Assembly (NCBI RefSeq): GCF_000186865.1
Contig: NW_008705571.1
Coordinates: forward strand, 427,702 to 491,701
DNA length: 64,000 bases
Origin: Aureococcus anophagefferens
Lineage: Eukaryota > Sar > Pelagophyceae > Pelagomonadales > Pelagomonadaceae
Direction: 5' to 3'
The notes beneath the pieces were generated by a model. It made no database searches. It had not been told where the DNA came from and was given only the letters and a program-made list of their open reading frames with translations. A program made the translations under genes and the position numbers. Of this stretch, positions 1-64,000 are shown piece after piece; position 1 is the first letter of the stretch, and each line of letters begins with the position of its first letter.

Positions 1-766
1 GACCGATCCCAGTGCATGAACTCGGACTCCAATAGCCGGGGCCACGGGGTGGGGCGCATCTCGCGCGTTAAAACGTCGACCGAACTTCGACGACGAACGG
101 TAATTTATAAACCCTGGAAATACGAGTCCCGCGGTGATCAGCACGGCGCGATGCCTCGAAGATGTGCGAAATTCGGCGCTTTGAGCTACTCTTTCGGTAA
201 AGAGTGGCCTCCATTGAAATTATTCGCCAAAACACCCCGGACGGTTCGGCGAGACGCGGTTATTTGAGTTTTAAGACTAGTTCTAGGCCCTCATCTGTGA
301 ATGATTGCTCTCTATCTCGAGGAATCCGGTCGACTCGGACCTCGGAAGCGGCCCTTCGACGTCGCTCGCGTTTCTTCGATCGAAATAACTGATTCCCGCG
401 GCCCCGAAACGAGCCCCGAGACGCGAACGTCGAATTTAAAAATACTTCCGGTGCCAAAAAGCTATAGCTAGATAGCACGAGCGACTTCCCCGTCGACCAG
501 GCCGTCCCGCCAGAGCCGCCGAGCGAAGCCGCTCGACACAAAACAGCCGAGATAGGGCCTCTTCGGGACGTCCGGCGACGGCTCGCGAGCCGATACGAGC
601 CCCGCGCCATGCAAGACGGTCGGAAAACGGTGTTATCGGGCGCGCCGAGTCGCCCACGACGCCCACGGGCTTCGCGGTACCAAAACCGCGAGGAGCGGCG
701 CCTCTATTCCGACGACGTAGGGGCTCCCCGGGGCGCCGCGACGATGTGAATTTTAGGCGGGGCGGC
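1..766. other. Left-edge region without a recognisable gene
   Basis: No reading frame here shows the strong G/C third-position bias or any recognisable domain seen in the neighbouring genes. Base composition is closer to balanced than in the coding regions. It probably holds the downstream flank of the prolyl hydroxylase gene, which ends at 767 on the minus strand, and the end of whatever lies to the left. Confidence 0.5.
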
Positions 767-2083
767 CTAGGACATGAAGTCGCTCCAGGGCTCCCTCGGC
801 GTGACGTCCTCGCGCATCCACATCGTGACGATCTGCTTGTAGCCCTCGCGCACGAGGCAGCCCGTGTGCATGGTGTTGCCGTCGTCCATGTAGCCGTCGT
901 CGCGCTTGTAGGCGAAGAGCACCGCGGAGCCGTCCCGCGGCTGGACCTTGATGTTCGCCTTCGGGAACACGGTGCCGCCGCCGACGTCCGCGGCCTTGCA
1001 GTAGTGGATGAGCGTCGCGACGCGGCCGCCGCGCGCGTAGGGCTTGCGGTTGCAGACGCCGTCGCAGTGGGGCCGGTACTCGCCCGCGACCGCGTACTGG
1101 ATGAAGTTCAGCGGCTCCTGGAAGGAGCCCGTGTCGAGCTTGTAGCGGCGCTGGACGCGCGCGAACTCGAAGGCGCGGTTGATGAGGCGGTTGTTCACGG
1201 AGGTCTTGTTGCGGTCGCTCCAGTTCAGGTTCGCGGAGATGGCGCGGCGGTCCGCGATGACGGTCCGCTCGCCGAAGACCTGCGCGTCGCTCATGCCGAT
1301 CTTCCGCGCCTGGCCCTCCATGTCGGCGCACTCGTCGCCCAGGGTCCACTCGGGCATGTAGGCGATGAAGGGGTCCTCGCTCAGCACCTGGACCTCGAGG
1401 TCCCGGCCGTCGTAGGCGTCGGCGTACGTCTTGTTGACGACGGGCGTCGTCGCCGGCGTCGACTCCGCGCAGAGCCGCGTGTGCTTCTCCTCCTTGAAGA
1501 CGTGGGTCGTCTGCTTGTAGAACTCGATGACGGACCGGTAGAGGAGCTCGCCCGTCTCCTTGTCGCGCCAGTCGTAGAGCTTGCCCCGCTCCACCATCAT
1601 CGGCAGCGCGTCGTTCGCGGGCACGTCGCGCGACTCGCCCGTCTCGACGTTCGTCAGCGTCATGGGGAACTGGGCCCTGTTCACGAACTTGGCCTCGAAG
1701 GGGTCGTTGCGTTCCGACTCGCGCTTCTCGACGTCCAGGTCCTTGACGACGGGCGCCTCGCCGAGCACGTGGCGCTCCATGCCGCGCGCGACGGTCACCC
1801 GGCCCTCGAGCAGGTCCGACGTGCACTCCTGGTCGCCGTGGGCCGCGAGCCGCCACCCGAAGGTGTGCCCGTGGTACGAGTTCATGTTCATGGACCCGCC
1901 GCTCGCGTCGAGCACGCCCATGGACACGGGCTCCTCCGTGCCGATCCAGAAGAGCTCCCGCGCCTCCGGGTAGGGATTCTCGAAGGTCACCTCGACCTGG
2001 TTCGCATTCTGCCGGAGCAGCTTCGCGCGGTTCCCGCCGACGAGCGGCAAGGCGGCCAAAAACAGCCGCAGGAAGCCGACCAT
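767..2083 (-). CDS. Secreted prolyl 4-hydroxylase, 2-oxoglutarate/Fe(II) dioxygenase
   Basis: A 2-oxoglutarate and Fe(II)-dependent dioxygenase of the prolyl 4-hydroxylase alpha-subunit family, expected to hydroxylate prolines in the ER or Golgi lumen. The C-terminal third has the iron-binding HxD (YRPHCDGVCN) and the distal His with a following Lys (MHTGCLVREGYKQIV) that binds 2-oxoglutarate. An N-terminal stretch (NSYHGHTFGW) resembles the VHL beta-domain fold, which is a weaker call. The start chosen gives a hydrophobic signal sequence (MVGFLRLFLAALPLVGG); an in-frame ATG at 2138-2140 would add 19 residues. The product is 438 aa with no intron. It lies 141 bp downstream of a thylakoid lumen gene on the same strand. 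The substrate is unknown. Confidence 0.85.
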   Translation of the reverse strand: MVGFLRLFLAALPLVGGNRAKLLRQNANQVEVTFENPYPEARELFWIGTEEPVSMGVLDASGGSMNMNSYHGHTFGWRLAAHGDQECTSDLLEGRVTVARGMERHVLGEAPVVKDLDVEKRESERNDPFEAKFVNRAQFPMTLTNVETGESRDVPANDALPMMVERGKLYDWRDKETGELLYRSVIEFYKQTTHVFKEEKHTRLCAESTPATTPVVNKTYADAYDGRDLEVQVLSEDPFIAYMPEWTLGDECADMEGQARKIGMSDAQVFGERTVIADRRAISANLNWSDRNKTSVNNRLINRAFEFARVQRRYKLDTGSFQEPLNFIQYAVAGEYRPHCDGVCNRKPYARGGRVATLIHYCKAADVGGGTVFPKANIKVQPRDGSAVLFAYKRDDGYMDDGNTMHTGCLVREGYKQIVTMWMREDVTPREPWSDFMS

Positions 2084-2224
2084 AATTTGCGACGCGGCTT
2101 CGACGGCTTCGTCGACGGATTGATGCTTTGTTGCAGTCATGTTGCAGCCGACATGTGCGTCGCTCGCCGCTCGCTCCCGATAAGGAAATCCACGGACTGC
2201 GTTCGTCTTTACGGGCAACCAGGC

Positions 2225-2863
2225 CTAGATCGTCTTCATCGGGTTGAGGTCGAAGGGGAGGTTCTGGTTGTTGAGCGCGACGAACGTGTTGTAGGCCTGC
2301 TTCGCGGCGCCGAGGGCGGCGGCGCCCTCGTTGACGAGCTGCTGGTTCGACGGTCGCGGCGCCTCCTTGGCGCCGAAGCCGAAGAGGCCGCCCTCCTTCT
2401 TGAGGCACGTGCCCATGCCTCGGCAGCCGACGTCCGCGAGCGTCTCGCGCGCGGCGATCATCTTGTCGACCTCGGCCTTCATCGCCTTGGTCTTGTCGCT
2501 CTCCTTGACGTCGCTGTAGGTGTTCGCCCAGAGGTCCGCGGCGAGCTCGCCGTTGCAGAAGACGCCGATCTTGCCGCCCTTCTTGCCGAGCTCGGCGGCG
2601 GTGTCGTCGACGAGCTTCGCCCAATTCGCCGTCTGGAGCTCGCTCACGGCGTCGCCGACGATGTACTCGCCGAGCTTCTCGATGCGCGGGTTGTAGCGCA
2701 GGTAGTTGGCGGGTTGCGTGGCGCGGCCCTTGGCCGACGCCGTCTGCGGCAGCAGTGCGGCGCCGGCGGCGCCGACGACGGCCGAGCCCAGCTGCCGCCG
2801 GTCGAGCGTCGTCGCCGGCTTCAGCGCGCTCGCGCTAACGAGGAGCAATAGGACAGCGCGCAT
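2225..2863 (-). CDS. Thylakoid lumen protein with bipartite plastid presequence
   Basis: A 212-aa protein whose N-terminus reads as a complex-plastid address. First comes a signal peptide (MRAVLLLLVSASA), then a short transit part, then a second hydrophobic segment with twin arginines (DRRQLGSAVVGAAGAALLPQ) ending in ASA, typical of Tat-dependent lumen import. The mature part is about 165 residues, mostly helical, and shows no known catalytic motif. Its size and helix-rich character recall PsbQ/Psb31-type photosystem II extrinsic proteins, but this is inference from layout and not a sequence match. The ATG is preceded by only 117 bp before the divergent sulfotransferase gene. Confidence 0.7.
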   Translation of the reverse strand: MRAVLLLLVSASALKPATTLDRRQLGSAVVGAAGAALLPQTASAKGRATQPANYLRYNPRIEKLGEYIVGDAVSELQTANWAKLVDDTAAELGKKGGKIGVFCNGELAADLWANTYSDVKESDKTKAMKAEVDKMIAARETLADVGCRGMGTCLKKEGGLFGFGAKEAPRPSNQQLVNEGAAALGAAKQAYNTFVALNNQNLPFDLNPMKTI

Positions 2864-2963
2864 GGTTGGGCGCAGGGTGCGGCGCTCGACGACGCTCTAC
2901 GCGATGTTGATGCGCGTGTCGTCGTCGCGGACAGAGGATCGAGCTCCTTCGGAGCGCCGCCTC

Positions 2964-2972
2964 GGCAGCCCC
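2964..2972 (+). promoter_or_regulatory. GGCAGCCCC motif upstream of the sulfotransferase start
   Basis: GGCAGCCCCAAA ends a few bases before the ATG at 2981. It is one of a set of sense-oriented copies near gene starts in this window; a core promoter or initiator role is only inferred. Confidence 0.35.
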
Positions 2973-2980
2973 AAACGACG

Positions 2981-4087
2981 ATGGAGCGCCTCGTCGCGCC
3001 GCTGCTGGCCCTCGCCGCGGCGATCGCGACGGCCAAGGACCACCGCGGCAGCATGTGCCTGCGGTGCAAGTCCGGCGGCCAGAGCGACGGCGGCACGGCG
3101 ACGATCCCGGACGTGGGCTGCGTGCACTGGTGCTCGCGCGCCGGCTTCTGCGGCGACGGCGACCAGTACCGCATGGGCCTGGACTGCCGGAACCGGGCGG
3201 ATCTGCCGAGGGACGTGCTCGACCGCGCCGTCGCGCGCGCGCAGAAGGAGAGCGGCGAGCGCTACCACCCGGACTTCGTCAAGGCGCACGGCCGCCAGAC
3301 GTTCGAGCAGTACAAGCGGGCCGCGGACCACGGCGCGCGGTTCGGCGCGGCGATCTCCATCCGCGGCGAGCGCCACTGCGGCACGGGCTGGGTGCGGGTC
3401 ATGACCAACGACAACTGCCGCGAGCGCCACTACTGGTCGCCGAAGCTCGACGCGGACGGCCTGTACGGCTGGAAGCACGACTTCCTGCCGACGACGTTCT
3501 CCGCCGAGTCCAAGGACGCGATCGTCGTCGTCTACCGCAACGCCATGAACTGGGTGCTGAAGATGAAGAAGACGGCCTACAGCGTGGCCATCGACCGCAT
3601 CGGCGGCGGCGTCGAGAAGTTCGTGTCGACGCCGTTCAGCGAGCGCGGCAAGGGCTTCGACCACCTCCTCGACCTGCGGCGGCAGAAGTACGGCCAGTAC
3701 CTGGGCTTCGGCAAGTCCCACGCCAACGTCCTGGGGTGCCGCTACGAGGACCTCGTCCGCGAGCCCGTCTACCTCTTCCGGAGGCTCCGGAACCTCGGCT
3801 TCGACTGCGACCACGACCCGGACGACCCGGAGTCGCCCTTCCGCTACGTCAAGGGCTACGCCAAATTCGGCGGCGCCAAGGACGGCGGCACCCACTTCAC
3901 GGCGCCGAAGAACGCGTCCTGGTCCCCGCGGGACTGGGCCGCGCTCGTCTCGCGGCTCGACCGGACCGTCGAGCGCGCGCTCGGCTACGCCTACGACGCG
4001 GGCAGGCCGGGCATCTACGCGGCCTACCCGGCGCTCCCGGGCTCGGGCGTCCTGCGGCCCGAGGACCGCCGGCGGCGGCGGCGCTAA
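2981..4087 (+). CDS. Secretory-pathway sulfotransferase-like protein
   Basis: A 368-aa protein with an N-terminal signal peptide (MERLVAPLLALAAAIATA) and a P-loop-like sulfotransferase core. The stretch ISIRGERHCGTGWVR fits the 5'-phosphosulfate-binding loop and VVVYRNAMNWVLKMKK fits the 3'-phosphate-binding region of PAPS-dependent sulfotransferases. It probably sulfates glycans or proteins in the Golgi lumen. The N-terminal 60 residues are Cys-rich. It has no intron. Its TAA stop at 4085-4087 overlaps the TAG stop of the convergent PAPS transporter gene (shared CTAA), and the two products would act one after the other: the carrier supplies PAPS and the transferase uses it. Acceptor substrate unknown. 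Confidence 0.7.
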   Translation: MERLVAPLLALAAAIATAKDHRGSMCLRCKSGGQSDGGTATIPDVGCVHWCSRAGFCGDGDQYRMGLDCRNRADLPRDVLDRAVARAQKESGERYHPDFVKAHGRQTFEQYKRAADHGARFGAAISIRGERHCGTGWVRVMTNDNCRERHYWSPKLDADGLYGWKHDFLPTTFSAESKDAIVVVYRNAMNWVLKMKKTAYSVAIDRIGGGVEKFVSTPFSERGKGFDHLLDLRRQKYGQYLGFGKSHANVLGCRYEDLVREPVYLFRRLRNLGFDCDHDPDDPESPFRYVKGYAKFGGAKDGGTHFTAPKNASWSPRDWAALVSRLDRTVERALGYAYDAGRPGIYAAYPALPGSGVLRPEDRRRRRR

Positions 4088-5007
4088 ACCTTACTTACCG
4101 GTGCCGCTTTTCGGTGCTTCCGCAGGCCGTTCCTCGCCTCGAGGGCCAGCGCGGCGGCGAAGAGGCACCCACCGTAGACGTAGTTCATGCTGAACGCCTT
4201 GGGGTAGACGATCAGCGAGCAGACGATGGTCAGAATCTTGCGGACGATGCCGACGGTCACGGCCGCGACGCCGCCCGCCTCCTTGATGAGGACCGTGTAG
4301 GACCGCACGGCGAGGTAGAACGTCAGCGTCCGCGCGACGAGCAGCGCGACGGCCCAGGGCCGCGCGGCGAAGTAGAGCAGCGCCCGGCCGAGCTCGCCGT
4401 CGACGAGGGCGACGCCGCCCACGGACGCGAGGCCGAACGCGTTCGCGTGGAACATGGCCTCGACGACGGACGCGCCGTAGTCCCGCAGCGCGGCGTCCTG
4501 CAGCCCGACCTGGGCCGCCGCGAAGAACAGAAACAGCACGTTGCAGGCGACGCCCCGCGACGAGAAGGACACGTCGACGGCCGCGGCGCCGAGCGCGAAG
4601 CAGGCCGCGGCCGCGCCCATGACGACGACGGCCGCGACCTCGTATGCGTCGTAGCGCCGGCCGAGGAAGAGCGACGACACGACCATGGTCGGCGCGACCT
4701 TGCTGCACTTGAAGATCGTCGACACCGTGAAATTGACGTACTTGTTCGCGAGCTTGCCGAGCGTCTGCCCGAGCGCCATCGACACGCCCATGGCGCCGTA
4801 GAGCGGCAGCGGCGCCTTCCGCGGCGCCGCCGCGTCGCGCGAGCACCAGGACGCGACGGCGAAGAGCAGCAGCTCCACGGTGGCCGTCGTCTCGAAGAAG
4901 TCGAAGCCCGGCAGCCGCGCGTAGAGGTACTCCTCGAGCACGTTGCTCACGACCATGAGCGCGATGAAGTTGGCCGAGAGCGCGACGATGCGCGTCGGAC
5001 TCGCCAT
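4084..5007 (-). CDS. PAPS/nucleotide-sugar transporter, SLC35B (PAPST2-like)
   Basis: A 307-aa, roughly 10-TM carrier of the drug/metabolite transporter superfamily, UAA/SLC35B branch. The conserved LEEYLYARLPGFDF near the N-terminus and KYVNFTVSTIFKCSKVAP with LFLGRRYDAYEV in TM3-4 match the pattern of PAPST2 (SLC35B3), which imports PAPS into the Golgi in exchange for nucleotide. The C-terminus is basic. It is intronless. The gene ends inside the stop codon of the convergent sulfotransferase gene, which fits a role in supplying sulfate donor. A UDP-sugar substrate cannot be excluded from sequence alone. Confidence 0.8.
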   Translation of the reverse strand: MASPTRIVALSANFIALMVVSNVLEEYLYARLPGFDFFETTATVELLLFAVASWCSRDAAAPRKAPLPLYGAMGVSMALGQTLGKLANKYVNFTVSTIFKCSKVAPTMVVSSLFLGRRYDAYEVAAVVVMGAAAACFALGAAAVDVSFSSRGVACNVLFLFFAAAQVGLQDAALRDYGASVVEAMFHANAFGLASVGGVALVDGELGRALLYFAARPWAVALLVARTLTFYLAVRSYTVLIKEAGGVAAVTVGIVRKILTIVCSLIVYPKAFSMNYVYGGCLFAAALALEARNGLRKHRKAAPVSKV

Positions 5008-5431
5008 CGCTGCTGGCCTGGCGCCGCGGCGCAGCGGCGGCGCCGTGGTGCAGCGGCGCTGTGGCGCAGCGGTGCGCGACGCGCGCGATGGGCTGCCACA
5101 AGCTTCACCATCGGATCAACATAGGAGAAACCTAAATAAATCGCGCGGCCGGATAAAAAATCCCAACCGCAACGATAGTTGCTCCAATCAGAACGTTGAT
5201 CGCCCGCTGACGCGGCGAGCGGCGCGCCGAGTTTTTTCGCGCGCCCCCGTCGCGCGCGCCGCGCACGACCTCGCGCCTGAAAACACCCCCACCCTAACAA
5301 CAAAACGGGTCCAGTTTGCACCGTGGTATATGCTCAAGCAGGGAGGCGGGGAGGCGTGCTGCGGGCGGGAGGCGCGGCGCGGCGCGCCTCTCGAGGAGGC
5401 GCGCCGCGGCCGCGATCGCCCGCGAGCATGT
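5008..5431. other. Intergenic, 5' region of the PAPS transporter gene
   Basis: Lower GC in the centre (about 5110-5200). It contains a minus-oriented GGCAGCCCA motif (5089-5097) 83 bp upstream of the transporter ATG. No gene is recognised. Confidence 0.4.
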
Positions 5432-5746
5432 TCAGATGGTCTTGACGACGGCGGCCTCGTCGCTTGGTCGCCTCTTGCAGTCCGGCGTGTTCTCGCGGGA
5501 GACGAAGGCCGGCGCCTCCTGGGCTGCCGTCCTCGAGGATCCGTCGGCGCGGCTCGGCGACTCGCGAATCGCGTCGGATCTGTGTGGGCTCCGGCGGAAC
5601 ATGCGCACGCGCTCGGCGCCGAAGTGCCGCTCCTCCGCCGCGTGGCTCGCTGGACTCTCCGGGCACCACCGCCGCGGCGTCGCGCTCGAGCCGCCGCTGC
5701 TCGAGGCGCAGTCGATGGGCCGCACGATGGAGATGGGCAGCGTCAT
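5432..5746 (-). CDS. Possible small disordered protein
   Basis: A 104-residue reading frame starting MTLPISIVRPIDCASSS and ending DEAAVVKTI. The minus-strand codons near its end are almost all G/C in the third position, as in real genes of this window, and the opposite frames look random. The protein is Ser/Arg/Pro-rich, with RESPSR and SRENTPDCKR stretches that look like phosphorylation sites. No domain is recognised. The frame stays open upstream of the chosen ATG, so the true start or a first exon may lie further 5'. It could be a regulatory protein or a false frame. Confidence 0.35.
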   Translation of the reverse strand: MTLPISIVRPIDCASSSGGSSATPRRWCPESPASHAAEERHFGAERVRMFRRSPHRSDAIRESPSRADGSSRTAAQEAPAFVSRENTPDCKRRPSDEAAVVKTI

Positions 5747-6156
5747 GCTCGCCGGGGAATTGGCGGGCTCCAGGACTGCTTCTGGGTGGCGTCCGAGGCT
5801 GGCGCGGACGAGGCTGGCGGTTCGACAACAGACGCGGCCGGAGAGCGACGACGAGGCGCGCACCGCAGAGCAAGATTCTCAGACCGTCGCTTGAAAGCGT
5901 TGCGCCGGATTGGGGTAATGACGTAAACGCTGAGATGCAACTGATGTTTGACGGCAACATTGGCGAGCTGAGACCGATTGCGTCGTTGCTAATTGCGCGG
6001 CTCTGCGCGCTCCTTGCGAGCTGCGAGCGTGAGTGCGCCCGCTGCGACCCCGGGGCTACTAGACGCTAGTGAGCCCTTCAAAGACGCGCCGGGACACCGT
6101 TGAACCCCGAGCGACGCCGTGAAGAAACCGCACGTCGTTAAACGTCGACGGACGCG
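5747..6156. other. Intergenic region upstream of the kinesin gene
   Basis: The GC is lower than in the genes. No domain-bearing frame is seen. It probably contains the divergent 5' ends of the small minus-strand gene and of the kinesin gene. Confidence 0.4.
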
Positions 6157-9100
6157 ATGCCGCAGGCCCACAATGCGGCGGCTCTGAAGAACACGACGAA
6201 CACGGCGCCGGCCGCCGACGACGACGCCCCCGCGCCGACGACGGCCGCCGCGAAGCTCGCCGCCGCCGCTCGGGGCCGGACCGAGTCGAAGCCGAAGCCG
6301 TCGTACCGGGCGTTCGGCGGCGGCCCGTCGCGGAGCACGTCGCGCCCGGCGACGGCCGCCGCCCGGAGCAAGTCCCGGGGCCCCGCGGCGGCGCGCAGCG
6401 CGACCGCCCCCCAGCCCGGCCGGGCGGCGACGACGCTCCAGGCGGCGGCGCGGGGCCGGACGGGCCGGCGGCGATCGATGGAGGTCGCCAAGGAGCGGTT
6501 CAGCTACCTCAAGTCGTCGACCGTGGCCGCGCGGCGGGGCGCGTCGTCCGTGACGGCGACGACGACGGCGGCGTCGCGGAGCCGGAGCAGCGCGCGGCCG
6601 TCGGCGTCCGGGCCCGCGAAGTCGCGGTCGCCGCCGCCGCCCGCGGCGGCGCCGCGGCCGTCGACCGCGGCCGCGGTGTCGCGGTCGGCCATCATGCCCT
6701 GCGCGCGCGCGCGCCTCGCGGCCGCGGCCGCGGCGGCGCCGGGCGAGGCCGCCGCGCCCATCGCCGAGGTCGAGAGCGAGGCCGCGCTCCGGGCCGCGGA
6801 GCAGATGAGCACGATGCTCGAGAGCGTCGGCAAGGCGCCGATCGTGCCCGGCCTGCTCGTGACGACCTTCGCGGGCTCGACGGACGAGGACATCGCCGAG
6901 GCCTGCGAGAAGATGCGCGCGCCCAAGGGCCAGCGCTGGGACGTCACGGCGAAGATCAAGGCGCGCGACGAGAAGCTCGGCGCGCTGCGGTCGCTGCTGT
7001 CGCGCGTCGCGGAGCAGCGCAAGGCCTTCGGGACGCTCGTGTCCCAGATCGAGGTCAAGCTCCTCGCGACGGCGGCCGAGGAGCGCGACAAGGCCGACAA
7101 GGCCGACAAGGCGCTCGTCGCGGGGAGCGGCCTCGGCGACCGGCTCGAGCGCATCGAGTCCGAGCGCGACCAGGCCCGGGAGGCCGCGAAGCTCCTCGAG
7201 GTCAAGCTCGCGGCGGCGGCGACGGCGCGCGACGCCGCCGAGGCCGCGGCGGCCGAGGGCAAGGCCGAGGCCGCCGAGCTCAAGGAGTCGCTCGGCGCCG
7301 CGAGCGCGGAGCTCGTGAGCCTCAAGGAGGCGTCGATGCGCGACGCGGGCCTCGTCGAGGGCACGCTCCTCGCGGGCCAGGACCGCACGGCGGCGCAGGC
7401 GTCCCGGGTCGCGGCGGCGGAGCGCGAGCGCGACGAGCTGCGCGCGGCCCTCGCCGAGGCGCGCGCGGGCCTGAGCGTCGCGACCGAGGGCAGCTCGGCG
7501 ACGACCGCGGCGACGGAGCGGCTCCTCGCGGACGCGACGGCGGAGCGCGACGCGGCGCGCGCGGAGGCCGCGGCGGCGCGGCGGTCCCTCGCGGACCAGA
7601 CGGCGGCCATCGCGCGCGCCGAGGGCAAGGCGGAGATGGCGTCGGCGCACGCGACGGAGGCGCGCGCGGCGCTCCTCGTCGCGCAGCGCGACGCGGCCGA
7701 GGCGCTCGCGCGCGCGCGCGTCGCCGACGAGGCGGACCAGCGGCGCTTCAGCGAGCTCGAGGTCGCGCGCCACGACGAGCAGGACAAGGTCAGCGCCGCC
7801 GTCGCGGCCTGCGACGCCAACGTCGCCAGCGCGCGCGCGGAGGCGCGCGCGGCCGAGGCGCGCGCCGCGCACCTCGAGGCGTCCGTCGCGAGCCACGCGG
7901 ACGCGCTCCAGGCGCTGCGGTCCGAGCTCGCGGCGAGCGAGGCGGAGCGCGACCGCCTCGGCGAGGCGAGCGCCCGCGCCGACGGCGGCGCGGCGGAGAC
8001 GCGCGCGGCGCTCGCGGCCGCCGAGGCCGCCGCGCGCGACCTCCGGGGCCAGCTCGACACGCGGCGCGCGACGGACGAGGTGCGCACGGAGGAGCTGCGC
8101 CAGCGCGCGGCGCGCGCCGAGGAGGAGCGCGAGCGCCTCGCCGCCGAGGTCCTCGCGAAGAGCGCCGCGGTCGCGGAGCTCCGGCTCCGCGCCGAGGCCG
8201 CGGAGAAGGCGCTCGCGGCCGCGGAGGCGCGCGCGGCGGACGCGGACGCGGCGCGGGGCGACGCCGCGGCGGAGCGCGACGCCCGGGCCCGCGACGCGGA
8301 CCTCGCGGAGCAGGCGCGCGCCGTCGAGGCGTCGCTGCGCGCGACGGCCGAGGCCAAGGAGGAGCGCGAGCGCCGCGAGCGGACGGCCGCGCTCGCGCAG
8401 CTCCTCGCGCTCCAGGGCCGCTGCGATTTGGACCGCGCGGCCTTCGAGGCCGAGGCGGCGGCCCTCGGCGACGACCGCGCGGCCAACGACGCGGCGCTCG
8501 CCGCGCGCGCGGCCGCGGACCGCCGCGCGCTCGACGCCGCGACGGAGGGCCTCGCGGCGCGCGAGACGGAGCTGGCGTCGCTGCGCGCCGAGCTCGACGA
8601 GAAGAACGAGATCGACGCCAAGGCGCAGGCCCTGGCCCTCTCCGAGGCCCGCGGCGAGGTCGAGGCCCTGCGGCGGCGCCTCGCGGCGACGGAGGAGGCG
8701 ACGCGCGACGCCGCGGCGACGTGCGAGGGCCGCGTCGCGGAGATGGAGGAGAAGCTGCGCGACGCCGACGTGACGCGGCGCAAGCTCCACAACACGATCC
8801 AGGAGCTCCGGGGCAACATCCGCGTCTTCGCGCGCGTGCGGCCGTTCCTGCCGAGCGACGGCGCGGCCGCGGACGCGCCGCCCGTCGTCGTCGACATGGC
8901 CGACGGCACGTCGCTGACGCTCGCCGCCGAGGACGACGACGCCGACGGCGAGCCCTTCGGCGACAAGAAGCGGAAGCGCCGCAAGGAGCTCTTCTCCTAC
9001 GACCACGTCTTCGGCCCGTCGACGGGCCAGGAGCGCGTCTTCACCGAGGTCGCGGAGTTCGTCCAGTCCGCGCTCGACGGCTACCAGGTCTGCCTCTTCT

Positions 9101-9921
9101 CCTACGGCCAGACGGGCAGCGGCAAGACGCACACGATGCAGGGCACGGGCACGGGGCCCATGCGCGGCATCATCCCCCGCGCGATGGAGCAGGTCGCCGC
9201 GTACTGCGACGCGCAGCGCGCGCGCGGCTGGGCCTACGAGATGGAGGTGTCCTACGTCGAGATCTACAACGAGCAGGTCCGCGACCTCCTCGCCGACAAC
9301 GGGCCGGCGCCGGCGCCCGGCGGCGACGTGCGGCCCCCGAAGCCCGCGGGCCTCGAGGTCCGCCGCGACCCGAAGACGGGCCGCGTCTACGTCGACGGCT
9401 GCACGCGGACGCCCGTGGACCCCGGCGACAAGGCCATGGTCGACGACCTCATGCAGTGCGCGGCGACGCACCGCTGCGTCGCCGCGACGGACATGAACGC
9501 GGTGTCGTCGCGGTCGCACGCGGTCTTCACGCTCCACCTCACGGGCACGCACGCGGAGAAGAAGGCGCGGCTCAAGGGCGCGCTCAACCTCGTGGACCTC
9601 GCGGGCTCCGAGCGCCTCGACCGCTCCGGCGCCGTCGGCCAGCGCGCCAAGGAGGCGGCCCACATCAACAAGTCCCTCTCCGCGCTCGCGGGCGTCTTCT
9701 CCGCGCTCAACCGCAAGCAGACCCACGTGCCCTACCGCGACTCCAAGCTCACCTTCCTCCTCCAGCCGGCCCTCTCCGGCGACGGCAAGACGCTCCTCTT
9801 CGTCAACCTCTCGCCCACGCCGGGCTCCGCGAACGAGTCCCTCTGCTCGCTCCGCTTCGCGAAGCAGGTCCAGTCCGTCGAGCTCGGCAAGGCGAAGCGC
9901 CACATCGAGACCGTCCACTAG
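6157..9921 (+). CDS. Kinesin-14, C-terminal motor
   Basis: A 1254-aa kinesin with the motor at the C-terminus, so of the minus-end-directed kinesin-14 (KIFC1/Ncd/Kar3) class, acting in spindle assembly or transport. The N-terminal ~200 residues are basic and disordered, with an IQ-like calmodulin site (LQAAARGRTGRR). Residues ~220-870 form a long Ala/Glu/Arg-rich coiled coil. The neck LHNTIQELRGNIRVFARVRP leads into the motor (~885-1245). The motor has the P-loop GQTGSGKT, switch I NAVSSRSHAVF, switch II LVDLAGSE and HVPYRDSKLTFLL. It has no intron. The length is typical for the class, although the coiled coil is unusually Ala-rich because of the GC pressure. Confidence 0.95.
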   Translation: MPQAHNAAALKNTTNTAPAADDDAPAPTTAAAKLAAAARGRTESKPKPSYRAFGGGPSRSTSRPATAAARSKSRGPAAARSATAPQPGRAATTLQAAARGRTGRRRSMEVAKERFSYLKSSTVAARRGASSVTATTTAASRSRSSARPSASGPAKSRSPPPPAAAPRPSTAAAVSRSAIMPCARARLAAAAAAAPGEAAAPIAEVESEAALRAAEQMSTMLESVGKAPIVPGLLVTTFAGSTDEDIAEACEKMRAPKGQRWDVTAKIKARDEKLGALRSLLSRVAEQRKAFGTLVSQIEVKLLATAAEERDKADKADKALVAGSGLGDRLERIESERDQAREAAKLLEVKLAAAATARDAAEAAAAEGKAEAAELKESLGAASAELVSLKEASMRDAGLVEGTLLAGQDRTAAQASRVAAAERERDELRAALAEARAGLSVATEGSSATTAATERLLADATAERDAARAEAAAARRSLADQTAAIARAEGKAEMASAHATEARAALLVAQRDAAEALARARVADEADQRRFSELEVARHDEQDKVSAAVAACDANVASARAEARAAEARAAHLEASVASHADALQALRSELAASEAERDRLGEASARADGGAAETRAALAAAEAAARDLRGQLDTRRATDEVRTEELRQRAARAEEERERLAAEVLAKSAAVAELRLRAEAAEKALAAAEARAADADAARGDAAAERDARARDADLAEQARAVEASLRATAEAKEERERRERTAALAQLLALQGRCDLDRAAFEAEAAALGDDRAANDAALAARAAADRRALDAATEGLAARETELASLRAELDEKNEIDAKAQALALSEARGEVEALRRRLAATEEATRDAAATCEGRVAEMEEKLRDADVTRRKLHNTIQELRGNIRVFARVRPFLPSDGAAADAPPVVVDMADGTSLTLAAEDDDADGEPFGDKKRKRRKELFSYDHVFGPSTGQERVFTEVAEFVQSALDGYQVCLFSYGQTGSGKTHTMQGTGTGPMRGIIPRAMEQVAAYCDAQRARGWAYEMEVSYVEIYNEQVRDLLADNGPAPAPGGDVRPPKPAGLEVRRDPKTGRVYVDGCTRTPVDPGDKAMVDDLMQCAATHRCVAATDMNAVSSRSHAVFTLHLTGTHAEKKARLKGALNLVDLAGSERLDRSGAVGQRAKEAAHINKSLSALAGVFSALNRKQTHVPYRDSKLTFLLQPALSGDGKTLLFVNLSPTPGSANESLCSLRFAKQVQSVELGKAKRHIETVH

Positions 9922-10008
9922 CGTGGCGTCCCTCTCCCGCCCCTCCCCCCTTTCCCCCTCCTCGCTAGTCCTGAGCACGCGCGGTCTCTACGGCGTCGGG
10001 GGCGGAGC

Positions 10009-10491
10009 CTACGCGCGCGGGTGCTCCACGGGGCTCGGGGGCGCCCAGAAGCGCTCGCTGTTGTAGACCGACGCGCCGACCTTCCAGTCCTTGACGCCCT
10101 TCATGATCTCCGCCTCGTCGGCGTCCTGGTTCAGCTTGGCCGCGACCGCGCGCGCGTCCTCCTCGGCCTGGAGGTACGGCACGATCGCCATGCGCGCCTC
10201 GCGCTTCTCCTTCTTCGCCGCGTTCCGCTCGAGGTTGCACTGGCCCACGCGGTAGAACCCGAAGGCGACCGTGAGCAGCGACCCGACCCAGATCATCCAC
10301 CCGTCGGGGCCCCGGTTGATCGTCGCCTTTTTGAAGATGACGTCGGGGTAGCCGCCCGCGGGCGGCATGTCCTGCACGACCTTCTTCAGGTCCCCCGACG
10401 TGACGTGCGTCGTCGTCGGGCCGCCGCCCATGGGTCGCCGCCCCGGCCCCGCCGCCAGGGGGCGCATGGCGCGAGCGAAACGCATGGCCAT
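10009..10491 (-). CDS. NDUFA13: Complex I subunit NDUFA13 (GRIM-19)
   Basis: A 160-aa accessory subunit of mitochondrial NADH:ubiquinone oxidoreductase. Conserved family features are visible: GGYPDVIFKK, then GPDGWMIWVGSLL in the single membrane helix, then FGFYRVGQ, a charged helix (NAAKKEKREARMAIVPYLQ) and QAEEDARAV. The N-terminus (MAMRFARAMRPLAAGPGRR) is basic, as for mitochondrial import. It has no intron. Convergent with the kinesin gene, 87 bp apart. Length and order match the family. Confidence 0.92.
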   Translation of the reverse strand: MAMRFARAMRPLAAGPGRRPMGGGPTTTHVTSGDLKKVVQDMPPAGGYPDVIFKKATINRGPDGWMIWVGSLLTVAFGFYRVGQCNLERNAAKKEKREARMAIVPYLQAEEDARAVAAKLNQDADEAEIMKGVKDWKVGASVYNSERFWAPPSPVEHPRA

Positions 10492-10596
10492 ATCGAGGAC
10501 AGCCTCAGCCGCGGCACTCTGCCGACGGTGCCGAGGTGTTGATGGTGTTGCCAGAGAGAATGGTGATGGCTCGAGCTACTAGTTCCGCCCGCTAGG

Positions 10597-10605
10597 GGCA
10601 GCCCC
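10597..10605 (+). promoter_or_regulatory. GGCAGCCCC motif before ATG 10607
   Basis: GGCAGCCCCAAT lies directly before the ATG that may start the gapped WW-repeat gene. It is one of the sense-oriented copies listed in the findings. Confidence 0.35.
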
Positions 10606-10606
10606 A

Positions 10607-13600
10607 ATGCCGGCGGCGCGGTCCAGCGGCTACTGGCCGTGGGCTTGGGCGGCGCCGGCGCCGGCGCCGGCCGCCGGGCTTCCAGCGGCGCTCGGCGCCG
10701 GCGCCGCGCGNNNNNNNNNNNNNNNNNNNNNNNNNNNNNNNNNNNNNNNNNNNNNNNNNNNNNNNNNNNNNNNNNNNNNNNNNNNNNNNNNNNNNNNNNN
10801 NNNNNNNNNNNNNNNNNNNNNNNNNNNNNNNNNNNNNNNNNNNNNNNNNNNNNNNNNNNNNNNNNNNNNNNNACAACCTGGACACGGGCGAGACGACGTG
10901 GGAGCGGCCCGAGGTCGAGGAGGAGGAGGAAGACGAGGAGGAAGAAGAAGAGGAGGACGACGACGACGAGGGCTGGGCCATGCGCGCGGCGCGGCACCAC
11001 TACGAGGGCGGCGTCGCGCACGACGAGCCGACGCTGCACCCGGCCGACGAGCTCCGCGCGGCCGTCGAGCCCATCGCGTACGAGCCCGCGGAACGGGCCG
11101 AGGGCCGGGGGCTCTTCCCCGCGGCGTCGCCCTACGGCGACGCGACGCCCCGCCACGACGACGACGACGAGGCCGACGCGCCGCGCCGGTCGTCGGCGTC
11201 GAAGCTCTTCGGCGTCTCGGCCGTCGCCGAAGAGGAGGAGGAGCGCGAGGAGCGCCGGTCCTCGGCCTCGAAGCTCTTCGGCGTCTCCGAGGTCGCCGAC
11301 GAGGAGGAGGAGCCCCAGGAGCGGCGCTCTTCCGCCTCGAAGCTCTTCGGCGCGTCCGCGGAAGAAGACGAACCCCAGGAGCGGCGCTCTTCCGCCTCGA
11401 AGCTCTTCGGCGCGTCCGCGGAAGAAGACGAACCCCAGGAGCGCCGGTCTTCCGCCTCGAAGCTCTTCGGCGCGTCCGCGGACGACACGGACGAGGACGA
11501 GGCCGCGGACTCGTTCGGCTCGATGCCCGCGTTCGCGCTGCCGCCGACGCCCGTCGCGCACCACCAGGAGCCGCCGTCGTTCCCGAGCGCGGGCTTCCAG
11601 TCGAAGAAGAAGCGCATCCGCGACAGCTGCTACCAGCTCTTCTCGGCGCACCGGCCCAAGGCGTCCCTGCTCAAGGCCATGGCGCCGCTCGTCGGCCTCT
11701 TCAAGATCGTCCGCCTCGTCGAGCGGGGCCCGGAGCAGGAGGCCGCGCCGCCGCCGAGCGGCCGCCGGCGCATGTCCGTCGCCCAGTTCGCCAAGGTCTC
11801 CGTGCCCATCGACGCCTGGCACTTCATCGCGCCCCTCGGCGCGGTGCTCCGGGGGCTACGCGTCGACGAGAGCGAGTTCGGCTGGCTGTTCTGCAGCCAG
11901 GGCGGCCTGGAGACGCTCCTGCGGGCCATCGTGGTCATGCCCCAGCTCCCGGCGCACCGGGGCACGAAGGGCCGGGGCCTGCCCGTGGTCATGGCCGAGG
12001 CGCTCGTGCTCAAGTGCGTCGCCGCGCTCCTCCGCGACGAGGACGCGATCCTCGGCCTCGTGTCCGAGTCGACGGAGGACCTCGAGGCGCTCTTCGCCGA
12101 CGTGCTCGTCGCGCGCAAGTCCTGGGTCCGCGTCGGCATCGTCGTGCGCACGCTCATCGCTTTGTGCGTGGGCGACCGGCCGGCGGACGGCGGCGGCGGC
12201 GACGACGCGGAGGACTTCGAGGACGCGTCGCCGTCGCGCGTCGCCTGGTCCGTCGTCGACGCGCTCGCGCGCTACGCCGGGCCCGAGTCGTCGGCGGCGT
12301 CGCTCCACAACGGCGCCATCGTGCCCGTCGTCGTGCCCTACGGCGAGGCGGGCGCGAAGAACGACCCGCCGCTCTCGCTCGCCGTCGCGCCGCCGCGGTT
12401 CTACGACCTCGCCATGCTGCTCCTGCCCATGGTGCCCCTGGCCGTCGCCCGCGCCGCCGTGCGCCTCCTGCGCGCCCTGGCGTCGTCCCTCGAGGCGCGC
12501 CGGGGCCGGCGGCGCGCGCGCGCGGAGATGTCGTACGCGATGCGCGTCGTCGCGGACGCGCACGGCATCGCGCGCGACGAGGGCGACGACGCGCGGCGCA
12601 CGGGCGCCAAGACCTGCTTCTCGTGCTGCGCGCTACTATCCGTGCTGCGGCGCCGCGCGCGGAACCTCGCGCCCGACGCGGCCGCGGCGCCCGACCAGGC
12701 GACGCCGCCGCAGTCGCCGCCGTCGACGCCGACGGCGCCGCGCCGCGACCTCGTCACGCACCTCGGCGGCGACGAGGCCTCGCCGTCGGACGCCGGCAGC
12801 GCGCGGTCCGTGCGCTTCGGCGCCGTCACCTACAGCGACCCGCCGCCACTCGAAGCGCCCGCGGCGCCCGGCGGCGCGTGGGCCGAGGGCGAGGTCCACG
12901 CGGGCGAGACCCGCGCGTCGTCGGCGCGCCTCGACGCCGACGAGGACAGCGACGACGACGACGACCCGGACGAGAGCGAGGCCCTGCGCCTGCTCCGGGC
13001 CGTCGACGGCCTCGAGGCGGACGAGCGCGCGGACGCGGCGCTCGACGGCGGCGACCGCGCGGGGACGGCGCTCGCCGCCGTCGCCGACGCCGTCGAGGCC
13101 GCCCGCGTCGAGGCGGCGACGGACGGCCCCATCGCCGCGGCGCTCGTCGACGCCGTCGCCGCGTCCGTGCTCCGCGCGGCCGCCGGCGGCGCGACCGGCG
13201 CCGCGCTCCGCGACGCGCCCGCGTACCGGAGCGGCATCGCGGCCCTGAACGGCTGCGTCGCGCGCCTCGCCGTGCTGCGGCGGTCTGCCAAGGACGGCGT
13301 CGACGACGACAGCGTCCAGTGGCAGATCGAGACGTCGCGCGGCGCGGACGAGTTCGAGGAGGCCGAGAAGCGGCTCGAGGAGGCCGAGCGGGCCTACGCG
13401 GACCTGAGCCACCGCTGCGACCGCGCGCGGCGGGCCCACCAGCTGTTGCGCACGCACGGCGCCGCGCGCTGGCTCGCCGCGGTCCTCGACGCCAGCGACG
13501 GCGCGGAGGCCGCCGCGCGCGGCGGCGGCGCCGGGCCGGCGGCCGCGCCGGGCCGGCGCGCGAGCCGGCGCATGTCGCGGCGCGCGAGCGTCGCCCCGAC

Positions 13601-16600
13601 CAAGGCCGCCCAGCGGCGGTCGTCGACCATCGTCACGGGCATCGCCGCGGCGCTGCCCGCGGAGAACGGCGCCGGCGCGATCGACGCGGCGCGGGCGCGG
13701 CTCGAGGACGAGCTCGCGAAGCTCGACGGCGAGCTCGCCCGCGACGACGCGCCGGACCGCGACGCCCTGGAAGCGCTGCGCGCCGTCGCGGCGCCCGTGG
13801 TCGCGGCCTTCGCCGACGGCGGCTCCACGAACTTCCAGCGGCGCGGCGCGGTCTGCGGCGCGCGGCGCGAGCTCGTCGCGGCCGTGCGCGAGGCCAACGC
13901 CTCGGCGTCGCAGCTGAGCGCCGCGGCGAGCCGCGCCGAGGCCGCCGTGGGGCGGTGGCGCAAGCGCCGCGACACGGCGCCGGGCCGCATGGCCGCGGAG
14001 GCGGAGCGCGAGGCAGGGCAGGACAAGGGTGATTCAACGTCGCTTCAACGTGAGTGTTCCGCGCGCGCCCGTTCTGGAAAAAGCATCCATGCTTCGAGAC
14101 CGTTCCGAGAGATGATCGCTCGTCCAAAAATCAGCCGAAACGAGTGGAAACCGGCCGAGAGAGGAGCCTTTGAAGTTGGGAATTTCGCACTCTTGTCCTG
14201 CCCAGGCGCGAGGCGCGGTGGGCCGAGGGCGCGCGCGACTTCCAGCGCGCGTGCCTCACGGCGCTGCGGCGCTACCTGCCCGTGGACATCGGCGACCGCA
14301 CGGCGGCGGCCGTGCGCGAGGCCGCCCGGGCGCGCTACGACGCCCAGCGGTGCGACGCGGCGGAGCCGGCGCCGCTCTTCCCGCTCCGGCTCTGCGAGCG
14401 GCTCGTCATGCGCAAGCTGCTGCGCGTCGCCGTGACCCACGGCGACGACATCAACGGCGGCGACTGGCTCCGGAGCGCCCGGAGCGACGCGCCCCACCGC
14501 CTGGTGGAGGAGTACACCTACGGCGAGCTCTGCGCGGTCTACGCGGCCGTGTCGTCGGCCGCGCCGCCGTCCGCGGAGGCCGACGTCGCCGCGGCGTCGG
14601 GCCGCGGCGGCGCCGTGCGCCGCTGGCGCGCGGCCCTGAGCACGACCCTGCGCCACCTGGAGAAGGAGAAGGGCCACCAGGCCGCGGACGCGGACGGCCG
14701 CGGGTCCGACGCGGCGGCCGCCGCGCTCCTCTACAACCAGGTCTACTTCTACCCGACGCACGACGAGGTCGGCGCCATGCTCACGCGCGCCGAGAAGCCC
14801 GGCCGCGTGCTCGCGGCGAAGGCGCAGGCCTTCGAAGCCGCCGAGGCCGACGTCGACGCCGCGCGAGAGACGCGCGACGCGCACACGGCCGCGGCGCGGA
14901 AGCACCTCCGCGCGTCCAAGGCCCCGGACGCCGACGGCTCGCACGCCGCCGCCTACGAGGCCGCGCGCAAGGAGACGGCCGACGCGAGCGACCGCTACCG
15001 GAGCGCCTGCAAGGCGCGCGACGCCGCGAGGGCCGCGCGCGACGTCGCCGCGCGCGAGGCCGAGAAGCGCGACCCGGCGCCCGCGCTCGCCGAGTGCGCG
15101 GCGCTCGAGGCCTGCGGCCGCTGGGGCGAGCCCGTCGGCGCGCCCTTCGCCGCGGACCCGCCGCTGCTCACGGCCGCGGCGAAGCGCGCGGCCGCCGCGG
15201 CCGTGCTCGAGGCCAAGCGCGCGGCCGCGGGCGAGCCCCGGGCCGACGAGGCGCCGTCGCCGACGTCCAAGGCGCGCCAGTCCAAGGCGAACTTCGCCAA
15301 GAACCAGGCGGACCTGCTCAAGAACCTCAGCGGCCGGGGCCGCGCGTCGCGCGCCGCGTCCGAGCCGCCGCCCGTGGCCAAGAAGATGGACGTGAAGAAG
15401 CTCGCCGTCGCCCAGGACCTCGAGTCCATCTTCGGCGGCAAGGGCAGCATCGCCAAGCAGAAGCAGGCCCAGGACCGCGCGGACGCGAACGCGTGCCGGA
15501 GCGTCGGCAAGCTCGACCGCGAGTCGGCGATCTCCCAGGCGCTCGAGGGCATCTTCGGGGGCGCGAAGCCCGGGAGCGACGACAGCAAGCCCGTCGGCGA
15601 GGACCCGCGCTACAAGAAGTACTTCAAGATGGTCGCCATGCACCTGCCCCGCGCCGCCGTCGAGCAGAAGATGGTCGCCGAGGGCGTCGACCCCGCCGTC
15701 CTCGACCTCGACCCGACGAAGCCCCGGCCCGTGGAGCGCGGCTCCCGGCTCAAGCTCGAGGACATGGACGTCGTGAACAAGCTCGAGAGCCTCTTCGGCG
15801 GCAAGCCGCCGCCGCCCAGGGCCGCGGGCCCCGTCGGCGACGACCCGCGCTACAAAAAGTACTTCAAGATGCTCGCGATGCACCTGCCGCGCGGCGCCGT
15901 CGAGCAGAAGATGGCGAGCGAAGGTCTGGACCCGAAGATCCTCGACCTCGACCCGGCGAAGCCGCCGCCGGGCGACGACGCCAGGCCGCGCGGGACGAAG
16001 CTCAAGCTCGAGGACATGGACGTCGTCAACAAGCTCGAGAGCCTCTTCGGCGGCAAGCCGAAGCCGCGGTCCCGGTCCGAGCCGCCGCCGAAGGCGTCGC
16101 CGCCCGTCGGCAAGCTCGAAAAGGGCGCGATCCACGGCAAGCTCGAGGGGCTCTTCGGGGGCGCCAAGCCGAAGCCGCCGCCGCCGCCCGAGGGAGGCGC
16201 CGCGCCGGGCAAGCTCGACAAGAAGAAGTTCGCGAGCGTCACGGGCCTCTTCGACAAGCCGAAACCGCCGCCGCCGCAGCCGGGGAAGAAGGTCGGCAAG
16301 CTCGATAGGAACAAGTTTGCGAACGTGACGGCCGCGCTGGGGGGCGCGAAGCCGCCGCCGCCGCGGGACGAGCCTCCGCGGGTGTCGTCGGGCAAGCTCG
16401 ACAAGAAGAAGTTCGCGAGCATCGGGGCGTTGTTCGGCGAGAAGCCCGCGGCGGCGGCGCCGGAGGCGCCGCGCGCGTCGGCGGGCAAGCTCGACAAGAA
16501 GAAGTTCGCGAGCATCGGGGCGCTGTTCGGCGAGAAGCCCGCGGCGGCGCCTCCGGAGGCGCCGCGCGCGTCGACGGGCAAGCTCGACAAAAAGCAATTC

Positions 16601-17089
16601 GCGAGCATCGGGGCGCTGTTCGGCGAGAAGCCCGCGGCGCCGGCGGCGCCGCGATCGTCGTCGGTCGGCAAGATCGACAAGCAAAAGTTCGGCAGCGTCG
16701 GCGCTCTGTTTGGCGCGAAACCGCCGAGCGACGAGCGCGCGTCGACGGGCAAGATCGACGCCGGCAAGGTCAGCGACTTCGGCGCGCTCTTTTCGGCGCG
16801 CGCGGCCGCGCCGGCCGCGCCCGCGCCCGCGCCGAAGCGGCCGCCGGGCTGGAAGCCGCCGCCGCCGCCGCCGACGCTCCGGCGCGCGAACTCGGAGGCG
16901 CCGCGGCGGAAGCCGCCGCCGCCGCCGCCGCGGTCCGCGAAACCGCCGTCGCCGGCGGAGAAGGCGAAGGCGGAGAAGGAGCGCGAGAAGCGCCACTACT
17001 CCAAGCTCTTCGCCCAGGGCCACGCGGACGAACCGCGGGAGCTCACGGCCGCGGAGAAGAGGTACGCGCGGCTCTTCGGAGGAGACTAA
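10607..17089 (+). CDS. Giant WW / armadillo-like / tandem-repeat protein (gapped, one introner)
   Basis: About 2,000 aa. The model runs from a probable first ATG at 10607, through the gap 10711-10872, to exon 1 ending at 14005 and exon 2 at 14206-17089. Just after the gap is the second half of a WW domain (NLDTGETTWERP). Acidic spacers follow, then five RRSSASKLFG repeats, then a helical region (about 11610-12640) that recalls formin GBD/FH3 armadillo folds. Exon 2 has two copies of a YKKYFKM...EGLDP...LDLDP motif seen in CCDC53/formin-related proteins, two EDMDVVNKLESLFGGKP copies, and seven or eight GKLDKKKFASIGALFG repeats. The C-terminus is Pro-rich and ends with YARLFGGD. No FH2 domain is seen, so an actin or Rho-linked scaffold role is inference. 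The 5' start is uncertain because of the gap. Confidence 0.65.
10711..10872. other. Assembly gap (162 N)
   Basis: A run of N flanked by very GC-rich low-complexity sequence (GGCGCCGGCGCC repeats). It hides the first half of the WW domain and possibly the start of the gene. The reading frames on the two sides cannot be compared because the gap length may be nominal. Confidence 0.95.
11184..11501 (+). repeat. Five tandem ~60-bp coding repeats (RRSSASKLFG)
   Basis: Five consecutive units coding RRSSASKLFG followed by an acidic spacer. Units three and four are identical over about 60 bp (near 11322-11441), so the array has expanded or been homogenised recently. Confidence 0.9.
14014..14205 (+). 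mobile_element. Introner element A (192 bp) forming an intron
   Basis: The element starts CAGGGCAGGACAAG and ends CTTGTCCTGCCCAG, inverted repeats matching at 13 of 14 positions. It is flanked by a perfect 8-bp duplication, GCGCGAGG at 14006-14013 and again at 14206-14213. Splicing from a GC donor at 14006, inside the left duplication, to the AG at 14204-14205 restores the uninterrupted reading frame. GC is lower than in the exons. It shares a 19-bp core, CGTCCAAAAATCAGCCGAA (14121-14139), with element B in the protease gene. Confidence 0.85.
16208..16800 (+). repeat. Seven tandem GK(L/I)DxxKFxSxxALFG coding repeats
   Basis: Units of about 28 residues: a conserved 16-residue core GKLDKKKFASIGALFG followed by a Pro/Ala-rich spacer. 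Three central units are almost identical, and the first and last have drifted. A related GKLEKGAIHGKLEGLFGG unit lies just before, near 16109. The function is unknown. Confidence 0.88.
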
Positions 17090-17556
17090 GAGCCGTTATT
17101 ATTCGCGGTCTCGCCGCCGGGGATCTCGAAGTCCTCGAGGCGGAATTCGACTTCCTCGAAGTCCTCCAAGGCGCACGAGAAGGGCTCCGTGCGCGGCAGC
17201 GCCGGCGGCGGCAGCGCTGGCGCCGCCGCGGGCGGCGCGGGCGGCGGCGTCGTCTCCGCGCGCGGCGGCGGCGGCGGCGGCGACGGTTTCGCTCGTCGCC
17301 GCGCGGGCGCCGCCGCGGGCGGCTCCGCGGCCGCGCGCTTGCGCGACACCGGCGCCTTGGACGCCGCCGCGGCGGCGGCGATCCGCGCGAAGCCGGCGGA
17401 CGACGACGACGACGCGCGCTTAAACGGAAAGCCCGCGGGATGGAGCGCGCTCAGGGTGATCTCGTCGCCCTGCTGGAAGGCGATTTCGCAGGCGAAAAAG
17501 ACGCGGCCCTGCGGGAGCGCTGCGGAATTTTTTCCGTCCTCTTCTTGCACGCCCAT
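17086..17556 (-). CDS. Small Pro/Ala-rich protein with possible nucleoplasmin-like start
   Basis: A 156-aa protein, MGVQEEDGKNSAALPQGRVF onward. The first ~50 residues (FFACEIAFQQGDEITLSAL) look like a short beta-rich region and faintly recall the start of nucleoplasmin-like domains. The rest is basic, then Pro-rich, and ends in an acidic tail (LEDFEEVEFRLEDFEIPGG). That layout could suit a nuclear or chromatin protein, but this is inference. Its TAG stop shares bases with the TAA of the convergent giant repeat gene (CTAA at 17086-17089). Confidence 0.5.
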   Translation of the reverse strand: MGVQEEDGKNSAALPQGRVFFACEIAFQQGDEITLSALHPAGFPFKRASSSSSAGFARIAAAAAASKAPVSRKRAAAEPPAAAPARRRAKPSPPPPPPRAETTPPPAPPAAAPALPPPALPRTEPFSCALEDFEEVEFRLEDFEIPGGETANNNGS

Positions 17557-17806
17557 TGGTCGTCGGCACTGCTCGCGGCGCGGAAGGCGCGCTCAAAAGC
17601 TCGAGGGCCAGACCGATCAGCGTCAACGAAGCGCTGCATCGGTCGACGGTGCCGTCGGTGCGGTGCCGTCGAGCGAAGCGCCTCTACTCACAACTCGGCC
17701 TCGGTGCCGAGCTCTTGCGCCGCCATCTGCGGGCGTCGCGCGCGTGATCAGCCACAAAACCCTCGCATCAGACCCCTGAAAACTCCCAAAACCAAACAAC
17801 CCAAAA

Positions 17807-19153
17807 ATGCTCGCGGCTCGCGCCGCAAGGCGCGCCATACGACCACACCAACCCGCACGACAGTTCTCCGGCGGCCGCAAGGCGCCGGCGTGGATGCGGG
17901 CGCAGCGGCAGCGGCGGCCGCCCGGGCGGAGCCCCGCGGCGGCCGCGGAGCCCGTGGAGGTCATCGAGCCGGCCGCGGCGGCGTCGCGGATCCGGCCCGC
18001 GGCGGAGGCGGCCGTCGCGCAGATCCAGAGCATGAACTGGACCGCGCTCCAGAGCTCCATGAGCTCGCAGCTCCTCCAGAACATCAAGCAGCGGAGCGAG
18101 CGCCAGTGGCGCATGATCGCCGCGGCGGCCGCCGTGCTCGCGTTCTGCGGCTACGTCTTCCGCCGCGACATCAAGCAGCGCGCGTCCGAGGAGGCCGCGG
18201 AGCTCGGCGCGCTGACGATGAGCCACGAGTCCGTGCGCGCCGAGGTCCAGTCCATCGGCAAGTTCCTCGCCCACGAGATCCTCCACGACCCGAGCGTGTC
18301 CGCGGCGGCGACGACGCTCGTCGCGGACGTCATCCGCCGCGAGTCGACGAAGCAGGCGTTTTTGGATCTCGTGCTGTGGACGCTCGAGCGCGACGCGACG
18401 CGGTCGCTCGTGCGGGACCAGCTCCGCGCCGTCGTCGGCGACCTCTGCCGGGACGACTTCACGCAGCTGCGCGTGTCCGAGCTGCTCGGCGCGGCGCTGG
18501 GCCGCGAGGCGACGCGCGACGCGGCGATCAACCTGGGCGCGGACCTACTCGTCGACGGCCGCACCGTTGACGCGTCCTCCGACCTGGCGCGGCGGTTGCT
18601 GGCGCGCGACGACGTGCGCCAGTCCCTCGAGGACGCCCTCGTCGACGCCTGCCACGGCGCGCTGTCCGACGCGGAGCTGCTCCGGCACGCGAAGACGGCG
18701 GCGTCGTCGACGCTCGCGAGCCGCGACGTGCAAAAGTCCGCGGGCGACGCCCTCTGGAACGCCTACAAGTACTCGCTGGGCCTCGGCCCGCGCCGCGCGA
18801 AGACCGCGCCGCCGGAGGACCCGCCGCCGCGGAACCCGGACCGCGAGCCGCGCGCGCCGCCGGAGCCGGCCGCGGCGCCCGCGCCCGCGGACGTCGACGC
18901 CTACGCCGCCGCGCACGCGGCCCTCGCCGCCGCGCCGGAGCCCAGTCCGCCCACCGTGGCGCTCGCGGCCTCGCCGGGCCCCGCGGCGCCCGCGGCCGCG
19001 GAGGCCGCCGCCAAGGCGGACGAGGACGCGTCGGAGCCGCCGGAGGCCGCCGCGGGCGGCGGCGCGGCGCCGCCGGAGCCGCCCGCGCCCGCGGCGCCCG
19101 CCGTGCCGACGAACTGGCGCGAGGCGGAGCTGCTCGCGCGGTCTAGCGGTTAG
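17807..19153 (+). CDS. Mitochondrial membrane protein of unknown function
   Basis: A 448-aa protein starting with an Arg-rich, acid-free presequence (MLAARAARRAIRPHQPARQF), typical of mitochondrial import. One hydrophobic segment (WRMIAAAAAVLAFCGYVF, ~residues 104-121) should span a membrane. After it come ~200 residues of helical repeats, with recurring patterns such as DxxxRxxLxxLLxxAL and SLVRDQLRAVVGDL, then a Pro/Ala/Glu-rich disordered tail. No family is recognised. The ATG follows a short low-GC, A-rich leader. Its 3' end lies in a tandem duplication shared with the convergent glycosyltransferase gene. Confidence 0.7.
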   Translation: MLAARAARRAIRPHQPARQFSGGRKAPAWMRAQRQRRPPGRSPAAAAEPVEVIEPAAAASRIRPAAEAAVAQIQSMNWTALQSSMSSQLLQNIKQRSERQWRMIAAAAAVLAFCGYVFRRDIKQRASEEAAELGALTMSHESVRAEVQSIGKFLAHEILHDPSVSAAATTLVADVIRRESTKQAFLDLVLWTLERDATRSLVRDQLRAVVGDLCRDDFTQLRVSELLGAALGREATRDAAINLGADLLVDGRTVDASSDLARRLLARDDVRQSLEDALVDACHGALSDAELLRHAKTAASSTLASRDVQKSAGDALWNAYKYSLGLGPRRAKTAPPEDPPPRNPDREPRAPPEPAAAPAPADVDAYAAAHAALAAAPEPSPPTVALAASPGPAAPAAAEAAAKADEDASEPPEAAAGGGAAPPEPPAPAAPAVPTNWREAELLARSSG

Positions 19154-19220
19154 TTTCAAGGGAAGGTGGGGCGCGGTCTTCTAGGGAAGGTGGGGCGCGG
19201 TCTTCTAGCGGTTAGTTTCA
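19143..19220. repeat. Short tandem duplication between convergent genes
   Basis: A 24-bp unit, AGGGAAGGTGGGGCGCGGTC plus TTCT, is present twice in tandem (19159-19182 and 19183-19206). It is flanked by two copies of CTAGCGGTTAGTTTCA (19143-19158 and 19205-19220). On the minus strand the unit resembles the 3' end of the glycosyltransferase gene, so it probably arose by local duplication of that end. Confidence 0.85.
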
Positions 19221-20690
19221 CGGAAAGGTCGGGCGCGCGAGCGGGCCGTCGGACGCGCTGAGGGGCCGCCAGCCCGACGTGGGCTGCTCCGCGTGGTGGA
19301 ACGCGTCGCGGTGCTCCGCGAGCATGGCGCGCATCTGCGGGTTCGGGAGCGTCTGCGGATCGATGGGGTCGGAGATGGCGCACTTGCGCTCCGCGGACGA
19401 GCCCGAGAACGAGCTCAGGTTCTTGCCGTGCGTCGCGTGGATGAAGAGGCCGAAGTCGTCGTAGATGCGGTGCGTCGCGTTCGCGTGGACGACGCCGGCC
19501 TCCTCGCCGACGCCCGTGTCGACGAAGCTCAGGCAGTCCATGGTCGACCGGCGGAAGACGTAGAACTCGCCGCGCGCGTCGAGGTCCTCGTGCATGCGGA
19601 GCTCGTCCTTCGACACGTCGTAGCCGTGCGCCGCGGTCAGGACCGTCATCGTCGCGCCGGCGGCCGCCATGTGGCCGAGCACGGTGGACACGTACTGGGG
19701 CGCGTAGAGGTTGTCGTCGTCGAAGCAGACGACGAACTCGCCGCTGCAGTTCGCCAGGAGCGTGTTCCGCTTCGACCCCAAGCTCGGCTTCCCGACCTCG
19801 CCGTGCGCGTCCGTGCGGAAGTAGAGCACGCGCTCGTCCCTGAGATGCGCGAAGAAGCGGCTCTCGCGGTCCGTGTCCAGGACGAGCAGCTCCTTGTCGG
19901 CCCAGTCCTGCGCGACGAAGCACTTGTAGATCTGGTGGTGCAGGTGGTGCCGCGGGCCGAACGTCGGCACGATGATCGACACCCGTCCCGCCACGAAGCC
20001 CGGCGGCGGCGGCAACCGCGCCTCGCGCCCGAAGCCCTCGCCGCAGGCGCAGGCCAGCGACGTTCGACAGCCCCCGGAGACGCGCTCGCGGCGGTGGAGC
20101 TCGCGCTGGCGGTCCTTCGTCGCCGCGAAGCACGCCTCCACGGCCTTGTCCGGCTTGCGCTTCGCCGGCTTGCGCTTCGCCAGCGCCGCCGCCGAGCCGC
20201 CGTCCTCGCGGAAGCGCATGACCCGCAGATTCGGCCCGCCGGCGACGCCGCCAAGCGTCGGCCCCGCGTCCTCGGCGACGCCGTCGTGGAGCTCGTGGCT
20301 CGCCGAGTGGAACGTGTGCGGCGTCGGGCTCAGCGCCTTGGCCTTCATCCAGCCCACGGTGCGCCCGGCCTCCAGCGTGACCTCGACCCTGAGCCGCAGC
20401 TCGCCCGCGGCGTCGAAGCGCCGCGCGCCGGGCACGACGGCGACGAGCGCGCCGGGCGCGACGCCTCCGATCCGCGCGTCCGTGTCGCACCCCGCGAACA
20501 CGGCGACGCTCGACGGCAGGCCCGACTCGTACCAGGGCTCGCCGTGCGCCTGCCAGATCGCGACGCCGCCCGCGCGCTCCTCGCCGGCCGCCCACGCGAC
20601 GGCCGGGATCGCGAGCGCCGCCGCGCGCAGGTCCGCCGTCTTCGGCGCGCTCTTCTTCCGCGCCGCCGCGAAGGACCGGAACGACGACAT
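19218..20690 (-). CDS. Family 2 glycosyltransferase
   Basis: A 490-aa protein. The catalytic GT-A domain is in the C-terminal half: VSIIVPTFGPR opens the fold, DKELLVLDT follows, and SLGSKRNTLLANCSGEFVV leads to the metal-binding FDDDNLYAP (DxD-like). This is typical of inverting GT2 enzymes that use nucleotide sugars. The N-terminal ~220 residues hold beta-rich sequence and Lys/Arg-rich segments (KRKPAKRKPDK). Sugar and acceptor cannot be told. The ATG at 20690 is chosen because the codons further 5' lack an ATG. It is intronless. Confidence 0.82.
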   Translation of the reverse strand: MSSFRSFAAARKKSAPKTADLRAAALAIPAVAWAAGEERAGGVAIWQAHGEPWYESGLPSSVAVFAGCDTDARIGGVAPGALVAVVPGARRFDAAGELRLRVEVTLEAGRTVGWMKAKALSPTPHTFHSASHELHDGVAEDAGPTLGGVAGGPNLRVMRFREDGGSAAALAKRKPAKRKPDKAVEACFAATKDRQRELHRRERVSGGCRTSLACACGEGFGREARLPPPPGFVAGRVSIIVPTFGPRHHLHHQIYKCFVAQDWADKELLVLDTDRESRFFAHLRDERVLYFRTDAHGEVGKPSLGSKRNTLLANCSGEFVVCFDDDNLYAPQYVSTVLGHMAAAGATMTVLTAAHGYDVSKDELRMHEDLDARGEFYVFRRSTMDCLSFVDTGVGEEAGVVHANATHRIYDDFGLFIHATHGKNLSSFSGSSAERKCAISDPIDPQTLPNPQMRAMLAEHRDAFHHAEQPTSGWRPLSASDGPLARPTFP

Positions 20691-20742
20691 CCGCCCCCCC
20701 AAAAAAGCCGCGCCGCCCGCGCAGCTCCCGCCGCCGCGCGCC

Positions 20743-20880
20743 CTAGGCGCGCAGCCGGCTCCCCGCCACGTACATGACGCGCACGGCGATGAAGTAGATG
20801 CCCAGCTGCATGAAGGTGCTCTTCACGGCCGCCCACTCCGCGTTCGACTTGGCCGCGCTCTTCTTCTTGATGACGAACAT
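20743..20880 (-). CDS. 45-aa single-span membrane protein
   Basis: A very short protein: MFVIKKKSAAKSNAEW, then a helix containing FMQLGIYFIAVRVMYVAG and a basic C-terminus SRLRA. One membrane span with a Lys-rich N-terminal side suggests a tail-anchored organelle component. The spacing of the Trp and the hydrophobic segment faintly recalls small TOM subunits (Tom5 type), but 45 residues are too few to decide. G/C third positions support it as real. Confidence 0.55.
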   Translation of the reverse strand: MFVIKKKSAAKSNAEWAAVKSTFMQLGIYFIAVRVMYVAGSRLRA

Positions 20881-21299
20881 GGTGGTGCGCGCGGTGGCGG
20901 TCGGCTTTCGTCGATGGCGGTGGCAATGGACTTGGCGAAGCGCTCGGTGCTTTGATTGAGCCTTTGTTGAAGCGACATTGAACGGGCGCGCGCGCCGAAT
21001 CGCACGAGGCCTGCCGCGCGCAAACCCGGCGTGACTCGTAGGCAGGCGGCCTCGGAACCGCTCGGCCGGCGCTGAGACAGCCTGGAGGCGCGCGGCCTTG
21101 CATGTCGCGCGCGCGCGTATTTCTTTTCGACAGCGGCATCTGGGTCCTGTCGGAGCATGCTCGGAGAACCGCAGATGGCAGTCGGTCGCCCAGACGCCGG
21201 ACGGTACGTCTTCGCAGCCAATTTCGCGTCCACGTCGAAGTTGAATCTGGATGTTGCAGACGCTTAGGCTACGCTTGAAGCACGACACCACACAGAGCG
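20881..21299. other. Divergent 5' region
   Basis: About 420 bp between the 45-aa gene (minus) and the DUF3727-like gene (plus). The composition is mixed, with TTCAA/TTGAA-rich patches around 20950-20990. No gene is recognised. Confidence 0.4.
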
Positions 21300-22091
21300 A
21301 TGTTGACCGCTTCTGCACCACGCGAGAGGCGCGCCCGCCCCCTTGCGCTCCTGGCGCTGCTCCTCGCGACAGCGCACGCGCTCCAACCCCCATCAACACG
21401 CCACCACACGCCCAAACAGAAGTTCGCGCCCGTCGACGCCGTCGTGGCCGAGCCCCTGGCGAAGGCGCCGGCGCGGCGCGCGTCGTTGAAGATCGCCGAG
21501 GACGACGCGGCGCCCATCGACCTCTTCTGCGCCGAGAGCGGGCGGCGCATCGCCTGCTTCCCCGGCGCCTTCGTGCGGCTCGCGGCGGACGACGCCGTCG
21601 TCGTCATCGCGACGCCGTGCGACACGCCCGTCGCGTTCGCGCCGTCCATCGACGACGACGACGAGGAGACGTGGGTCATCGTCCAGGACGACGACCCGCG
21701 CATGGACGCCGTCTTCAAGCGCGCGTCGGAGATCGTCGACGAGGAGCTCGACGACTGCCGCATGGTGCGGACGGCGCTCTTCCCGACGCTCCAGGGCGAC
21801 CTGGACGACCAGTTCGAGGACGAGGACATGGACGACCTGAGCGCCTTGGACGACGAGGCGGACTTCGACGAGGAGGTCCTGTCGCTCATCGCGACCTTCG
21901 ACGTCGAGGAGCTCGGCCACGCGTACGACATGATGAGGATCGAGCAGGTCTACCAGCTCCTCGCGAAGAAGCGCGGCGACGAGTGGACGATCCTCGACGA
22001 GGCCGAGGCCGACGCCATCCGGCCCCGCATCGCCGAGATCATCGACGACCACGACGGCGACCTCGCCGACGAGATCAAGGTCGATTCGTAG
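21300..22091 (+). CDS. Plastid-targeted DUF3727-like protein
   Basis: 263 aa. The N-terminus is a signal peptide (LALLALLLATAHA) with Leu right after the cut site, then a transit-like basic stretch, as for secondary plastids. The central region (IDLFCAESGRRIACFPGAFV, VVVIATPCDTPVAF) and the block around FKRASEIVDEELDDCRMVRT fit the DUF3727 family of cyanobacterial and chloroplast proteins. The second half is strongly acidic. The family's function is unknown. It is intronless. Confidence 0.65.
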   Translation: MLTASAPRERRARPLALLALLLATAHALQPPSTRHHTPKQKFAPVDAVVAEPLAKAPARRASLKIAEDDAAPIDLFCAESGRRIACFPGAFVRLAADDAVVVIATPCDTPVAFAPSIDDDDEETWVIVQDDDPRMDAVFKRASEIVDEELDDCRMVRTALFPTLQGDLDDQFEDEDMDDLSALDDEADFDEEVLSLIATFDVEELGHAYDMMRIEQVYQLLAKKRGDEWTILDEAEADAIRPRIAEIIDDHDGDLADEIKVDS

Positions 22092-22149
22092 AGCCCGCCG
22101 CTTCCTTCGCCCGCTTCGCCCGCCCCCTGTTTACAACGTCCGACCCCTT

Positions 22150-23730
22150 CTAGACGCGGATCTTGAGCTGGTGGCAGAGGGCGCACTGGCTCCGCACGGG
22201 CTCGTTCTGCGCGTAGCAGAGCGAGCAGCGCCAGCCCGACGCCGCGGCGGGCGACGGCCGCGACCGGGCGCGGAGCTTGGGCGGCGCGGCGGGCGTCTCG
22301 AGCGCGCCGCGGAAGTCCGGCGGCGGCGGCGCGGCGACGGACGGGGCGCCGCCGCCGCGGTACTTGTCGCGCCACTGGCTCAGCTTCGCGGAGATGGACG
22401 GCGTGACGACGGCCGGCGAGTCGCCGCGCGTCGCCGCGCGGCCGAGCGCGCCCGTGAACGCGCCGGCCTGCTCCGCGGGCGTCGACGGCGAGATGCGCGC
22501 CGCGGGCGTGAACCGGGGCGACGCGTCGGACACGAAGGCCGGCGGCGTGACGCCGGGCGAGTCCGGCGGCGGCGGCGGCTGCCGCGGCGTGTACGCGGGC
22601 AGCGGCGCGGCCGCGAAGCGCGCGGCCTCGCGGAACGCCTCGGAGAAGCCCGCGCCGTCGGCCTCGCCCGCCGGCGCCGCGAGGCGCCGCGCGGGCGCCT
22701 CCGGCGCGGCGGCGTCGCTGTCCGCGCGCGGCCGCGGCGGCGCCGGCGCCGCGCGCGGCGGCGACGCGCGGACCGCGCGCGGCGGCGACGCGCGCACGGG
22801 CGAGTGCGACGGCACGGGCGACGCGCCGCCGCGCGGCGACCGCGAGAAGAGGTCGCGGCGCACGGGGCGGTCCCCGGGGCTCGCGCCGCGGTCCGGCGTG
22901 CCCGCGGCGCCGGGGCTGCCCGACCCGGCGGGCGGGCTGCCCTTGACGGGCGTCGCGCGCGCGCCGGGCGGCGACCGCGACTGCGGCGGCGACGTCGGCG
23001 ACCAGCGCACCTTGCGCGGCGTCACGTTCTTCTCCTTGGGCGCCGGCGCCTTGATCTCCGACTTGGACGGCCTGCGGCGGCTTTCGGCGTCTCCGGGCGC
23101 CGACGCGGGGGACGCGGGGCCCGCGCGGCGACGGCGGCCGCGGCGGCGGCACGTAGGGGTGGTCGCCCTGCGTCTGCGCGCGGCTCCGCCCCGCCGAGGA
23201 GGGCACGGGCGACGCGGGCTGGCGCGACCGCGGCGGCACGGGCGACGCCGGCTGGCGCGACCGCGGCGTCGGCGCCCGGTCGACGGGGAGCGGCGACGCG
23301 GGCTGGCGCGACCGCCGCGCGCCGTCGAAGGGCACGGGCGAGACGGGCTGGCGCGACCGCGGCGTCGGCGCCTTGTCGTCGGCGGCGTGTCCGACGTTCT
23401 CGAGGCCGAAGCGCTCCTTCAGCGGCGTGCGCCTGCGGCGGGGGGGAGGTTTCGAAGACGGACGCGCCGGTCTTCAGCGACGCACCGGCGCTTCCGCGGC
23501 GTCGCGTCCTCGGCGGCCTCGGCGACCGTCGCCAGCGTTGGTTTGGGCGTTGATCCCTTGGGCGTCACGACGGGCTGCGCCGCCGACCGCCGCCAGCGGT
23601 GGAAGGCCTTGCTCCGCGCGAGGGCTGCCTCGACGATGACGCAGCGAGCGTCGAGCAGCGTGCTGAAGCCGCACAAGATCTCGTGCGTCTGGGCGTCCGT
23701 GAGCGTCACGTCCTGGTAGGAGGCCATCAT
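22150..23730 (-). CDS. RanBP2-type zinc-finger protein, two apparent frameshifts
   Basis: About 525 aa in three frame segments that read as one protein. Segment 1 starts MMASYQDVTLTDAQTHEILC and runs to about 23446. Segment 2 (RRRRTPLKERFGLENVGH and four SRQPxSPxP repeats) runs to about 23115. Segment 3 (ASPASAPGDAESRRRPSK onward) ends in a RanBP2-type zinc finger, WRCSLCYAQNEPVRSQCALC (C-x2-C-x10-C-x2-C). The breaks sit at a G7 run (23440-23446) and at a C/G-run cluster (about 23105-23130). One lost and one extra base would restore a single frame. Most of the protein is disordered and Ser/Pro-rich; RNA or ubiquitin binding by the finger is inferred from the family. Confidence 0.7.
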
Positions 23731-24118
23731 CCCAGCGTTGGCTGCCCGAGTTCGAAACCAAAAAGCAACGACAGATTGTGGCTGGCCGGGGTCGCGCGGT
23801 TCGCGGCGGCGGTCGGTCGTCGTTGTCGATGGCGCTGCGACTGTTCCTTGGACCCATGCGCGACATAAGCCGGGTGCCCGGGCAGCGGTCTATGCGTCGT
23901 CTGAGATCGTCTCCGACGCGTGAGGGCTGTGGCAGTTTAGAAGTTCACTCGCACCCCTGGATCGCTGCCACAGCCGCGCCGTGAGGAGCTGCGCCAGCCA
24001 GGGCTCGAGCTCCACACTCGAGGCGGCGCCCGTGCGCGAGCAGGCGCCGGACACGAGAACAGGCACGCTGGCTCATCTCCCGCCCAAGCGCAAACGCGGC
24101 GGCCGGACACAAGGACTC
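23731..24118. other. Divergent 5' region between zinc-finger and APC6 genes
   Basis: 388 bp. It holds a minus-oriented GGGCAGCC motif at 23740-23747, 10 bp from the zinc-finger start. The frame of APC6 stays open upstream but lacks an ATG, so it is probably leader sequence. Confidence 0.4.
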
Positions 24119-25960
24119 ATGCAGGGCTCCGCGCCGGCGCCCATCGACACGACGCCGCAGTCGGCGCGGCTGCGCAAGCTGCGCGCGACCGTGGAGAACG
24201 CGCTGCGGAACGAGATGGCGACGACGGCCGTCTGGTACGCGGACAAGCTCGTGACGCTGTCGCGCGGCAACGTCGAGGACGTGCTGCTCCTCGCGCGGAG
24301 CTTCTACGCGAGCGGCGACCACGCGCGGGCCGCGCGCGCGCTCGAGACGCGCAAGGCCTACGGGTCCGCGCGGCAGCCGGCGGCGCAGTTCGAGCGGGGC
24401 GTGACGGCGGCGTCCGCGGCGCCGGAGCTGCGCGCGCGGCTCCTCGCCGCGCGGTGCCTGGCCAAGTGCGGCCGCCACGCGGACTGCGTCGCGACGCTCG
24501 AGCCCGCGCTGAGCGCCGTCGAGGCCTTCGACTCCGGCGAGCTCGCCGGCCCGCCGGCGCCGCCGGCGGAGGGCGCCGGCGACGTCGACGACGACGACGG
24601 CGGCATCGACCTCGCCGCGGCCGCGTGCACGGTCGCGGGCGTCGCGTACGAGGCGCTCGAAAACCGGAGCCGCGCCGTGGCCTGGCTCGTGCGCGCGCTG
24701 CGCCTCGACGCGACCTGCAGCGAGGCGCTGACCTTCCTCGTCGAGCGGCGCCTGCTGAGCGCCGTCGAGGAGAAGCGGCTGCTGGGCGAGCTCCGCGCGG
24801 CTCTAACCGGCGACGACGACGCGTGGATCGCCGCGGTCTACGGCGCGCGGCTCTGCGTCCACGACGCGGAGCAGAGCGTCGAGGAGCGCTTCGGGGGCCT
24901 GGAGCGCGTCCACGGCCTCGGGGAGAACGCGGAGGTGCTCTGCGCGCGCGCGGAGCACTCGTACTACCAGCACGACTGCCGCGGCGCGCACGCGCTCGCG
25001 AGGCGCGTCTACGGCGCGGACCCCTACGACTTCGCCTGCGTGCCCGTCTACCTGGCGTCCATGGTCGAATTGGGGTTGAAGCACGAGCTCTTCTACTGCG
25101 CCCACGAGCTCGTGCGGGCCTACCCGAAGCACGCGGCGTCGTGGTTCGCCGTCGGCTGCTACTACCTCCTCGTGGGCAAGAACGACGCGGCCCAGCGCTA
25201 CTTCCACAAGTCGGCGAAGCTGGCGCCGCGCTTCGCGCCGGCCTGGATCGGCTTCGGCAACGCCTTCGCGGCCCAGGACGAGAGCGAGCAGGCCATGGCC
25301 GCGTACCGGTCCGCGAGCCGGCTCTTCCAGGGGTCGCACGTGCCCCTCATGTTCATCGGCATGGAGTACCTGCGCACGAACAACCTGCCGCTGGCGAAGC
25401 ACTTCCTGCGCGGCGCGCGCAAGCTCTGCGGCAGCGATCCCATGGTCCTCAACGAGCTCGGCGTCGTCGAGCTCCGCCAGGGCCTCTACGCGGACGCGGA
25501 GCAGACGTTCAGCGACGTGCTCGTGCTCTTCGAGCGCCTCCCGGACCGGTCGCCGCTGAAGTCGGCCTGCGAGAGCTCGGTCTTCAACTTGGCCCAGACC
25601 TACCGGAAGATGAAGCGCTTCGACGACGCCGCGCGCTACTTCGAGCTCGCGCTCGCGCTCAAGCCGGGAGACGCGGCGATCCGCGGCGCGCTCGGCGTCA
25701 CGCTCCACGCGCTCGGCGGCGCCCACGTCCACAAGGCCGTCGAGTGCTACCACACGGCCCTCGCCATGCGGCCCGACGACACCTTCTGCTCCGAGATGCT
25801 CTCGCGCGCGCTCCGCGACGTCGCGGAGATGGGCGAGCTCTTCCCCGAGGACCCGGGCAAGGAGAAGGCCCACGTCGCCGAGCGGGCCCTCTTCTACTCC
25901 GCGCTCAAGCTCGACGACGCCGACGACGACGGCGCCATGGAGGAGGAGAAGGACAACTGA
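24119..25960 (+). CDS. APC6: Anaphase-promoting complex subunit 6 (CDC16), TPR protein
   Basis: A 613-aa TPR superhelix subunit of the APC/C ubiquitin ligase, which controls anaphase entry. The start MQGSAPAPIDTTPQSARLRK followed by LRATVENALRNEMATTAVWYADKLVTLS matches the usual N-terminal layout of CDC16. Tandem TPRs fill the rest, for example AASWFAVGCYYLLVGKNDAA, FAPAWIGFGNAFAAQDESEQ and VLNELGVVELRQGLYADAEQ. The tail is acidic. The ATG chosen is the first in frame. Intronless. Length and TPR order agree with the family; CDC27 or APC7 are less likely. Confidence 0.9.
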   Translation: MQGSAPAPIDTTPQSARLRKLRATVENALRNEMATTAVWYADKLVTLSRGNVEDVLLLARSFYASGDHARAARALETRKAYGSARQPAAQFERGVTAASAAPELRARLLAARCLAKCGRHADCVATLEPALSAVEAFDSGELAGPPAPPAEGAGDVDDDDGGIDLAAAACTVAGVAYEALENRSRAVAWLVRALRLDATCSEALTFLVERRLLSAVEEKRLLGELRAALTGDDDAWIAAVYGARLCVHDAEQSVEERFGGLERVHGLGENAEVLCARAEHSYYQHDCRGAHALARRVYGADPYDFACVPVYLASMVELGLKHELFYCAHELVRAYPKHAASWFAVGCYYLLVGKNDAAQRYFHKSAKLAPRFAPAWIGFGNAFAAQDESEQAMAAYRSASRLFQGSHVPLMFIGMEYLRTNNLPLAKHFLRGARKLCGSDPMVLNELGVVELRQGLYADAEQTFSDVLVLFERLPDRSPLKSACESSVFNLAQTYRKMKRFDDAARYFELALALKPGDAAIRGALGVTLHALGGAHVHKAVECYHTALAMRPDDTFCSEMLSRALRDVAEMGELFPEDPGKEKAHVAERALFYSALKLDDADDDGAMEEEKDN

Positions 25961-25993
25961 TTCGGGGCTTAGTAATCGATAGCGCGCACGACG

Positions 25994-26956
25994 TCTAGTA
26001 CCCGCCGGCGGCTTCCAGAAGTCGAGGATGATCGCCGCGACGCCGGGCGGCGCGCCGCGGCCGAACTTGTTCTTGAGGAACCTCGTGATGGCGCTACGGG
26101 GCGCCGTGAGCACGCGGCGGTAAATTTGCACGAAAGCTTCGTAGCCGCCCGCGTCGACGAGTTTGCGCGCGTAGCGCCAGGTCGGCGCGTTGCAGCCGAA
26201 GTCTTTGTGGTCACGGAGAGCGTCGAGGTCGATGGTGGCGCCCGCGCGGAGCAGCATTCCAAGGATGTGGCGACGCTCGATGTATTCACCGAGGCGAGGC
26301 GAGTCAGGCGCCACGTCCGGATCCAGGGCCAGCGTGAACGCCGAATTGCCTTCCTTCCTCCCAAATCCGAAATACTCATGTTCCGGAAGCGTTGTTAAGA
26401 GGTTCACGTTGGCTCCGGCACGGATAAGGCACTCCACATCCAGTTTGGCGCCAGATTCTGCCGCATGATGAAGAGCTGACAGGCCATCATCGCTCTTTCG
26501 GTCGATGCGTGCCCCGCACTTCAACAGATGTCCTATGCACTCCGCAGAACCACGGCCGCGAGCACCGGCAGCGAGACAGAGGGGTGGGTACCAGTCCTCA
26601 CCGAACGCCCGAATCCCCTCCCCCATGTAGTTCGCGTCGGCACCCGCCTCCAGCAAAAGACGAACGCATTCCGCGTGTCCGTTTCCACTCGCATACTGCA
26701 GAGCTGTCCAGCCGCACTCATTCTCGAAATCAGCGGAAGCACCCACTGCGAGGAGCGCCTTCACCATGGGTACGTCCCCAGTCTCGGCGGCCACGTGAAG
26801 CAGCGACTTCGAGAGTTGGTCGTCATTGGGCCAGTCACCGTCTTCATCTTCGTTTTCGTCAAGGCTGCGAATGCTGCTAAGTTCAGACTGAAAACGCTCG
26901 ATGATTCTCCGCACGGCGCCGCTGCTGATCAAGGTGTCCTCGCTCGTAGATTCCAT
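25994..26956 (-). CDS. Ankyrin-repeat protein, 3' end unresolved
   Basis: About 320 aa, with ~5 ankyrin repeats between residues ~45 and ~190: SLLHVAAETGDVPMVKALLA, GWTALQYASGNGHAECVRLL and LSALHHAAESGAKLDVECLI. The C-terminal part (GVAAIILDFWKPPAG) looks like a conserved end. In the given frame no stop follows there, and the frame would run on antisense through the APC6 gene. One extra base in a short G run would give ...PPAGY and TAG at 25994-25996. Codon use is clearly less G/C-biased than in neighbouring genes, so it may be a recently expanded or acquired family member. Confidence 0.65.
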
Positions 26957-27114
26957 TCCGCGCGCGCAGCAGCTAGGGACTGAGCGGCAGCGAGGCAGCC
27001 CGTCGGCGCGTCAACAAAGCGTCAATCTGCCAAAGTTGCCTTCAATCCTCGGGCGAGGTCGCCTGTGGCGGATCCTCCTGCTGCACGCGAAGGGAAGGCG
27101 CCCGCCGCGCAACG

Positions 27115-27528
27115 ATGCTCGCCGCGCGGAGAACGCACGCATTGCTGCGCTGCGCGCGCCATCTCTCCGCCGCGCCGAGACCGAATCCGGACGCGACGGC
27201 CGCGTTCCGGCGGCTCATGCGCGCCCGCGCGGCCCTGTTCCGCGACGACGCCTACGCGCTGCGCGAGTCGCGCCTGAAGCTGCGCGAGGAGTTCGGCGCC
27301 CAGGCGGACGTGTCGGACGCGGCCCAGGTCGCCGAGCTCCTGCGCGGCGCCGACGAGGTCGAGGAGCTGCTCCGCGAGAACGTCGTCCAGGGCCGGCTCA
27401 ACGAGCGCGACAACTACGCGTTCAAGGTCAAGGGCGCGAACGAGGACGACGTGCCCGACCACGTCGCGGAGCCCGTCTCGGAGCTCGAGATCGGCCTCGC
27501 CGCGGCTGAGCAGGGCAAGGCGCGGTAG
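27115..27528 (+). CDS. LYRM7: Complex III assembly factor LYRM7/MZM1-like
   Basis: A 137-aa mitochondrial protein. The N-terminus (MLAARRTHALLRCARHLSAA) is an import presequence. The mature part has the LYR-family helix pattern: AAFRRLMRARAALFRDDAYA, then LRESRLKLREEF, and the conserved LLRENVVQGRLNERDNYAFK that corresponds to the Mzm1/LYRM7 ending. These proteins stabilise the Rieske Fe-S protein before it enters complex III. The strict LYR triplet is not present; RLM occupies its place. It is intronless. A GGCAGCCC motif lies at 26994-27001, upstream in sense. Confidence 0.8.
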   Translation: MLAARRTHALLRCARHLSAAPRPNPDATAAFRRLMRARAALFRDDAYALRESRLKLREEFGAQADVSDAAQVAELLRGADEVEELLRENVVQGRLNERDNYAFKVKGANEDDVPDHVAEPVSELEIGLAAAEQGKAR

Positions 27529-27728
27529 GGCCGCGTAACTCGTTTCGCGACGGTCGACGGGGCGCGGGGGCAGCCATGCTGCCACGCGACCTGAACGCGA
27601 GGTCGTCCGGAGCGAATGTCGAGGGCAGGACGCCGTAGGTCGACAGTCCGAGGGGCGCGGCGCGAAGCGCGCCGCGGCATCGCGAAAGACGCGAGATACT
27701 TAGGCGTCCGGGGGGTAGGCGCGGTCGA

Positions 27729-29370
27729 CTAGTCCTTGGACTTCTTCTTCTTCTTCTTCTCCTTCTTCTCCTCGCCGCCCTCGCTCTTCTCCTTCTTCTT
27801 CTTCTTCTTGGGCTTCTCGAGGAGCGCGACGCCGTCGTCCTCGTCCGCGTCGCTCTTGCTCCGCTTCTTCTTCTTCTTCTTCTCGACGGCGGGCTCCTCG
27901 TCCATGGCGTCGCCGGCCTCGGCCTTGAGCTCCTTGGCGATGGCCGTCATGACGTCCAGGTTGCGGCGGGGCGTCGCGCCGGTGTCGAAGAACGCGAGGC
28001 GCTCCTCGACCTGCGCGCGCATCTGCTCGCCGTACTTCGTCGTCAGCTCGTCGGCGAAGGCGTCGATGCGGCTCGCGATGGCGCACTTGTTCGCGAGGTA
28101 GCGGCTGATGCGGCCCTTGTTCTTCTTCGCCGCGCGGCCGATGAACGTCGAGTGGTAGATGAGGCCGTACTTGGGCGTGTTGCCCTTCTTCTTGAGGGCG
28201 CGGAAGAGGGCCTTCTCCGCGCCGAGGATCTGCACCGTCGACGCCGGGCACTTGGCGAGGCTCGAGAGGCTGCCGGCCTTGGAGATGAGGCGCGCGCCGA
28301 CGGACTCGCCGACGAGCGTCGACAGGTTCGGCGCGACCGCGGCCATCTTCTCGCCGAGGTAGAGGCCGAGCTGGGCGCGGTAGGTCGCCAGCGCGACCAT
28401 GCGGGCCGTGAAGTGCATGATGTTGGCCATGTCGCCCGCGGAGCACTCCATGCCCATGGAGATCTTCGCCGCCCCGACGACGGACGCCGCGAGCGCCGCG
28501 CCGTCGTCGCCGTCGTCGTCGCGGCTCGCCACGGCCGCCGCGAGCTCGTCGACCTTCGCCGAGGACTCCTCGCAGGCCGCGAGGAACGACGCGCGGTCGC
28601 CGACGCACGCCGCCGCGCGCGCGAACGCGTAGTTCTCGCGCACCAGATCCCGGAGCTCGGGGAAGTGCCAGGAGTACCACTCGCGCACGCGCATGGAGAA
28701 GGTGTTGATGTCCTTGTCGAGCGTGTCCAGCAGGCCGATGGACTGGATGATCATGTTGTCCGCGCGCGCGGGGTTGAACTTGACCTTGCACCGCGAGAAC
28801 GCGTGGCCGAGGCCGAGCTGCGACTGCTCGAGCGTGCCGCCGCCGAGCTCGGGCACGAAGGACGCCATGTGCTGCTTCGCGCCGCGGATGAGCTCGCGCA
28901 CGACGTCGTCGCTCCGGCACTCGCAGCCCGTCGCCTCGGCGATCGCCTTGCCGAGGTCCGGCTCGACGACGCCGAGCTTGAAGGACGCCTTCTTCTTCTT
29001 CTTCGCGCTGATCGCGGGCAGGTACTGCTCGAGGAAGTCGCGCAGCCGGTCGGGCACGCTGTGCTCCGCGACGGCGTTGATGTTCTCGAGCGCCATCTCC
29101 GCCGACGAGAACGCCTGGAACGCCTTGAGCTTGACTATCCGCGAGAACGCGGACGGGTCGGCCATGGCCTTCTGCAGCTCCGGCGACAGCGACGCGACCT
29201 AGGATGTGGGAGCTCGGGGGGAGGGCGCCCCCGGGCGCGCGCGCGGGCCGCGGCGGCGCGCGGGGCAGGAATAAGAAAGGGAGGCGCACCTCGTCGAGCT
29301 CGACGACATCGAAGAGCGCGTAGCCCGAGGCCGTCTCGTGGAGCACGTAGAGCGTCTCGCCCTTGGACAT
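27729..29370 (-). CDS. NOP56: NOP56, box C/D snoRNP core protein (2 exons)
   Basis: Exon 1 is 29290-29370 (MSKGETLYVLHETASGYALF to VELDE) and exon 2 is 27729-29198. The intron 29199-29289 has GT and AG ends. The product is about 516 aa. The NOP5NT domain continues across the intron (ASLSPELQKAMADP...FSRIVKLKAF). A coiled coil follows, then the Nop domain (NLSTLVGESVGARLISKAGS, CPASTVQILGAEKALFRALK, KYGLIYHSTFIG). The C-terminal KKKKKKRSK/KEKKKKKKSKD tail is typical of NOP56 rather than PRP31, and NOP58 is less likely. The protein guides 2'-O-methylation of rRNA in the nucleolus. Confidence 0.93.
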
Positions 29371-29463
29371 CTTTCAAAGCACCGCGGCGCCCCGGGTCTC
29401 GGACGCGCCGCTGCAGATTGCTGATCGAGACGCTCTCCACCTCGCAATCCCCGCTCGCCCAGA

Positions 29464-29481
29464 AGAGAGAGAGAGAGAGAG
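29464..29481. repeat. (AG)9 microsatellite
   Basis: Nine AG units in the 5' flank of NOP56, about 94 bp upstream of its ATG. Confidence 0.9.
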
Positions 29482-29546
29482 ACCTCAACCACGACCTTGC
29501 CCTTTTGCTTGCCGATACAAACTCACGCAACGCAGTTAGACGCTTT

Positions 29547-29555
29547 GGGGCTGCC
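29547..29555 (-). promoter_or_regulatory. GGCAGCCCC motif upstream of NOP56
   Basis: On the minus strand the motif reads GGCAGCCCCAAAGCG, about 180 bp before the NOP56 ATG. It is almost identical to the copies at 2964 and 37206. Confidence 0.35.
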
Positions 29556-29639
29556 GACTACCGCGTGCGGCCGCCACGCTCGCCGTGCTCCGCCGCCGCC
29601 CTCGCCCGCGCGCGTGAGAAGAGCCGGACCACCGTCAGC

Positions 29640-30150
29640 ATGGCGGCGGCCCAGGCCATCGATTTCAAGGACCTGCCCGATGCGGAGTACAGGAAGATCA
29701 TCGGTGCGTGCGCCGCTCGCCGCCCCGCGCGGCCGCGCGCGCGCCGCGGCCGGGGCGTCCATGGTCGCGGCGTCCAACGCGTCTCGCGCGCCGCGCAGCG
29801 AAACCCATCGTGCACGCCTGCGACATGGTCCCGTCGGAGATGTCCAACGAGGCGACGGAGATCATCACCATGGCCGTCGACAAGTACGTCACGAACGGTG
29901 CGACCCGCGACGCCCTGACGGCGCGGCCGCGTCTCTTGGGGTGTGCTTTGCGTGCCGGTGCGTTGAGTTCTGATTCGTAGGAAACTACGAGGCCATGTCG
30001 AAGATGATCAAGGAGGCGATGGACAAGAAGTACGGCCCCCAGTGGCACTGCGCCATCGGCGAGGGCTTCGGCTTCGACATCACCTACCAGCAGCCAAACA
30101 TGATCTACGTCTACTACGGCAAGATCGGCATCCTCCTGTACAAGTGCTAG
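29640..30150 (+). CDS. Dynein light chain, LC8 family (3 exons)
   Basis: Exons are 29640-29703, 29799-29897 and 29981-30150, with two short GT-AG introns (95 and 83 nt). The 110-aa product begins MAAAQAIDFKDLPDAEYRKI. The LC8 core follows: KPIVHACDMVPSEMSNEATE, the helix AVDKYVTNGNYEAMSKMIKE, then KYGPQWHCAIGEGFGFDITY and YVYYGKIGILLYKC. LC8 light chains dimerise and bind dynein intermediate chains as well as many other partners. The N-terminal extension of ~20 residues, relative to canonical DYNLL, suggests an axonemal or divergent LC8 paralogue. Confidence 0.9.
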
Positions 30151-30505
30151 GCGCGCGCGCGCGCGCGGGCGGTAACGCGCGTCGTCTTTCTCGGACTCCG
30201 GGAGAGGTGTGTGTGTGCTGTTCTACGAGGGCGGCGAGGGTGCGCGCACGCGTCCTCGCGAGTCGGCGCCTGTGCACATCTGGAGCTCCTCCGGACGCAG
30301 GCCGACGCCGAAGCCGGCTTCCAAGCCGAGGCGACGACGCTGCCACAGTCCTCGGTTGTGTCACGAGGCTTTGCCGCGGCGCAGCGCGTCCGCGGCCGGC
30401 GCCGCTCGCCTAGCACCCCCTTTGCGTCCCGCTCTCGCGTCGCAGCCGCATTCGTCGGAGTTCTCGCGCGCGCGTCGGGCGCCGCCGGAGCGGCGGGCTG
30501 CGTCC
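30151..30505. other. Intergenic with simple repeats
   Basis: Contains a GC dinucleotide run near 30151-30168 and a short GT run near 30207-30216. The frame of the next gene is open through part of this stretch but lacks an ATG. No gene is recognised. Confidence 0.4.
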
Positions 30506-31222
30506 ATGGCGGCCCTCGAGCCGCTCCCGCCGCTCCAGTTCCGGAGCATGCGCGTCGAGGACCTGGAGCCCATCAAGGCGCTGCACGAGGAGTGGTTCCC
30601 CGTGCGCTACAGCGCGGCGTTCTACGACGCCGCGGTCCGCGAGCGCATGGTCGGCACGCGCGAGCCGCTGCACACGATCGTCGCCGAGGACGCGCGGACC
30701 CTCGAGATCGTGGGCCTCGTCACGGCGCAGCTCACGGACGCGGCGACCTGCGGCGACGAGCTCTTCGAGCCCGCGCGCGACTTCCGGGCCGAGGAGTGCT
30801 CGCGGGTCATGTACGTGCTCACGCTCGGGAGCGCGACGCGGTACCGGCGGCGGGGCATCGCCAAGGAGCTCCTGCGGCGCTGCGTGCTGCGCGCCGAGGC
30901 GGAGGCGGGCTGCGGCGCGGTCTACCTCCACGTCATCACCTACAACGACGCCGCGATCGAGTTCTACGAGCGCAACGACTTCTCGCGGCTGCGGGAGATC
31001 GCGGACTACTACCGCATCGACGGCGCCTCCCACGCCTGCTACGTCTACGCGCTCTTCCTGAGCCGCGCGCGCGCCGGCGACGTCCGCCTCGACGACGACG
31101 ACGGCCGCGGCGACGTCGCCTCCTACCTCGCGAGCGCGCTCGCGCGCGCCGCGCTCCTCGTGCCCGCGGCCTGGCGCACCTGCATCCGCCCGCGGCGAGG
31201 GGGCGGCGCGGGGCGAGCGTAG
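30506..31222 (+). CDS. NAA60: N-alpha-acetyltransferase 60-like (GNAT)
   Basis: A 238-aa GNAT-fold acetyltransferase. The sequence FRSMRVEDLEPIKALHEEWFPVRYS near the N-terminus is characteristic of NAA60, the Golgi-associated enzyme that acetylates N-termini of membrane proteins facing the cytosol. The acetyl-CoA loop is YRRRGIAKELL, preceded by VMYVLTLGSATR. AVYLHVITYNDAAIEFYERNDF is the next conserved block. The C-terminus has hydrophobic and basic segments (ALLVPAAWRTCIRPRR) that could anchor the protein peripherally, as in the human enzyme. Intronless; the first in-frame ATG was chosen. Confidence 0.88.
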   Translation: MAALEPLPPLQFRSMRVEDLEPIKALHEEWFPVRYSAAFYDAAVRERMVGTREPLHTIVAEDARTLEIVGLVTAQLTDAATCGDELFEPARDFRAEECSRVMYVLTLGSATRYRRRGIAKELLRRCVLRAEAEAGCGAVYLHVITYNDAAIEFYERNDFSRLREIADYYRIDGASHACYVYALFLSRARAGDVRLDDDDGRGDVASYLASALARAALLVPAAWRTCIRPRRGGGAGRA

Positions 31223-31573
31223 CGCAGTTTTGATGGTTTCTCTTTTGGGGGGTTTGGTGGGGTGCAGGAGGAGTGCGTCGTTTGGCGCGGCGACCCCCGG
31301 CGAGGTTCGGCCAGCGGCTGAAGTCGTGCCTCGATCTTGTCCTTGCTCGCCTGTAATGTGGACCGCGTCCCCGTGATTTCCACGCCGCGCGCGCGACACC
31401 CGGGGCGGGGTTCGACCGGAAGGCAGCACGGGAACGTGCGATGCGGGTCTCGCTTTGTGGCGTGGCTTTTTGGCGCTCCCGCGCGCTGCCGTCGCTGAGA
31501 GAGAGCTCCTCTGGACTGCTTCCACGCGCGACGCCGTGCCAAAGACGACCGCCTCGTCCCATAGGTTTTAAAA
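31223..31573. other. Intergenic, promoter region of the light-harvesting gene
   Basis: Mixed composition with a G/T-rich run (31232-31262). A low-GC GGTTTTAAAA patch sits directly before the LHC ATG. No gene is recognised. Confidence 0.4.
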
Positions 31574-32182
31574 ATGTCTCGCGCTATCCTCCTGTCGCTC
31601 CTCCTCGCCCCCGCCGCGGGCTTCGGCTTCGGCGGCGCGAAGAAGGCCGGCTCCAAGCCGGCCGGCTCTTTCGACGCGTCCCAGGCGCTCGGCGCGCAGG
31701 CGCCCGCGGGCTACTGGGACCCCATCGGCATCGCCGACGGCATCTCCGAGGAGCAGTTCAACCGGTACCGCGAGGTCGAGCAGAAGCACGGCCGCATCGC
31801 GATGATCGCCGTCGTCGGCTACTGCGTGCCCGGCTACATCGGCACGTTCGGCGACGTCAAGCTCGGCGGCGACGTCAAGTTCTCCGACGTGCCCAACGGC
31901 GTCCAGGCCCTCTTCAAGATCCCCCCGCTCGGCCTCCTCCAGATCCTCCTCCTCATCGGCATCCTCGAGACGCAGTTCCCGAACGTCCAGGGCGACTACG
32001 GCACGGGCTACTTCGGCCAGTCCCTCGAGGAGCCCGTCAAGAGCAAGAAGCTCGCCATCGAGCTCTCCAACGGCCGCCTCGCCATGCTCGCCATCATGGG
32101 CCTCCTCGCCCAGGACGTCGTCTCCCAGGGCGCGCCCTTCGACGGCCCCCAGTTCGAGACCGGCACGTTCACCTCGCTCTAG
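31574..32182 (+). CDS. Fucoxanthin-chlorophyll a/c light-harvesting protein
   Basis: A 202-aa LHC/FCP family antenna protein of the thylakoid membrane. The start MSRAILLSLLLAPAAGFGFG is a signal peptide with Phe at the cleavage site, the hallmark of heterokont plastid targeting. TM1 carries the chlorophyll-binding ExxxxR motif (RYREVEQKHGRIAMIAVVGY) and TM3 the matching ELSNGRLAMLAIMG. A middle helix (LGLLQILLLIGILETQ) lies between. It is intronless and codon use is extremely G/C-biased, as expected for a highly expressed gene. Confidence 0.95.
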   Translation: MSRAILLSLLLAPAAGFGFGGAKKAGSKPAGSFDASQALGAQAPAGYWDPIGIADGISEEQFNRYREVEQKHGRIAMIAVVGYCVPGYIGTFGDVKLGGDVKFSDVPNGVQALFKIPPLGLLQILLLIGILETQFPNVQGDYGTGYFGQSLEEPVKSKKLAIELSNGRLAMLAIMGLLAQDVVSQGAPFDGPQFETGTFTSL

Positions 32183-32266
32183 GCGCGCCGCCCCCCCCCC
32201 GCGCCGCGGACGCACGCGGCGTCCCCCCCGGCCTCCGCGAGACTAAAGGGAGTCCAAAATAGCCGC

Positions 32267-33427
32267 CTAGAACGCGCCGTCCGCGTTCGGGTCCTCCGCC
32301 GCGGCCCGCGCCGCCTCCTCGCGCGCGTCGGCCTCGGCCCACGCCTGCTGCTCGCGCTTCTGCCGTCGCGACTCCTCGTCCGTGATGATCATCTCCGCGA
32401 ACTGGAAGAGCTCGTTCTCCGTCGCGAGCTCGACGCCCTCCTTGAGCGCGGCGAGCCACTCCTGCTGGTCGCGCTTGGACGCGGCGCGGAAGTAGAAGGC
32501 CTGGCTCGCCGTGGAGATCTCGAAGCCGTGGGGCATCTCGCGCCGGTTCGGCACCTCCTTGACGACGTTCGACGCGAGCGCGATCGACGCGGCGCGCGAC
32601 CGCTCGTGCGCGGCGGCGTCGTGCGCGAGGCCCCAGGCGACCTCCGGCGCGAGGTCCGCCAGGTCGCCGCGCTCGCCGTCGTCGCCCGAGTCGTCGGCGG
32701 CGGCCGGAGGCCGGAAGCCGGGCCCCAGGTGCGACGGCTCGCGCCAGTACCAGACCTTGTCGTTGCAGAGCACGACCGTGCGCCGCCGCCAGAGGTTCGG
32801 GTCGCGCTCCGAGCGCTTCAGGAGGCTCCCCCGCTTCGCGGCGCGCTGGAAGAGCCACGCGCGGTCGACGACGTCCTTCGCCAGCGGCGGCCGCTCGTCG
32901 TCGCTCGTGTCCGAGCCCGACGCGTCGTCGCCCGGCGGCAGCTCGAGGTCCAGCGGGCTCGCCGCCGTGTCGTGGAGGTAGAAGCGCGCCTCGTCGTGGG
33001 CCTCGCGCGGCGCCGCGTACTCGGGCGCGACGCGCGGCTCGCGCCGCCGCTGCGCGGCCGCGCTCGCGAGCGCGCGCCGCCGCACGGGCAGGAGCGGCTC
33101 GTCGCCGCGGAGCGTCCGCACGCGCCAGATGACCTTCTCCGCCATGGCGCCGCGGCCCGCGGTCGACGCGCTCCGCGCGCCGCGCGCGCCGCCGTCGTCG
33201 CCGCCGCCCGCGGTCGCGGGCCGCCGCCGCACGGGGTAGACGGCGACGAGCTGCCGGCTCCGCCGCTCCGCCGCGTCGAGCCGCAGCTTCGACGCCACGA
33301 GGTTCACCGTCTCGGAGGCCGTCGTGCCCTCGCGCACGCGGATGCCGGCGTACTCCACGGCGAAGCCCAGGGTCCGCACGCGCACGAACGCGCCGTCGGC
33401 GCTGGCCGGCGGCCGGAGCGGCTGCAT
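32267..33427 (-). CDS. RA- and PH-domain adaptor protein
   Basis: 386 aa. Residues ~10-70 (FVRVRTLGFAVEYAGIRVRE, TTASETVNLVASKLRL) look like a Ras-association/ubiquitin-like fold. Residues ~205-345 form a PH domain with a long insert: RGSLLKRSERDPNLWRRRTV at the start, VVLCNDKVWYWRE in strands 2-3, and FRAASKRDQQEWLAALKEGV in the C-terminal helix with its conserved Trp. The tail is charged and helical. The arrangement suggests a membrane-recruited signalling adaptor, as in RA-PH proteins (RIAM/GRB7-like order), although the partner GTPase is unknown. Confidence 0.72.
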   Translation of the reverse strand: MQPLRPPASADGAFVRVRTLGFAVEYAGIRVREGTTASETVNLVASKLRLDAAERRSRQLVAVYPVRRRPATAGGGDDGGARGARSASTAGRGAMAEKVIWRVRTLRGDEPLLPVRRRALASAAAQRRREPRVAPEYAAPREAHDEARFYLHDTAASPLDLELPPGDDASGSDTSDDERPPLAKDVVDRAWLFQRAAKRGSLLKRSERDPNLWRRRTVVLCNDKVWYWREPSHLGPGFRPPAAADDSGDDGERGDLADLAPEVAWGLAHDAAAHERSRAASIALASNVVKEVPNRREMPHGFEISTASQAFYFRAASKRDQQEWLAALKEGVELATENELFQFAEMIITDEESRRQKREQQAWAEADAREEAARAAAEDPNADGAF

Positions 33428-33957
33428 GGCGCGGCCGCCCTGAATTTTGGTGCTCTGTGCGACGGGCGTCTACTCGCCCGAGCTCTTCGAGCGCCGCGCG
33501 GGCTCGCGTTGCGCCGGAAGGTGGTCGCGCGCTCACACCGCGTCGCCGCGTCGCGGCATTGGCCACAGTCGTCTATCCCTCAAGCGAGTGCTCAACTTTG
33601 CATGTTTACCCCATCATACGCGTCCGGAGACGTCCCAAAACGCGCGGGATCGCGTAGAGATTGACTGCGTTCGTCGAGTTGGCGTTCCGCAGAGACTGCG
33701 CTGGATTCCTACATCGAAGCCGACCTGCTTCGAGGCTGGATCATCTCGAAACAGGCTGCACCCCGTTGGTTTTTTGCGCTTTTCACGCCGTATGACGCGG
33801 CTGCAAACGTCCAGAGCACCGGCGCTAGCGACCTTTCGAGGTCGCAGACCGACGAACGAGAAAGTCTCTTTGCGCACTTGCATTTGTCAATCGTCGATCT
33901 TGAACAAGAAAAAGAGAGGACAGAGGACCCGATGTGACCAAACAACTCGAGCTAGCG
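33428..33957. other. Intergenic, low-GC
   Basis: About 530 bp with clearly lower GC than the flanking genes. It should contain divergent promoters for the RA-PH gene (minus) and the sulfotransferase gene (plus). No gene or repeat is recognised. Confidence 0.4.
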
Positions 33958-35131
33958 ATGCGTCGCGTCTCGAGCAAAGGCAAGGGCCTGCCGACGCACT
34001 CGCAAAAGGTCCGCGCGTCGCGCGCGTCGCGCAGCACGTCGACGAAGCTCCTCGTCGCGTGCTGGTGCCTCGCTTTGCTCGTCCTCGTCGGCGTGTCCTT
34101 CATGAGCCCGCTCTACAACAAGGAGACCCGCGTGAAATCGCCGCCGGCCGCGCTGCGCCAGTCCGTCGGCCGCCCCCTAAACGCGTTCGACGGCTGCGCG
34201 TGGCGACGGCCCGGCGCCGTGCTCGTGCTGCGCGTGCCCAAGGCCGCGAGCACGGCGCTGACGAACGCCATGCGCGAATTCCGCGGCCGCTACAAGTTCG
34301 TCGACGTCGCCGAGTGGCCCGGCGCCGTCGGCCTGACGGCCGCGCCGCGGCCGCCGAGCGCGCTCGCGCCGGCCGTGGAGGCGAGGATGCAGGAGAGCAA
34401 GATCCACCGGTTCGCGACGGGCGCGGCGGCGCGCGACGGCGACATCGTGCTCGCGGGCCACACGTTCCTGCCCGTGCCGGCGACGGGCGCGCCGACGTAC
34501 GCCGTCGTCGCGATCGTCCGCGAGCCGGAGCAGCGCCTCGCGTCCGGCTACCACTACGTGCGGTCCAAGGAGGTGCTGCCGCCCGGCGTGTCGGCCGCGG
34601 ATCCGCGGACCGTCGGCGCCTGCGCCGTCAACGCGACGTGCGCGCGGATCAACGAGCTCGCGCGCCTCGCGAGCGCGGCTTCCGCGTCGACGCATCGGAA
34701 TTGGTGCACGAGCGATTCACACGTTAGGTATCCAGACGCGCTACCTGTGCGGCTACTCGACGACCCTCTGCGAGGGGCCCGGCGCCGTCTACCGGGCCAT
34801 CGCGAACGTCAACGAGACCGTGCTCCTCACGATCCCCGCGGAGCGCATCGACGACGGCGGCTACCGCGCGCTCGCGCGGCTCCTGCCGGGCTACTTCTCC
34901 GGCATCGAACGGGCGGCGGCGGCCGTCGAGGCGAGGTACGGCGGCGTCTACGACTCTCGCGGCGCGCGCCGGTCGCCCCGAGACCCGGAGGTGCCGTGGG
35001 TCGTCGCCGACTCCGCCGACGAGATCGACGCGCTCGCGGAGCTCTGCGGCGACGACCAGCGCGTCTACGACTTCGCGGCCCGCCTCTTCGACGGGCGGCT
35101 GCGGGCCTGCGACGCGCGCTACGCTCGTTAA
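33958..35131 (+). CDS. Heparan-sulfate 2-O-sulfotransferase-like protein (2 exons)
   Basis: A type II Golgi protein, about 372 aa: a short basic N-terminus, then the TM span (KLLVACWCLALLVLVGVSFM), then the catalytic domain. VLVLRVPKAASTALTNAM is the 5'-phosphosulfate loop and YAVVAIVREPEQRLASGYHY the 3'-phosphate site of HS2ST/uronyl 2-O-sulfotransferases. TRYLCGYSTTLCEG, the Cys block after the intron, also fits. Proposed exons are 33958-34672 and 34728-35131, joined by a 55-nt intron. A GC donor is the only frame-compatible choice I found, so this junction is uncertain. The TAA stop overlaps the stop of the convergent EF-hand gene (TTAA). Confidence 0.7.
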
Positions 35132-35589
35132 GGGTCCAGGATGATGCCGTCGAAGCCGACGACGTGCCCGAGGTCCTCGGGGCTCGCGTGCCGGACGCGG
35201 TACTCGAGCTCCGCGAGGAAGTCGGCCTCGCGCGCGTCGTGCTCGCCGGCCTCGAGCTCGTTCAGCGTCGCGTCGAACCAGTTCCGCGACCGCACGTAGG
35301 CGTCGAAGTCGCAGTCCGGCCCGCAGTCGCGGAGGAACCGCGGCGCGTTCCGCCGGCCGGTCGTGCCCTCGAGCGCGACCCGCAGGTCCGCGACGTCGAG
35401 CACGCCGTCGTCGTCGACGTCGAGCAGCTGAAAATCGTGGAGGAGGCTTTTCAGATCCGAATCGTCGAGCAGGTGGCGTATTCGCTGGGCAAATGGAAGG
35501 CGCGGCCATCTCTCGAGCAGCCGCAGCGGGTTCTCCTCGGCCAGCGCCGAGGCTGCCAACAGCGCGGCGGCGGTGATGCTGCACCGCAT
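35128..35589 (-). CDS. Secreted single EF-hand protein
   Basis: 153 aa from the ATG at 35589, which gives a clean signal peptide (MRCSITAAALLAASALA). A GGCAGCCCG motif ends right before that ATG. One EF-hand loop is visible (DVDDDGVLDVADL), so it likely binds Ca2+ in the secretory pathway or outside the cell. The rest is helical with no recognised family. An in-frame upstream ATG adds 11 residues but weakens the signal peptide. Its stop shares bases with that of the sulfotransferase gene. Confidence 0.7.
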   Translation of the reverse strand: MRCSITAAALLAASALAEENPLRLLERWPRLPFAQRIRHLLDDSDLKSLLHDFQLLDVDDDGVLDVADLRVALEGTTGRRNAPRFLRDCGPDCDFDAYVRSRNWFDATLNELEAGEHDAREADFLAELEYRVRHASPEDLGHVVGFDGIILDP

Positions 35590-35691
35590 CGGGCTGCCTC
35601 GAGGACCGCCGCTGGGGCCCATGCCTCAAATGAGCTTCAGGCACCTGTGATCCTGAACCGCATCGGGCTGCTCGGGCCCATGCCTCGCTTC
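35584..35691. repeat. Imperfect local duplication
   Basis: ACCGCATCGGGCTGC followed by GGGCCCATGCCTC occurs at 35584-35625 and again, with a shorter spacer, at about 35660-35691. It covers the start of the EF-hand gene and its 5' flank. Confidence 0.7.
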
Positions 35692-35826
35692 AACACCTCT
35701 GCTCTGTGCCGGCACTTCGGACCCCGATCGAGCGGCGGCATGGCCTCGAGCTAGACCCAAAGCACCGCCCTCTGCGACGCCAACTGCTTCCCAACGCGTA
35801 CAGCGACCGCCAGCGGTCAGCCCAAG

Positions 35827-36301
35827 ATGGCCTCGACGCCCCTCTTCGCTTTTGAAATCAGCGCGCAGCACATCCGTACGTTCAGCGCCGCCGTCACCGC
35901 CCTCAGCGCCGTCGGCAAGGAGATCTGCCTCGGCGTGTCCCGCGCCCGCTCCGGCGACCAGGCGTACCTGACGCTGTCCGCGTACGACGACGCGGCGACG
36001 TCCTTCGGGTCCTTCCGCTTCGAGGAGCGCTTCTTCACGCGGGCGCAGACGCGGCGCTCGGGCTACGGCGCCGGCGACTTCGCGTGCAAGATCCTCGCGC
36101 GGACGCTCTTCCCCGCGCTGAAGCGGGCGACGGCGCGCTGCCACGCCGGCGGGAACACGGGCACGCGCCGCCGCGTCCGACGCGTCCCGCGCGGTCGCGC
36201 GCGCGCGCGTCGCTCGAGCGCCCGGAACCGTCGCTCGCAGGCGGCAAGGCGCGGGCCGGGTCCGGCGTGCTGAAGCTCGTCATCCGCCACGACGAGCCGC
36301 G

Positions 36302-36334
<33 letters not shown>

Positions 36335-37137
36335 CGACGAGGACGCGGAGGCGATCACGCGCGCGTTTCCGCGGCTCACGCTCGAGCTCTTCCACGACGA
36401 CGGCTCGCGGCGCCGCTGGCGCCTCTTCTACGAGGGCGCCGAGGCGCAGACCGTGGCCTTCGACACGGAGGCCGCCGAGGTCGGCGAGATCGTCGCGCAG
36501 CCCCCGCAGTGGCGCCGCGGCGCCCCCGTTCCCCCCGCGCTTCCGCTTCCGCCGCGGCCGCGACCCGCGCCCCTTCCCCCGCAGGTTGTCGTCGATCCTC
36601 GGCCACGCCGAGGGCCGCGAGATGTCCTTCGCCGTCGCCGTCGGCGAGCTGCGCGTCTCGAGCACGGCCGACGACGCCGAGGCGAACGACGGCGAGCTCG
36701 CGACGGAGCTCAAGATCTCGAGCACGGACTTCGAGAGCTACCTGCTCCCGGAGGACCGCGGCGGGGGCGACGACGCGGCGAGCATCGCGTTCCAGATCAA
36801 GCAGGCCAAGGCCATGGTCCGGTTCTGCGACTCCGCGGACGTCGGCGAGATCAAGTTCTACTTCTCCGCGCCGGGCCGGCCCGTCGCGCTCCTCGCGCGC
36901 GCGGCCAACGGCTGCGACTGCCGCTTCATCATCTCCTCGACGCGCGTCCGGCGCGCCGCGTCGCCGCCCCCGAACGCCTCCCGCGCGCCGTCCAACGCCT
37001 CCACGAACCGCTCCCTGCCCGAGGCCGTCCACGGCAAGCGCAAGCACCCCTGCGAGCGGCCCCCGGCGACGCTCTCCCAGACCCAGGACGGGCCCCAGGC
37101 GTCCCGCCCGCGGCGCGACAGCTCCGACGCCTTCTAA
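35827..37137 (+). CDS. RAD9: RAD9, 9-1-1 checkpoint clamp subunit (3 exons)
   Basis: Proposed exons 35827-36148, 36241-36508 and 36585-37137 give about 380 aa. Family features run in order: FEISAQHIRTFSAAVTALSA, DFACKILARTLFPALKRAT, LTLELFHDDGSRRRWRLFYE, LKISSTDFESYLLP, KAMVRFCDSADVGEIKFYFS and APGRPVALLAR, which match the PCNA-like fold of RAD9A. The C-terminal tail is disordered and Ser/Pro-rich, as in RAD9, where it is phosphorylated. Intron 2 (36509-36584) is GT-AG and fixes the frame. Intron 1 could use a GC donor at 36149, which I prefer because its 8 bases resemble those after the acceptor, or a GT at 36194. Confidence 0.82.
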
Positions 37138-37205
37138 GATGATCGGGAAGTCTACCCTGAATGCAATGACAGCTGCATCTTCCATGCAATGGCAAACGTC
37201 TTCGT

Positions 37206-37214
37206 GGCAGCCCC
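37206..37214 (+). promoter_or_regulatory. GGCAGCCCC motif upstream of the CSPP-like gene
   Basis: GGCAGCCCCAAAAGC lies about 65 bp before the ATG pair at 37279/37282. It argues for those starts over the earlier in-frame ATG at 37189. Confidence 0.35.
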
Positions 37215-37278
37215 AAAAGCTCTCAGACGGCGCGCAACCGAGCATTCGAACCCCGCGCGTCGTCGCGAAGGCTTGTGC

Positions 37279-40251
37279 ATGATGGGTGCCGGAGGCAGCG
37301 CGGCGCACCAGCGGGCCGACGGGCCGCCGCCGCCCGGCACGGACCCCGTCTTCGACAAGATGGTCGAGGACGAGCTCGCGCGGCGCAAGGACCAGGGCGG
37401 TGCGGCCAAGCCCGGCGCGAGCGCGCCGCCGGTGCCGGGCGAGGACCCGGTCTTCGACGCCATGGTCAAGCAGGAGATGGAGCGCCAGAAGTACGAGGTC
37501 GACGCCTTCGCGGGCGCGCTCGGCGCGCGCGACGGCCGCGGGCCCGCGCGCGCCGAGCCGAGCCTGTCGCCGCGCGCCGCGCGGCCCCGCGAGGGCGGCG
37601 CGGGCGCCATGGCGCGCCTCGAGCGCGACATGCGCGCCGAGCGCGACGCCTACGGGGGCCAAGGCTACGGCCGCGCGCCCGAGCCCGCGCGCGCCGCGCC
37701 CTCCTACGGCGCCGCGGCCGCCCCCTACGGCGTCGACGGCGGCCAGCCCTCGGGCGACCCGCGGCGCGACAAGCAGCGCCAGTACGCCGCGGCCGACGAC
37801 GACTGGCAGCGCGCGCGCCGCGCGCCGCCGCCGCGGGAGCCCCAAAGCGGCTACGGCGCCCCCTACGCGGCGCGCGCGCCGCCCGGGCCCGCGCCGGCGG
37901 CGGCGCCGGCCCACGGCCCGCCGCCCTGGGCCCACGGCGACGTCGGCCGCGACCCCTACGAGCCCGCGCCCCTCGGCCGCGGCATGGCGACGATCCAGGG
38001 CGCGAACCCGCCTAGACAGCTCGGCGGCCGCAAGGACGCGCAGGCCGCCTACGCGGCCGAGCTCGAGGCCCAGATGCGCGAGAAGGCGGACCGGGACCGC
38101 TTCCACCGCAACCGCGACATGGCCGCGAGCCGCGAGCGGCTCCGGGGCTACCCGCCGAGCCCGACGCGCGACGACGGCGGAGCCTACGGCGGCGGAGCCC
38201 ACGGCGGCGCGCCGCAGCAGCCGGGAGCCTACGGCGGCGGCGCGCCGCAGGGAGCCTACGGCGGCGGCGCGCCGCAGGGAGCCTACGGCGGCGCGGCGCC
38301 GCAGGGAGCCTACGGCGGCGAGCCGCCGCCGCGCGAGGACGCCGCGGCGCGGCACCGCCGGTTCCTCGAGGAGGACGAGCGCACGCGCGCCGCGGAGCGC
38401 GCGCGCCGCTTCGCGCCGCAGCGCCTCCGCCAGCAGCAGCAGCAGCAGGAGCAGGAGCCCGCCGCCTACGGCCAGGGCGTCGTCGACGGCCCCTTCGGCC
38501 CGCGGCGCCACGGCGGCGGCGGCGACGGCCCGCCGCCGGCCGCGCGCCGCGAGGCCGCGCCGGAGCCGCCGGCGCGCGACGGCGGCGCCTACGGCGCCTA
38601 TCCCGGCGGCCGCGACGACGAGCCCGCGGCCGACGACCGGGGCCGCCGCGGGTCGAACGCGCGCGAGCGCTTCGTCCGCGACGTCTACGGCGAGTCCAAG
38701 GTCGCGAGCGCCTTCGGCGGCGGCGGCGGCGGCGCGGAGCCCGTGGGCGGCGGCATCACGCGCCGCGTGGACCCGGCCGTCGAGGCGAAGCGGAGGAGCC
38801 AGGCCCTCGCGCAGCGCGAGGCGCTCGAGGCGCAGATCGCGGCGCGCCGCGAGGCCAAGGAGGCCGAGGCCGCGGAGCGGCGGCGCCAGGAGGCGGCGGA
38901 CCTCGAGGAGGAGCGGCGGCGCGACGCCGAGGAGAAGGCGAAGAAGGACGAGGAGGACCGCGTCAAGAGGGAGAACGAGCAGAGGCGGCTCGACGACCTC
39001 TACGCGGCCCAGGAGGCCGCGGCGAAGAAGCGCCGGAACCAGGACCGCCGCGACGACGACGACGACGACGACGGCCCGCGCGGGCCACCGCGGCGCGGCG
39101 GCGGCGCCGCGCGCCGCGCGGACCCCTTCGACGACGCGCCGCTCCCGGCGCAGCAGCAGCCCGGCGGCGCCGCGGCGCCGCGGCGCCCGGCGGCGGCGGC
39201 GCGGCAGCCGTCGCCGCCGCAGCAGCGCCAGGCCGCGGCCTTCGCCGCGGACGACTGGCAGCGCGCGGCGCAGCGGCCCCGCGAGCCCGAGGACCGGAGC
39301 GGCCGCCGCGGCGCCAAGGCGACGAACCGCTACGACGACGAGCGGGTCCGCGACTCGGAGCTCGACAAGGCCGCCGACGACTTCGAGCGGCGCGTCGCCG
39401 CGGAGCTCGAGCGCTTCCAGCTGGACCGCGAGCGCCGCGAGGGCCGCAAGGAGGTCGCGCGGCGCGCGGAGCCGTCCGGCGCGTCGCTCGAGGCGCTCGC
39501 CGACAGGTTCGCGCCCGACGCGACCAAGCCCTCGATCTACGACCTCGCCGGCGTCGAGCCGCCGGCGCCGGTCAAGGACCGCGACGTGCGCCCGCCGCCC
39601 GAGGACTGGGCGGAGAAGTCGCTCGCGGGCAACTCGTCCTTCGTGCCGCTGCCGGCCGACTACAAGGCGAGCGCGGAGTTCGACGGCCTCAACCCGGCGG
39701 CCCGCGAGCCGGAGATGAACCAGGTCGACGAGTACCTGAGCCCCGACGCCATCGCGGACCGCTGGCAGCGCGACCACCCCGTCGTCGCCGACCCCGGCGG
39801 CGCGCCGCTGCCGAACCCCATCCGGGCCTCGAGCGACCCGGCCAAGGCCGCGGCGTCGACGGCCAAGTTCACGGGCGCCGCCGAGCAGTCCCTCGTCGGG
39901 GAGAGCGTCTTCCACCACTTCCACGACAACGACGGCCTCGCCGCGCTCTCCGGGCCCAACTCGCTCTCGCCGCCGCGCCGCGCGGCCGCGTCCGACGAGC
40001 CGCGCCGCGCCGCCGCCGACGAGGCCTCCGACCGGCAGGCGCGCAAGGAGAACATCCTCCGGCCGAAAACGGGCTCGAGGCCCGGCACGAAGGACCGCGC
40101 GCGCTGGAGCGACGAGTCGCCCTTCCTGCCCGGCGGGCCGCCGCCGCCGGGGACCGACCCCGTCTTCGACCGCATGGTCGAGGCCGAGCTCGCGAACCGC
40201 GTGAACACGCCGCGCGCGGACGGGGACCCGCCCGCCGACTTCTTTAAGTAG
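37279..40251 (+). CDS. CSPP-like disordered and coiled-coil protein
   Basis: 990 aa. A ~20-residue motif (PPPPGTDPVFDKMVEDELAR) occurs twice at the N-terminus and once at the extreme C-terminus (PPPPGTDPVFDRMVEAELAN). Between them come NPPRQLGGRKDAQAAYAAEL, a YGGGAPQGA repeat region and a charged coiled coil (QREALEAQIAARREAKEAE). These blocks and their order recall centrosome/spindle-pole associated proteins (CSPP), which bind microtubules or cilia, but the match is partial. The ATG at 37279 is favoured over 37189 because G/C third-position bias starts there. Intronless. Confidence 0.6.
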   Translation: MMGAGGSAAHQRADGPPPPGTDPVFDKMVEDELARRKDQGGAAKPGASAPPVPGEDPVFDAMVKQEMERQKYEVDAFAGALGARDGRGPARAEPSLSPRAARPREGGAGAMARLERDMRAERDAYGGQGYGRAPEPARAAPSYGAAAAPYGVDGGQPSGDPRRDKQRQYAAADDDWQRARRAPPPREPQSGYGAPYAARAPPGPAPAAAPAHGPPPWAHGDVGRDPYEPAPLGRGMATIQGANPPRQLGGRKDAQAAYAAELEAQMREKADRDRFHRNRDMAASRERLRGYPPSPTRDDGGAYGGGAHGGAPQQPGAYGGGAPQGAYGGGAPQGAYGGAAPQGAYGGEPPPREDAAARHRRFLEEDERTRAAERARRFAPQRLRQQQQQQEQEPAAYGQGVVDGPFGPRRHGGGGDGPPPAARREAAPEPPARDGGAYGAYPGGRDDEPAADDRGRRGSNARERFVRDVYGESKVASAFGGGGGGAEPVGGGITRRVDPAVEAKRRSQALAQREALEAQIAARREAKEAEAAERRRQEAADLEEERRRDAEEKAKKDEEDRVKRENEQRRLDDLYAAQEAAAKKRRNQDRRDDDDDDDGPRGPPRRGGGAARRADPFDDAPLPAQQQPGGAAAPRRPAAAARQPSPPQQRQAAAFAADDWQRAAQRPREPEDRSGRRGAKATNRYDDERVRDSELDKAADDFERRVAAELERFQLDRERREGRKEVARRAEPSGASLEALADRFAPDATKPSIYDLAGVEPPAPVKDRDVRPPPEDWAEKSLAGNSSFVPLPADYKASAEFDGLNPAAREPEMNQVDEYLSPDAIADRWQRDHPVVADPGGAPLPNPIRASSDPAKAAASTAKFTGAAEQSLVGESVFHHFHDNDGLAALSGPNSLSPPRRAAASDEPRRAAADEASDRQARKENILRPKTGSRPGTKDRARWSDESPFLPGGPPPPGTDPVFDRMVEAELANRVNTPRADGDPPADFFK

Positions 40252-40258
40252 CACGCGC

Positions 40259-42990
40259 TTACTTGCACTTCTTCGCGCACGACGCCTTGCAGGCTTTCTT
40301 CGCGGTGAGCATCTTCTTGCCGGCCTTGCCCGTGGCCTTCTTTTTGCACTCCCGCTTCTGCTTCTTGGCCGTCATTTTCGCGAGCTTCTTGCACGTGAGC
40401 TTCTTCTTGCCTTTGCGCTTGAGCTTCCACTTTTTGTTGTCTTTGCAGCTCTTGTCCGTCTTCGCCTTTGTCGTCGTCGTCGCGGCGGTCGGCGCGTCGT
40501 CGACCGTAAGCGACACGTGGTCGAACGCGACCCTCCCCGCGTCCTCGGACGACAGCGTGATGGTCAGCGGCTGCCCCACGAGCTCCGGCGCGTCGTCAGC
40601 TTTGAAGGTCACCGTGACTCGTTTCCATATCGTCGGCCAGCCGTCGACCCACTCGACGCGACGGATGCCGAAATAATCGAGACCCGTCCAACGTTTGCCG
40701 TCCTTCGACGCCCGGAAATCGTAGCCCATAAACTCGCGGCCGTCATCCTCCTTCCAGAAGTGCGGGTGTCCCGGCACGCCCTGGAGCCCCTCGCCGCCCA
40801 GGAGCATGCTGCACCCGTAGCGGTCCTTGGCGGCGTCGAACTTCGTGCAGGCGAGGCCGTCCTTGTCGACGAAGACGCCCTCGTTCGGCGCCGACGCCGG
40901 ATTCCGGCACATCCTGATGGTGTAATCCTTGTCGAGGTCGCCATAGGAACCTGCGTGGGCGCGTCTACTCATAGGTTCGTAGGCTCCGGACGAGGCTACG
41001 TAGGCGCGTAGGCGCCTACGTAGGCACCTACGGAGCGACACCGGTAGGAACCGAAGGCGTACCAGAAGCCGTCGCGCTTGTACAGCGCCGGCCCTTCGAC
41101 GTAGCTCGCCTTGGACAGCGCGTCGCCGTCCCAGCCCTCCGGCGTCGCCGCGTCGCCGCCGGTGTCCGCGGAGTCCGCGAACGAGAGGATGGCCGCGGCG
41201 CAGGACGGCATGCAGTTGTCGAGCTCGAGCTCGACGTCGGCCGGATCGCCCGGCAAACGCCCCGTCGTCGGGTCCAGCTCCGTCGCGTAGATGGTCCAGC
41301 CGCCCCACGACATCCAGAGCCGGTCGTCGTCGCCGTCGTAGAAGAGGTGCGCGTCGAGGGGCGACGGGAAGAACGACGTGAACGCGTTCCGCTTTAGCAT
41401 CGACGAGTGCTCGAGCACCGGCTTGCCCTCGTCGAAGCCGTACTCCGGGGGCTCGCCGGTGAGCGCGACGGGGATTATCGCCGTCTTGCACGCGCATCCC
41501 GCCGGTAGGTCCCGCGTCGCGCAAGTGCCCTCGGCCTCGCAGGCGTCGCACGCGTCGACGCAGTCGTCGCAGGCTTGCGTGTCGGGTCGGGCGCAGGAGC
41601 CGCCCGTTCCGTAGAGCGCCCGCAGGCCCTGCGGCGTGTGGATGGGCCCCGGGGCGTAGTTCGCGATGGGCGGGAGCTCCTCGTCGGCGACCTCCCACGC
41701 GTCCGAGATCGGGTCTCGATTCTTCTTCTGAAACATCACGTGCTCCGACGCCTGGAGTCTGTACTCGCCGTCGAAGAAGACGTTGCCGCCGTCGTCGTTG
41801 CCGAGCATCGGCGACGGCGCGACGGGGTCCAAAGAGAGGGAGACCTCCGCCGAGCCGAGCGTCGCGCGAATCGCGGTCGTCGCCGACGACCCGGCGGGGA
41901 CCACGCTCCGCGCGAATACGGTGAGCTCGTAGGTGGCTCCCGCCTCGATCGTCGAGACCGTCTGCGAGATCCGCGAAGCGTCGCAGTCGTCGCCGGCGTA
42001 GGCCTTGCCCGCGTCCCAGCAGGTCCGGCGGCAGGCCGCCGCGGCGACCCAGACGGCGTCGTCGCCGCACCTGCCGTCGAGACCTTTGGACGTCTCGTAC
42101 GACTCGCAGGTGTACTCGTTGCGCGCCATCCACATCGTGACCGCGTCGTCGCATCCGAGGAGCGTGGCGAACCGCGTCCCGTGAGGAGGCGCCCAGGCCT
42201 CGCCATCGTCCGTGGTCAGCGACGACCAGCCGCCGCTCTCTTCGAAGGAAGGGTTCATCACCGAGATAGTCGAGGGCGCCGCCGCGGCCACGGCTGGGGG
42301 GCGCGTCGCGTACATGGAGTCGCGCGCGGCCTCGGCCATCTTGTAGTGGCCCGCCGCATTCGGGTGTACCTACGACATCGTCGGTCGTTGCTTGTGTGAA
42401 AACGTCGGACCCGGGGTGTGTACCGCGTCTTTGTAGTCCTCGCCGATCGGGTCGTCGCCTCCGAGCGCCTCGAAGAAGTCGACGACCCCGACGTAAAAGT
42501 CGACGCGCGCGGAGAGGTCCGCGACGACGTCCCTCGCGAGGCGCTGGAGCGTGTCGTGGACGATTTCGCGCGAGTACGCGTACATGTCCTCGTAATTTCC
42601 GACGCCGTAGATCGGCGGAGGCGTGCCGACGTAGATCGCCGTCACCCCGGGCACCGTCGCGACGATGTCGTCGAGCATGGCGACGTATTCCGCCACCCAC
42701 GTCGCCTCGTCGTGCCAGTAGGTGTACTCGTCGTTCGCCTTCGCGTCGTTCGTCCCGAGAGTTATTATCAAAACGTCGAAGCCTTCCGCGAGCATCTCGT
42801 CGTACTCGTCCGTGTCGCGGTAGTCGCGGCTCTTGTGGTCGACGACCGTGCGGCCGCCGACGCCCCAGTTTTTTACCTCGAAGCCGTCGCCGAGGAAGTC
42901 CTGAAGAACGACGGGGTAGGGATATCCCTTGGCCGCGTCGCCCTCCGTCGTCGAGTCGCCGGCGCAGGCGATCGTCAGTGTCGATTCCAC
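40259..42990 (-). CDS. Secreted SGNH esterase-GH43 glycosidase fusion (3 exons, 5' end incomplete)
   Basis: Exons are 42424-42990, 41052-42369 and 40259-40950, giving 858 aa so far. Exon 1 is an SGNH hydrolase: GDSTTEG (nucleophile Ser), NWGVGG, TLGTND. The catalytic DAVHPNAAGHYK is formed only when intron 1 is removed. A Cys-rich, jelly-roll-like region (MNPSFEESGG) follows. Then comes a GH43-type beta-propeller: DAHLFYDGDDDRLWMSWGGW, GPALYKRDGFWYAFGSYGDL (across intron 2) and YTIRMCRNPA. The tail is Lys/Cys-rich with a ShK-like Cys spacing. It could deacylate and cleave arabinan- or xylan-like glycans. No ATG or signal peptide precedes GDSTTEG in frame, so a 5' exon is probably missing. Confidence 0.75.
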
Positions 42991-43522
42991 ACATAGGGCC
43001 AGGGGCCCCCATAGGAATTAAGTAACTAACTATCTTGGCTGGCCGGAGTACGGCTAGGGAGCTATCCTGGGCCGCCAGTACGCCTAGGGAAGGCCGTGGT
43101 CGTCGAACCTCGGCAAAATTGGTCGCCTATATCAAATCATGTCAACATAAGCTCGTTATATGTCGAAAAAGGCGATTTGGAGGTGTTTGGGGGGCAAAGA
43201 GATCGGGGAAACGTGGTAATTGAACTTCAACATTGCACTTCAAGTGCAAACTTTTTGATTCAACGGATCTCGGGTTATCTCACGAAAATATTTGGAATCG
43301 ACACTGGCGATCGTGATCGTCGCGGACGCGGCGCGGAGCAGCGCGAGGGCCAGGAGGCGCCGTACGCTCCGCGGCGCCATCGATTCGACGCGTCGAGAGG
43401 CGCCGTGAACTCACGGCCAAGTCGGAGGCGCGAATGGATTCCGTCCACTGATTTCCACGGCAACAACCGAGGCATGATGCACTTCAACAAAAATAGCCGC
43501 ACCAAAACGCCAACCCAGGGAC
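42991..43522. other. Low-GC intergenic region
   Basis: About 530 bp, one of the lowest-GC stretches in the window. Two TAGGGA-containing repeats occur near 43056 and 43087, and CTTCAA repeats near 43227-43246. A first exon of the esterase gene may lie here; I could not define it. Confidence 0.4.
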
Positions 43523-45091
43523 TTACGCCTCTTCGTGGAACTCGGGCGGGCTCCAGAGCGAGCCCATGCCGTCGTCGTCGGCCATGGCCTTCATCCAGCC
43601 CTGGAGGTGCTGCGCGACGGCCGCGATGACGCGGTGCTTGTCCGCGGGCGTCGTGCGGTAGGTGTCGAGGCGGCAGCAGCAGTGGCTCGGCAGCAACACG
43701 TGGGTCGTGATGTGGCCGACGTTGTCGCACCAGACGCCGATCTTCTCGACGAGCTGGAGGAACGCGAAGACCGGGAGGCGGCCGAGCGACGCGCCGCGGC
43801 CCCAGTCGTGGGGGATGCCCGCGGACTCGATGTCGGCGATGAAGGCGTCCTTGTGGGCGGGCATGGCGCGCTGGAGGATCTGCTCCATGGACGCGACGCG
43901 GCGCTGCGTCTCCGACTCGTCGCGGCGGCTCGACGCGAGGCGCGAGAAGTAGGCCGCGGCGCCGTCGCACGACAGGCACGACACGGCGCCGTCGATGACG
44001 AGGTTGTCCGTGGAGACGTGGGCGTACTGGAGCTTGGGGATCTGGCGCACGCGGAGCTCGCCGGCGAAGAGGCGGATCGCGGCGGTCTGGATGGGCGCGT
44101 CGCCCCAGCGGTGCACGTAGATGGCGTGCGTGAGGTCGATCTCGTGGAGGAACCGCTTCACGTAGGGGTCGCGCCAGAACCCCACCGTCGTCGCGAAGAC
44201 GTTGTTGAAGTACATGCGTTCGATGACGTCGTGGGCGAGGTCCGCGCAGGCCGCGTCGGGCACGCTCGCGTCCCGCTCGAGCCAGAGGCAGTAGGTCCGG
44301 ACCCAGGGCTTGAACGTGAGCTCCGTCTGGAAGTGGGACTCGCGCGTCGAGCTGCCCCAGGCGTAGTCCGCGCCCGCCTCCCAGAGCATGCGGAAGGGGT
44401 CGTAGTCGACGGCGCGCAGCATGAAGATGTCGTCGTCGACGCGCATGACCATGTCGAGGCCCATCGCGTGCGCGTGGTCCCACATCTGCATCGCGTAGAA
44501 GCGGCACATGTGCTTGTAGCCCTCGCTCCGGTCCGTCGCGTTCCACTCGGACGCCGGCGGCCGGTCGAGGTCGTTGCCCCAGACGTCGCTCACGTCGCGG
44601 AAGACGACCCAGGGCGCGCCCGCGCGGATCGCGCCCTTGTGCGCCTCGGGGAAGTTGCCCTCGTGGAAGACGACGTGCGGGTACTCGCGCTCGAGCGCGA
44701 AGGCGAGGCGGAGCCGGCCGCTGCTCTCGAGGAAGGCCGCGTAGCGCGTCTCGTCGTGGCCCTTCTGCAGGAGCGTGATGAACGCGCAGCGCACGCTCGA
44801 GTTCCACGGCCGCGCCGCGCCCGCCTGCCGCGTCGGCAGCTTCGGCCGCCCGGGGCAGGCCGTGCACGGCCGCGCGTCGGGCACGGGCGCCGTCGCCCGC
44901 AGGTTCCGCACCGCCGGCGGGTTCCGGCCCAGCGACCCGGACAGGCCGCGGATCATCTGCTCGCAGGGCTCGCGCCCGCGCAGGTAGACGTAGATGCCGA
45001 TCGAGTTCACGGCCACGAAGATCATGACGAGCCGCTCGAGCTTGCGCGTCACCATGACCCGCCCGAAGGGATGCCCGTTGTCGCTGCCCAT
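43523..45091 (-). CDS. GT15 (KRE2/MNT1)-like alpha-1,2-mannosyltransferase
   Basis: A 522-aa type II membrane protein: a short N-terminus, a TM span (LVMIFVAVNSIGIYVYL), a Cys/Pro-rich stem, then the catalytic domain. GYKHMCRFYAMQMWDHAHAM followed by DMVMRVDDDIFM corresponds to the conserved MCRFY and metal/substrate region of fungal KRE2. FNNVFATTVGFWRDPYVKRF and YVHRWGDAPIQTAAIRLF are the second conserved block, in which the RWGDAP motif is diagnostic. It likely adds mannose to protein or lipid-linked glycans in the Golgi. Intronless; ATG at 45091. Confidence 0.88.
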   Translation of the reverse strand: MGSDNGHPFGRVMVTRKLERLVMIFVAVNSIGIYVYLRGREPCEQMIRGLSGSLGRNPPAVRNLRATAPVPDARPCTACPGRPKLPTRQAGAARPWNSSVRCAFITLLQKGHDETRYAAFLESSGRLRLAFALEREYPHVVFHEGNFPEAHKGAIRAGAPWVVFRDVSDVWGNDLDRPPASEWNATDRSEGYKHMCRFYAMQMWDHAHAMGLDMVMRVDDDIFMLRAVDYDPFRMLWEAGADYAWGSSTRESHFQTELTFKPWVRTYCLWLERDASVPDAACADLAHDVIERMYFNNVFATTVGFWRDPYVKRFLHEIDLTHAIYVHRWGDAPIQTAAIRLFAGELRVRQIPKLQYAHVSTDNLVIDGAVSCLSCDGAAAYFSRLASSRRDESETQRRVASMEQILQRAMPAHKDAFIADIESAGIPHDWGRGASLGRLPVFAFLQLVEKIGVWCDNVGHITTHVLLPSHCCCRLDTYRTTPADKHRVIAAVAQHLQGWMKAMADDDGMGSLWSPPEFHEEA

Positions 45092-45259
45092 CCTCGCCGG
45101 ATCCTAGCGGTCGCGGGGGCAGCCTGCGGCCATCGACACGATCGTTGGGCGTTTATGCGCGCGATCGTGCCCTGCAATGTGGCAAAGTGCCGCGGCGCTT
45201 ATGGTCGTCGCACGTGGGAATGCCCGGGGGCAGCCTCGTCGTCGTCCGTAGCTAGCCTC

Positions 45260-46471
45260 ATGACGACCGCCGCGCTGCTCGTATTGCTCTTCGCGCCGGT
45301 CGACGTCGCGGCGCGGCGCCGGCTCGGCGCGTTTTCGCAGCGCGAGAGAGAGCGGGCCGCGCTGAAGGCGCCCGTCTCGTACCGCGTCGGCTGCGGCTGC
45401 GACGAACGCGCCTGCGCGAACGCGAGCTTCTACAGGGTCTGTCCGGACCACCTGCGGGACCCCGGCTCCGAGACGGGGCCGAACTGCTTCACGCCCGTGC
45501 CCCAGAAATGCGACTGCGAGAAGCCTCCGGAGGAGCGCGCGCGGCAGTGCGCGTGGACCGCCTGGCTCCGGCGCTGCTCGAGCGGCGGCGGCTCCGGCGG
45601 CGCGGCCGGACCGCCGAGCGCCGCCGGCTTCGGCGCGCCCTGCGGCGACCTCGACGCGTACGCGAGGGCCGTCTACGGCACGGCCGCCGCGGACCTGTCG
45701 CTCGCGTCCTTCTTCTGGACGGGGGTCCCGTTCTTCGAGAAGATGGACGTCGAGCACATGCAGGGCGAGATCTCCGTGCTGCGGACGTGCGTCGCGTGCG
45801 CGGGCCACCTGCGCCCGGGCGCGCTGTGGATCCCCGTCGACGACGTCACGCAGAAGCCGCGCGCGCCCTGGATCAGCACGCTCTACGGCCCGCCCATGGC
45901 GCGCCACGACGTGCCCGCCGCGCCGCCGACGTCGCCGCCCGGCGAGCACGCGTTCTTCCCGGGCTTCTTCGCCGCGGCGGACCTGAGCGCGCGCCTCGCG
46001 GACCACAGCTGGGTCGAGGTCATGCGCATCGCGCGCGTCGACGACAAGCGCGAGGAGGGCGACCGCTGCCTCGCGAACCAGGTCTGGTACTGGCACGCGC
46101 CGGGCTCGGGCATCTGGCTCGACGTCGGCGAATCGCTCGTCCTCACGCCGGACTACGTCGGCCCGAGGCGCAAGTTCACGAGCTGCCGCGCGGCGCGCGC
46201 CGACGGCTTCGACACGATCCAGATCCCCGCGTTCCGCAACCTCTCGCACGCGTTCGAGCTCGTCGACTGCCGCGACTACGGCGGCGCCGGGCCCGACGCG
46301 CCCCTCGAGATGTGGGAGGCCGCCTGCCCGCCGGCGGCCGCGCGGCTCCGGCGGGGCACGCCGGCGCCGCGCGACGGCGCGCCCGCGCTCGCCAAGGCGC
46401 CGACGGCGGCCCGGCCCTGCCGCTGCGACCCCCGCTTCTCCTTCCTCAACTGCTACGGCGGCGATGCGTAA
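45260..46471 (+). CDS. Secreted Cys-rich protein of unknown family
   Basis: A 403-aa protein with a signal peptide (MTTAALLVLLFAPVDVAARR). About 20 cysteines are spread along it, with a dense N-terminal cluster (VGCGCDERACANASFYRVCP, CDCEKPPEERARQC). The central domain contains CLANQVWYWHAPGSGIWLDV, with clustered aromatic residues, His and Asp that could form an active site or a sugar-binding site. I do not recognise the family. It is intronless and divergent from the GT15 gene. A GGCAGCC motif sits 25 bp upstream of the ATG. Confidence 0.7.
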   Translation: MTTAALLVLLFAPVDVAARRRLGAFSQRERERAALKAPVSYRVGCGCDERACANASFYRVCPDHLRDPGSETGPNCFTPVPQKCDCEKPPEERARQCAWTAWLRRCSSGGGSGGAAGPPSAAGFGAPCGDLDAYARAVYGTAAADLSLASFFWTGVPFFEKMDVEHMQGEISVLRTCVACAGHLRPGALWIPVDDVTQKPRAPWISTLYGPPMARHDVPAAPPTSPPGEHAFFPGFFAAADLSARLADHSWVEVMRIARVDDKREEGDRCLANQVWYWHAPGSGIWLDVGESLVLTPDYVGPRRKFTSCRAARADGFDTIQIPAFRNLSHAFELVDCRDYGGAGPDAPLEMWEAACPPAAARLRRGTPAPRDGAPALAKAPTAARPCRCDPRFSFLNCYGGDA

Positions 46472-46506
46472 TATTTGCATGATCTTAGAACACGACCGAC
46501 GCCGCC

Positions 46507-48079
46507 CTACCAGACGCCCCCGACCTTGGCCACCGTGGCCTCGTCCGCGACGCCGCACGTGTTCGCGTCCATCTGGAGGCGGATGTAGCCGTCCTCGCCC
46601 CAGGACGTCGACCAGGAGTTGCGCACGATCCAGTAGGGCTCCTCGCCCGTCGCGTCGTAGCCGACGAGCTGGACGCAGTGGTCGATGTCCGCGTAGGCGC
46701 CGGAGCACGCGTCGTACCGCAAAACGCCGCCGGTATAATCGTCCCAGGCGCCCGCGTTGACGCAGACGGCCGCGGGCGTCGCCTGGATCGTCTTCGCGAG
46801 CTCGCCGAGGTCCTGGTCGGCGCAGAGGCCCTCGCCGCAGGGGTCGGTGGCGAAGGCGTAGCCCTCGACCTGTGTGGAAATCAACCAGTGAGCTGGGACG
46901 TCCCGACCAAACTTTGAAATTCTCTAGCTCGGTCAAATCGAAGTCGATTCGGCTGATTTTTGGACGGATCGATTGCTCTCGTCGAGTTCTCGAAGCACAG
47001 CGGAAGTGCTTGTGTCAAAACATTCGAATACGCGCACATTGAAGTCGGGTTGAAGATTTGATTTGCACACAGGCCTCGACGGTCGCGTAGGGGCCGATGT
47101 AGTCGTACTCCGTCACGAGCTCGCTCAAATCCATGTCGCAGGCGTTGGTGCAGAAGGGGCCGAGGCACTCCTCGTCGGGCGTGAGGGCCTGCGTGTAGGG
47201 CCAGTAGGCCGCGGGCGACAGGCCGATCGCGCCCTTGATGTAGTCGTACGCGACGGTGACGTCGCCGCCGCCGCAGCCGAAGCAGCAGCCCTCCTCGGGG
47301 TCGTCGATGTACTTGGCGCAGGACGTCACCTGCTGGGCGCTGAGCACCACGGGCGGGCCGCCCGCGAGGTAGAACTGGGACTCGACCTGCTCCGTCGTCG
47401 AGAACGCCCAGCACGAGCCGCACTGGCCCTGGTTCTTCACGGGCGTGAGCACGTCGTCGACCTTGCGCCAGTCGACCTGGCCGTCCTCCCAGTCCACGTT
47501 CTTCGCCTTGGACCGCCACTCGTCGACGTCGAACTTCTCGTACGAGTCCTTGTACGTCTCGAACATCCCTCGGTCCTTGCGGCCGCGCGCGAACGCGGAC
47601 GTGCCCGGCGCGCGGTCCGCGTGCGCCGTGACGCCGAAGACGGGCTTGCCGTTGAGCGCGTTCTTCTCCGCGAGCTCGGCGACGCGCGCGTGGTAGTAGG
47701 ACCGCTTGAGCGCCTCGTCCTCGGGGCTCGCGTAGCTTTTTCGGAACCGCGCCTTGAACTCGATCCACTCCGCGTCCTCCGCGGCCGTGTACTCGACGTC
47801 CGGCACGACCGCGAGCGGCACGACCTCCGTCGTCGCTGCCGCGGCGGCGTCGTCCGTCGCGGCGTCTTTGAAATCGATGTGGCCGCCGTTCGTTGCTACG
47901 CCAAGGATGATCACCGCAGCAGCGCCGACCGCGATCATGGCCGTAGCGCCGCGCCAGCGCGCGCAGGGCCTGATCTGCTCCTTGGTAAGAGGAGAGAGCT
48001 CGTCGTCGAGCGTCTTCGAGCCATACTCGTCCATGATCGACGAGGTCGAGTCGAGGCAGCCCGGGCGCGCAGGACTCAT
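46507..48079 (-). CDS. Papain-family (C1A) cysteine protease, membrane-anchored, with introner
   Basis: Exons 47081-48079 and 46507-46869; 453 aa. The N-terminus has an uncleaved-looking hydrophobic anchor (ATAMIAVGAAAVIILGVA), then an I29-type propeptide (IEFKARFRKSYASPEDEALK). The mature enzyme has VDWRKVDDVLTPVKNQGQCG with the catalytic Cys in GSCWAFS, the catalytic His in DHCVQLVGY, and Asn in IVRNSWSTSWGEDGY. Splicing out 46870-47080 joins GPYAT to VEGYAFATDP without gain or loss, which supports the intron. It probably works in the lysosome/vacuole or at the cell surface. Confidence 0.92.
46870..47072 (-). mobile_element. Introner element B (203 bp) forming an intron
   Basis: On the coding strand the element starts CTGTGTGCAAATCAA and ends TTGATTTCCACACAG, inverted repeats matching at 14 of 15 positions. 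It is flanked by GTCGAGGC (47073-47080) and GTCGAGGG (46862-46869), an 8-bp duplication with one change. The GT donor lies in the upstream copy and the AG acceptor is the end of the element. It shares CGTCCAAAAATCAGCCGAA (46948-46966) and other short blocks in the same order with element A, so both belong to one family. Confidence 0.88.
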
Positions 48080-48266
48080 CTAGAAGATGAGAAGTGTCTT
48101 CACGGTGCTGTGGGTACACAACATCAACCAAGCTTCGTTGCACAGGGTACCGGGGTCTTCCTCTCCTTGCAGCCGGGCGCCCTTCAATAACCCGCGGGTC
48201 CCCGAGCCCACGCGCCAGCTGATGCGAGCGGCTGCACCTTCCAACATGGGTTTTGAGCTTAGTCCC

Positions 48267-49181
48267 CTACGCGGCGCCGGGCCGGGGGAGCATCTCCGGG
48301 TCGCAGAGCTCGGCGTCGAAGACGACGGCGCCGGGGCCGTCGTCGCCGGGCATCGGGCCGGTCCGGAACAGGAACTCCTCGAGCTTCGGGGGCTCGAAGG
48401 TCCGGACGTCGAGGTCGCGCAGGGCCTTCTCCTCGAGCTGTTCCAGGAGGTCGTCGTCCTTGTAGCGCATCTCCATGAGCTCGAGGTCGCTCGGCGGCGG
48501 GCGGTCGTCGCTGTCGAACTTTGGGATCTCAAAGTCCTTGACGAGGTTCGGCTCGTCGATGGCGTCGAGCGTCGCGATGAGCTCGTCGTTGTCGTGGAGC
48601 CGCCCGGCGGCGTGCTCGATGGGCTCGTAGTCGTCGCGCCAGCCGCCGTAGGCGCAGCTCGAGCCCGCGCGCATCTCCGCCGTGACGTCCTCGGGACCCA
48701 GAATCACCCGCGGGACCTTCGGCGCGGGCTCGGCTTTCGGGATCTCCGCGGGCTTCGGCGGCGCGGGCGCGGCTTTCGGCGCCTCCGCGGGCGCGGGCGC
48801 GGCTTTCGGGACCTCCGCGGGCGCGGCTTTCGGGACCTCCGCGCGCTGGGACAGCGCCTTGATGGCGCTCTTGGCGTCCGACAGCGGCGCCCGGAGCTGC
48901 GACTTGGCCGGCGTCGCGAACGTGAGCGTCCGCCCGGGCGTCGCCGAGGGCTTGAGGGCGCTCTTCGCGCCGTCGCGCGCCTTGTCGCCGACGGCCGTGT
49001 TGCCGTTCTTTATGTCCCCAAAGGCCACGCGCTTCGTCGTCGTCGGCGCCCCGAGGGCCTTGCGCGCCACCGGCGTGAAGAGGCTCTTCTTGAGCGCGCC
49101 CGACTTCTTCGTCGTCGTCGGGGCCGCCGCCGGCGCGTCCTCGAAGAATTTGATCGCCGTCGCGCGCTGGGGGAGCGCCAT
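48267..49181 (-). CDS. Securin/PANS-like candidate with destruction-box motif
   Basis: A 304-aa disordered protein. The N-terminal part is Lys-rich and has SLFTPVARKALG, which contains an RxxL destruction box of the type used by the APC/C (ARKALG, very close to the securin box), followed by RVAFGDIKNGN, which recalls the ALGDIxN box of cyclin B and plant patronus. The middle is a set of PKAAPAP repeats. The C-terminus is acidic and hydrophobic, as in securins (separase-binding side). A securin role is inference from layout; it could be another cell-cycle substrate. It is divergent to VPS26C. Confidence 0.45.
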   Translation of the reverse strand: MALPQRATAIKFFEDAPAAAPTTTKKSGALKKSLFTPVARKALGAPTTTKRVAFGDIKNGNTAVGDKARDGAKSALKPSATPGRTLTFATPAKSQLRAPLSDAKSAIKALSQRAEVPKAAPAEVPKAAPAPAEAPKAAPAPPKPAEIPKAEPAPKVPRVILGPEDVTAEMRAGSSCAYGGWRDDYEPIEHAAGRLHDNDELIATLDAIDEPNLVKDFEIPKFDSDDRPPPSDLELMEMRYKDDDLLEQLEEKALRDLDVRTFEPPKLEEFLFRTGPMPGDDGPGAVVFDAELCDPEMLPRPGAA

Positions 49182-49512
49182 CGTCTCTGGGGTCGATCGC
49201 AGCCCTGCGCGGGTGAGAGAGGGTCGGGTGCGGCTCGGGCGCGCGCGCGGCGCGAGTCAACGGCGTCGCGCCGTGTTCTGGCGGCGCGCGCGACCGTTCC
49301 GCCGTGTTCCGCCCAGAAAATATCGGCGTTTCGTGGTCTCCCGCGTGCAGTGCGCGCGCGGACGAGGTGTATGGTGTCAAGAAGGCCAGACACGGGCGCG
49401 CGCGCGCGTCAAACGCAGAGAGCTCGGCGCGCGCCAACAGCTGAGCAAAGTCAACTCGCGCGGGCCCCGATATTGCGGCCAAAGTTTACCGCCGCTGCCC
49501 ATCCACACAAGC
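49182..49512. other. Bidirectional promoter region
   Basis: 331 bp between the divergent securin-like and VPS26C genes. The CAGCCC at 49198-49204 is a weak match to the window's GGCAGCCC motif. No gene is recognised. Confidence 0.4.
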
Positions 49513-50436
49513 ATGGCGGCCCAGTCGGAGATCGAGCACAGCACGCTGGAAATCGCGCTCCGGCGCGTGGACCGCATCTACCGGCCCGGCGACGTCGTCG
49601 ACGGGAAGCTCATCGTGAGCGCGCGCAAGGGCTGGGCCCACAAGGGCATCTCCATGAAGGTCACGGGCAGCGCGCAGCTGCAGCTGTCGCACCGGTCCAT
49701 GGGGCTCTTCGAGAGCGTGAGCAGCGTGCGGCCGCGGGAGCTGTTGCGGACGCAGATCGAGCTGACGCCGCCCGGGCGCTTCCCCGACGGCGTCACGGAG
49801 ATCCCCTTCGAGTTCGAGCTGCAGGCGCTCGCCGGCGAGGCGCTGCACGAGAGCTACCACGGCGTCTACATCAACGTCTGCTACACCATGGCCTGCGAGT
49901 GCAAGCGGGGCGTCATGTCCAAGCCCCTCGAGCGCGACATCGAGTTCATCGTCGAGGTGCCGTCGAAGGAGAGCCCGCCAGCGGACCCGCGCGCGTTCTC
50001 GATCACGCCGGAGTCGCTGGAGAACGTCCGCGCGTCGTCCGTCGCCGCCATCCCGCGCTTCAAGGTCTCGGGCAAGCTCCACCGCCAGTCCTGCCCCATC
50101 AACCTGCCGTTCACGGGCGAGTTCGTCGTCGAGGAGTCCCAGGCGAGCGTCAAGTCCATCGAGCTCCAGCTCGTCCGATCCGAGACGGTCCGCCACCCGG
50201 AGAGCGGCAACACCGCGCGGGAGGCGACGGAGATCCAGAACATCCAGATCGCCGAGGGCGACGTCTGCCGCAACCTCGTCATCCCCATCTACATGATCTT
50301 CCCGCGCCTCTTCACGTGCCCGACGATGATCACCGACGACTTCAAGGTCGAGTTCGAGGTCAACCTCATCGTCATCTTCGGCGACGGCTACATGATCACG
50401 GAGAACTTCCCCATCAAGCTCCACCGCTACCGCTGA
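49513..50436 (+). CDS. VPS26C: VPS26C (DSCR3), Retriever complex subunit
   Basis: A 307-aa arrestin-fold protein of the Retriever complex, which recycles membrane cargo from endosomes. The match to VPS26C is nearly continuous: VDRIYRPGDVVDGKLIVSA, PGRFPDGVTEIPFEFELQ, YHGVYINVCYTMACECKRG, RDIEFIVEVP, SIELQLVRSETV, EATEIQNIQIAEGDVCRNL, PIYMIFPRLFTCPTM and the C-terminal ITENFPIKLHRYR. It is distinct from the retromer VPS26A/B. Intronless; the length equals the family's. Confidence 0.95.
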   Translation: MAAQSEIEHSTLEIALRRVDRIYRPGDVVDGKLIVSARKGWAHKGISMKVTGSAQLQLSHRSMGLFESVSSVRPRELLRTQIELTPPGRFPDGVTEIPFEFELQALAGEALHESYHGVYINVCYTMACECKRGVMSKPLERDIEFIVEVPSKESPPADPRAFSITPESLENVRASSVAAIPRFKVSGKLHRQSCPINLPFTGEFVVEESQASVKSIELQLVRSETVRHPESGNTAREATEIQNIQIAEGDVCRNLVIPIYMIFPRLFTCPTMITDDFKVEFEVNLIVIFGDGYMITENFPIKLHRYR

Positions 50437-50464
50437 ATGGGCGCGTTCCTACAGTAAGGGAAGA

Positions 50465-53400
50465 TTACCGCTTCTCGAAGGCGAAGAGGCCGAAGAAGAG
50501 GCACGTGAGCAGGTCCGCGCCGGCGCCGAACGCGACGAGCGCGAGGTGGTCCGCGAGCGCGTCGTCGGCGTCGAAGCCGAAGCAGTGGAGGATGGCCTCG
50601 CCGGGATAGGGACCCGTGCGAATTTTCGACGAGCCGACCTTGGACGAGATGTAGAGATCCTCGACGAGCGCGAACTCGTGCGCGACCAAAGCCTCGTACG
50701 CGTAGGACATGGGCAGGCACGACGCCAGGGCCCGCCAGACGGGCGCCAGGTCCGCCGGGTTGATGAAGAAACCGCTCAGCAATAAATTGAAGAGGAGCAG
50801 CAGGCTCGTCGCCGCGCTCGCGATCGCGTTCGAGCTCGCGACCGCGCCGACGGCGCGGCCCGTCGCCGCGAGCACGTAGTGGATCTGGAAGGCGGCGAGC
50901 ACGAAGCCCAGGGCGTGGTTGTAGGTCTTCGCCGCGTGGCTCAGGCCCACGACCAAGCCCGCGAGCGCCAGCGGCGGCGCGACGCGGAGCGGCAGCGCGT
51001 CGCCGACGTACGCGGCGGCCGCGAACGCCTGCGCGAAGCCGTAGGAGTCGCGCTCCCGCGCCAGGAGCCGCGCCGCGCGCCGGCTCCTCGGCGGCGCCGA
51101 CAGCGCCGACAGCCCCAGCGACGTGCAGAGCACGAACGCGAGGCCCAGCCGGTCCTGGATGCCCGCGGCCTGCCCGTTCCGCGACGGCAGGTCCTCGTAG
51201 ACCAGCCCGAGGATGGCTCCCACGACGAGCGCGGGGACGTACTGCAGCACCAATAGAGGCCCGTCCCGCAGGCACTGGCGCCGCTCGCGCGTCGCCAGGA
51301 GGCAGAGCGCCTGGAAGCCGCCGACGGGCGCGGGCCGCGCGCGGCGCCGGCCGCGCCTTTGGGGCGACGGCGCATCCGCCGCGTCCGACGCCGCCACCGC
51401 CAGCCCGCCGGGCGCCTGGGCGAGGTCGAGCATGGCGTCGGCCGGGTTCGAGGCCATGGGCCCGTCCGCGGCGCGCGCGTCGAGCGCCGCGCGGACGTCG
51501 GCCGGCGTCCCGCAGACGCGGAGCCGCCCGCGGACGAGGAGCGCGACGCGGTCCAGCGCGACGAAGATCTCGCGCCGCGGCTGGTGGAGCACGGCGACCA
51601 CGGTCACGCCGAGGCGGCTCACGTCCTGGAGGCGCCGGCAGACCACGAGCGCCGTCGCCGCGTCCAGGCCCGTCGTCGGCTCGTCGCAGAACAGCAGCTG
51701 CCGCTTCGCGAGCAGGGTCGTCGCGAGGGTGACCCGCCGCCGCTGGCCGCCGCTGGCCTTGCCCAGCCGCGTCTCCTCGTAGCAGCGCGCGTCCAGCGCC
51801 AGCGCGTCGGCCTCGGCGCGCGCGACGCGCCGCTTCCGCGCGGCCGGCCACGCGCCCGGGAGCCGCAGCTTCGCGTGGAACGTCAGGTGCTCGCGGCACG
51901 TGAGGTGCGGGGGCAGCACGTCGTCCTGGGGCGCGAAGGCGCTGCTGAGGCGCCGCTGGCGCGCCGTCGCGGCGTCGAGCGTCCCGCCGTCGACGGCGCC
52001 CGGGCCCAGAAAGTGGCGCCGGCTCAGGTCCACGGCGCCCCGCGCGCGGCCCGACGTCCGCCGCCCGGCCAAAACATCCAGCAGCGACGACTTGCCCGCG
52101 CCCGACGGCCCGAGCAGCGCCGTGACGCCGCCCGGCGCCGCGGACAGCGACACGCGGTCGAGCACGGGCGCGGCGACGCCCGCGAGCGCGAGCGACACGT
52201 CGCGGCACGCGAGCCGCGGCGGCGGCGCCTCGCCGAAGAGCGCGTCGTCGTCGTCCTCCGGCGGCGGCAGCGGCGCCTCGGGCGGGGGCACGCAGGCCGC
52301 GGCGACGGCGAGGCACGCGGCGCCCGCCGCGGAGACGCACGCGAGCGCGAGGAGCGCGCGCGACTTCGGCGCGACGGCCAGCAGCGCGGGCAGCGCCGCG
52401 GGGCCGACGTTGAGCAGGGCCCCGACGACGCCCGTCGCCACGGGGAGCGCCTCGGGCGGCGACACGACCGTGATCGTCGCCCAGAAGAGCGTGTTGAAGA
52501 CGGACCAGCCCGCGCTGAGGACCAAGGTGCCGTACGCGAGGCCGCTCGACCCGTCGCCGTAGTACGCGCCAAAGGCCAGGGGGAAGCTGAGCGCGCTCAC
52601 GGCCGCGGCGACGAGGCGCGCCGTGAGCGCCGACCGCTTTTTGTCCACCAGGAAGCCCACCGCGGGCCCCAGGACCACGATGGCCGCCTCGGGGCAGAGG
52701 ATGAGCCCGTCGGCCGCCGCGACGCTCAGGCCGAAGCGGCCCGCGAGGATCTTCGACCCGAGCGCGAGCCAGGTCACGGCGCCCGCGTAGACCAGCGCGC
52801 CGCCGAGGGCGTACCACCAGAACGTCGCCGGCAGCGCCGCCAGCGCCGCCTGGACCGGGAGGCGCGGCGGCGGCGGCGGCGCCGGCGACCCGTTGAGCGA
52901 CGCGTACGGCGCCCGGTCCCCTTCGACGCGGCGGACGACGCGCTGCGCGACCAGCGCGAACCCGAAACTCGCCGCGCCGACGGCGCCCGCGGCGTAGAGG
53001 GGCGCGTCGAGCCCGAAGGCCGCGAGGAGCGCCGGCGACAGGCCGAACGTCGCGACGGAGCCGACCCTCAACAGCGCGTTCGTGACCCCGACGACCTTGG
53101 CCCAGTCGTCGCGGAAGATGGGCCCCATGAACGGAATGCTCCCGAGGTCGATGGCCTCGTAGCAGGCGCCGAGCACGCAGCGCGCCCCGAGCAGCAGGGG
53201 GAAGCTCCGCGCGCCGACGCCCGCGGCCCAGAGCGCGTGGCCCGCGCACGCGCAGCCCGTGAAAAACACGAGCGGCGCCGTCGCGTCCGCCGCCGCCTGG
53301 GCCATGGCGCCGGCCACCAAGGGCATGAACACGTTGGGCACGTAGTAGACGTTGTGGAGCAGGCCGAACTGGAGGCTCGACATGGGCCACCGCGCCTCGA

Positions 53401-56400
53401 GCGCCTCTTGGAGCGCGCTCGGCGTGTCGCGCGCGTAGTGGTTCGCGAAGACGACGCCCCCGACGAGCGCCGGCAGGGCCCAGGCGATGGCCGGCCGCTT
53501 CGTTCGTAGCGCCTCGCCGCCGGCGTCGTCGACGCGGCGGAGCGGCGGCGGCGGCGCGGGCTCGCCGTCGGACCGCGCGTCGTCGTCCGTCAGCAGCCGC
53601 TCGCTCGAGCCCCACGCGTGGCCGAGGTGGCGCGGCACGGGCCGCCCCCGCGGCGGGCTGTCGCTCAGCTGGAGCTCCGGGTCGTCGACGGCGGGGATCT
53701 CGACGCTCCGGGGGCCGCAGACGGACCGCGCGCGCCGCGCGGCGCCCGACACTCGTTCCCGGAGCGTCCGGTGCCACGACCGGCCGCGCTCGTCGTCGCC
53801 GTCGGAGAAGTCCGGCGACGACTTGAGGGAGTGGGCCGCGGCCGCCACGCCGAGGCAGCAGGCCGCGACGAGCGCGAGGCGCGCGAGCGCGGCGTCCGCG
53901 GCCGCCGGCCGCGTCGGCAGGCTCAGCGTCGACAGGATCGCGTTCACGTCCACGGTGATGGACGGGAACGTCGGGTCGCACTTGTGGCCGTCGATGACGT
54001 AGCGCTCGAGGTGGCCCACCGTGTCCTTGGCGCCGGCGAACTCGCCGACGACGGCCGCGCGGAACGCGTAGAAGAGCGCGTCCGCGGCGGCCGCCGCGCG
54101 GACCAGCGACTGGCTCAGCGCCGCGACGACGCCGCCGCCGCCGGTCTCGATGGCCGCGCCGTGGTGCGCCGTCGTGTCGCTGTCGACGCCGACGGCGACG
54201 CCGCCGAAGAGCGCCGCGAAGAGCGCGCCTAAAGACCCGAGCGCGCTCGCGACGTCCGGCGGCGGCCGGAGCGCGCCGAGCGCGAGCGCGAGGGAGCCCG
54301 CGGCGGCGCTCGCGAGGCCCAGGGCGCTCGCGAAGCGTAGGGCGCAGAACCCCGCGCAGCGCGGCCGCAGGTTGCAGTAGGGGTAGACGACGAGCGCGAG
54401 CAGCAGCGCGGGGAGCACGCGCAGCAGGACGAGGTCGGACCCGAGCACGGACACGAGGTGCGGCAGCGGCCCGTACAAACCGCCGACGGCGACGCGCTCC
54501 GCGTCGGCGACGGCCGCGTCCTCGCGGAACGTCGACAGGGCGCTCAGCGCCAGGAGCTGGAGGAAGAAGAGCGCGAAGAAGATCGCGCCGATGCGCCGCT
54601 GCGCGCCGCCGAGGTCCTTGGGCAGGTCGCTGTCGATGGACCCGAGGCACACCGCCGCCGCGAGGGCGCCGCCGGCGTGGAGGCACAGGAGGCTCGGCGC
54701 GCGGAAGACGCGCAGCAGCTGGCGGTCCAGGAGGATGGCGAGCTGGCGCCGCGGCGGCAGCCGCTCGAAGCGCGCGCGCCGCAATACCTCGCGCGGGTCC
54801 GGCGCCTCGCCGACGGCGCCGGCGGACCTCGACCGCCGCAGGCCGGGCGCGAGGGCCTTGGACAGGCGCTCCTCGTCGTCGTCGCTGGACCCGCGGCGCC
54901 GCCGCCGCGCGGGCGACGGCGCGGCCGCGGCGCCGCCGGCGCCGTCGGGCGTCCGCGGCCGCTCGGGCGCCTCGTCGCCGCCGCCGTCGTCGTCGAGGCC
55001 GGCGAGGGCGCCGGCGCCGCGCGCGGCGATGGCGTCGAGGAGCACGTCGCCCGGGTTCTCGCAGCCGCCCGGCTCGAGCGCCGCGGCGACGCGCCGCGCG
55101 CGCGCGACGGAGCCGCGCCACGCGACGGCGCCTTTGCAGACAACGCAGAGGCCGTCCAAACTCAAGAAGATCTCGGGCCGCGGCTGGTGCATCGTCGCGA
55201 GCACGGCGACGGGCGCCGCGTCCGCGCCGCCGCGCGCGACGCGCCGCAGCGACCGCGCGAGGCGCAGCGCCGCGCGCGAGTCGAGGCGGCTCGTCGGCTC
55301 GTCGAGGAGCAGCGCCGCGGGCGTGCCCAGGAGCTCGGCGGCCACGGAGACGCGCCGCGCCTCGCCGCCGGAGACGCCGCGCTCGCCGTCCGCGGCGTCG
55401 TCGTCCGCGTCGCCGCGCGCGCCGAGCCGCGTCGCCGCGCACGTCTCGAGCTCGAGGACGGCGAGGACCGCGGCGACGCGCGCGGCGAGCGCCGCGGCGT
55501 CGGCGCGGTCGCCGAGGCGCAGCTCCGCGTGGAAGAGGAGGTGCTCCGCGACCGTCAGCGTCTGCGGCAGCGCGCCGTCGTCCTGGGGCACGAACGCGAG
55601 CGTCGCGCGCCGCTCCGCCGCGCAGAGCGCCGCGCCGCCGAGGGACACGGACCCGGAGACGCGGCCCCTGGCGCGGCCGCCGACGCAGCGCAGCAGGCTC
55701 GACTTGCCCGCGCCGCTCGGGCCGAGNNNNNNNNNNNNNNNNNNNNNNNNNNNNNNNNNNNNNNNNNNNNNNNNNNGCCGCTGATGCCGGCGACGGCGCG
55801 GCGCTGCTACCTGAACCAGAAGCACACGGGCGTCGACGGCTTCCCGCTCACGTGCCACGTGGGCAACTGCCTCTACAACGCGTCGCAGCACAACAGCACG
55901 CCGCCGTCGATCGTCGACGACGACGTCCACTTCCGCGAGCCGCGGCCCCAGCGCGGCGTCGTGCCCCAGCTCGTCGCCCTCGGCGCCGCCGTCCTCGCCC
56001 TCGCCGCCTCCGCGGCGGCGCCGAGCTCCGCGACGAGCGCGGCGCCGCGGCGCCGGAGCGGCGACGTCGCGTAGGCCGCCGCCGCGCCGGCGGCGAGGGC
56101 GAGGACGGCGGCGCCGAGGGCGACGAGCTGGGGCACGACGCCGCGCTGGGGCCGCGGCTCGCGGAAGTGGACGTCGTCGTCGACGATCGACGGCGGCGTG
56201 CTGTTGTGCTGCGACGCGTTGTAGAGGCAGTTGCCCACGTGGCACGTGAGCGGGAAGCCGTCGACGCCCGTGTGCTTCTGGTTCAGGTAGCAGCGCCGCG
56301 CCGTCGCCGGCATCAGCGGCTCGCTCGCGTCGAGCTCGCAGGAGAACGTCGTCGCGGGCCCGTTCCAGAAGATCTCCGTCGGCTGGCAGCCGTCCTCCGT

Positions 56401-57321
56401 GCCCGCGGCGCAGCACAGCGGGTTGTTCACGTGGTAGCGGTGGCCGTGCATGACGTCGTCGTCGTCGCCGTCCTTGGGCTTGCAGCAGCCGAAGACCGAC
56501 TTCTTGACGCACTCGTTCTCGCAGACGTAGTGGTGCTTGCACGGGTCGTACGTCCACCCGGGGCACTCGTCGAGGCCCGCGGGCGGGCAGTCGATGGCCG
56601 TGGCGCCGCAGGTCAGCGTCAGGCATTTCTTCGTATCGTCCCAGGCGCAGACGTCGTTGGCGTAGGAGCAGCCCGTGAGGTTGCCCTCGAAGTACGCCGC
56701 GTAGTCGTAGAAGTTCTGCTTCGGAAAGTGCACGTTGTCGTCGCGGAACGTGCCGAGGCGCCAGGCGACCTCGGCGCGCTCCGCGAAGGCGACGACGTCG
56801 AAGGACGCGCCGGGCAGGTCCGTGTACCCGCAGTACGCGTTCTCGATGCCCGAGCCGCAGGGCACGCAGCTGAAGCGCTTCCCGACGTCGAGCTCCTCGG
56901 CCGTCGGCTCGACGAGGCCCGCGGTGCAGTTGTAGGCGTCCACCGTCGTCCCCGTCTTCGGGTCCCGGCGCGACGGGCACGCGGCCAGCGTCTCGCAGAC
57001 GTCGCACGCGGTCCCGTTCCAGCCGTCGCAGCACCGGCCCCACGACCGCTCGAAGACGGCCGCGTCGCCGCGCGCGGGCGCGTTGAGCGCGGCCCACTGG
57101 TCGTTCCCCTGTTCGGCGCAGGCGCAGGTCGCGCAGTTGTCCGTCTGCACGTCCTTGTTCCCCTTGGCGCTCTCGAGGTACGCGAAGAGCGTCGCGTTGT
57201 TGGCGCAGGTCGGCGCCGTCTCCTTGGGGTGCGCGCACGCGGCGGACACGTCGTGGGGCACGACGGCGGCCGACGCCGCCGCGAGCAGCAGCAGCATGCG
57301 GCCGTGCGACGAGGGCGCCAT
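50465..57321 (-). CDS. Giant ABCG-MFS-ABCG fusion transporter with Cys-rich ectodomain (gapped)
   Basis: From the 5' end: signal peptide (MLLLLAAASAAVVPHDVSA); a ~380-residue Cys-rich ectodomain; TM (VVPQLVALGAAVLALAA); an inverted repeat and gap. Then, in one uninterrupted frame of ~1,754 codons (55726-50465): NBD1 (LGPSGAGKSS, GVSGGEARRVSV, ALLLDEPTSRLD), an ABCG TMD (about 54760-53830), an MFS carrier with 12 predicted TMs (about 53505-52280; first TM AIAWALPALVGG, MFSD1-like), NBD2 (LLGPSGAGKSSLLDVLAG, KASGGQRRRVTL, FCDEPTTGLDAAT) and a second TMD (about 51330-50480). The N-terminal ectodomain plus NBD-first order resembles plant and stramenopile ABCG24/28-type transporters. No stop separates the parts. 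The linker before NBD1 is lost in the gap. Confidence 0.72.
55727..55776. other. Assembly gap (50 N)
   Basis: A nominal-size gap between Walker A of NBD1 and one arm of an inverted repeat. The sequence linking the ectodomain TM to NBD1 is missing here. Confidence 0.95.
55777..56320. repeat. 232-bp perfect inverted repeat with 80-bp spacer
   Basis: Arms 55777-56008 and 56089-56320 are reverse complements. Both encode the same ectodomain end (from PLMPATARRCYLNQKHTGVD to the TM), the true copy being on the minus strand. The left arm abuts the gap. A chimeric fold-back in a read or contig end is the simplest explanation. Confidence 0.92.
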
Positions 57322-57444
57322 CGCAGCGGGCGAGGCCGCAGCGGGCGAGGCAGTGGCCGGCGCACGCGCAAGGCGCGATCGGCCCCGAAGAGAAGCATTT
57401 CGTTGCCACAGAAAGATCACAGAACGTGTACGTCAAGTTGAAGT

Positions 57445-57453
57445 GGGCTGCCC
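57445..57453 (-). promoter_or_regulatory. GGGCAGCCC motif upstream of the ABC fusion gene
   Basis: On the minus strand it reads GGGCAGCCCACTTCAACTTG, about 125 bp before the ATG at 57321. It matches the 60213-60222 copy through GGGCAGCCCACTT. Confidence 0.35.
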
Positions 57454-57497
57454 ATGATGGAGAGCCCGCACTTGGCGCTGCGCTCTAGGCTCGAGTG

Positions 57498-58683
57498 ATG
57501 ATGCGCGCGCTGCTCGCCGTCGCCGCGCTGGCGCGCGCCGCCGTCGTGAACGTGAGCTTTTCCCGCGGCGGCGCCTGGAGCCCGTCGCCGCTCGAGGCCT
57601 GCGTCTACGAGCCGCACCATTTGAAGAGCGGCAAGATCCACCACATCTGCCACTGCGAGCAGGGCACCTGGACGCCGACGGTCGGCGGGAACGCGACGCG
57701 CTTCGCGGAGGACGCCTGCGGGCTGCTGCGGAGCGAGCGGTTCCACTTCCTCGGCGACAGCATCGTCGAGCAGATCGCGAACGCGGTCGGGAACAAGTAC
57801 CTCGAGACCTGCCGGGGCAAGCTCGTCCACAACGAGATGAAGCGCGCGACCTCGTGCTCGCTCGTCAACTACGTCGCCCACGGCGCGTCCTGGGGCGCGC
57901 CCTGCCTCGCGAAGGCGCTCCTCCCGCGGCGCGGCGCGGGCGTCGTCCTCCTCGCGACGTCCGGCGCCGCGCACACGGTGCACGAAGCGCCGCTCACGGC
58001 GGCCTACGCCGCGGGACTCGCGGCGCTCCGCGCCTGCAACGGCGACGGCTGCGACCGCGCCGCGCTCGCGGCGGCGCTCGACGGCCTCGCGGCGCGCGGC
58101 GCCGTCGTCGCCGCGGCGCCGCCGAGCAAGTTCCACGACACCGTCACGGCCTACGCGGCGCAGCTGCGCGACGTCGCCGAGCGGGCCGGCGCGCGGGGCG
58201 TCGTCGTCCTCGACGCGCCGCCGGCGGGCGAGCACTGCGAGAACGCGTCGACGTGGCGCTGGCGCTCCGACGCCGACCGCGAGAAGCGGCGTCCTGTGGC
58301 CGTGATGATTTTCGAGAGATTTTGGGTGGGAAAACAATGAGAAATCGTCACCGTCATGCTTGGTAGGCGAGAAGTTCGCCTACTCCCAGTACGGCTACCA
58401 CTGGCACGCGATCCCCGGCGTCAACGCCATCTTCGCGGAGATCATGGCTGCGACGTTTGAGTCATCACCGGTGCCGCTCACCTACGTCGGCGGCTTCGAC
58501 GCGCTAGCGCTTCGCGAGCGCGCGCACACGGGCCACTTCGGCCTCACGCGCGACACCATGCAGAAGCCGTCGGCCTTCGGCGACTGGCCGGACTGCGTCC
58601 ACTGGTGCGGCGGGCCCCTCAACGCCTACGCGGACCTCGTCCTCGGCGGGCTCCGGGCGATCAGGGCCGTCGCGCGAGCGTAA
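57498..58683 (+). CDS. TBL/PC-esterase family protein, polysaccharide O-acyltransferase-like (2 exons)
   Basis: Exons 57498-58278 and 58367-58683 give 365 aa. A signal peptide (MMRALLAVAALARAAVV) precedes the domain. The SGNH-type nucleophile motif is FLGDSIVEQIANAVG, and the C-terminal DCVHWCGGPLNAYADLVL supplies the Asp-His pair. This pairing (GDS plus DxxHW) is typical of TRICHOME BIREFRINGENCE-LIKE and PC-esterase proteins, which acetylate or deacetylate cell-wall glycans. The intron uses a GC donor inside GCGAGAAG (58279-58286), which is repeated exactly after the acceptor (58367-58374). An alternative GT donor at 58291 also keeps frame. Tail-to-tail with another SGNH gene, 5 bp apart. 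Confidence 0.75.
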
Positions 58684-58688
58684 TGTTT

Positions 58689-60188
58689 TTATCCGGGCGG
58701 CCGGCCGGTGGCGTTGTCGCCCCGGGTGGCCGCCGCGAGGCTCGCTTCCGCCGCGGCCGCGCGCGCCTCCGCGGCCGCGAGTCGCTCGCGCAGGCGCGCG
58801 TTCTCGGACTGCAGCGCGGCCTCCGTCGTCGCGGCCTCCTCCGCGGCGCCGACGGCGCCGCCGCAGAGCGCGCCGAGGAGGCTCTGGATCTCGAACGCGG
58901 AGGCCACGAGGAGCTTCGAGGGGTCGCTGACCTTGAGGATGACGCCGCGATGGATGCCGAGGTCGTCGCCGCAGCAGGTCGCGAGGAAGGGCTGCGCAAA
59001 GTGGCGCTCGAGGACCTCGGAGCCGTCGACGAAGGCCGCGCCGCGCCGCGCCGCCTCGGCCTCGGCGGCGGCGTCGTAGGCGCCGAGGATGCCGCCGTCG
59101 TTGCAGCGGCCGAGGCGGTTGTTCGAGAGCCAGACGACCCTGCGCGCGGGCACGCCGAGGGCCTCGAGGCGCGAAAAGGAGCGGTTCACGAGGGCCGCGT
59201 AGTCGTCGCGCGACCGCGGCGGCTTGTCTATCTTCGCGGACTTGGCCGTCGCGTCCCAGGGCCCGAGGTGGAGGTCGTGGACGCCCGACGCGACGACGAC
59301 GGCGTCAATTTTATTCGCGTTGTCGAGAAAGAGGTCCGCGGCCCCGAGCTTGCCGTCGACGAGCGCCGAGAGGCCCTCGCCGCCGGGCCGGTTGCACGGG
59401 TTCGTCGCGCCCGTCCACCGGTGCTGCAGGAGCACGTCGCCGAACTTGGCCGAGAAGCGGCGGTTCTCCGCCGGCCGCGCGCACTTGTTCTTGGCGCCGT
59501 AGGGGCCCGCGCCCTCGAACTTGACGGTGACGCGGTCGAAGGCGAGCGGCTTGGAATGGTACGGCGCCGTGTGCTTGAGCTTCATGACCGACGCGAGCCG
59601 CTTCAGGTACGACGCCGCGCTCCCGCACTGCTGTGGGTTGGCCGGCCGCGCGTCGTCGCGGTGCTTCCCCGCGTTATCGCGGTGCTTCCGCTTCTCCCGC
59701 CGCGTAGGCTTTTTCTTCTGCCGAGTCTCCACCGCGAGGCGCCGACCGCACTGCGTGCCGTCGCCAAAGAGCGTCATGACGAGGCCGTGCACGACCTCCG
59801 TCAGCGTCGAGTCGCCGAGGAAGACGACCCGCTTTTTCGCGAGGCAGGACCGCGCCGCGGGCGCGTCGAAGAGCCGCTGGCCGCACGCGAGGCGCGACGG
59901 CACGAAGCCGGGCCGCCACCGCGCGTAGGCGCTCTCGGTCTGCACGTGGTCGCAGAAGCCCGCGCCGAGCTTCTTGACGTAGTGCTGACCCTCCGCCGGC
60001 GGGGGCGGCGTCGCGAAGAAGTCCAGGATGCCCTCCGGCGAGCCGTCGCAGACGTCCGGCTCGCAGCGCTTGGCCGTGGCGTTCCACGCGATGAGCCCGC
60101 CCGTCGCCGCCGTGGCGCGTTCGCACGCGGGGTTCTGCGTTTGTGCGACGCAGCATGCGACGCACAGCGATGCGGCAAGGCGCTGCAT
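58689..60188 (-). CDS. Secreted SGNH/PC-esterase-like protein
   Basis: 499 aa with a signal peptide (MQRLAASLCVACCVAQ). The nucleophile motif is RVVFLGDSTLTEVVHG. Later come VVVASGVHDLHLGPWD, an SGNH block III variant with His, and CCGDDLGIHRGVILK with the Asp-x-x-x-His arrangement. The central segment is Lys/Arg-rich (KKKPTRREKRKHRDN). The C-terminus holds an Ala-rich coiled coil. It resembles the PC-esterase/TBL superfamily more than GDSL lipases. Substrate unknown; the convergent neighbour is a related enzyme, so both may modify the same glycan. Confidence 0.72.
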   Translation of the reverse strand: MQRLAASLCVACCVAQTQNPACERATAATGGLIAWNATAKRCEPDVCDGSPEGILDFFATPPPPAEGQHYVKKLGAGFCDHVQTESAYARWRPGFVPSRLACGQRLFDAPAARSCLAKKRVVFLGDSTLTEVVHGLVMTLFGDGTQCGRRLAVETRQKKKPTRREKRKHRDNAGKHRDDARPANPQQCGSAASYLKRLASVMKLKHTAPYHSKPLAFDRVTVKFEGAGPYGAKNKCARPAENRRFSAKFGDVLLQHRWTGATNPCNRPGGEGLSALVDGKLGAADLFLDNANKIDAVVVASGVHDLHLGPWDATAKSAKIDKPPRSRDDYAALVNRSFSRLEALGVPARRVVWLSNNRLGRCNDGGILGAYDAAAEAEAARRGAAFVDGSEVLERHFAQPFLATCCGDDLGIHRGVILKVSDPSKLLVASAFEIQSLLGALCGGAVGAAEEAATTEAALQSENARLRERLAAAEARAAAAEASLAAATRGDNATGRPPG

Positions 60189-60212
60189 TAGTGCATTATG
60201 ATTCTTTCAAGT

Positions 60213-60222
60213 GGGCTGCCCC
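60213..60222 (-). promoter_or_regulatory. GGGGCAGCCC motif upstream of the SGNH gene
   Basis: On the minus strand it reads GGGGCAGCCCACTTGAAAG, about 25 bp before the ATG at 60188. Confidence 0.35.
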
Positions 60223-60341
60223 ATTGCGCGCGCGCGCGCCGGCATCTTCGACATGTTGAGGCAAGCCTCCCAGTTTATTACCACTGCGATTTGAGCAGCG
60301 GTGCGCGCCTCGTCGTCCGCCAGCAGCACTTGGTTGCCGCC

Positions 60342-63300
60342 ATGCACTCGGCGCACGTGACCTACGGGTCGCTGCCGACCACGTCGACAGCACTGAGCCT
60401 CTGCGTCGACTACGCCGCCGAGTGGTGCGCGGGCGAGTCGGCCTACGAGGGCGACCTCTTCGACGACCCCGAGCGCGTCGAGGCGGCGCTGCGGGAGTCG
60501 GCGGCCGTGGGCGTGGCGCCGGCGTCGGCGGGCGTCGCCGAGGTCGTCGCGTCGCGGCGCGACGCGCTGCGGCTCGTGGCCAAGCCCGTGGAGCTCCGCG
60601 CGGACCCGGAGTCGGCGAACTCGGAGCGGTGGCTGCTCCCGCAGCTCTCCGGGCTGCTCGGCGCGCTGCGCGGCACGTCCGGCTGCGTCCTGCTGTCCGC
60701 GTCCAACGGCGTCGCCTTGGCCATCTGCTGCCGCGGCGACGGCGGCGCGGTCGACGAGGACCGCGAGGGCGACGACGCGGGCGAGCTCCGGGGCGCGCTC
60801 GGCTCCGTGTGCTTCGACCCGGCGCCGCGGCCCCTCTTCCGCCTGCGCGGCGCGTCGGCGCTGCGGTTCACGTCCGTCCGGGGCCTCCAGCTCCACGTGC
60901 TCGCCGTGCTGTCGTCCGTCGACGACGGCTCCGACGACCGCGCCGCGAGCCTCGCGCTCGTCGTGAGCCCGCGGCGCGACGACGGCGCGCGGCTGCGGCG
61001 CATGGAGGTCGACGCGACGCGCATCCGCCGCGCGGAGAAGAAGCGCGCCATCGAGCGCCAGCGCGCCGAGGTCGCCGCGCTCCGGTCGCGCGTCGCCGCG
61101 GGCCGCGGCGCGAAGGCGCCGCGGCCGCCGCGGCCGCCGCCCGCGTCGCCGCGGAAGGACGACGCGCTCGCGCGCGACGCGGCCCGCGACGCCGCCGCGG
61201 CCTTCGACCGGCGCGTCGCGACGCCGACGCGCGAGACGAACCCCGTGCTCGCGGCCGTCGACGCCGCGGCCGTCGCCGCGGCGGAGCGGAGCGACGAGAC
61301 GCGGCGGAGCTTCGAGGCGCTGGACGCCTTCGACGCGCCCGCGGCCGCGGCGACGGCGCTGCTCGCGAGCGTCGAGGGCGAGGACTTTGCGCGCTTCGGC
61401 GCGCGGCTCTACGAGACCATGCGCGGCGCGGCCGTCGACGGCGCGGACCCGGGCCGATGGTCGACGGCGGACCCGGCGCCCGGCGACGCGCGCGGCGCGC
61501 CGCGGTCGACGCTCGACGCGGCGTCCGCGGCCTGGGAGGCCGTCGCCGCGTCGAACGTCGACCCGGGCGACGGCGCGTCCCGGCTCCTCGCGAGCGTCGA
61601 GGGCGAGGACTTCCTCCGCTTCGGCGCGCGCCTCTACGAGACGATGCGCGCGGCGACGGTCGACCTCTCGCTCTCGTCCGCCGCGGGCGCGCCGCCCCGG
61701 GCGAACCCCGTCGTCGAGAGCGTGACGTCGCTCCCGCCGCCGCCGGCGCGCGTCTCCACGGCGTCCGCGGCGGGCCGGCCCGTCCACGACCTCTCGCTCT
61801 CGTCGCTCTCGTCGCACCACGTCGCCGCGGCCGCGCGCCGCTCGGCCGCGGCGCCCGACGGCGACGCCGCCGCGGCCTCGGACGCGCCGTTCCCGGCCGA
61901 CGCCGCGTTCTCCGTCGACGCGCCGGCCTGGGCCGACGCGCCCGCCGCGGCGGGCGCGCCGCCGACGCGCGACGACGACGGCGACGCGCCGCTCGAGGAG
62001 TCGTTCCTGTCCGCGACCGCGGGCTCCCTCGACGCGTCCGGGTCGCCGCCGCCCTACGCGGCGCCGGCGGGCTACTTCCCCGACGACGCGCCCGGCTTCG
62101 ACGACGCCGCCGCGGCCGCGCCGCGGCCCGAGGACGCGCCGCGCTACGAGGACGCCGCGCGCTACGCGGAGGCCATGCGCTACGACGAGGACCGCCTCGA
62201 CGTCGCGACGCCCTTCCGCGCGGAGCGCGGCGGCGACGACGGCGTCGCGCTCGACCGGACGGACGCGCTCGGCGACGCGGACGAGGTCCTGCTCCAGTCC
62301 GCGGCGCCGCCGGAGCGGACCTCCTTCGCGCCGCCGGAGCGGACCTCCTTCGCGGCGGAGGCGTCCGCGGCGGCCCCGTCGGTCCCGGACCTCGGCGCGG
62401 TCCTCTCCGCGGCGCTCGACGAGCCGGGCCGGACCTCCTTCGCGGCGGAGCCGGAGCGGGCCTCGCTCGCGGCGGAGGCGCCCGCGCCGGAGGCGGCGGC
62501 GCGGTCCATCCCGGACCTCGGCGCGGTGCTCTCCGCGGCGCTCGACGAGCCGGGCCGGCCGGCCGCGGCGCCGCCGTCGCGCGGCGCCGACGACGCGCAG
62601 CGCGCGCTCCTCGCGGCGGCGGCGAACGACGAGACCGTGCGGACCGCCGTCCTCGACTACGTCGCGCGCCACGCCGCCGCCGCGCGCGCGCCCGCGGCGC
62701 CCGCGGCGAGCGCGGCGATGCCCGCGGCGATGCCCGCGGCGCCGCCCGCGGCGCCGGCCGCGGAGCCGCCCGCGCCGGCGTCGCTCGCGCGGGACCGCGT
62801 GCCGCCCGCCGGCTGGGCCGCGACCTTCGACGTCGTCTCCGGCGGCGCCGCGCCCCTCGAGCGCGAGTACCGCCGGGGCGAGCGGCTGCCCGCGCCGCGG
62901 CGGCCCGGCGCGGGCACGCCGCCGCGGCGCGCGGCGAGCTCGACGGCGTCGCCCGCGTCCGCGCCCGCGGACGACGCGTCGGACCCGTTCCCCGAGGCGG
63001 CCGCGGACGCGGAGGAGGACGCGCGGAAGGCCCGCGAGCGGCTCGCGCGCATGGAGCGGTTCCAGCGCGAGCGCGCGAAGAAGGCGCGGGCCATGGACGA
63101 GCGGCGCCGCCTCGAGAAGGAGCACGCCGCGGCGCTCCGCGCGGGCGCGTTCGCCGACGACGACGACAACGCGCCGGCGCCGCGGCGCCGCGACGCGCCG
63201 CCGCCCGCCGCGAAGCGCCTCTCGAACCGCCGCGCGCTCACGAACGCGCTCACGCAGATCTGCCTCGCGGGGCCCCACTGCGCGAACCAGCTCAACCTCG

Positions 63301-63605
63301 CGCTCGAGGCGCTCGACCGGTCGCACGCGGACAACCACCTCGTCGTGCTGAAAGACGACGCCGTCCACACGTTCCGGGGCCTCTACGCGCTCCGCCGGGG
63401 CCGCGCCGCGGGCACGAGCGGCGGGCCCTTCGTCGACGCGGAGAAGATCTACGGCCGCGGGCCCGCGCGCTTCGGCGAGGAGCACGTCATGAAGTTCCTC
63501 AAGTTCAACTCCGCCGCGCGCGCCTTCACGCCCCTCCCCTCCAAGTCCTTCTCCTTCACGACGGACGCCGCCGTCCTCGCCCTCCGCCCCAAGCAGGCGT
63601 ACTGA
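60342..63605 (+). CDS. CKK-domain protein, CAMSAP-like microtubule minus-end binder
   Basis: A 1087-aa protein with a C-terminal CKK domain (about 63230-63595): TNALTQICLAG, HLVVLKDDAVHTFRGLYAL, KIYGRGPARFGEEHVMKFLK, FNSAARAFTPLP and SKSFSFTTDAAVLALRP. The CKK domain of CAMSAP/Patronin proteins binds microtubule minus ends. The N-terminal ~230 residues may form a folded domain (SGCVLLSASNGVALAICC). The middle is Ala/Asp-rich with internal duplications: LLASVEGEDFxRFGARLYET twice, and PDLGAVLSAALDEPGR twice. A charged helix precedes CKK. An in-frame ATG at 60198 would add 48 residues, but codon bias supports 60342. Confidence 0.85.
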   Translation: MHSAHVTYGSLPTTSTALSLCVDYAAEWCAGESAYEGDLFDDPERVEAALRESAAVGVAPASAGVAEVVASRRDALRLVAKPVELRADPESANSERWLLPQLSGLLGALRGTSGCVLLSASNGVALAICCRGDGGAVDEDREGDDAGELRGALGSVCFDPAPRPLFRLRGASALRFTSVRGLQLHVLAVLSSVDDGSDDRAASLALVVSPRRDDGARLRRMEVDATRIRRAEKKRAIERQRAEVAALRSRVAAGRGAKAPRPPRPPPASPRKDDALARDAARDAAAAFDRRVATPTRETNPVLAAVDAAAVAAAERSDETRRSFEALDAFDAPAAAATALLASVEGEDFARFGARLYETMRGAAVDGADPGRWSTADPAPGDARGAPRSTLDAASAAWEAVAASNVDPGDGASRLLASVEGEDFLRFGARLYETMRAATVDLSLSSAAGAPPRANPVVESVTSLPPPPARVSTASAAGRPVHDLSLSSLSSHHVAAAARRSAAAPDGDAAAASDAPFPADAAFSVDAPAWADAPAAAGAPPTRDDDGDAPLEESFLSATAGSLDASGSPPPYAAPAGYFPDDAPGFDDAAAAAPRPEDAPRYEDAARYAEAMRYDEDRLDVATPFRAERGGDDGVALDRTDALGDADEVLLQSAAPPERTSFAPPERTSFAAEASAAAPSVPDLGAVLSAALDEPGRTSFAAEPERASLAAEAPAPEAAARSIPDLGAVLSAALDEPGRPAAAPPSRGADDAQRALLAAAANDETVRTAVLDYVARHAAAARAPAAPAASAAMPAAMPAAPPAAPAAEPPAPASLARDRVPPAGWAATFDVVSGGAAPLEREYRRGERLPAPRRPGAGTPPRRAASSTASPASAPADDASDPFPEAAADAEEDARKARERLARMERFQRERAKKARAMDERRRLEKEHAAALRAGAFADDDDNAPAPRRRDAPPPAAKRLSNRRALTNALTQICLAGPHCANQLNLALEALDRSHADNHLVVLKDDAVHTFRGLYALRRGRAAGTSGGPFVDAEKIYGRGPARFGEEHVMKFLKFNSAARAFTPLPSKSFSFTTDAAVLALRPKQAY

Positions 63606-63689
63606 GCTAACCCCTGGAGATCTGGCCACACGTGTGCACGTGCACAGCTGCGCAGTGAGAGGCCGCGCGCGAGCTTACGCGCGGGGCGC

Positions 63690-64000
63690 CTACTCGTTGT
63701 CCGCATCGCCCTCCTCCGGGTCCGGCGGGATCTGGCCCGCGCCGCCCCACGCGCCGAGCTCGGGCTTGGGCCCCGCGTGCTTGATCTTCCGCATCTCCTG
63801 CCAGAGCCACTTCTGGATGTGGTAGTGGCCCTGGGTCATGGCCGTCTCGATGGGCTTCGCGTGGTCGCGGCAGTTGAGGAAGGGGTCCGCGCCGTTCGCG
63901 ACGAGCCACTTGACCGTCTCCTCGGCGCCGTTGTACGCGGCGAAGTGGAGCGCGGACCATCGCGTCGTCACGGTCCCGTAGGGCTGCTCGTTGATGTCCT
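63690..64000 (-). CDS. Ankyrin-repeat protein, 3' part only
   Basis: The gene runs off the right edge; 103 codons are visible. TRWSALHFAAYNGAEETVKW, then LLVANGADP-like LVANGADPFLNCRDHAKPIE, are ankyrin repeats. The C-terminus is acidic (PPDPEEGDADNE). Short ankyrin proteins of this kind are common in pelagophytes; no function can be given. Confidence 0.75.
   Translation of the reverse strand, partial: DINEQPYGTVTTRWSALHFAAYNGAEETVKWLVANGADPFLNCRDHAKPIETAMTQGHYHIQKWLWQEMRKIKHAGPKPELGAWGGAGQIPPDPEEGDADNE

Follow-up and report, generated by a model that had tools for sequence, protein, structure and literature searches.

To our knowledge, the two halves of known full-size ABCG members are separated by a linker only, and ABC and MFS proteins are otherwise found as separate chains. 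Plant half transporters of the ABCG24/ABCG28 type have a Cys-rich N-terminal extension before the NBD and no MFS, and in SUR1-Kir6.2 an ABC protein regulates another transport protein within a fixed complex. MFSD1 is described as a lysosomal dipeptide uniporter with GLMP as its partner; both ends of its chain are cytosolic, the two ends of the peptide are clamped by E150 and R181, and mutants of D60, E150 and R181 are impaired (PMC11252000). Here, we describe a locus in which the two kinds of transporter appear to share one chain. It lies in a 64,000-nt stretch (the window; G000:C11:427702-491701) of a 49.05-Mb genome in 86 contigs, and the GC content of the window in 2-kb steps is 0.64-0.80.

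An initial annotation of this DNA had proposed one uninterrupted frame of about 1,754 codons, and this was borne out: the frame runs on the minus strand from 55726 to a TAA at 50465 (1,753 aa and the stop), with its first base directly bordering a 50-N gap at 55727..55776. A Pfam domain search also upheld the proposed domain order, NBD1-TMD1-MFS-NBD2-TMD2, with two ABC_tran and two ABC2_membrane matches and a single MFS_1 match (residues 775-1112 of the chain) in between. NBD1 is present from Walker A onward (55022..55726, minus strand, as are all parts of the frame; GPSGAGKS, signature SGGEARR, LLLDEPT, MHQP) and is followed by the first ABCG membrane domain (TMD1, 53831..54781), a linker of 109 residues (53504..53830), the MFS carrier (52286..53503), a Pro/Asp-rich linker of 24 residues (52214..52285), NBD2 (51407..52213; Walker A GPSGAGKS, SGGQRRR, LLFCDEPT, LHQP) and TMD2 (50468..51310). 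Consensus Walker A, signature, Walker B and H-loop motifs are therefore present in both NBDs, and the NBD is N-terminal to the TMD in each half, as in full-size ABCG transporters. Since MFS_1 sits where such transporters have only a linker between the halves, the chain is a variant of the full-size ABCG type and not an ordinary member. At a probability of roughly three in four, we propose a single minus-strand gene, running from 57321 to 50465, whose product is a full-size ABCG-type transporter that has a large Cys-rich, glycosylatable ectodomain at its N-terminus and an MFSD1-like carrier inserted in mid-linker.

The length of the open frame is weak evidence for coding at this locus, because the +2 sense frame across the same stretch also has 0 stops. 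Support for the coding frame comes instead from homology, codon-position composition and a paralogue. GC3 is 0.938-1.00 in the 11 segments examined, which include linker 1 (0.963) and linker 2 (1.0), and it is 0.979 and 0.990 in the two MFS halves. The initial annotation had given the MFS its own linkers on both sides, and both are indeed in frame and of coding GC3. When 4 of the 11 segments, those for the NBDs and TMDs of this ORF, were used to train a codon model, the ORF frame had the top score in 10 of 11 segments; the exception was a 25-codon loop in the middle of the MFS, where one antisense frame scored higher (0.23 versus 0.04). From residue 179 to residue 782 the frame contains no further Met, and homology to MFSD1 starts near residue 756. 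In this frame, the first segment of the MFS with homology to MFSD1 is thus not preceded by a start codon belonging to the MFS itself. An accident of the reading frame was considered and judged unlikely on the strength of the paralogue.

The paralogue was found through the ectodomain, for which a search of the same genome returned one other locus (4 candidates scored), with three blocks at C11:1139298-1140602. This locus (L037; G000:C11:1139298 to about 1144540, plus strand) reads Cys-rich ectodomain, TM, NBD1, TMD1, short acidic linker, NBD2 and TMD2. A single frame carries its last ectodomain block on through the TM segment to the beginning of NBD1; a break follows at Walker A, beyond which a further frame continues through TMD1, the linker, NBD2 and TMD2. 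Window residues 5-632 are 44% identical to the paralogue (632 columns) and residues 1172-1618 are 41% identical (472 columns), and about 58 residues separate the two matched blocks in the paralogue. The alignment breaks at the end of TMD1 and restarts at the acidic run preceding NBD2. The paralogue, then, has only a linker between its halves, and neither it nor any of 29 further ABCG loci gave a match to the MFS at E 1e-5.

Each half of the window chain finds its best match in the paralogue (246 versus 125 bits and 202 versus 140 bits for the next match). A tree was built from 15 half-transporters, comprising these four halves and 11 others extracted by a motif filter from 29 ABC2_membrane loci. 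The first window half paired with the first half of the paralogue and the second with the second (100/100 each), and all four formed one group (100/99), in a data set where seven rows, including the first window half and both halves of the paralogue, have unusual composition and one long branch lies elsewhere. Since both halves pair one-to-one with those of an MFS-free relative, we read the window gene as one full-size ABCG-type gene with an MFS in the middle of its linker. The same pairing indicates that the two-halved pump predates the gene duplication, so that either the window copy acquired the MFS or the paralogue lost it. The spacing of membrane domains was also compared among the 13 same-strand neighbouring ABC2_membrane pairs that lie 0.5-6 kb apart, from 55 matches in the genome. 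The window pair has the widest gap, 2,871 nt versus 1,221-1,806 nt in the 12 others, some of which are perhaps adjacent half-size genes and two of which come from one cluster of three.

TMD2 of the paralogue is split by an introner-like element and resumes at L037:6646-7041. The element, at about 6451-6653, has a GC content of 0.49 and, by eye, an 8-bp direct repeat, GCTCCACT, on both sides. The window contains a single match to the 40-base core of the element (47021-47060, 1 mismatch), which sits at the open-frame end of a papain-family cysteine protease gene (47015-48079, minus strand; PF00112, 85.9 bits). Introners with 8-bp target duplications have been reported for Aureococcus (PMC9860276), and the paralogue element resembles them. 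Taken with the GC content and the size of the genome, this resemblance would fit a pelagophyte, which was also the guess of the initial annotation. Between the protease gene and the ABCG-MFS frame lies a convergent Vps26-family gene (48652-50436, plus strand; PF03643, 112.5 bits), the frame of which ends 28 nt from the ABCG-MFS stop.

The embedded carrier matches MFS_1 with 64.6 bits over most of the length of the profile (positions 22-346 of 347). Among PDB sequences, MFSD1 (8r8q) was its sole match up to E 10, at a modest score (E 1.8e-5, 27.2 bits). The match covers MFSD1 residues 49-195 and 276-434 and becomes very weak in its C-terminal half (8.6 bits, i-Evalue 7.4). D767, E857 and R887 of the window chain correspond to D60, E150 and R181 of MFSD1 and are identical to them, as are the equivalents of Y276, W373 and N397 in an alignment that includes the weak C-terminal half. 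Under the same caveat for that half, 5 of the 13 pocket residues named for MFSD1 (PMC11252000) are identical and 8 are changed (Y56, Y59, Q176, F280, Y365, Q393, Q396 and L400). Because the full substrate pocket is not shared, we classify the carrier as MFSD1-like and not as MFSD1, and a dipeptide-like substrate would be a lead, not a finding.

Two earlier claims about the carrier need qualification. It had been described as keeping a conserved charged loop, and in the C-terminal half GFLVDKKRSAL does align with GLLVDKTGKN of MFSD1, but in the motif-A loop between helices 2 and 3 (GGFLIDR in MFSD1), the Asp is aligned with a Gln in the window protein (AGAMAQA). It had also been called a complete 12-TM carrier. 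Homology coverage of MFSD1 residues 49-195 and 276-434 suggests completeness, but a crude hydropathy scan did not separate 12 peaks in the MFS, with nothing over threshold before residue 817; the same scan also flagged stretches inside NBD1 and NBD2. A single-sequence AlphaFold2 model of the MFS alone had a mean pLDDT of 42.1, too low to confirm the fold. A search of the same genome, of a kind that could miss an intron-cut or strongly diverged gene, returned no stand-alone second MFSD1-like gene at E up to 10 (only the window matched; 4 candidates scored). PF07690 has at least 10 matches in the genome (9 of 176 candidates scored), in open frames of 439-592 aa, in a list that leaves out the window MFS itself and so says little about other fusions.

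The initial annotation had placed a Cys-rich N-terminal domain across the gap, and such a domain is found there (56077..57321, minus strand), although the 50 N lie between it and the ABC part and hide the link between ectodomain and NBD1. It extends from an ATG at 57321 to about 56077 and comprises 415 aa with 32 Cys and 6 N-glycosylation sequons; by eye, its beginning resembles a signal peptide and its end a TM segment. No Pfam family was found for it, and it is 45-52% identical to the ectodomain of the paralogue in three blocks. That the domain belongs to the same gene as the ABC part is suggested by the paralogue, where the last ectodomain block, the TM and NBD1 follow in one frame, although in the window the gap intervenes. 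The chain as read begins at Walker A of NBD1 and, to judge from the paralogue, probably lacks a few tens of residues. Next to the gap, positions 55777..56020 are an inverted copy of 56077-56320 (244 nt, 2 differences), with a spacer of 56 nt between the arms and the repeat ending at the N run. Because it is the arm at 56077-56320 that continues the coding frame of the ectodomain and aligns with the paralogue, the flipped arm adjoining the gap is probably an assembly artefact, and the C-terminus that it lends to the ectodomain ORF (57432-55873) is probably false. A second N run, of 162 bases, lies at 10711-10872 of the window. Just upstream of the ectodomain, on the opposite strand, is an open frame at 57489-58340 (plus strand) with no Pfam family at E 0.001.

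Since a gap and a probable inverted-repeat artefact lie 2.2 kb upstream of the MFS, we asked how well the architecture withstands the idea that assembly joined an MFS gene into an ABCG gene. There is no N from 55726 to 50465, and a chimera would need two false joins, both in mid-linker, on the correct strand and in frame, at the very places where ABCG homology halts (the end of TMD1) and returns (just before NBD2). We regard such a chimera as highly improbable, a judgement based on the paralogue, and we have good confidence that the architecture is real at the genome level. It is also very unlikely that the MFS block is a nested gene or alternative exon, spliced out of the main isoform and included or expressed in some transcripts. 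Introns do exist in this genome, and between the matched blocks of the paralogue lie short gaps as well as one introner-like element, which measures about 200 bp. However, the introner core matches the window only at 47021-47060, the MFS block with its linkers spans 1,617 nt, far more than the interruptions of the paralogue (roughly 50-200 nt), and the block shares its frame with its flanks.

Transcripts or protein processing might instead split the frame into ABCG halves and an MFS, and the first linker, at 109 aa, is long enough to lend this some appeal. We nonetheless find separate products improbable, as the region from 179 to 782 offers no in-frame Met and the linkers are of coding composition; in the paralogue, moreover, TMD1 and NBD2 share one frame, so that a separate MFS transcript in the window would still sit inside the ABCG gene. 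Proteolytic cleavage of the chain may nevertheless occur. Expression of the ABCG-MFS chain as a single protein is likely in our reading of the sequence. A single chain could still hold the MFS as a non-transporting passenger that serves as a membrane anchor, spacer or regulatory domain and has no carrier cycle. The Gln in place of the motif-A Asp and the 8 of 13 named pocket residues that differ from MFSD1, in an alignment with a weak C-terminal half, would fit a passenger; the frame, on the other hand, is unbroken over the entire MFS, and D60, E150 and R181, reported as critical, are identical. On balance, we consider a passenger role unlikely and favor an ABCG-type transporter with a functional carrier in its linker.

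In such a transporter, the two ABCG halves would form one ATP-driven exporter, and the MFS, placed between membrane domain 1 and NBD2, may act as a facilitative carrier, its substrate perhaps a dipeptide or another small zwitterion. The C-terminal end of TMD1 and the start of NBD2 are both cytosolic in ABCG proteins. Since both ends of MFSD1 are also described as cytosolic, an insert at this position would be topologically acceptable. Fusion would fix pump and carrier at 1:1 in the same membrane, and its benefit would most likely be co-location on one pathway. With only 24 residues between them, NBD2 could possibly influence the carrier through its ATP cycle. The initial annotation had suggested that ATP-driven export might be coupled to the carrier, or that a substrate might pass between two pores; either form of coupling would be conjectural. 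The stronger proposal, in which the catalytic cycle of the ABC part would gate or drive the MFS within it and so link ATP hydrolysis mechanically to exchange of a peptide-like solute in one polypeptide, is speculative and rather improbable. ABC and MFS are two of the great transporter superfamilies, and this gene would be a natural fusion of the two with both parts apparently intact. The insert-free paralogue would provide a built-in control in studies of whether two kinds of transporter can be coupled, and the fusion could help to show how an ABCG pseudo-dimer accommodates another membrane bundle in its center.

Word searches of open-licence papers returned no ABC-MFS fusion by title, which does not by itself show that none has been reported. 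In collections that are uninformative on algae, relatives of the MFS were sought among prokaryotic contigs (112 pattern matches, 0 confirmed) and viral contigs (14 pattern matches, 0 confirmed), and relatives of the ectodomain among viral contigs (2 pattern matches, 0 confirmed). Among PDB sequences, half-size ABCG2 ranks first for the chain, and the matches include CDR1 (9iuk), with its best stretch over NBD2. Of the NCBIfam models, TIGR00955 (pigment precursor permease) scores best for both halves and TIGR00956 (pleiotropic drug resistance) lower, with scores far under both curated cut-offs.

Compared with these known systems, the locus shares parts with several. SUR1-Kir6.2 offers a model for coupling, but it consists of separate chains, an ABCC protein and a channel, and no sequence relation is implied. 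With the plant ABCG24/ABCG28 type, the window gene would share a Cys-rich ectodomain before the NBD, but the plant proteins are half-size and lack an MFS. With MFSD1, it shares the equivalents of D60, E150, R181, Y276, W373 and N397, in a carrier that is embedded in an ABC-type chain. The ectodomain, the TM and the order NBD1-TMD1-NBD2-TMD2 are common to the window gene and its paralogue, which differs in having about 58 residues in place of the MFS and in being interrupted by introns. Like full-size ABCG transporters of the PDR type, such as Candida CDR1 and yeast Pdr5, the window chain carries NBD-TMD twice; unlike them, it has an MFS between the halves, a Cys-rich ectodomain before NBD1, and consensus motifs in both NBDs.
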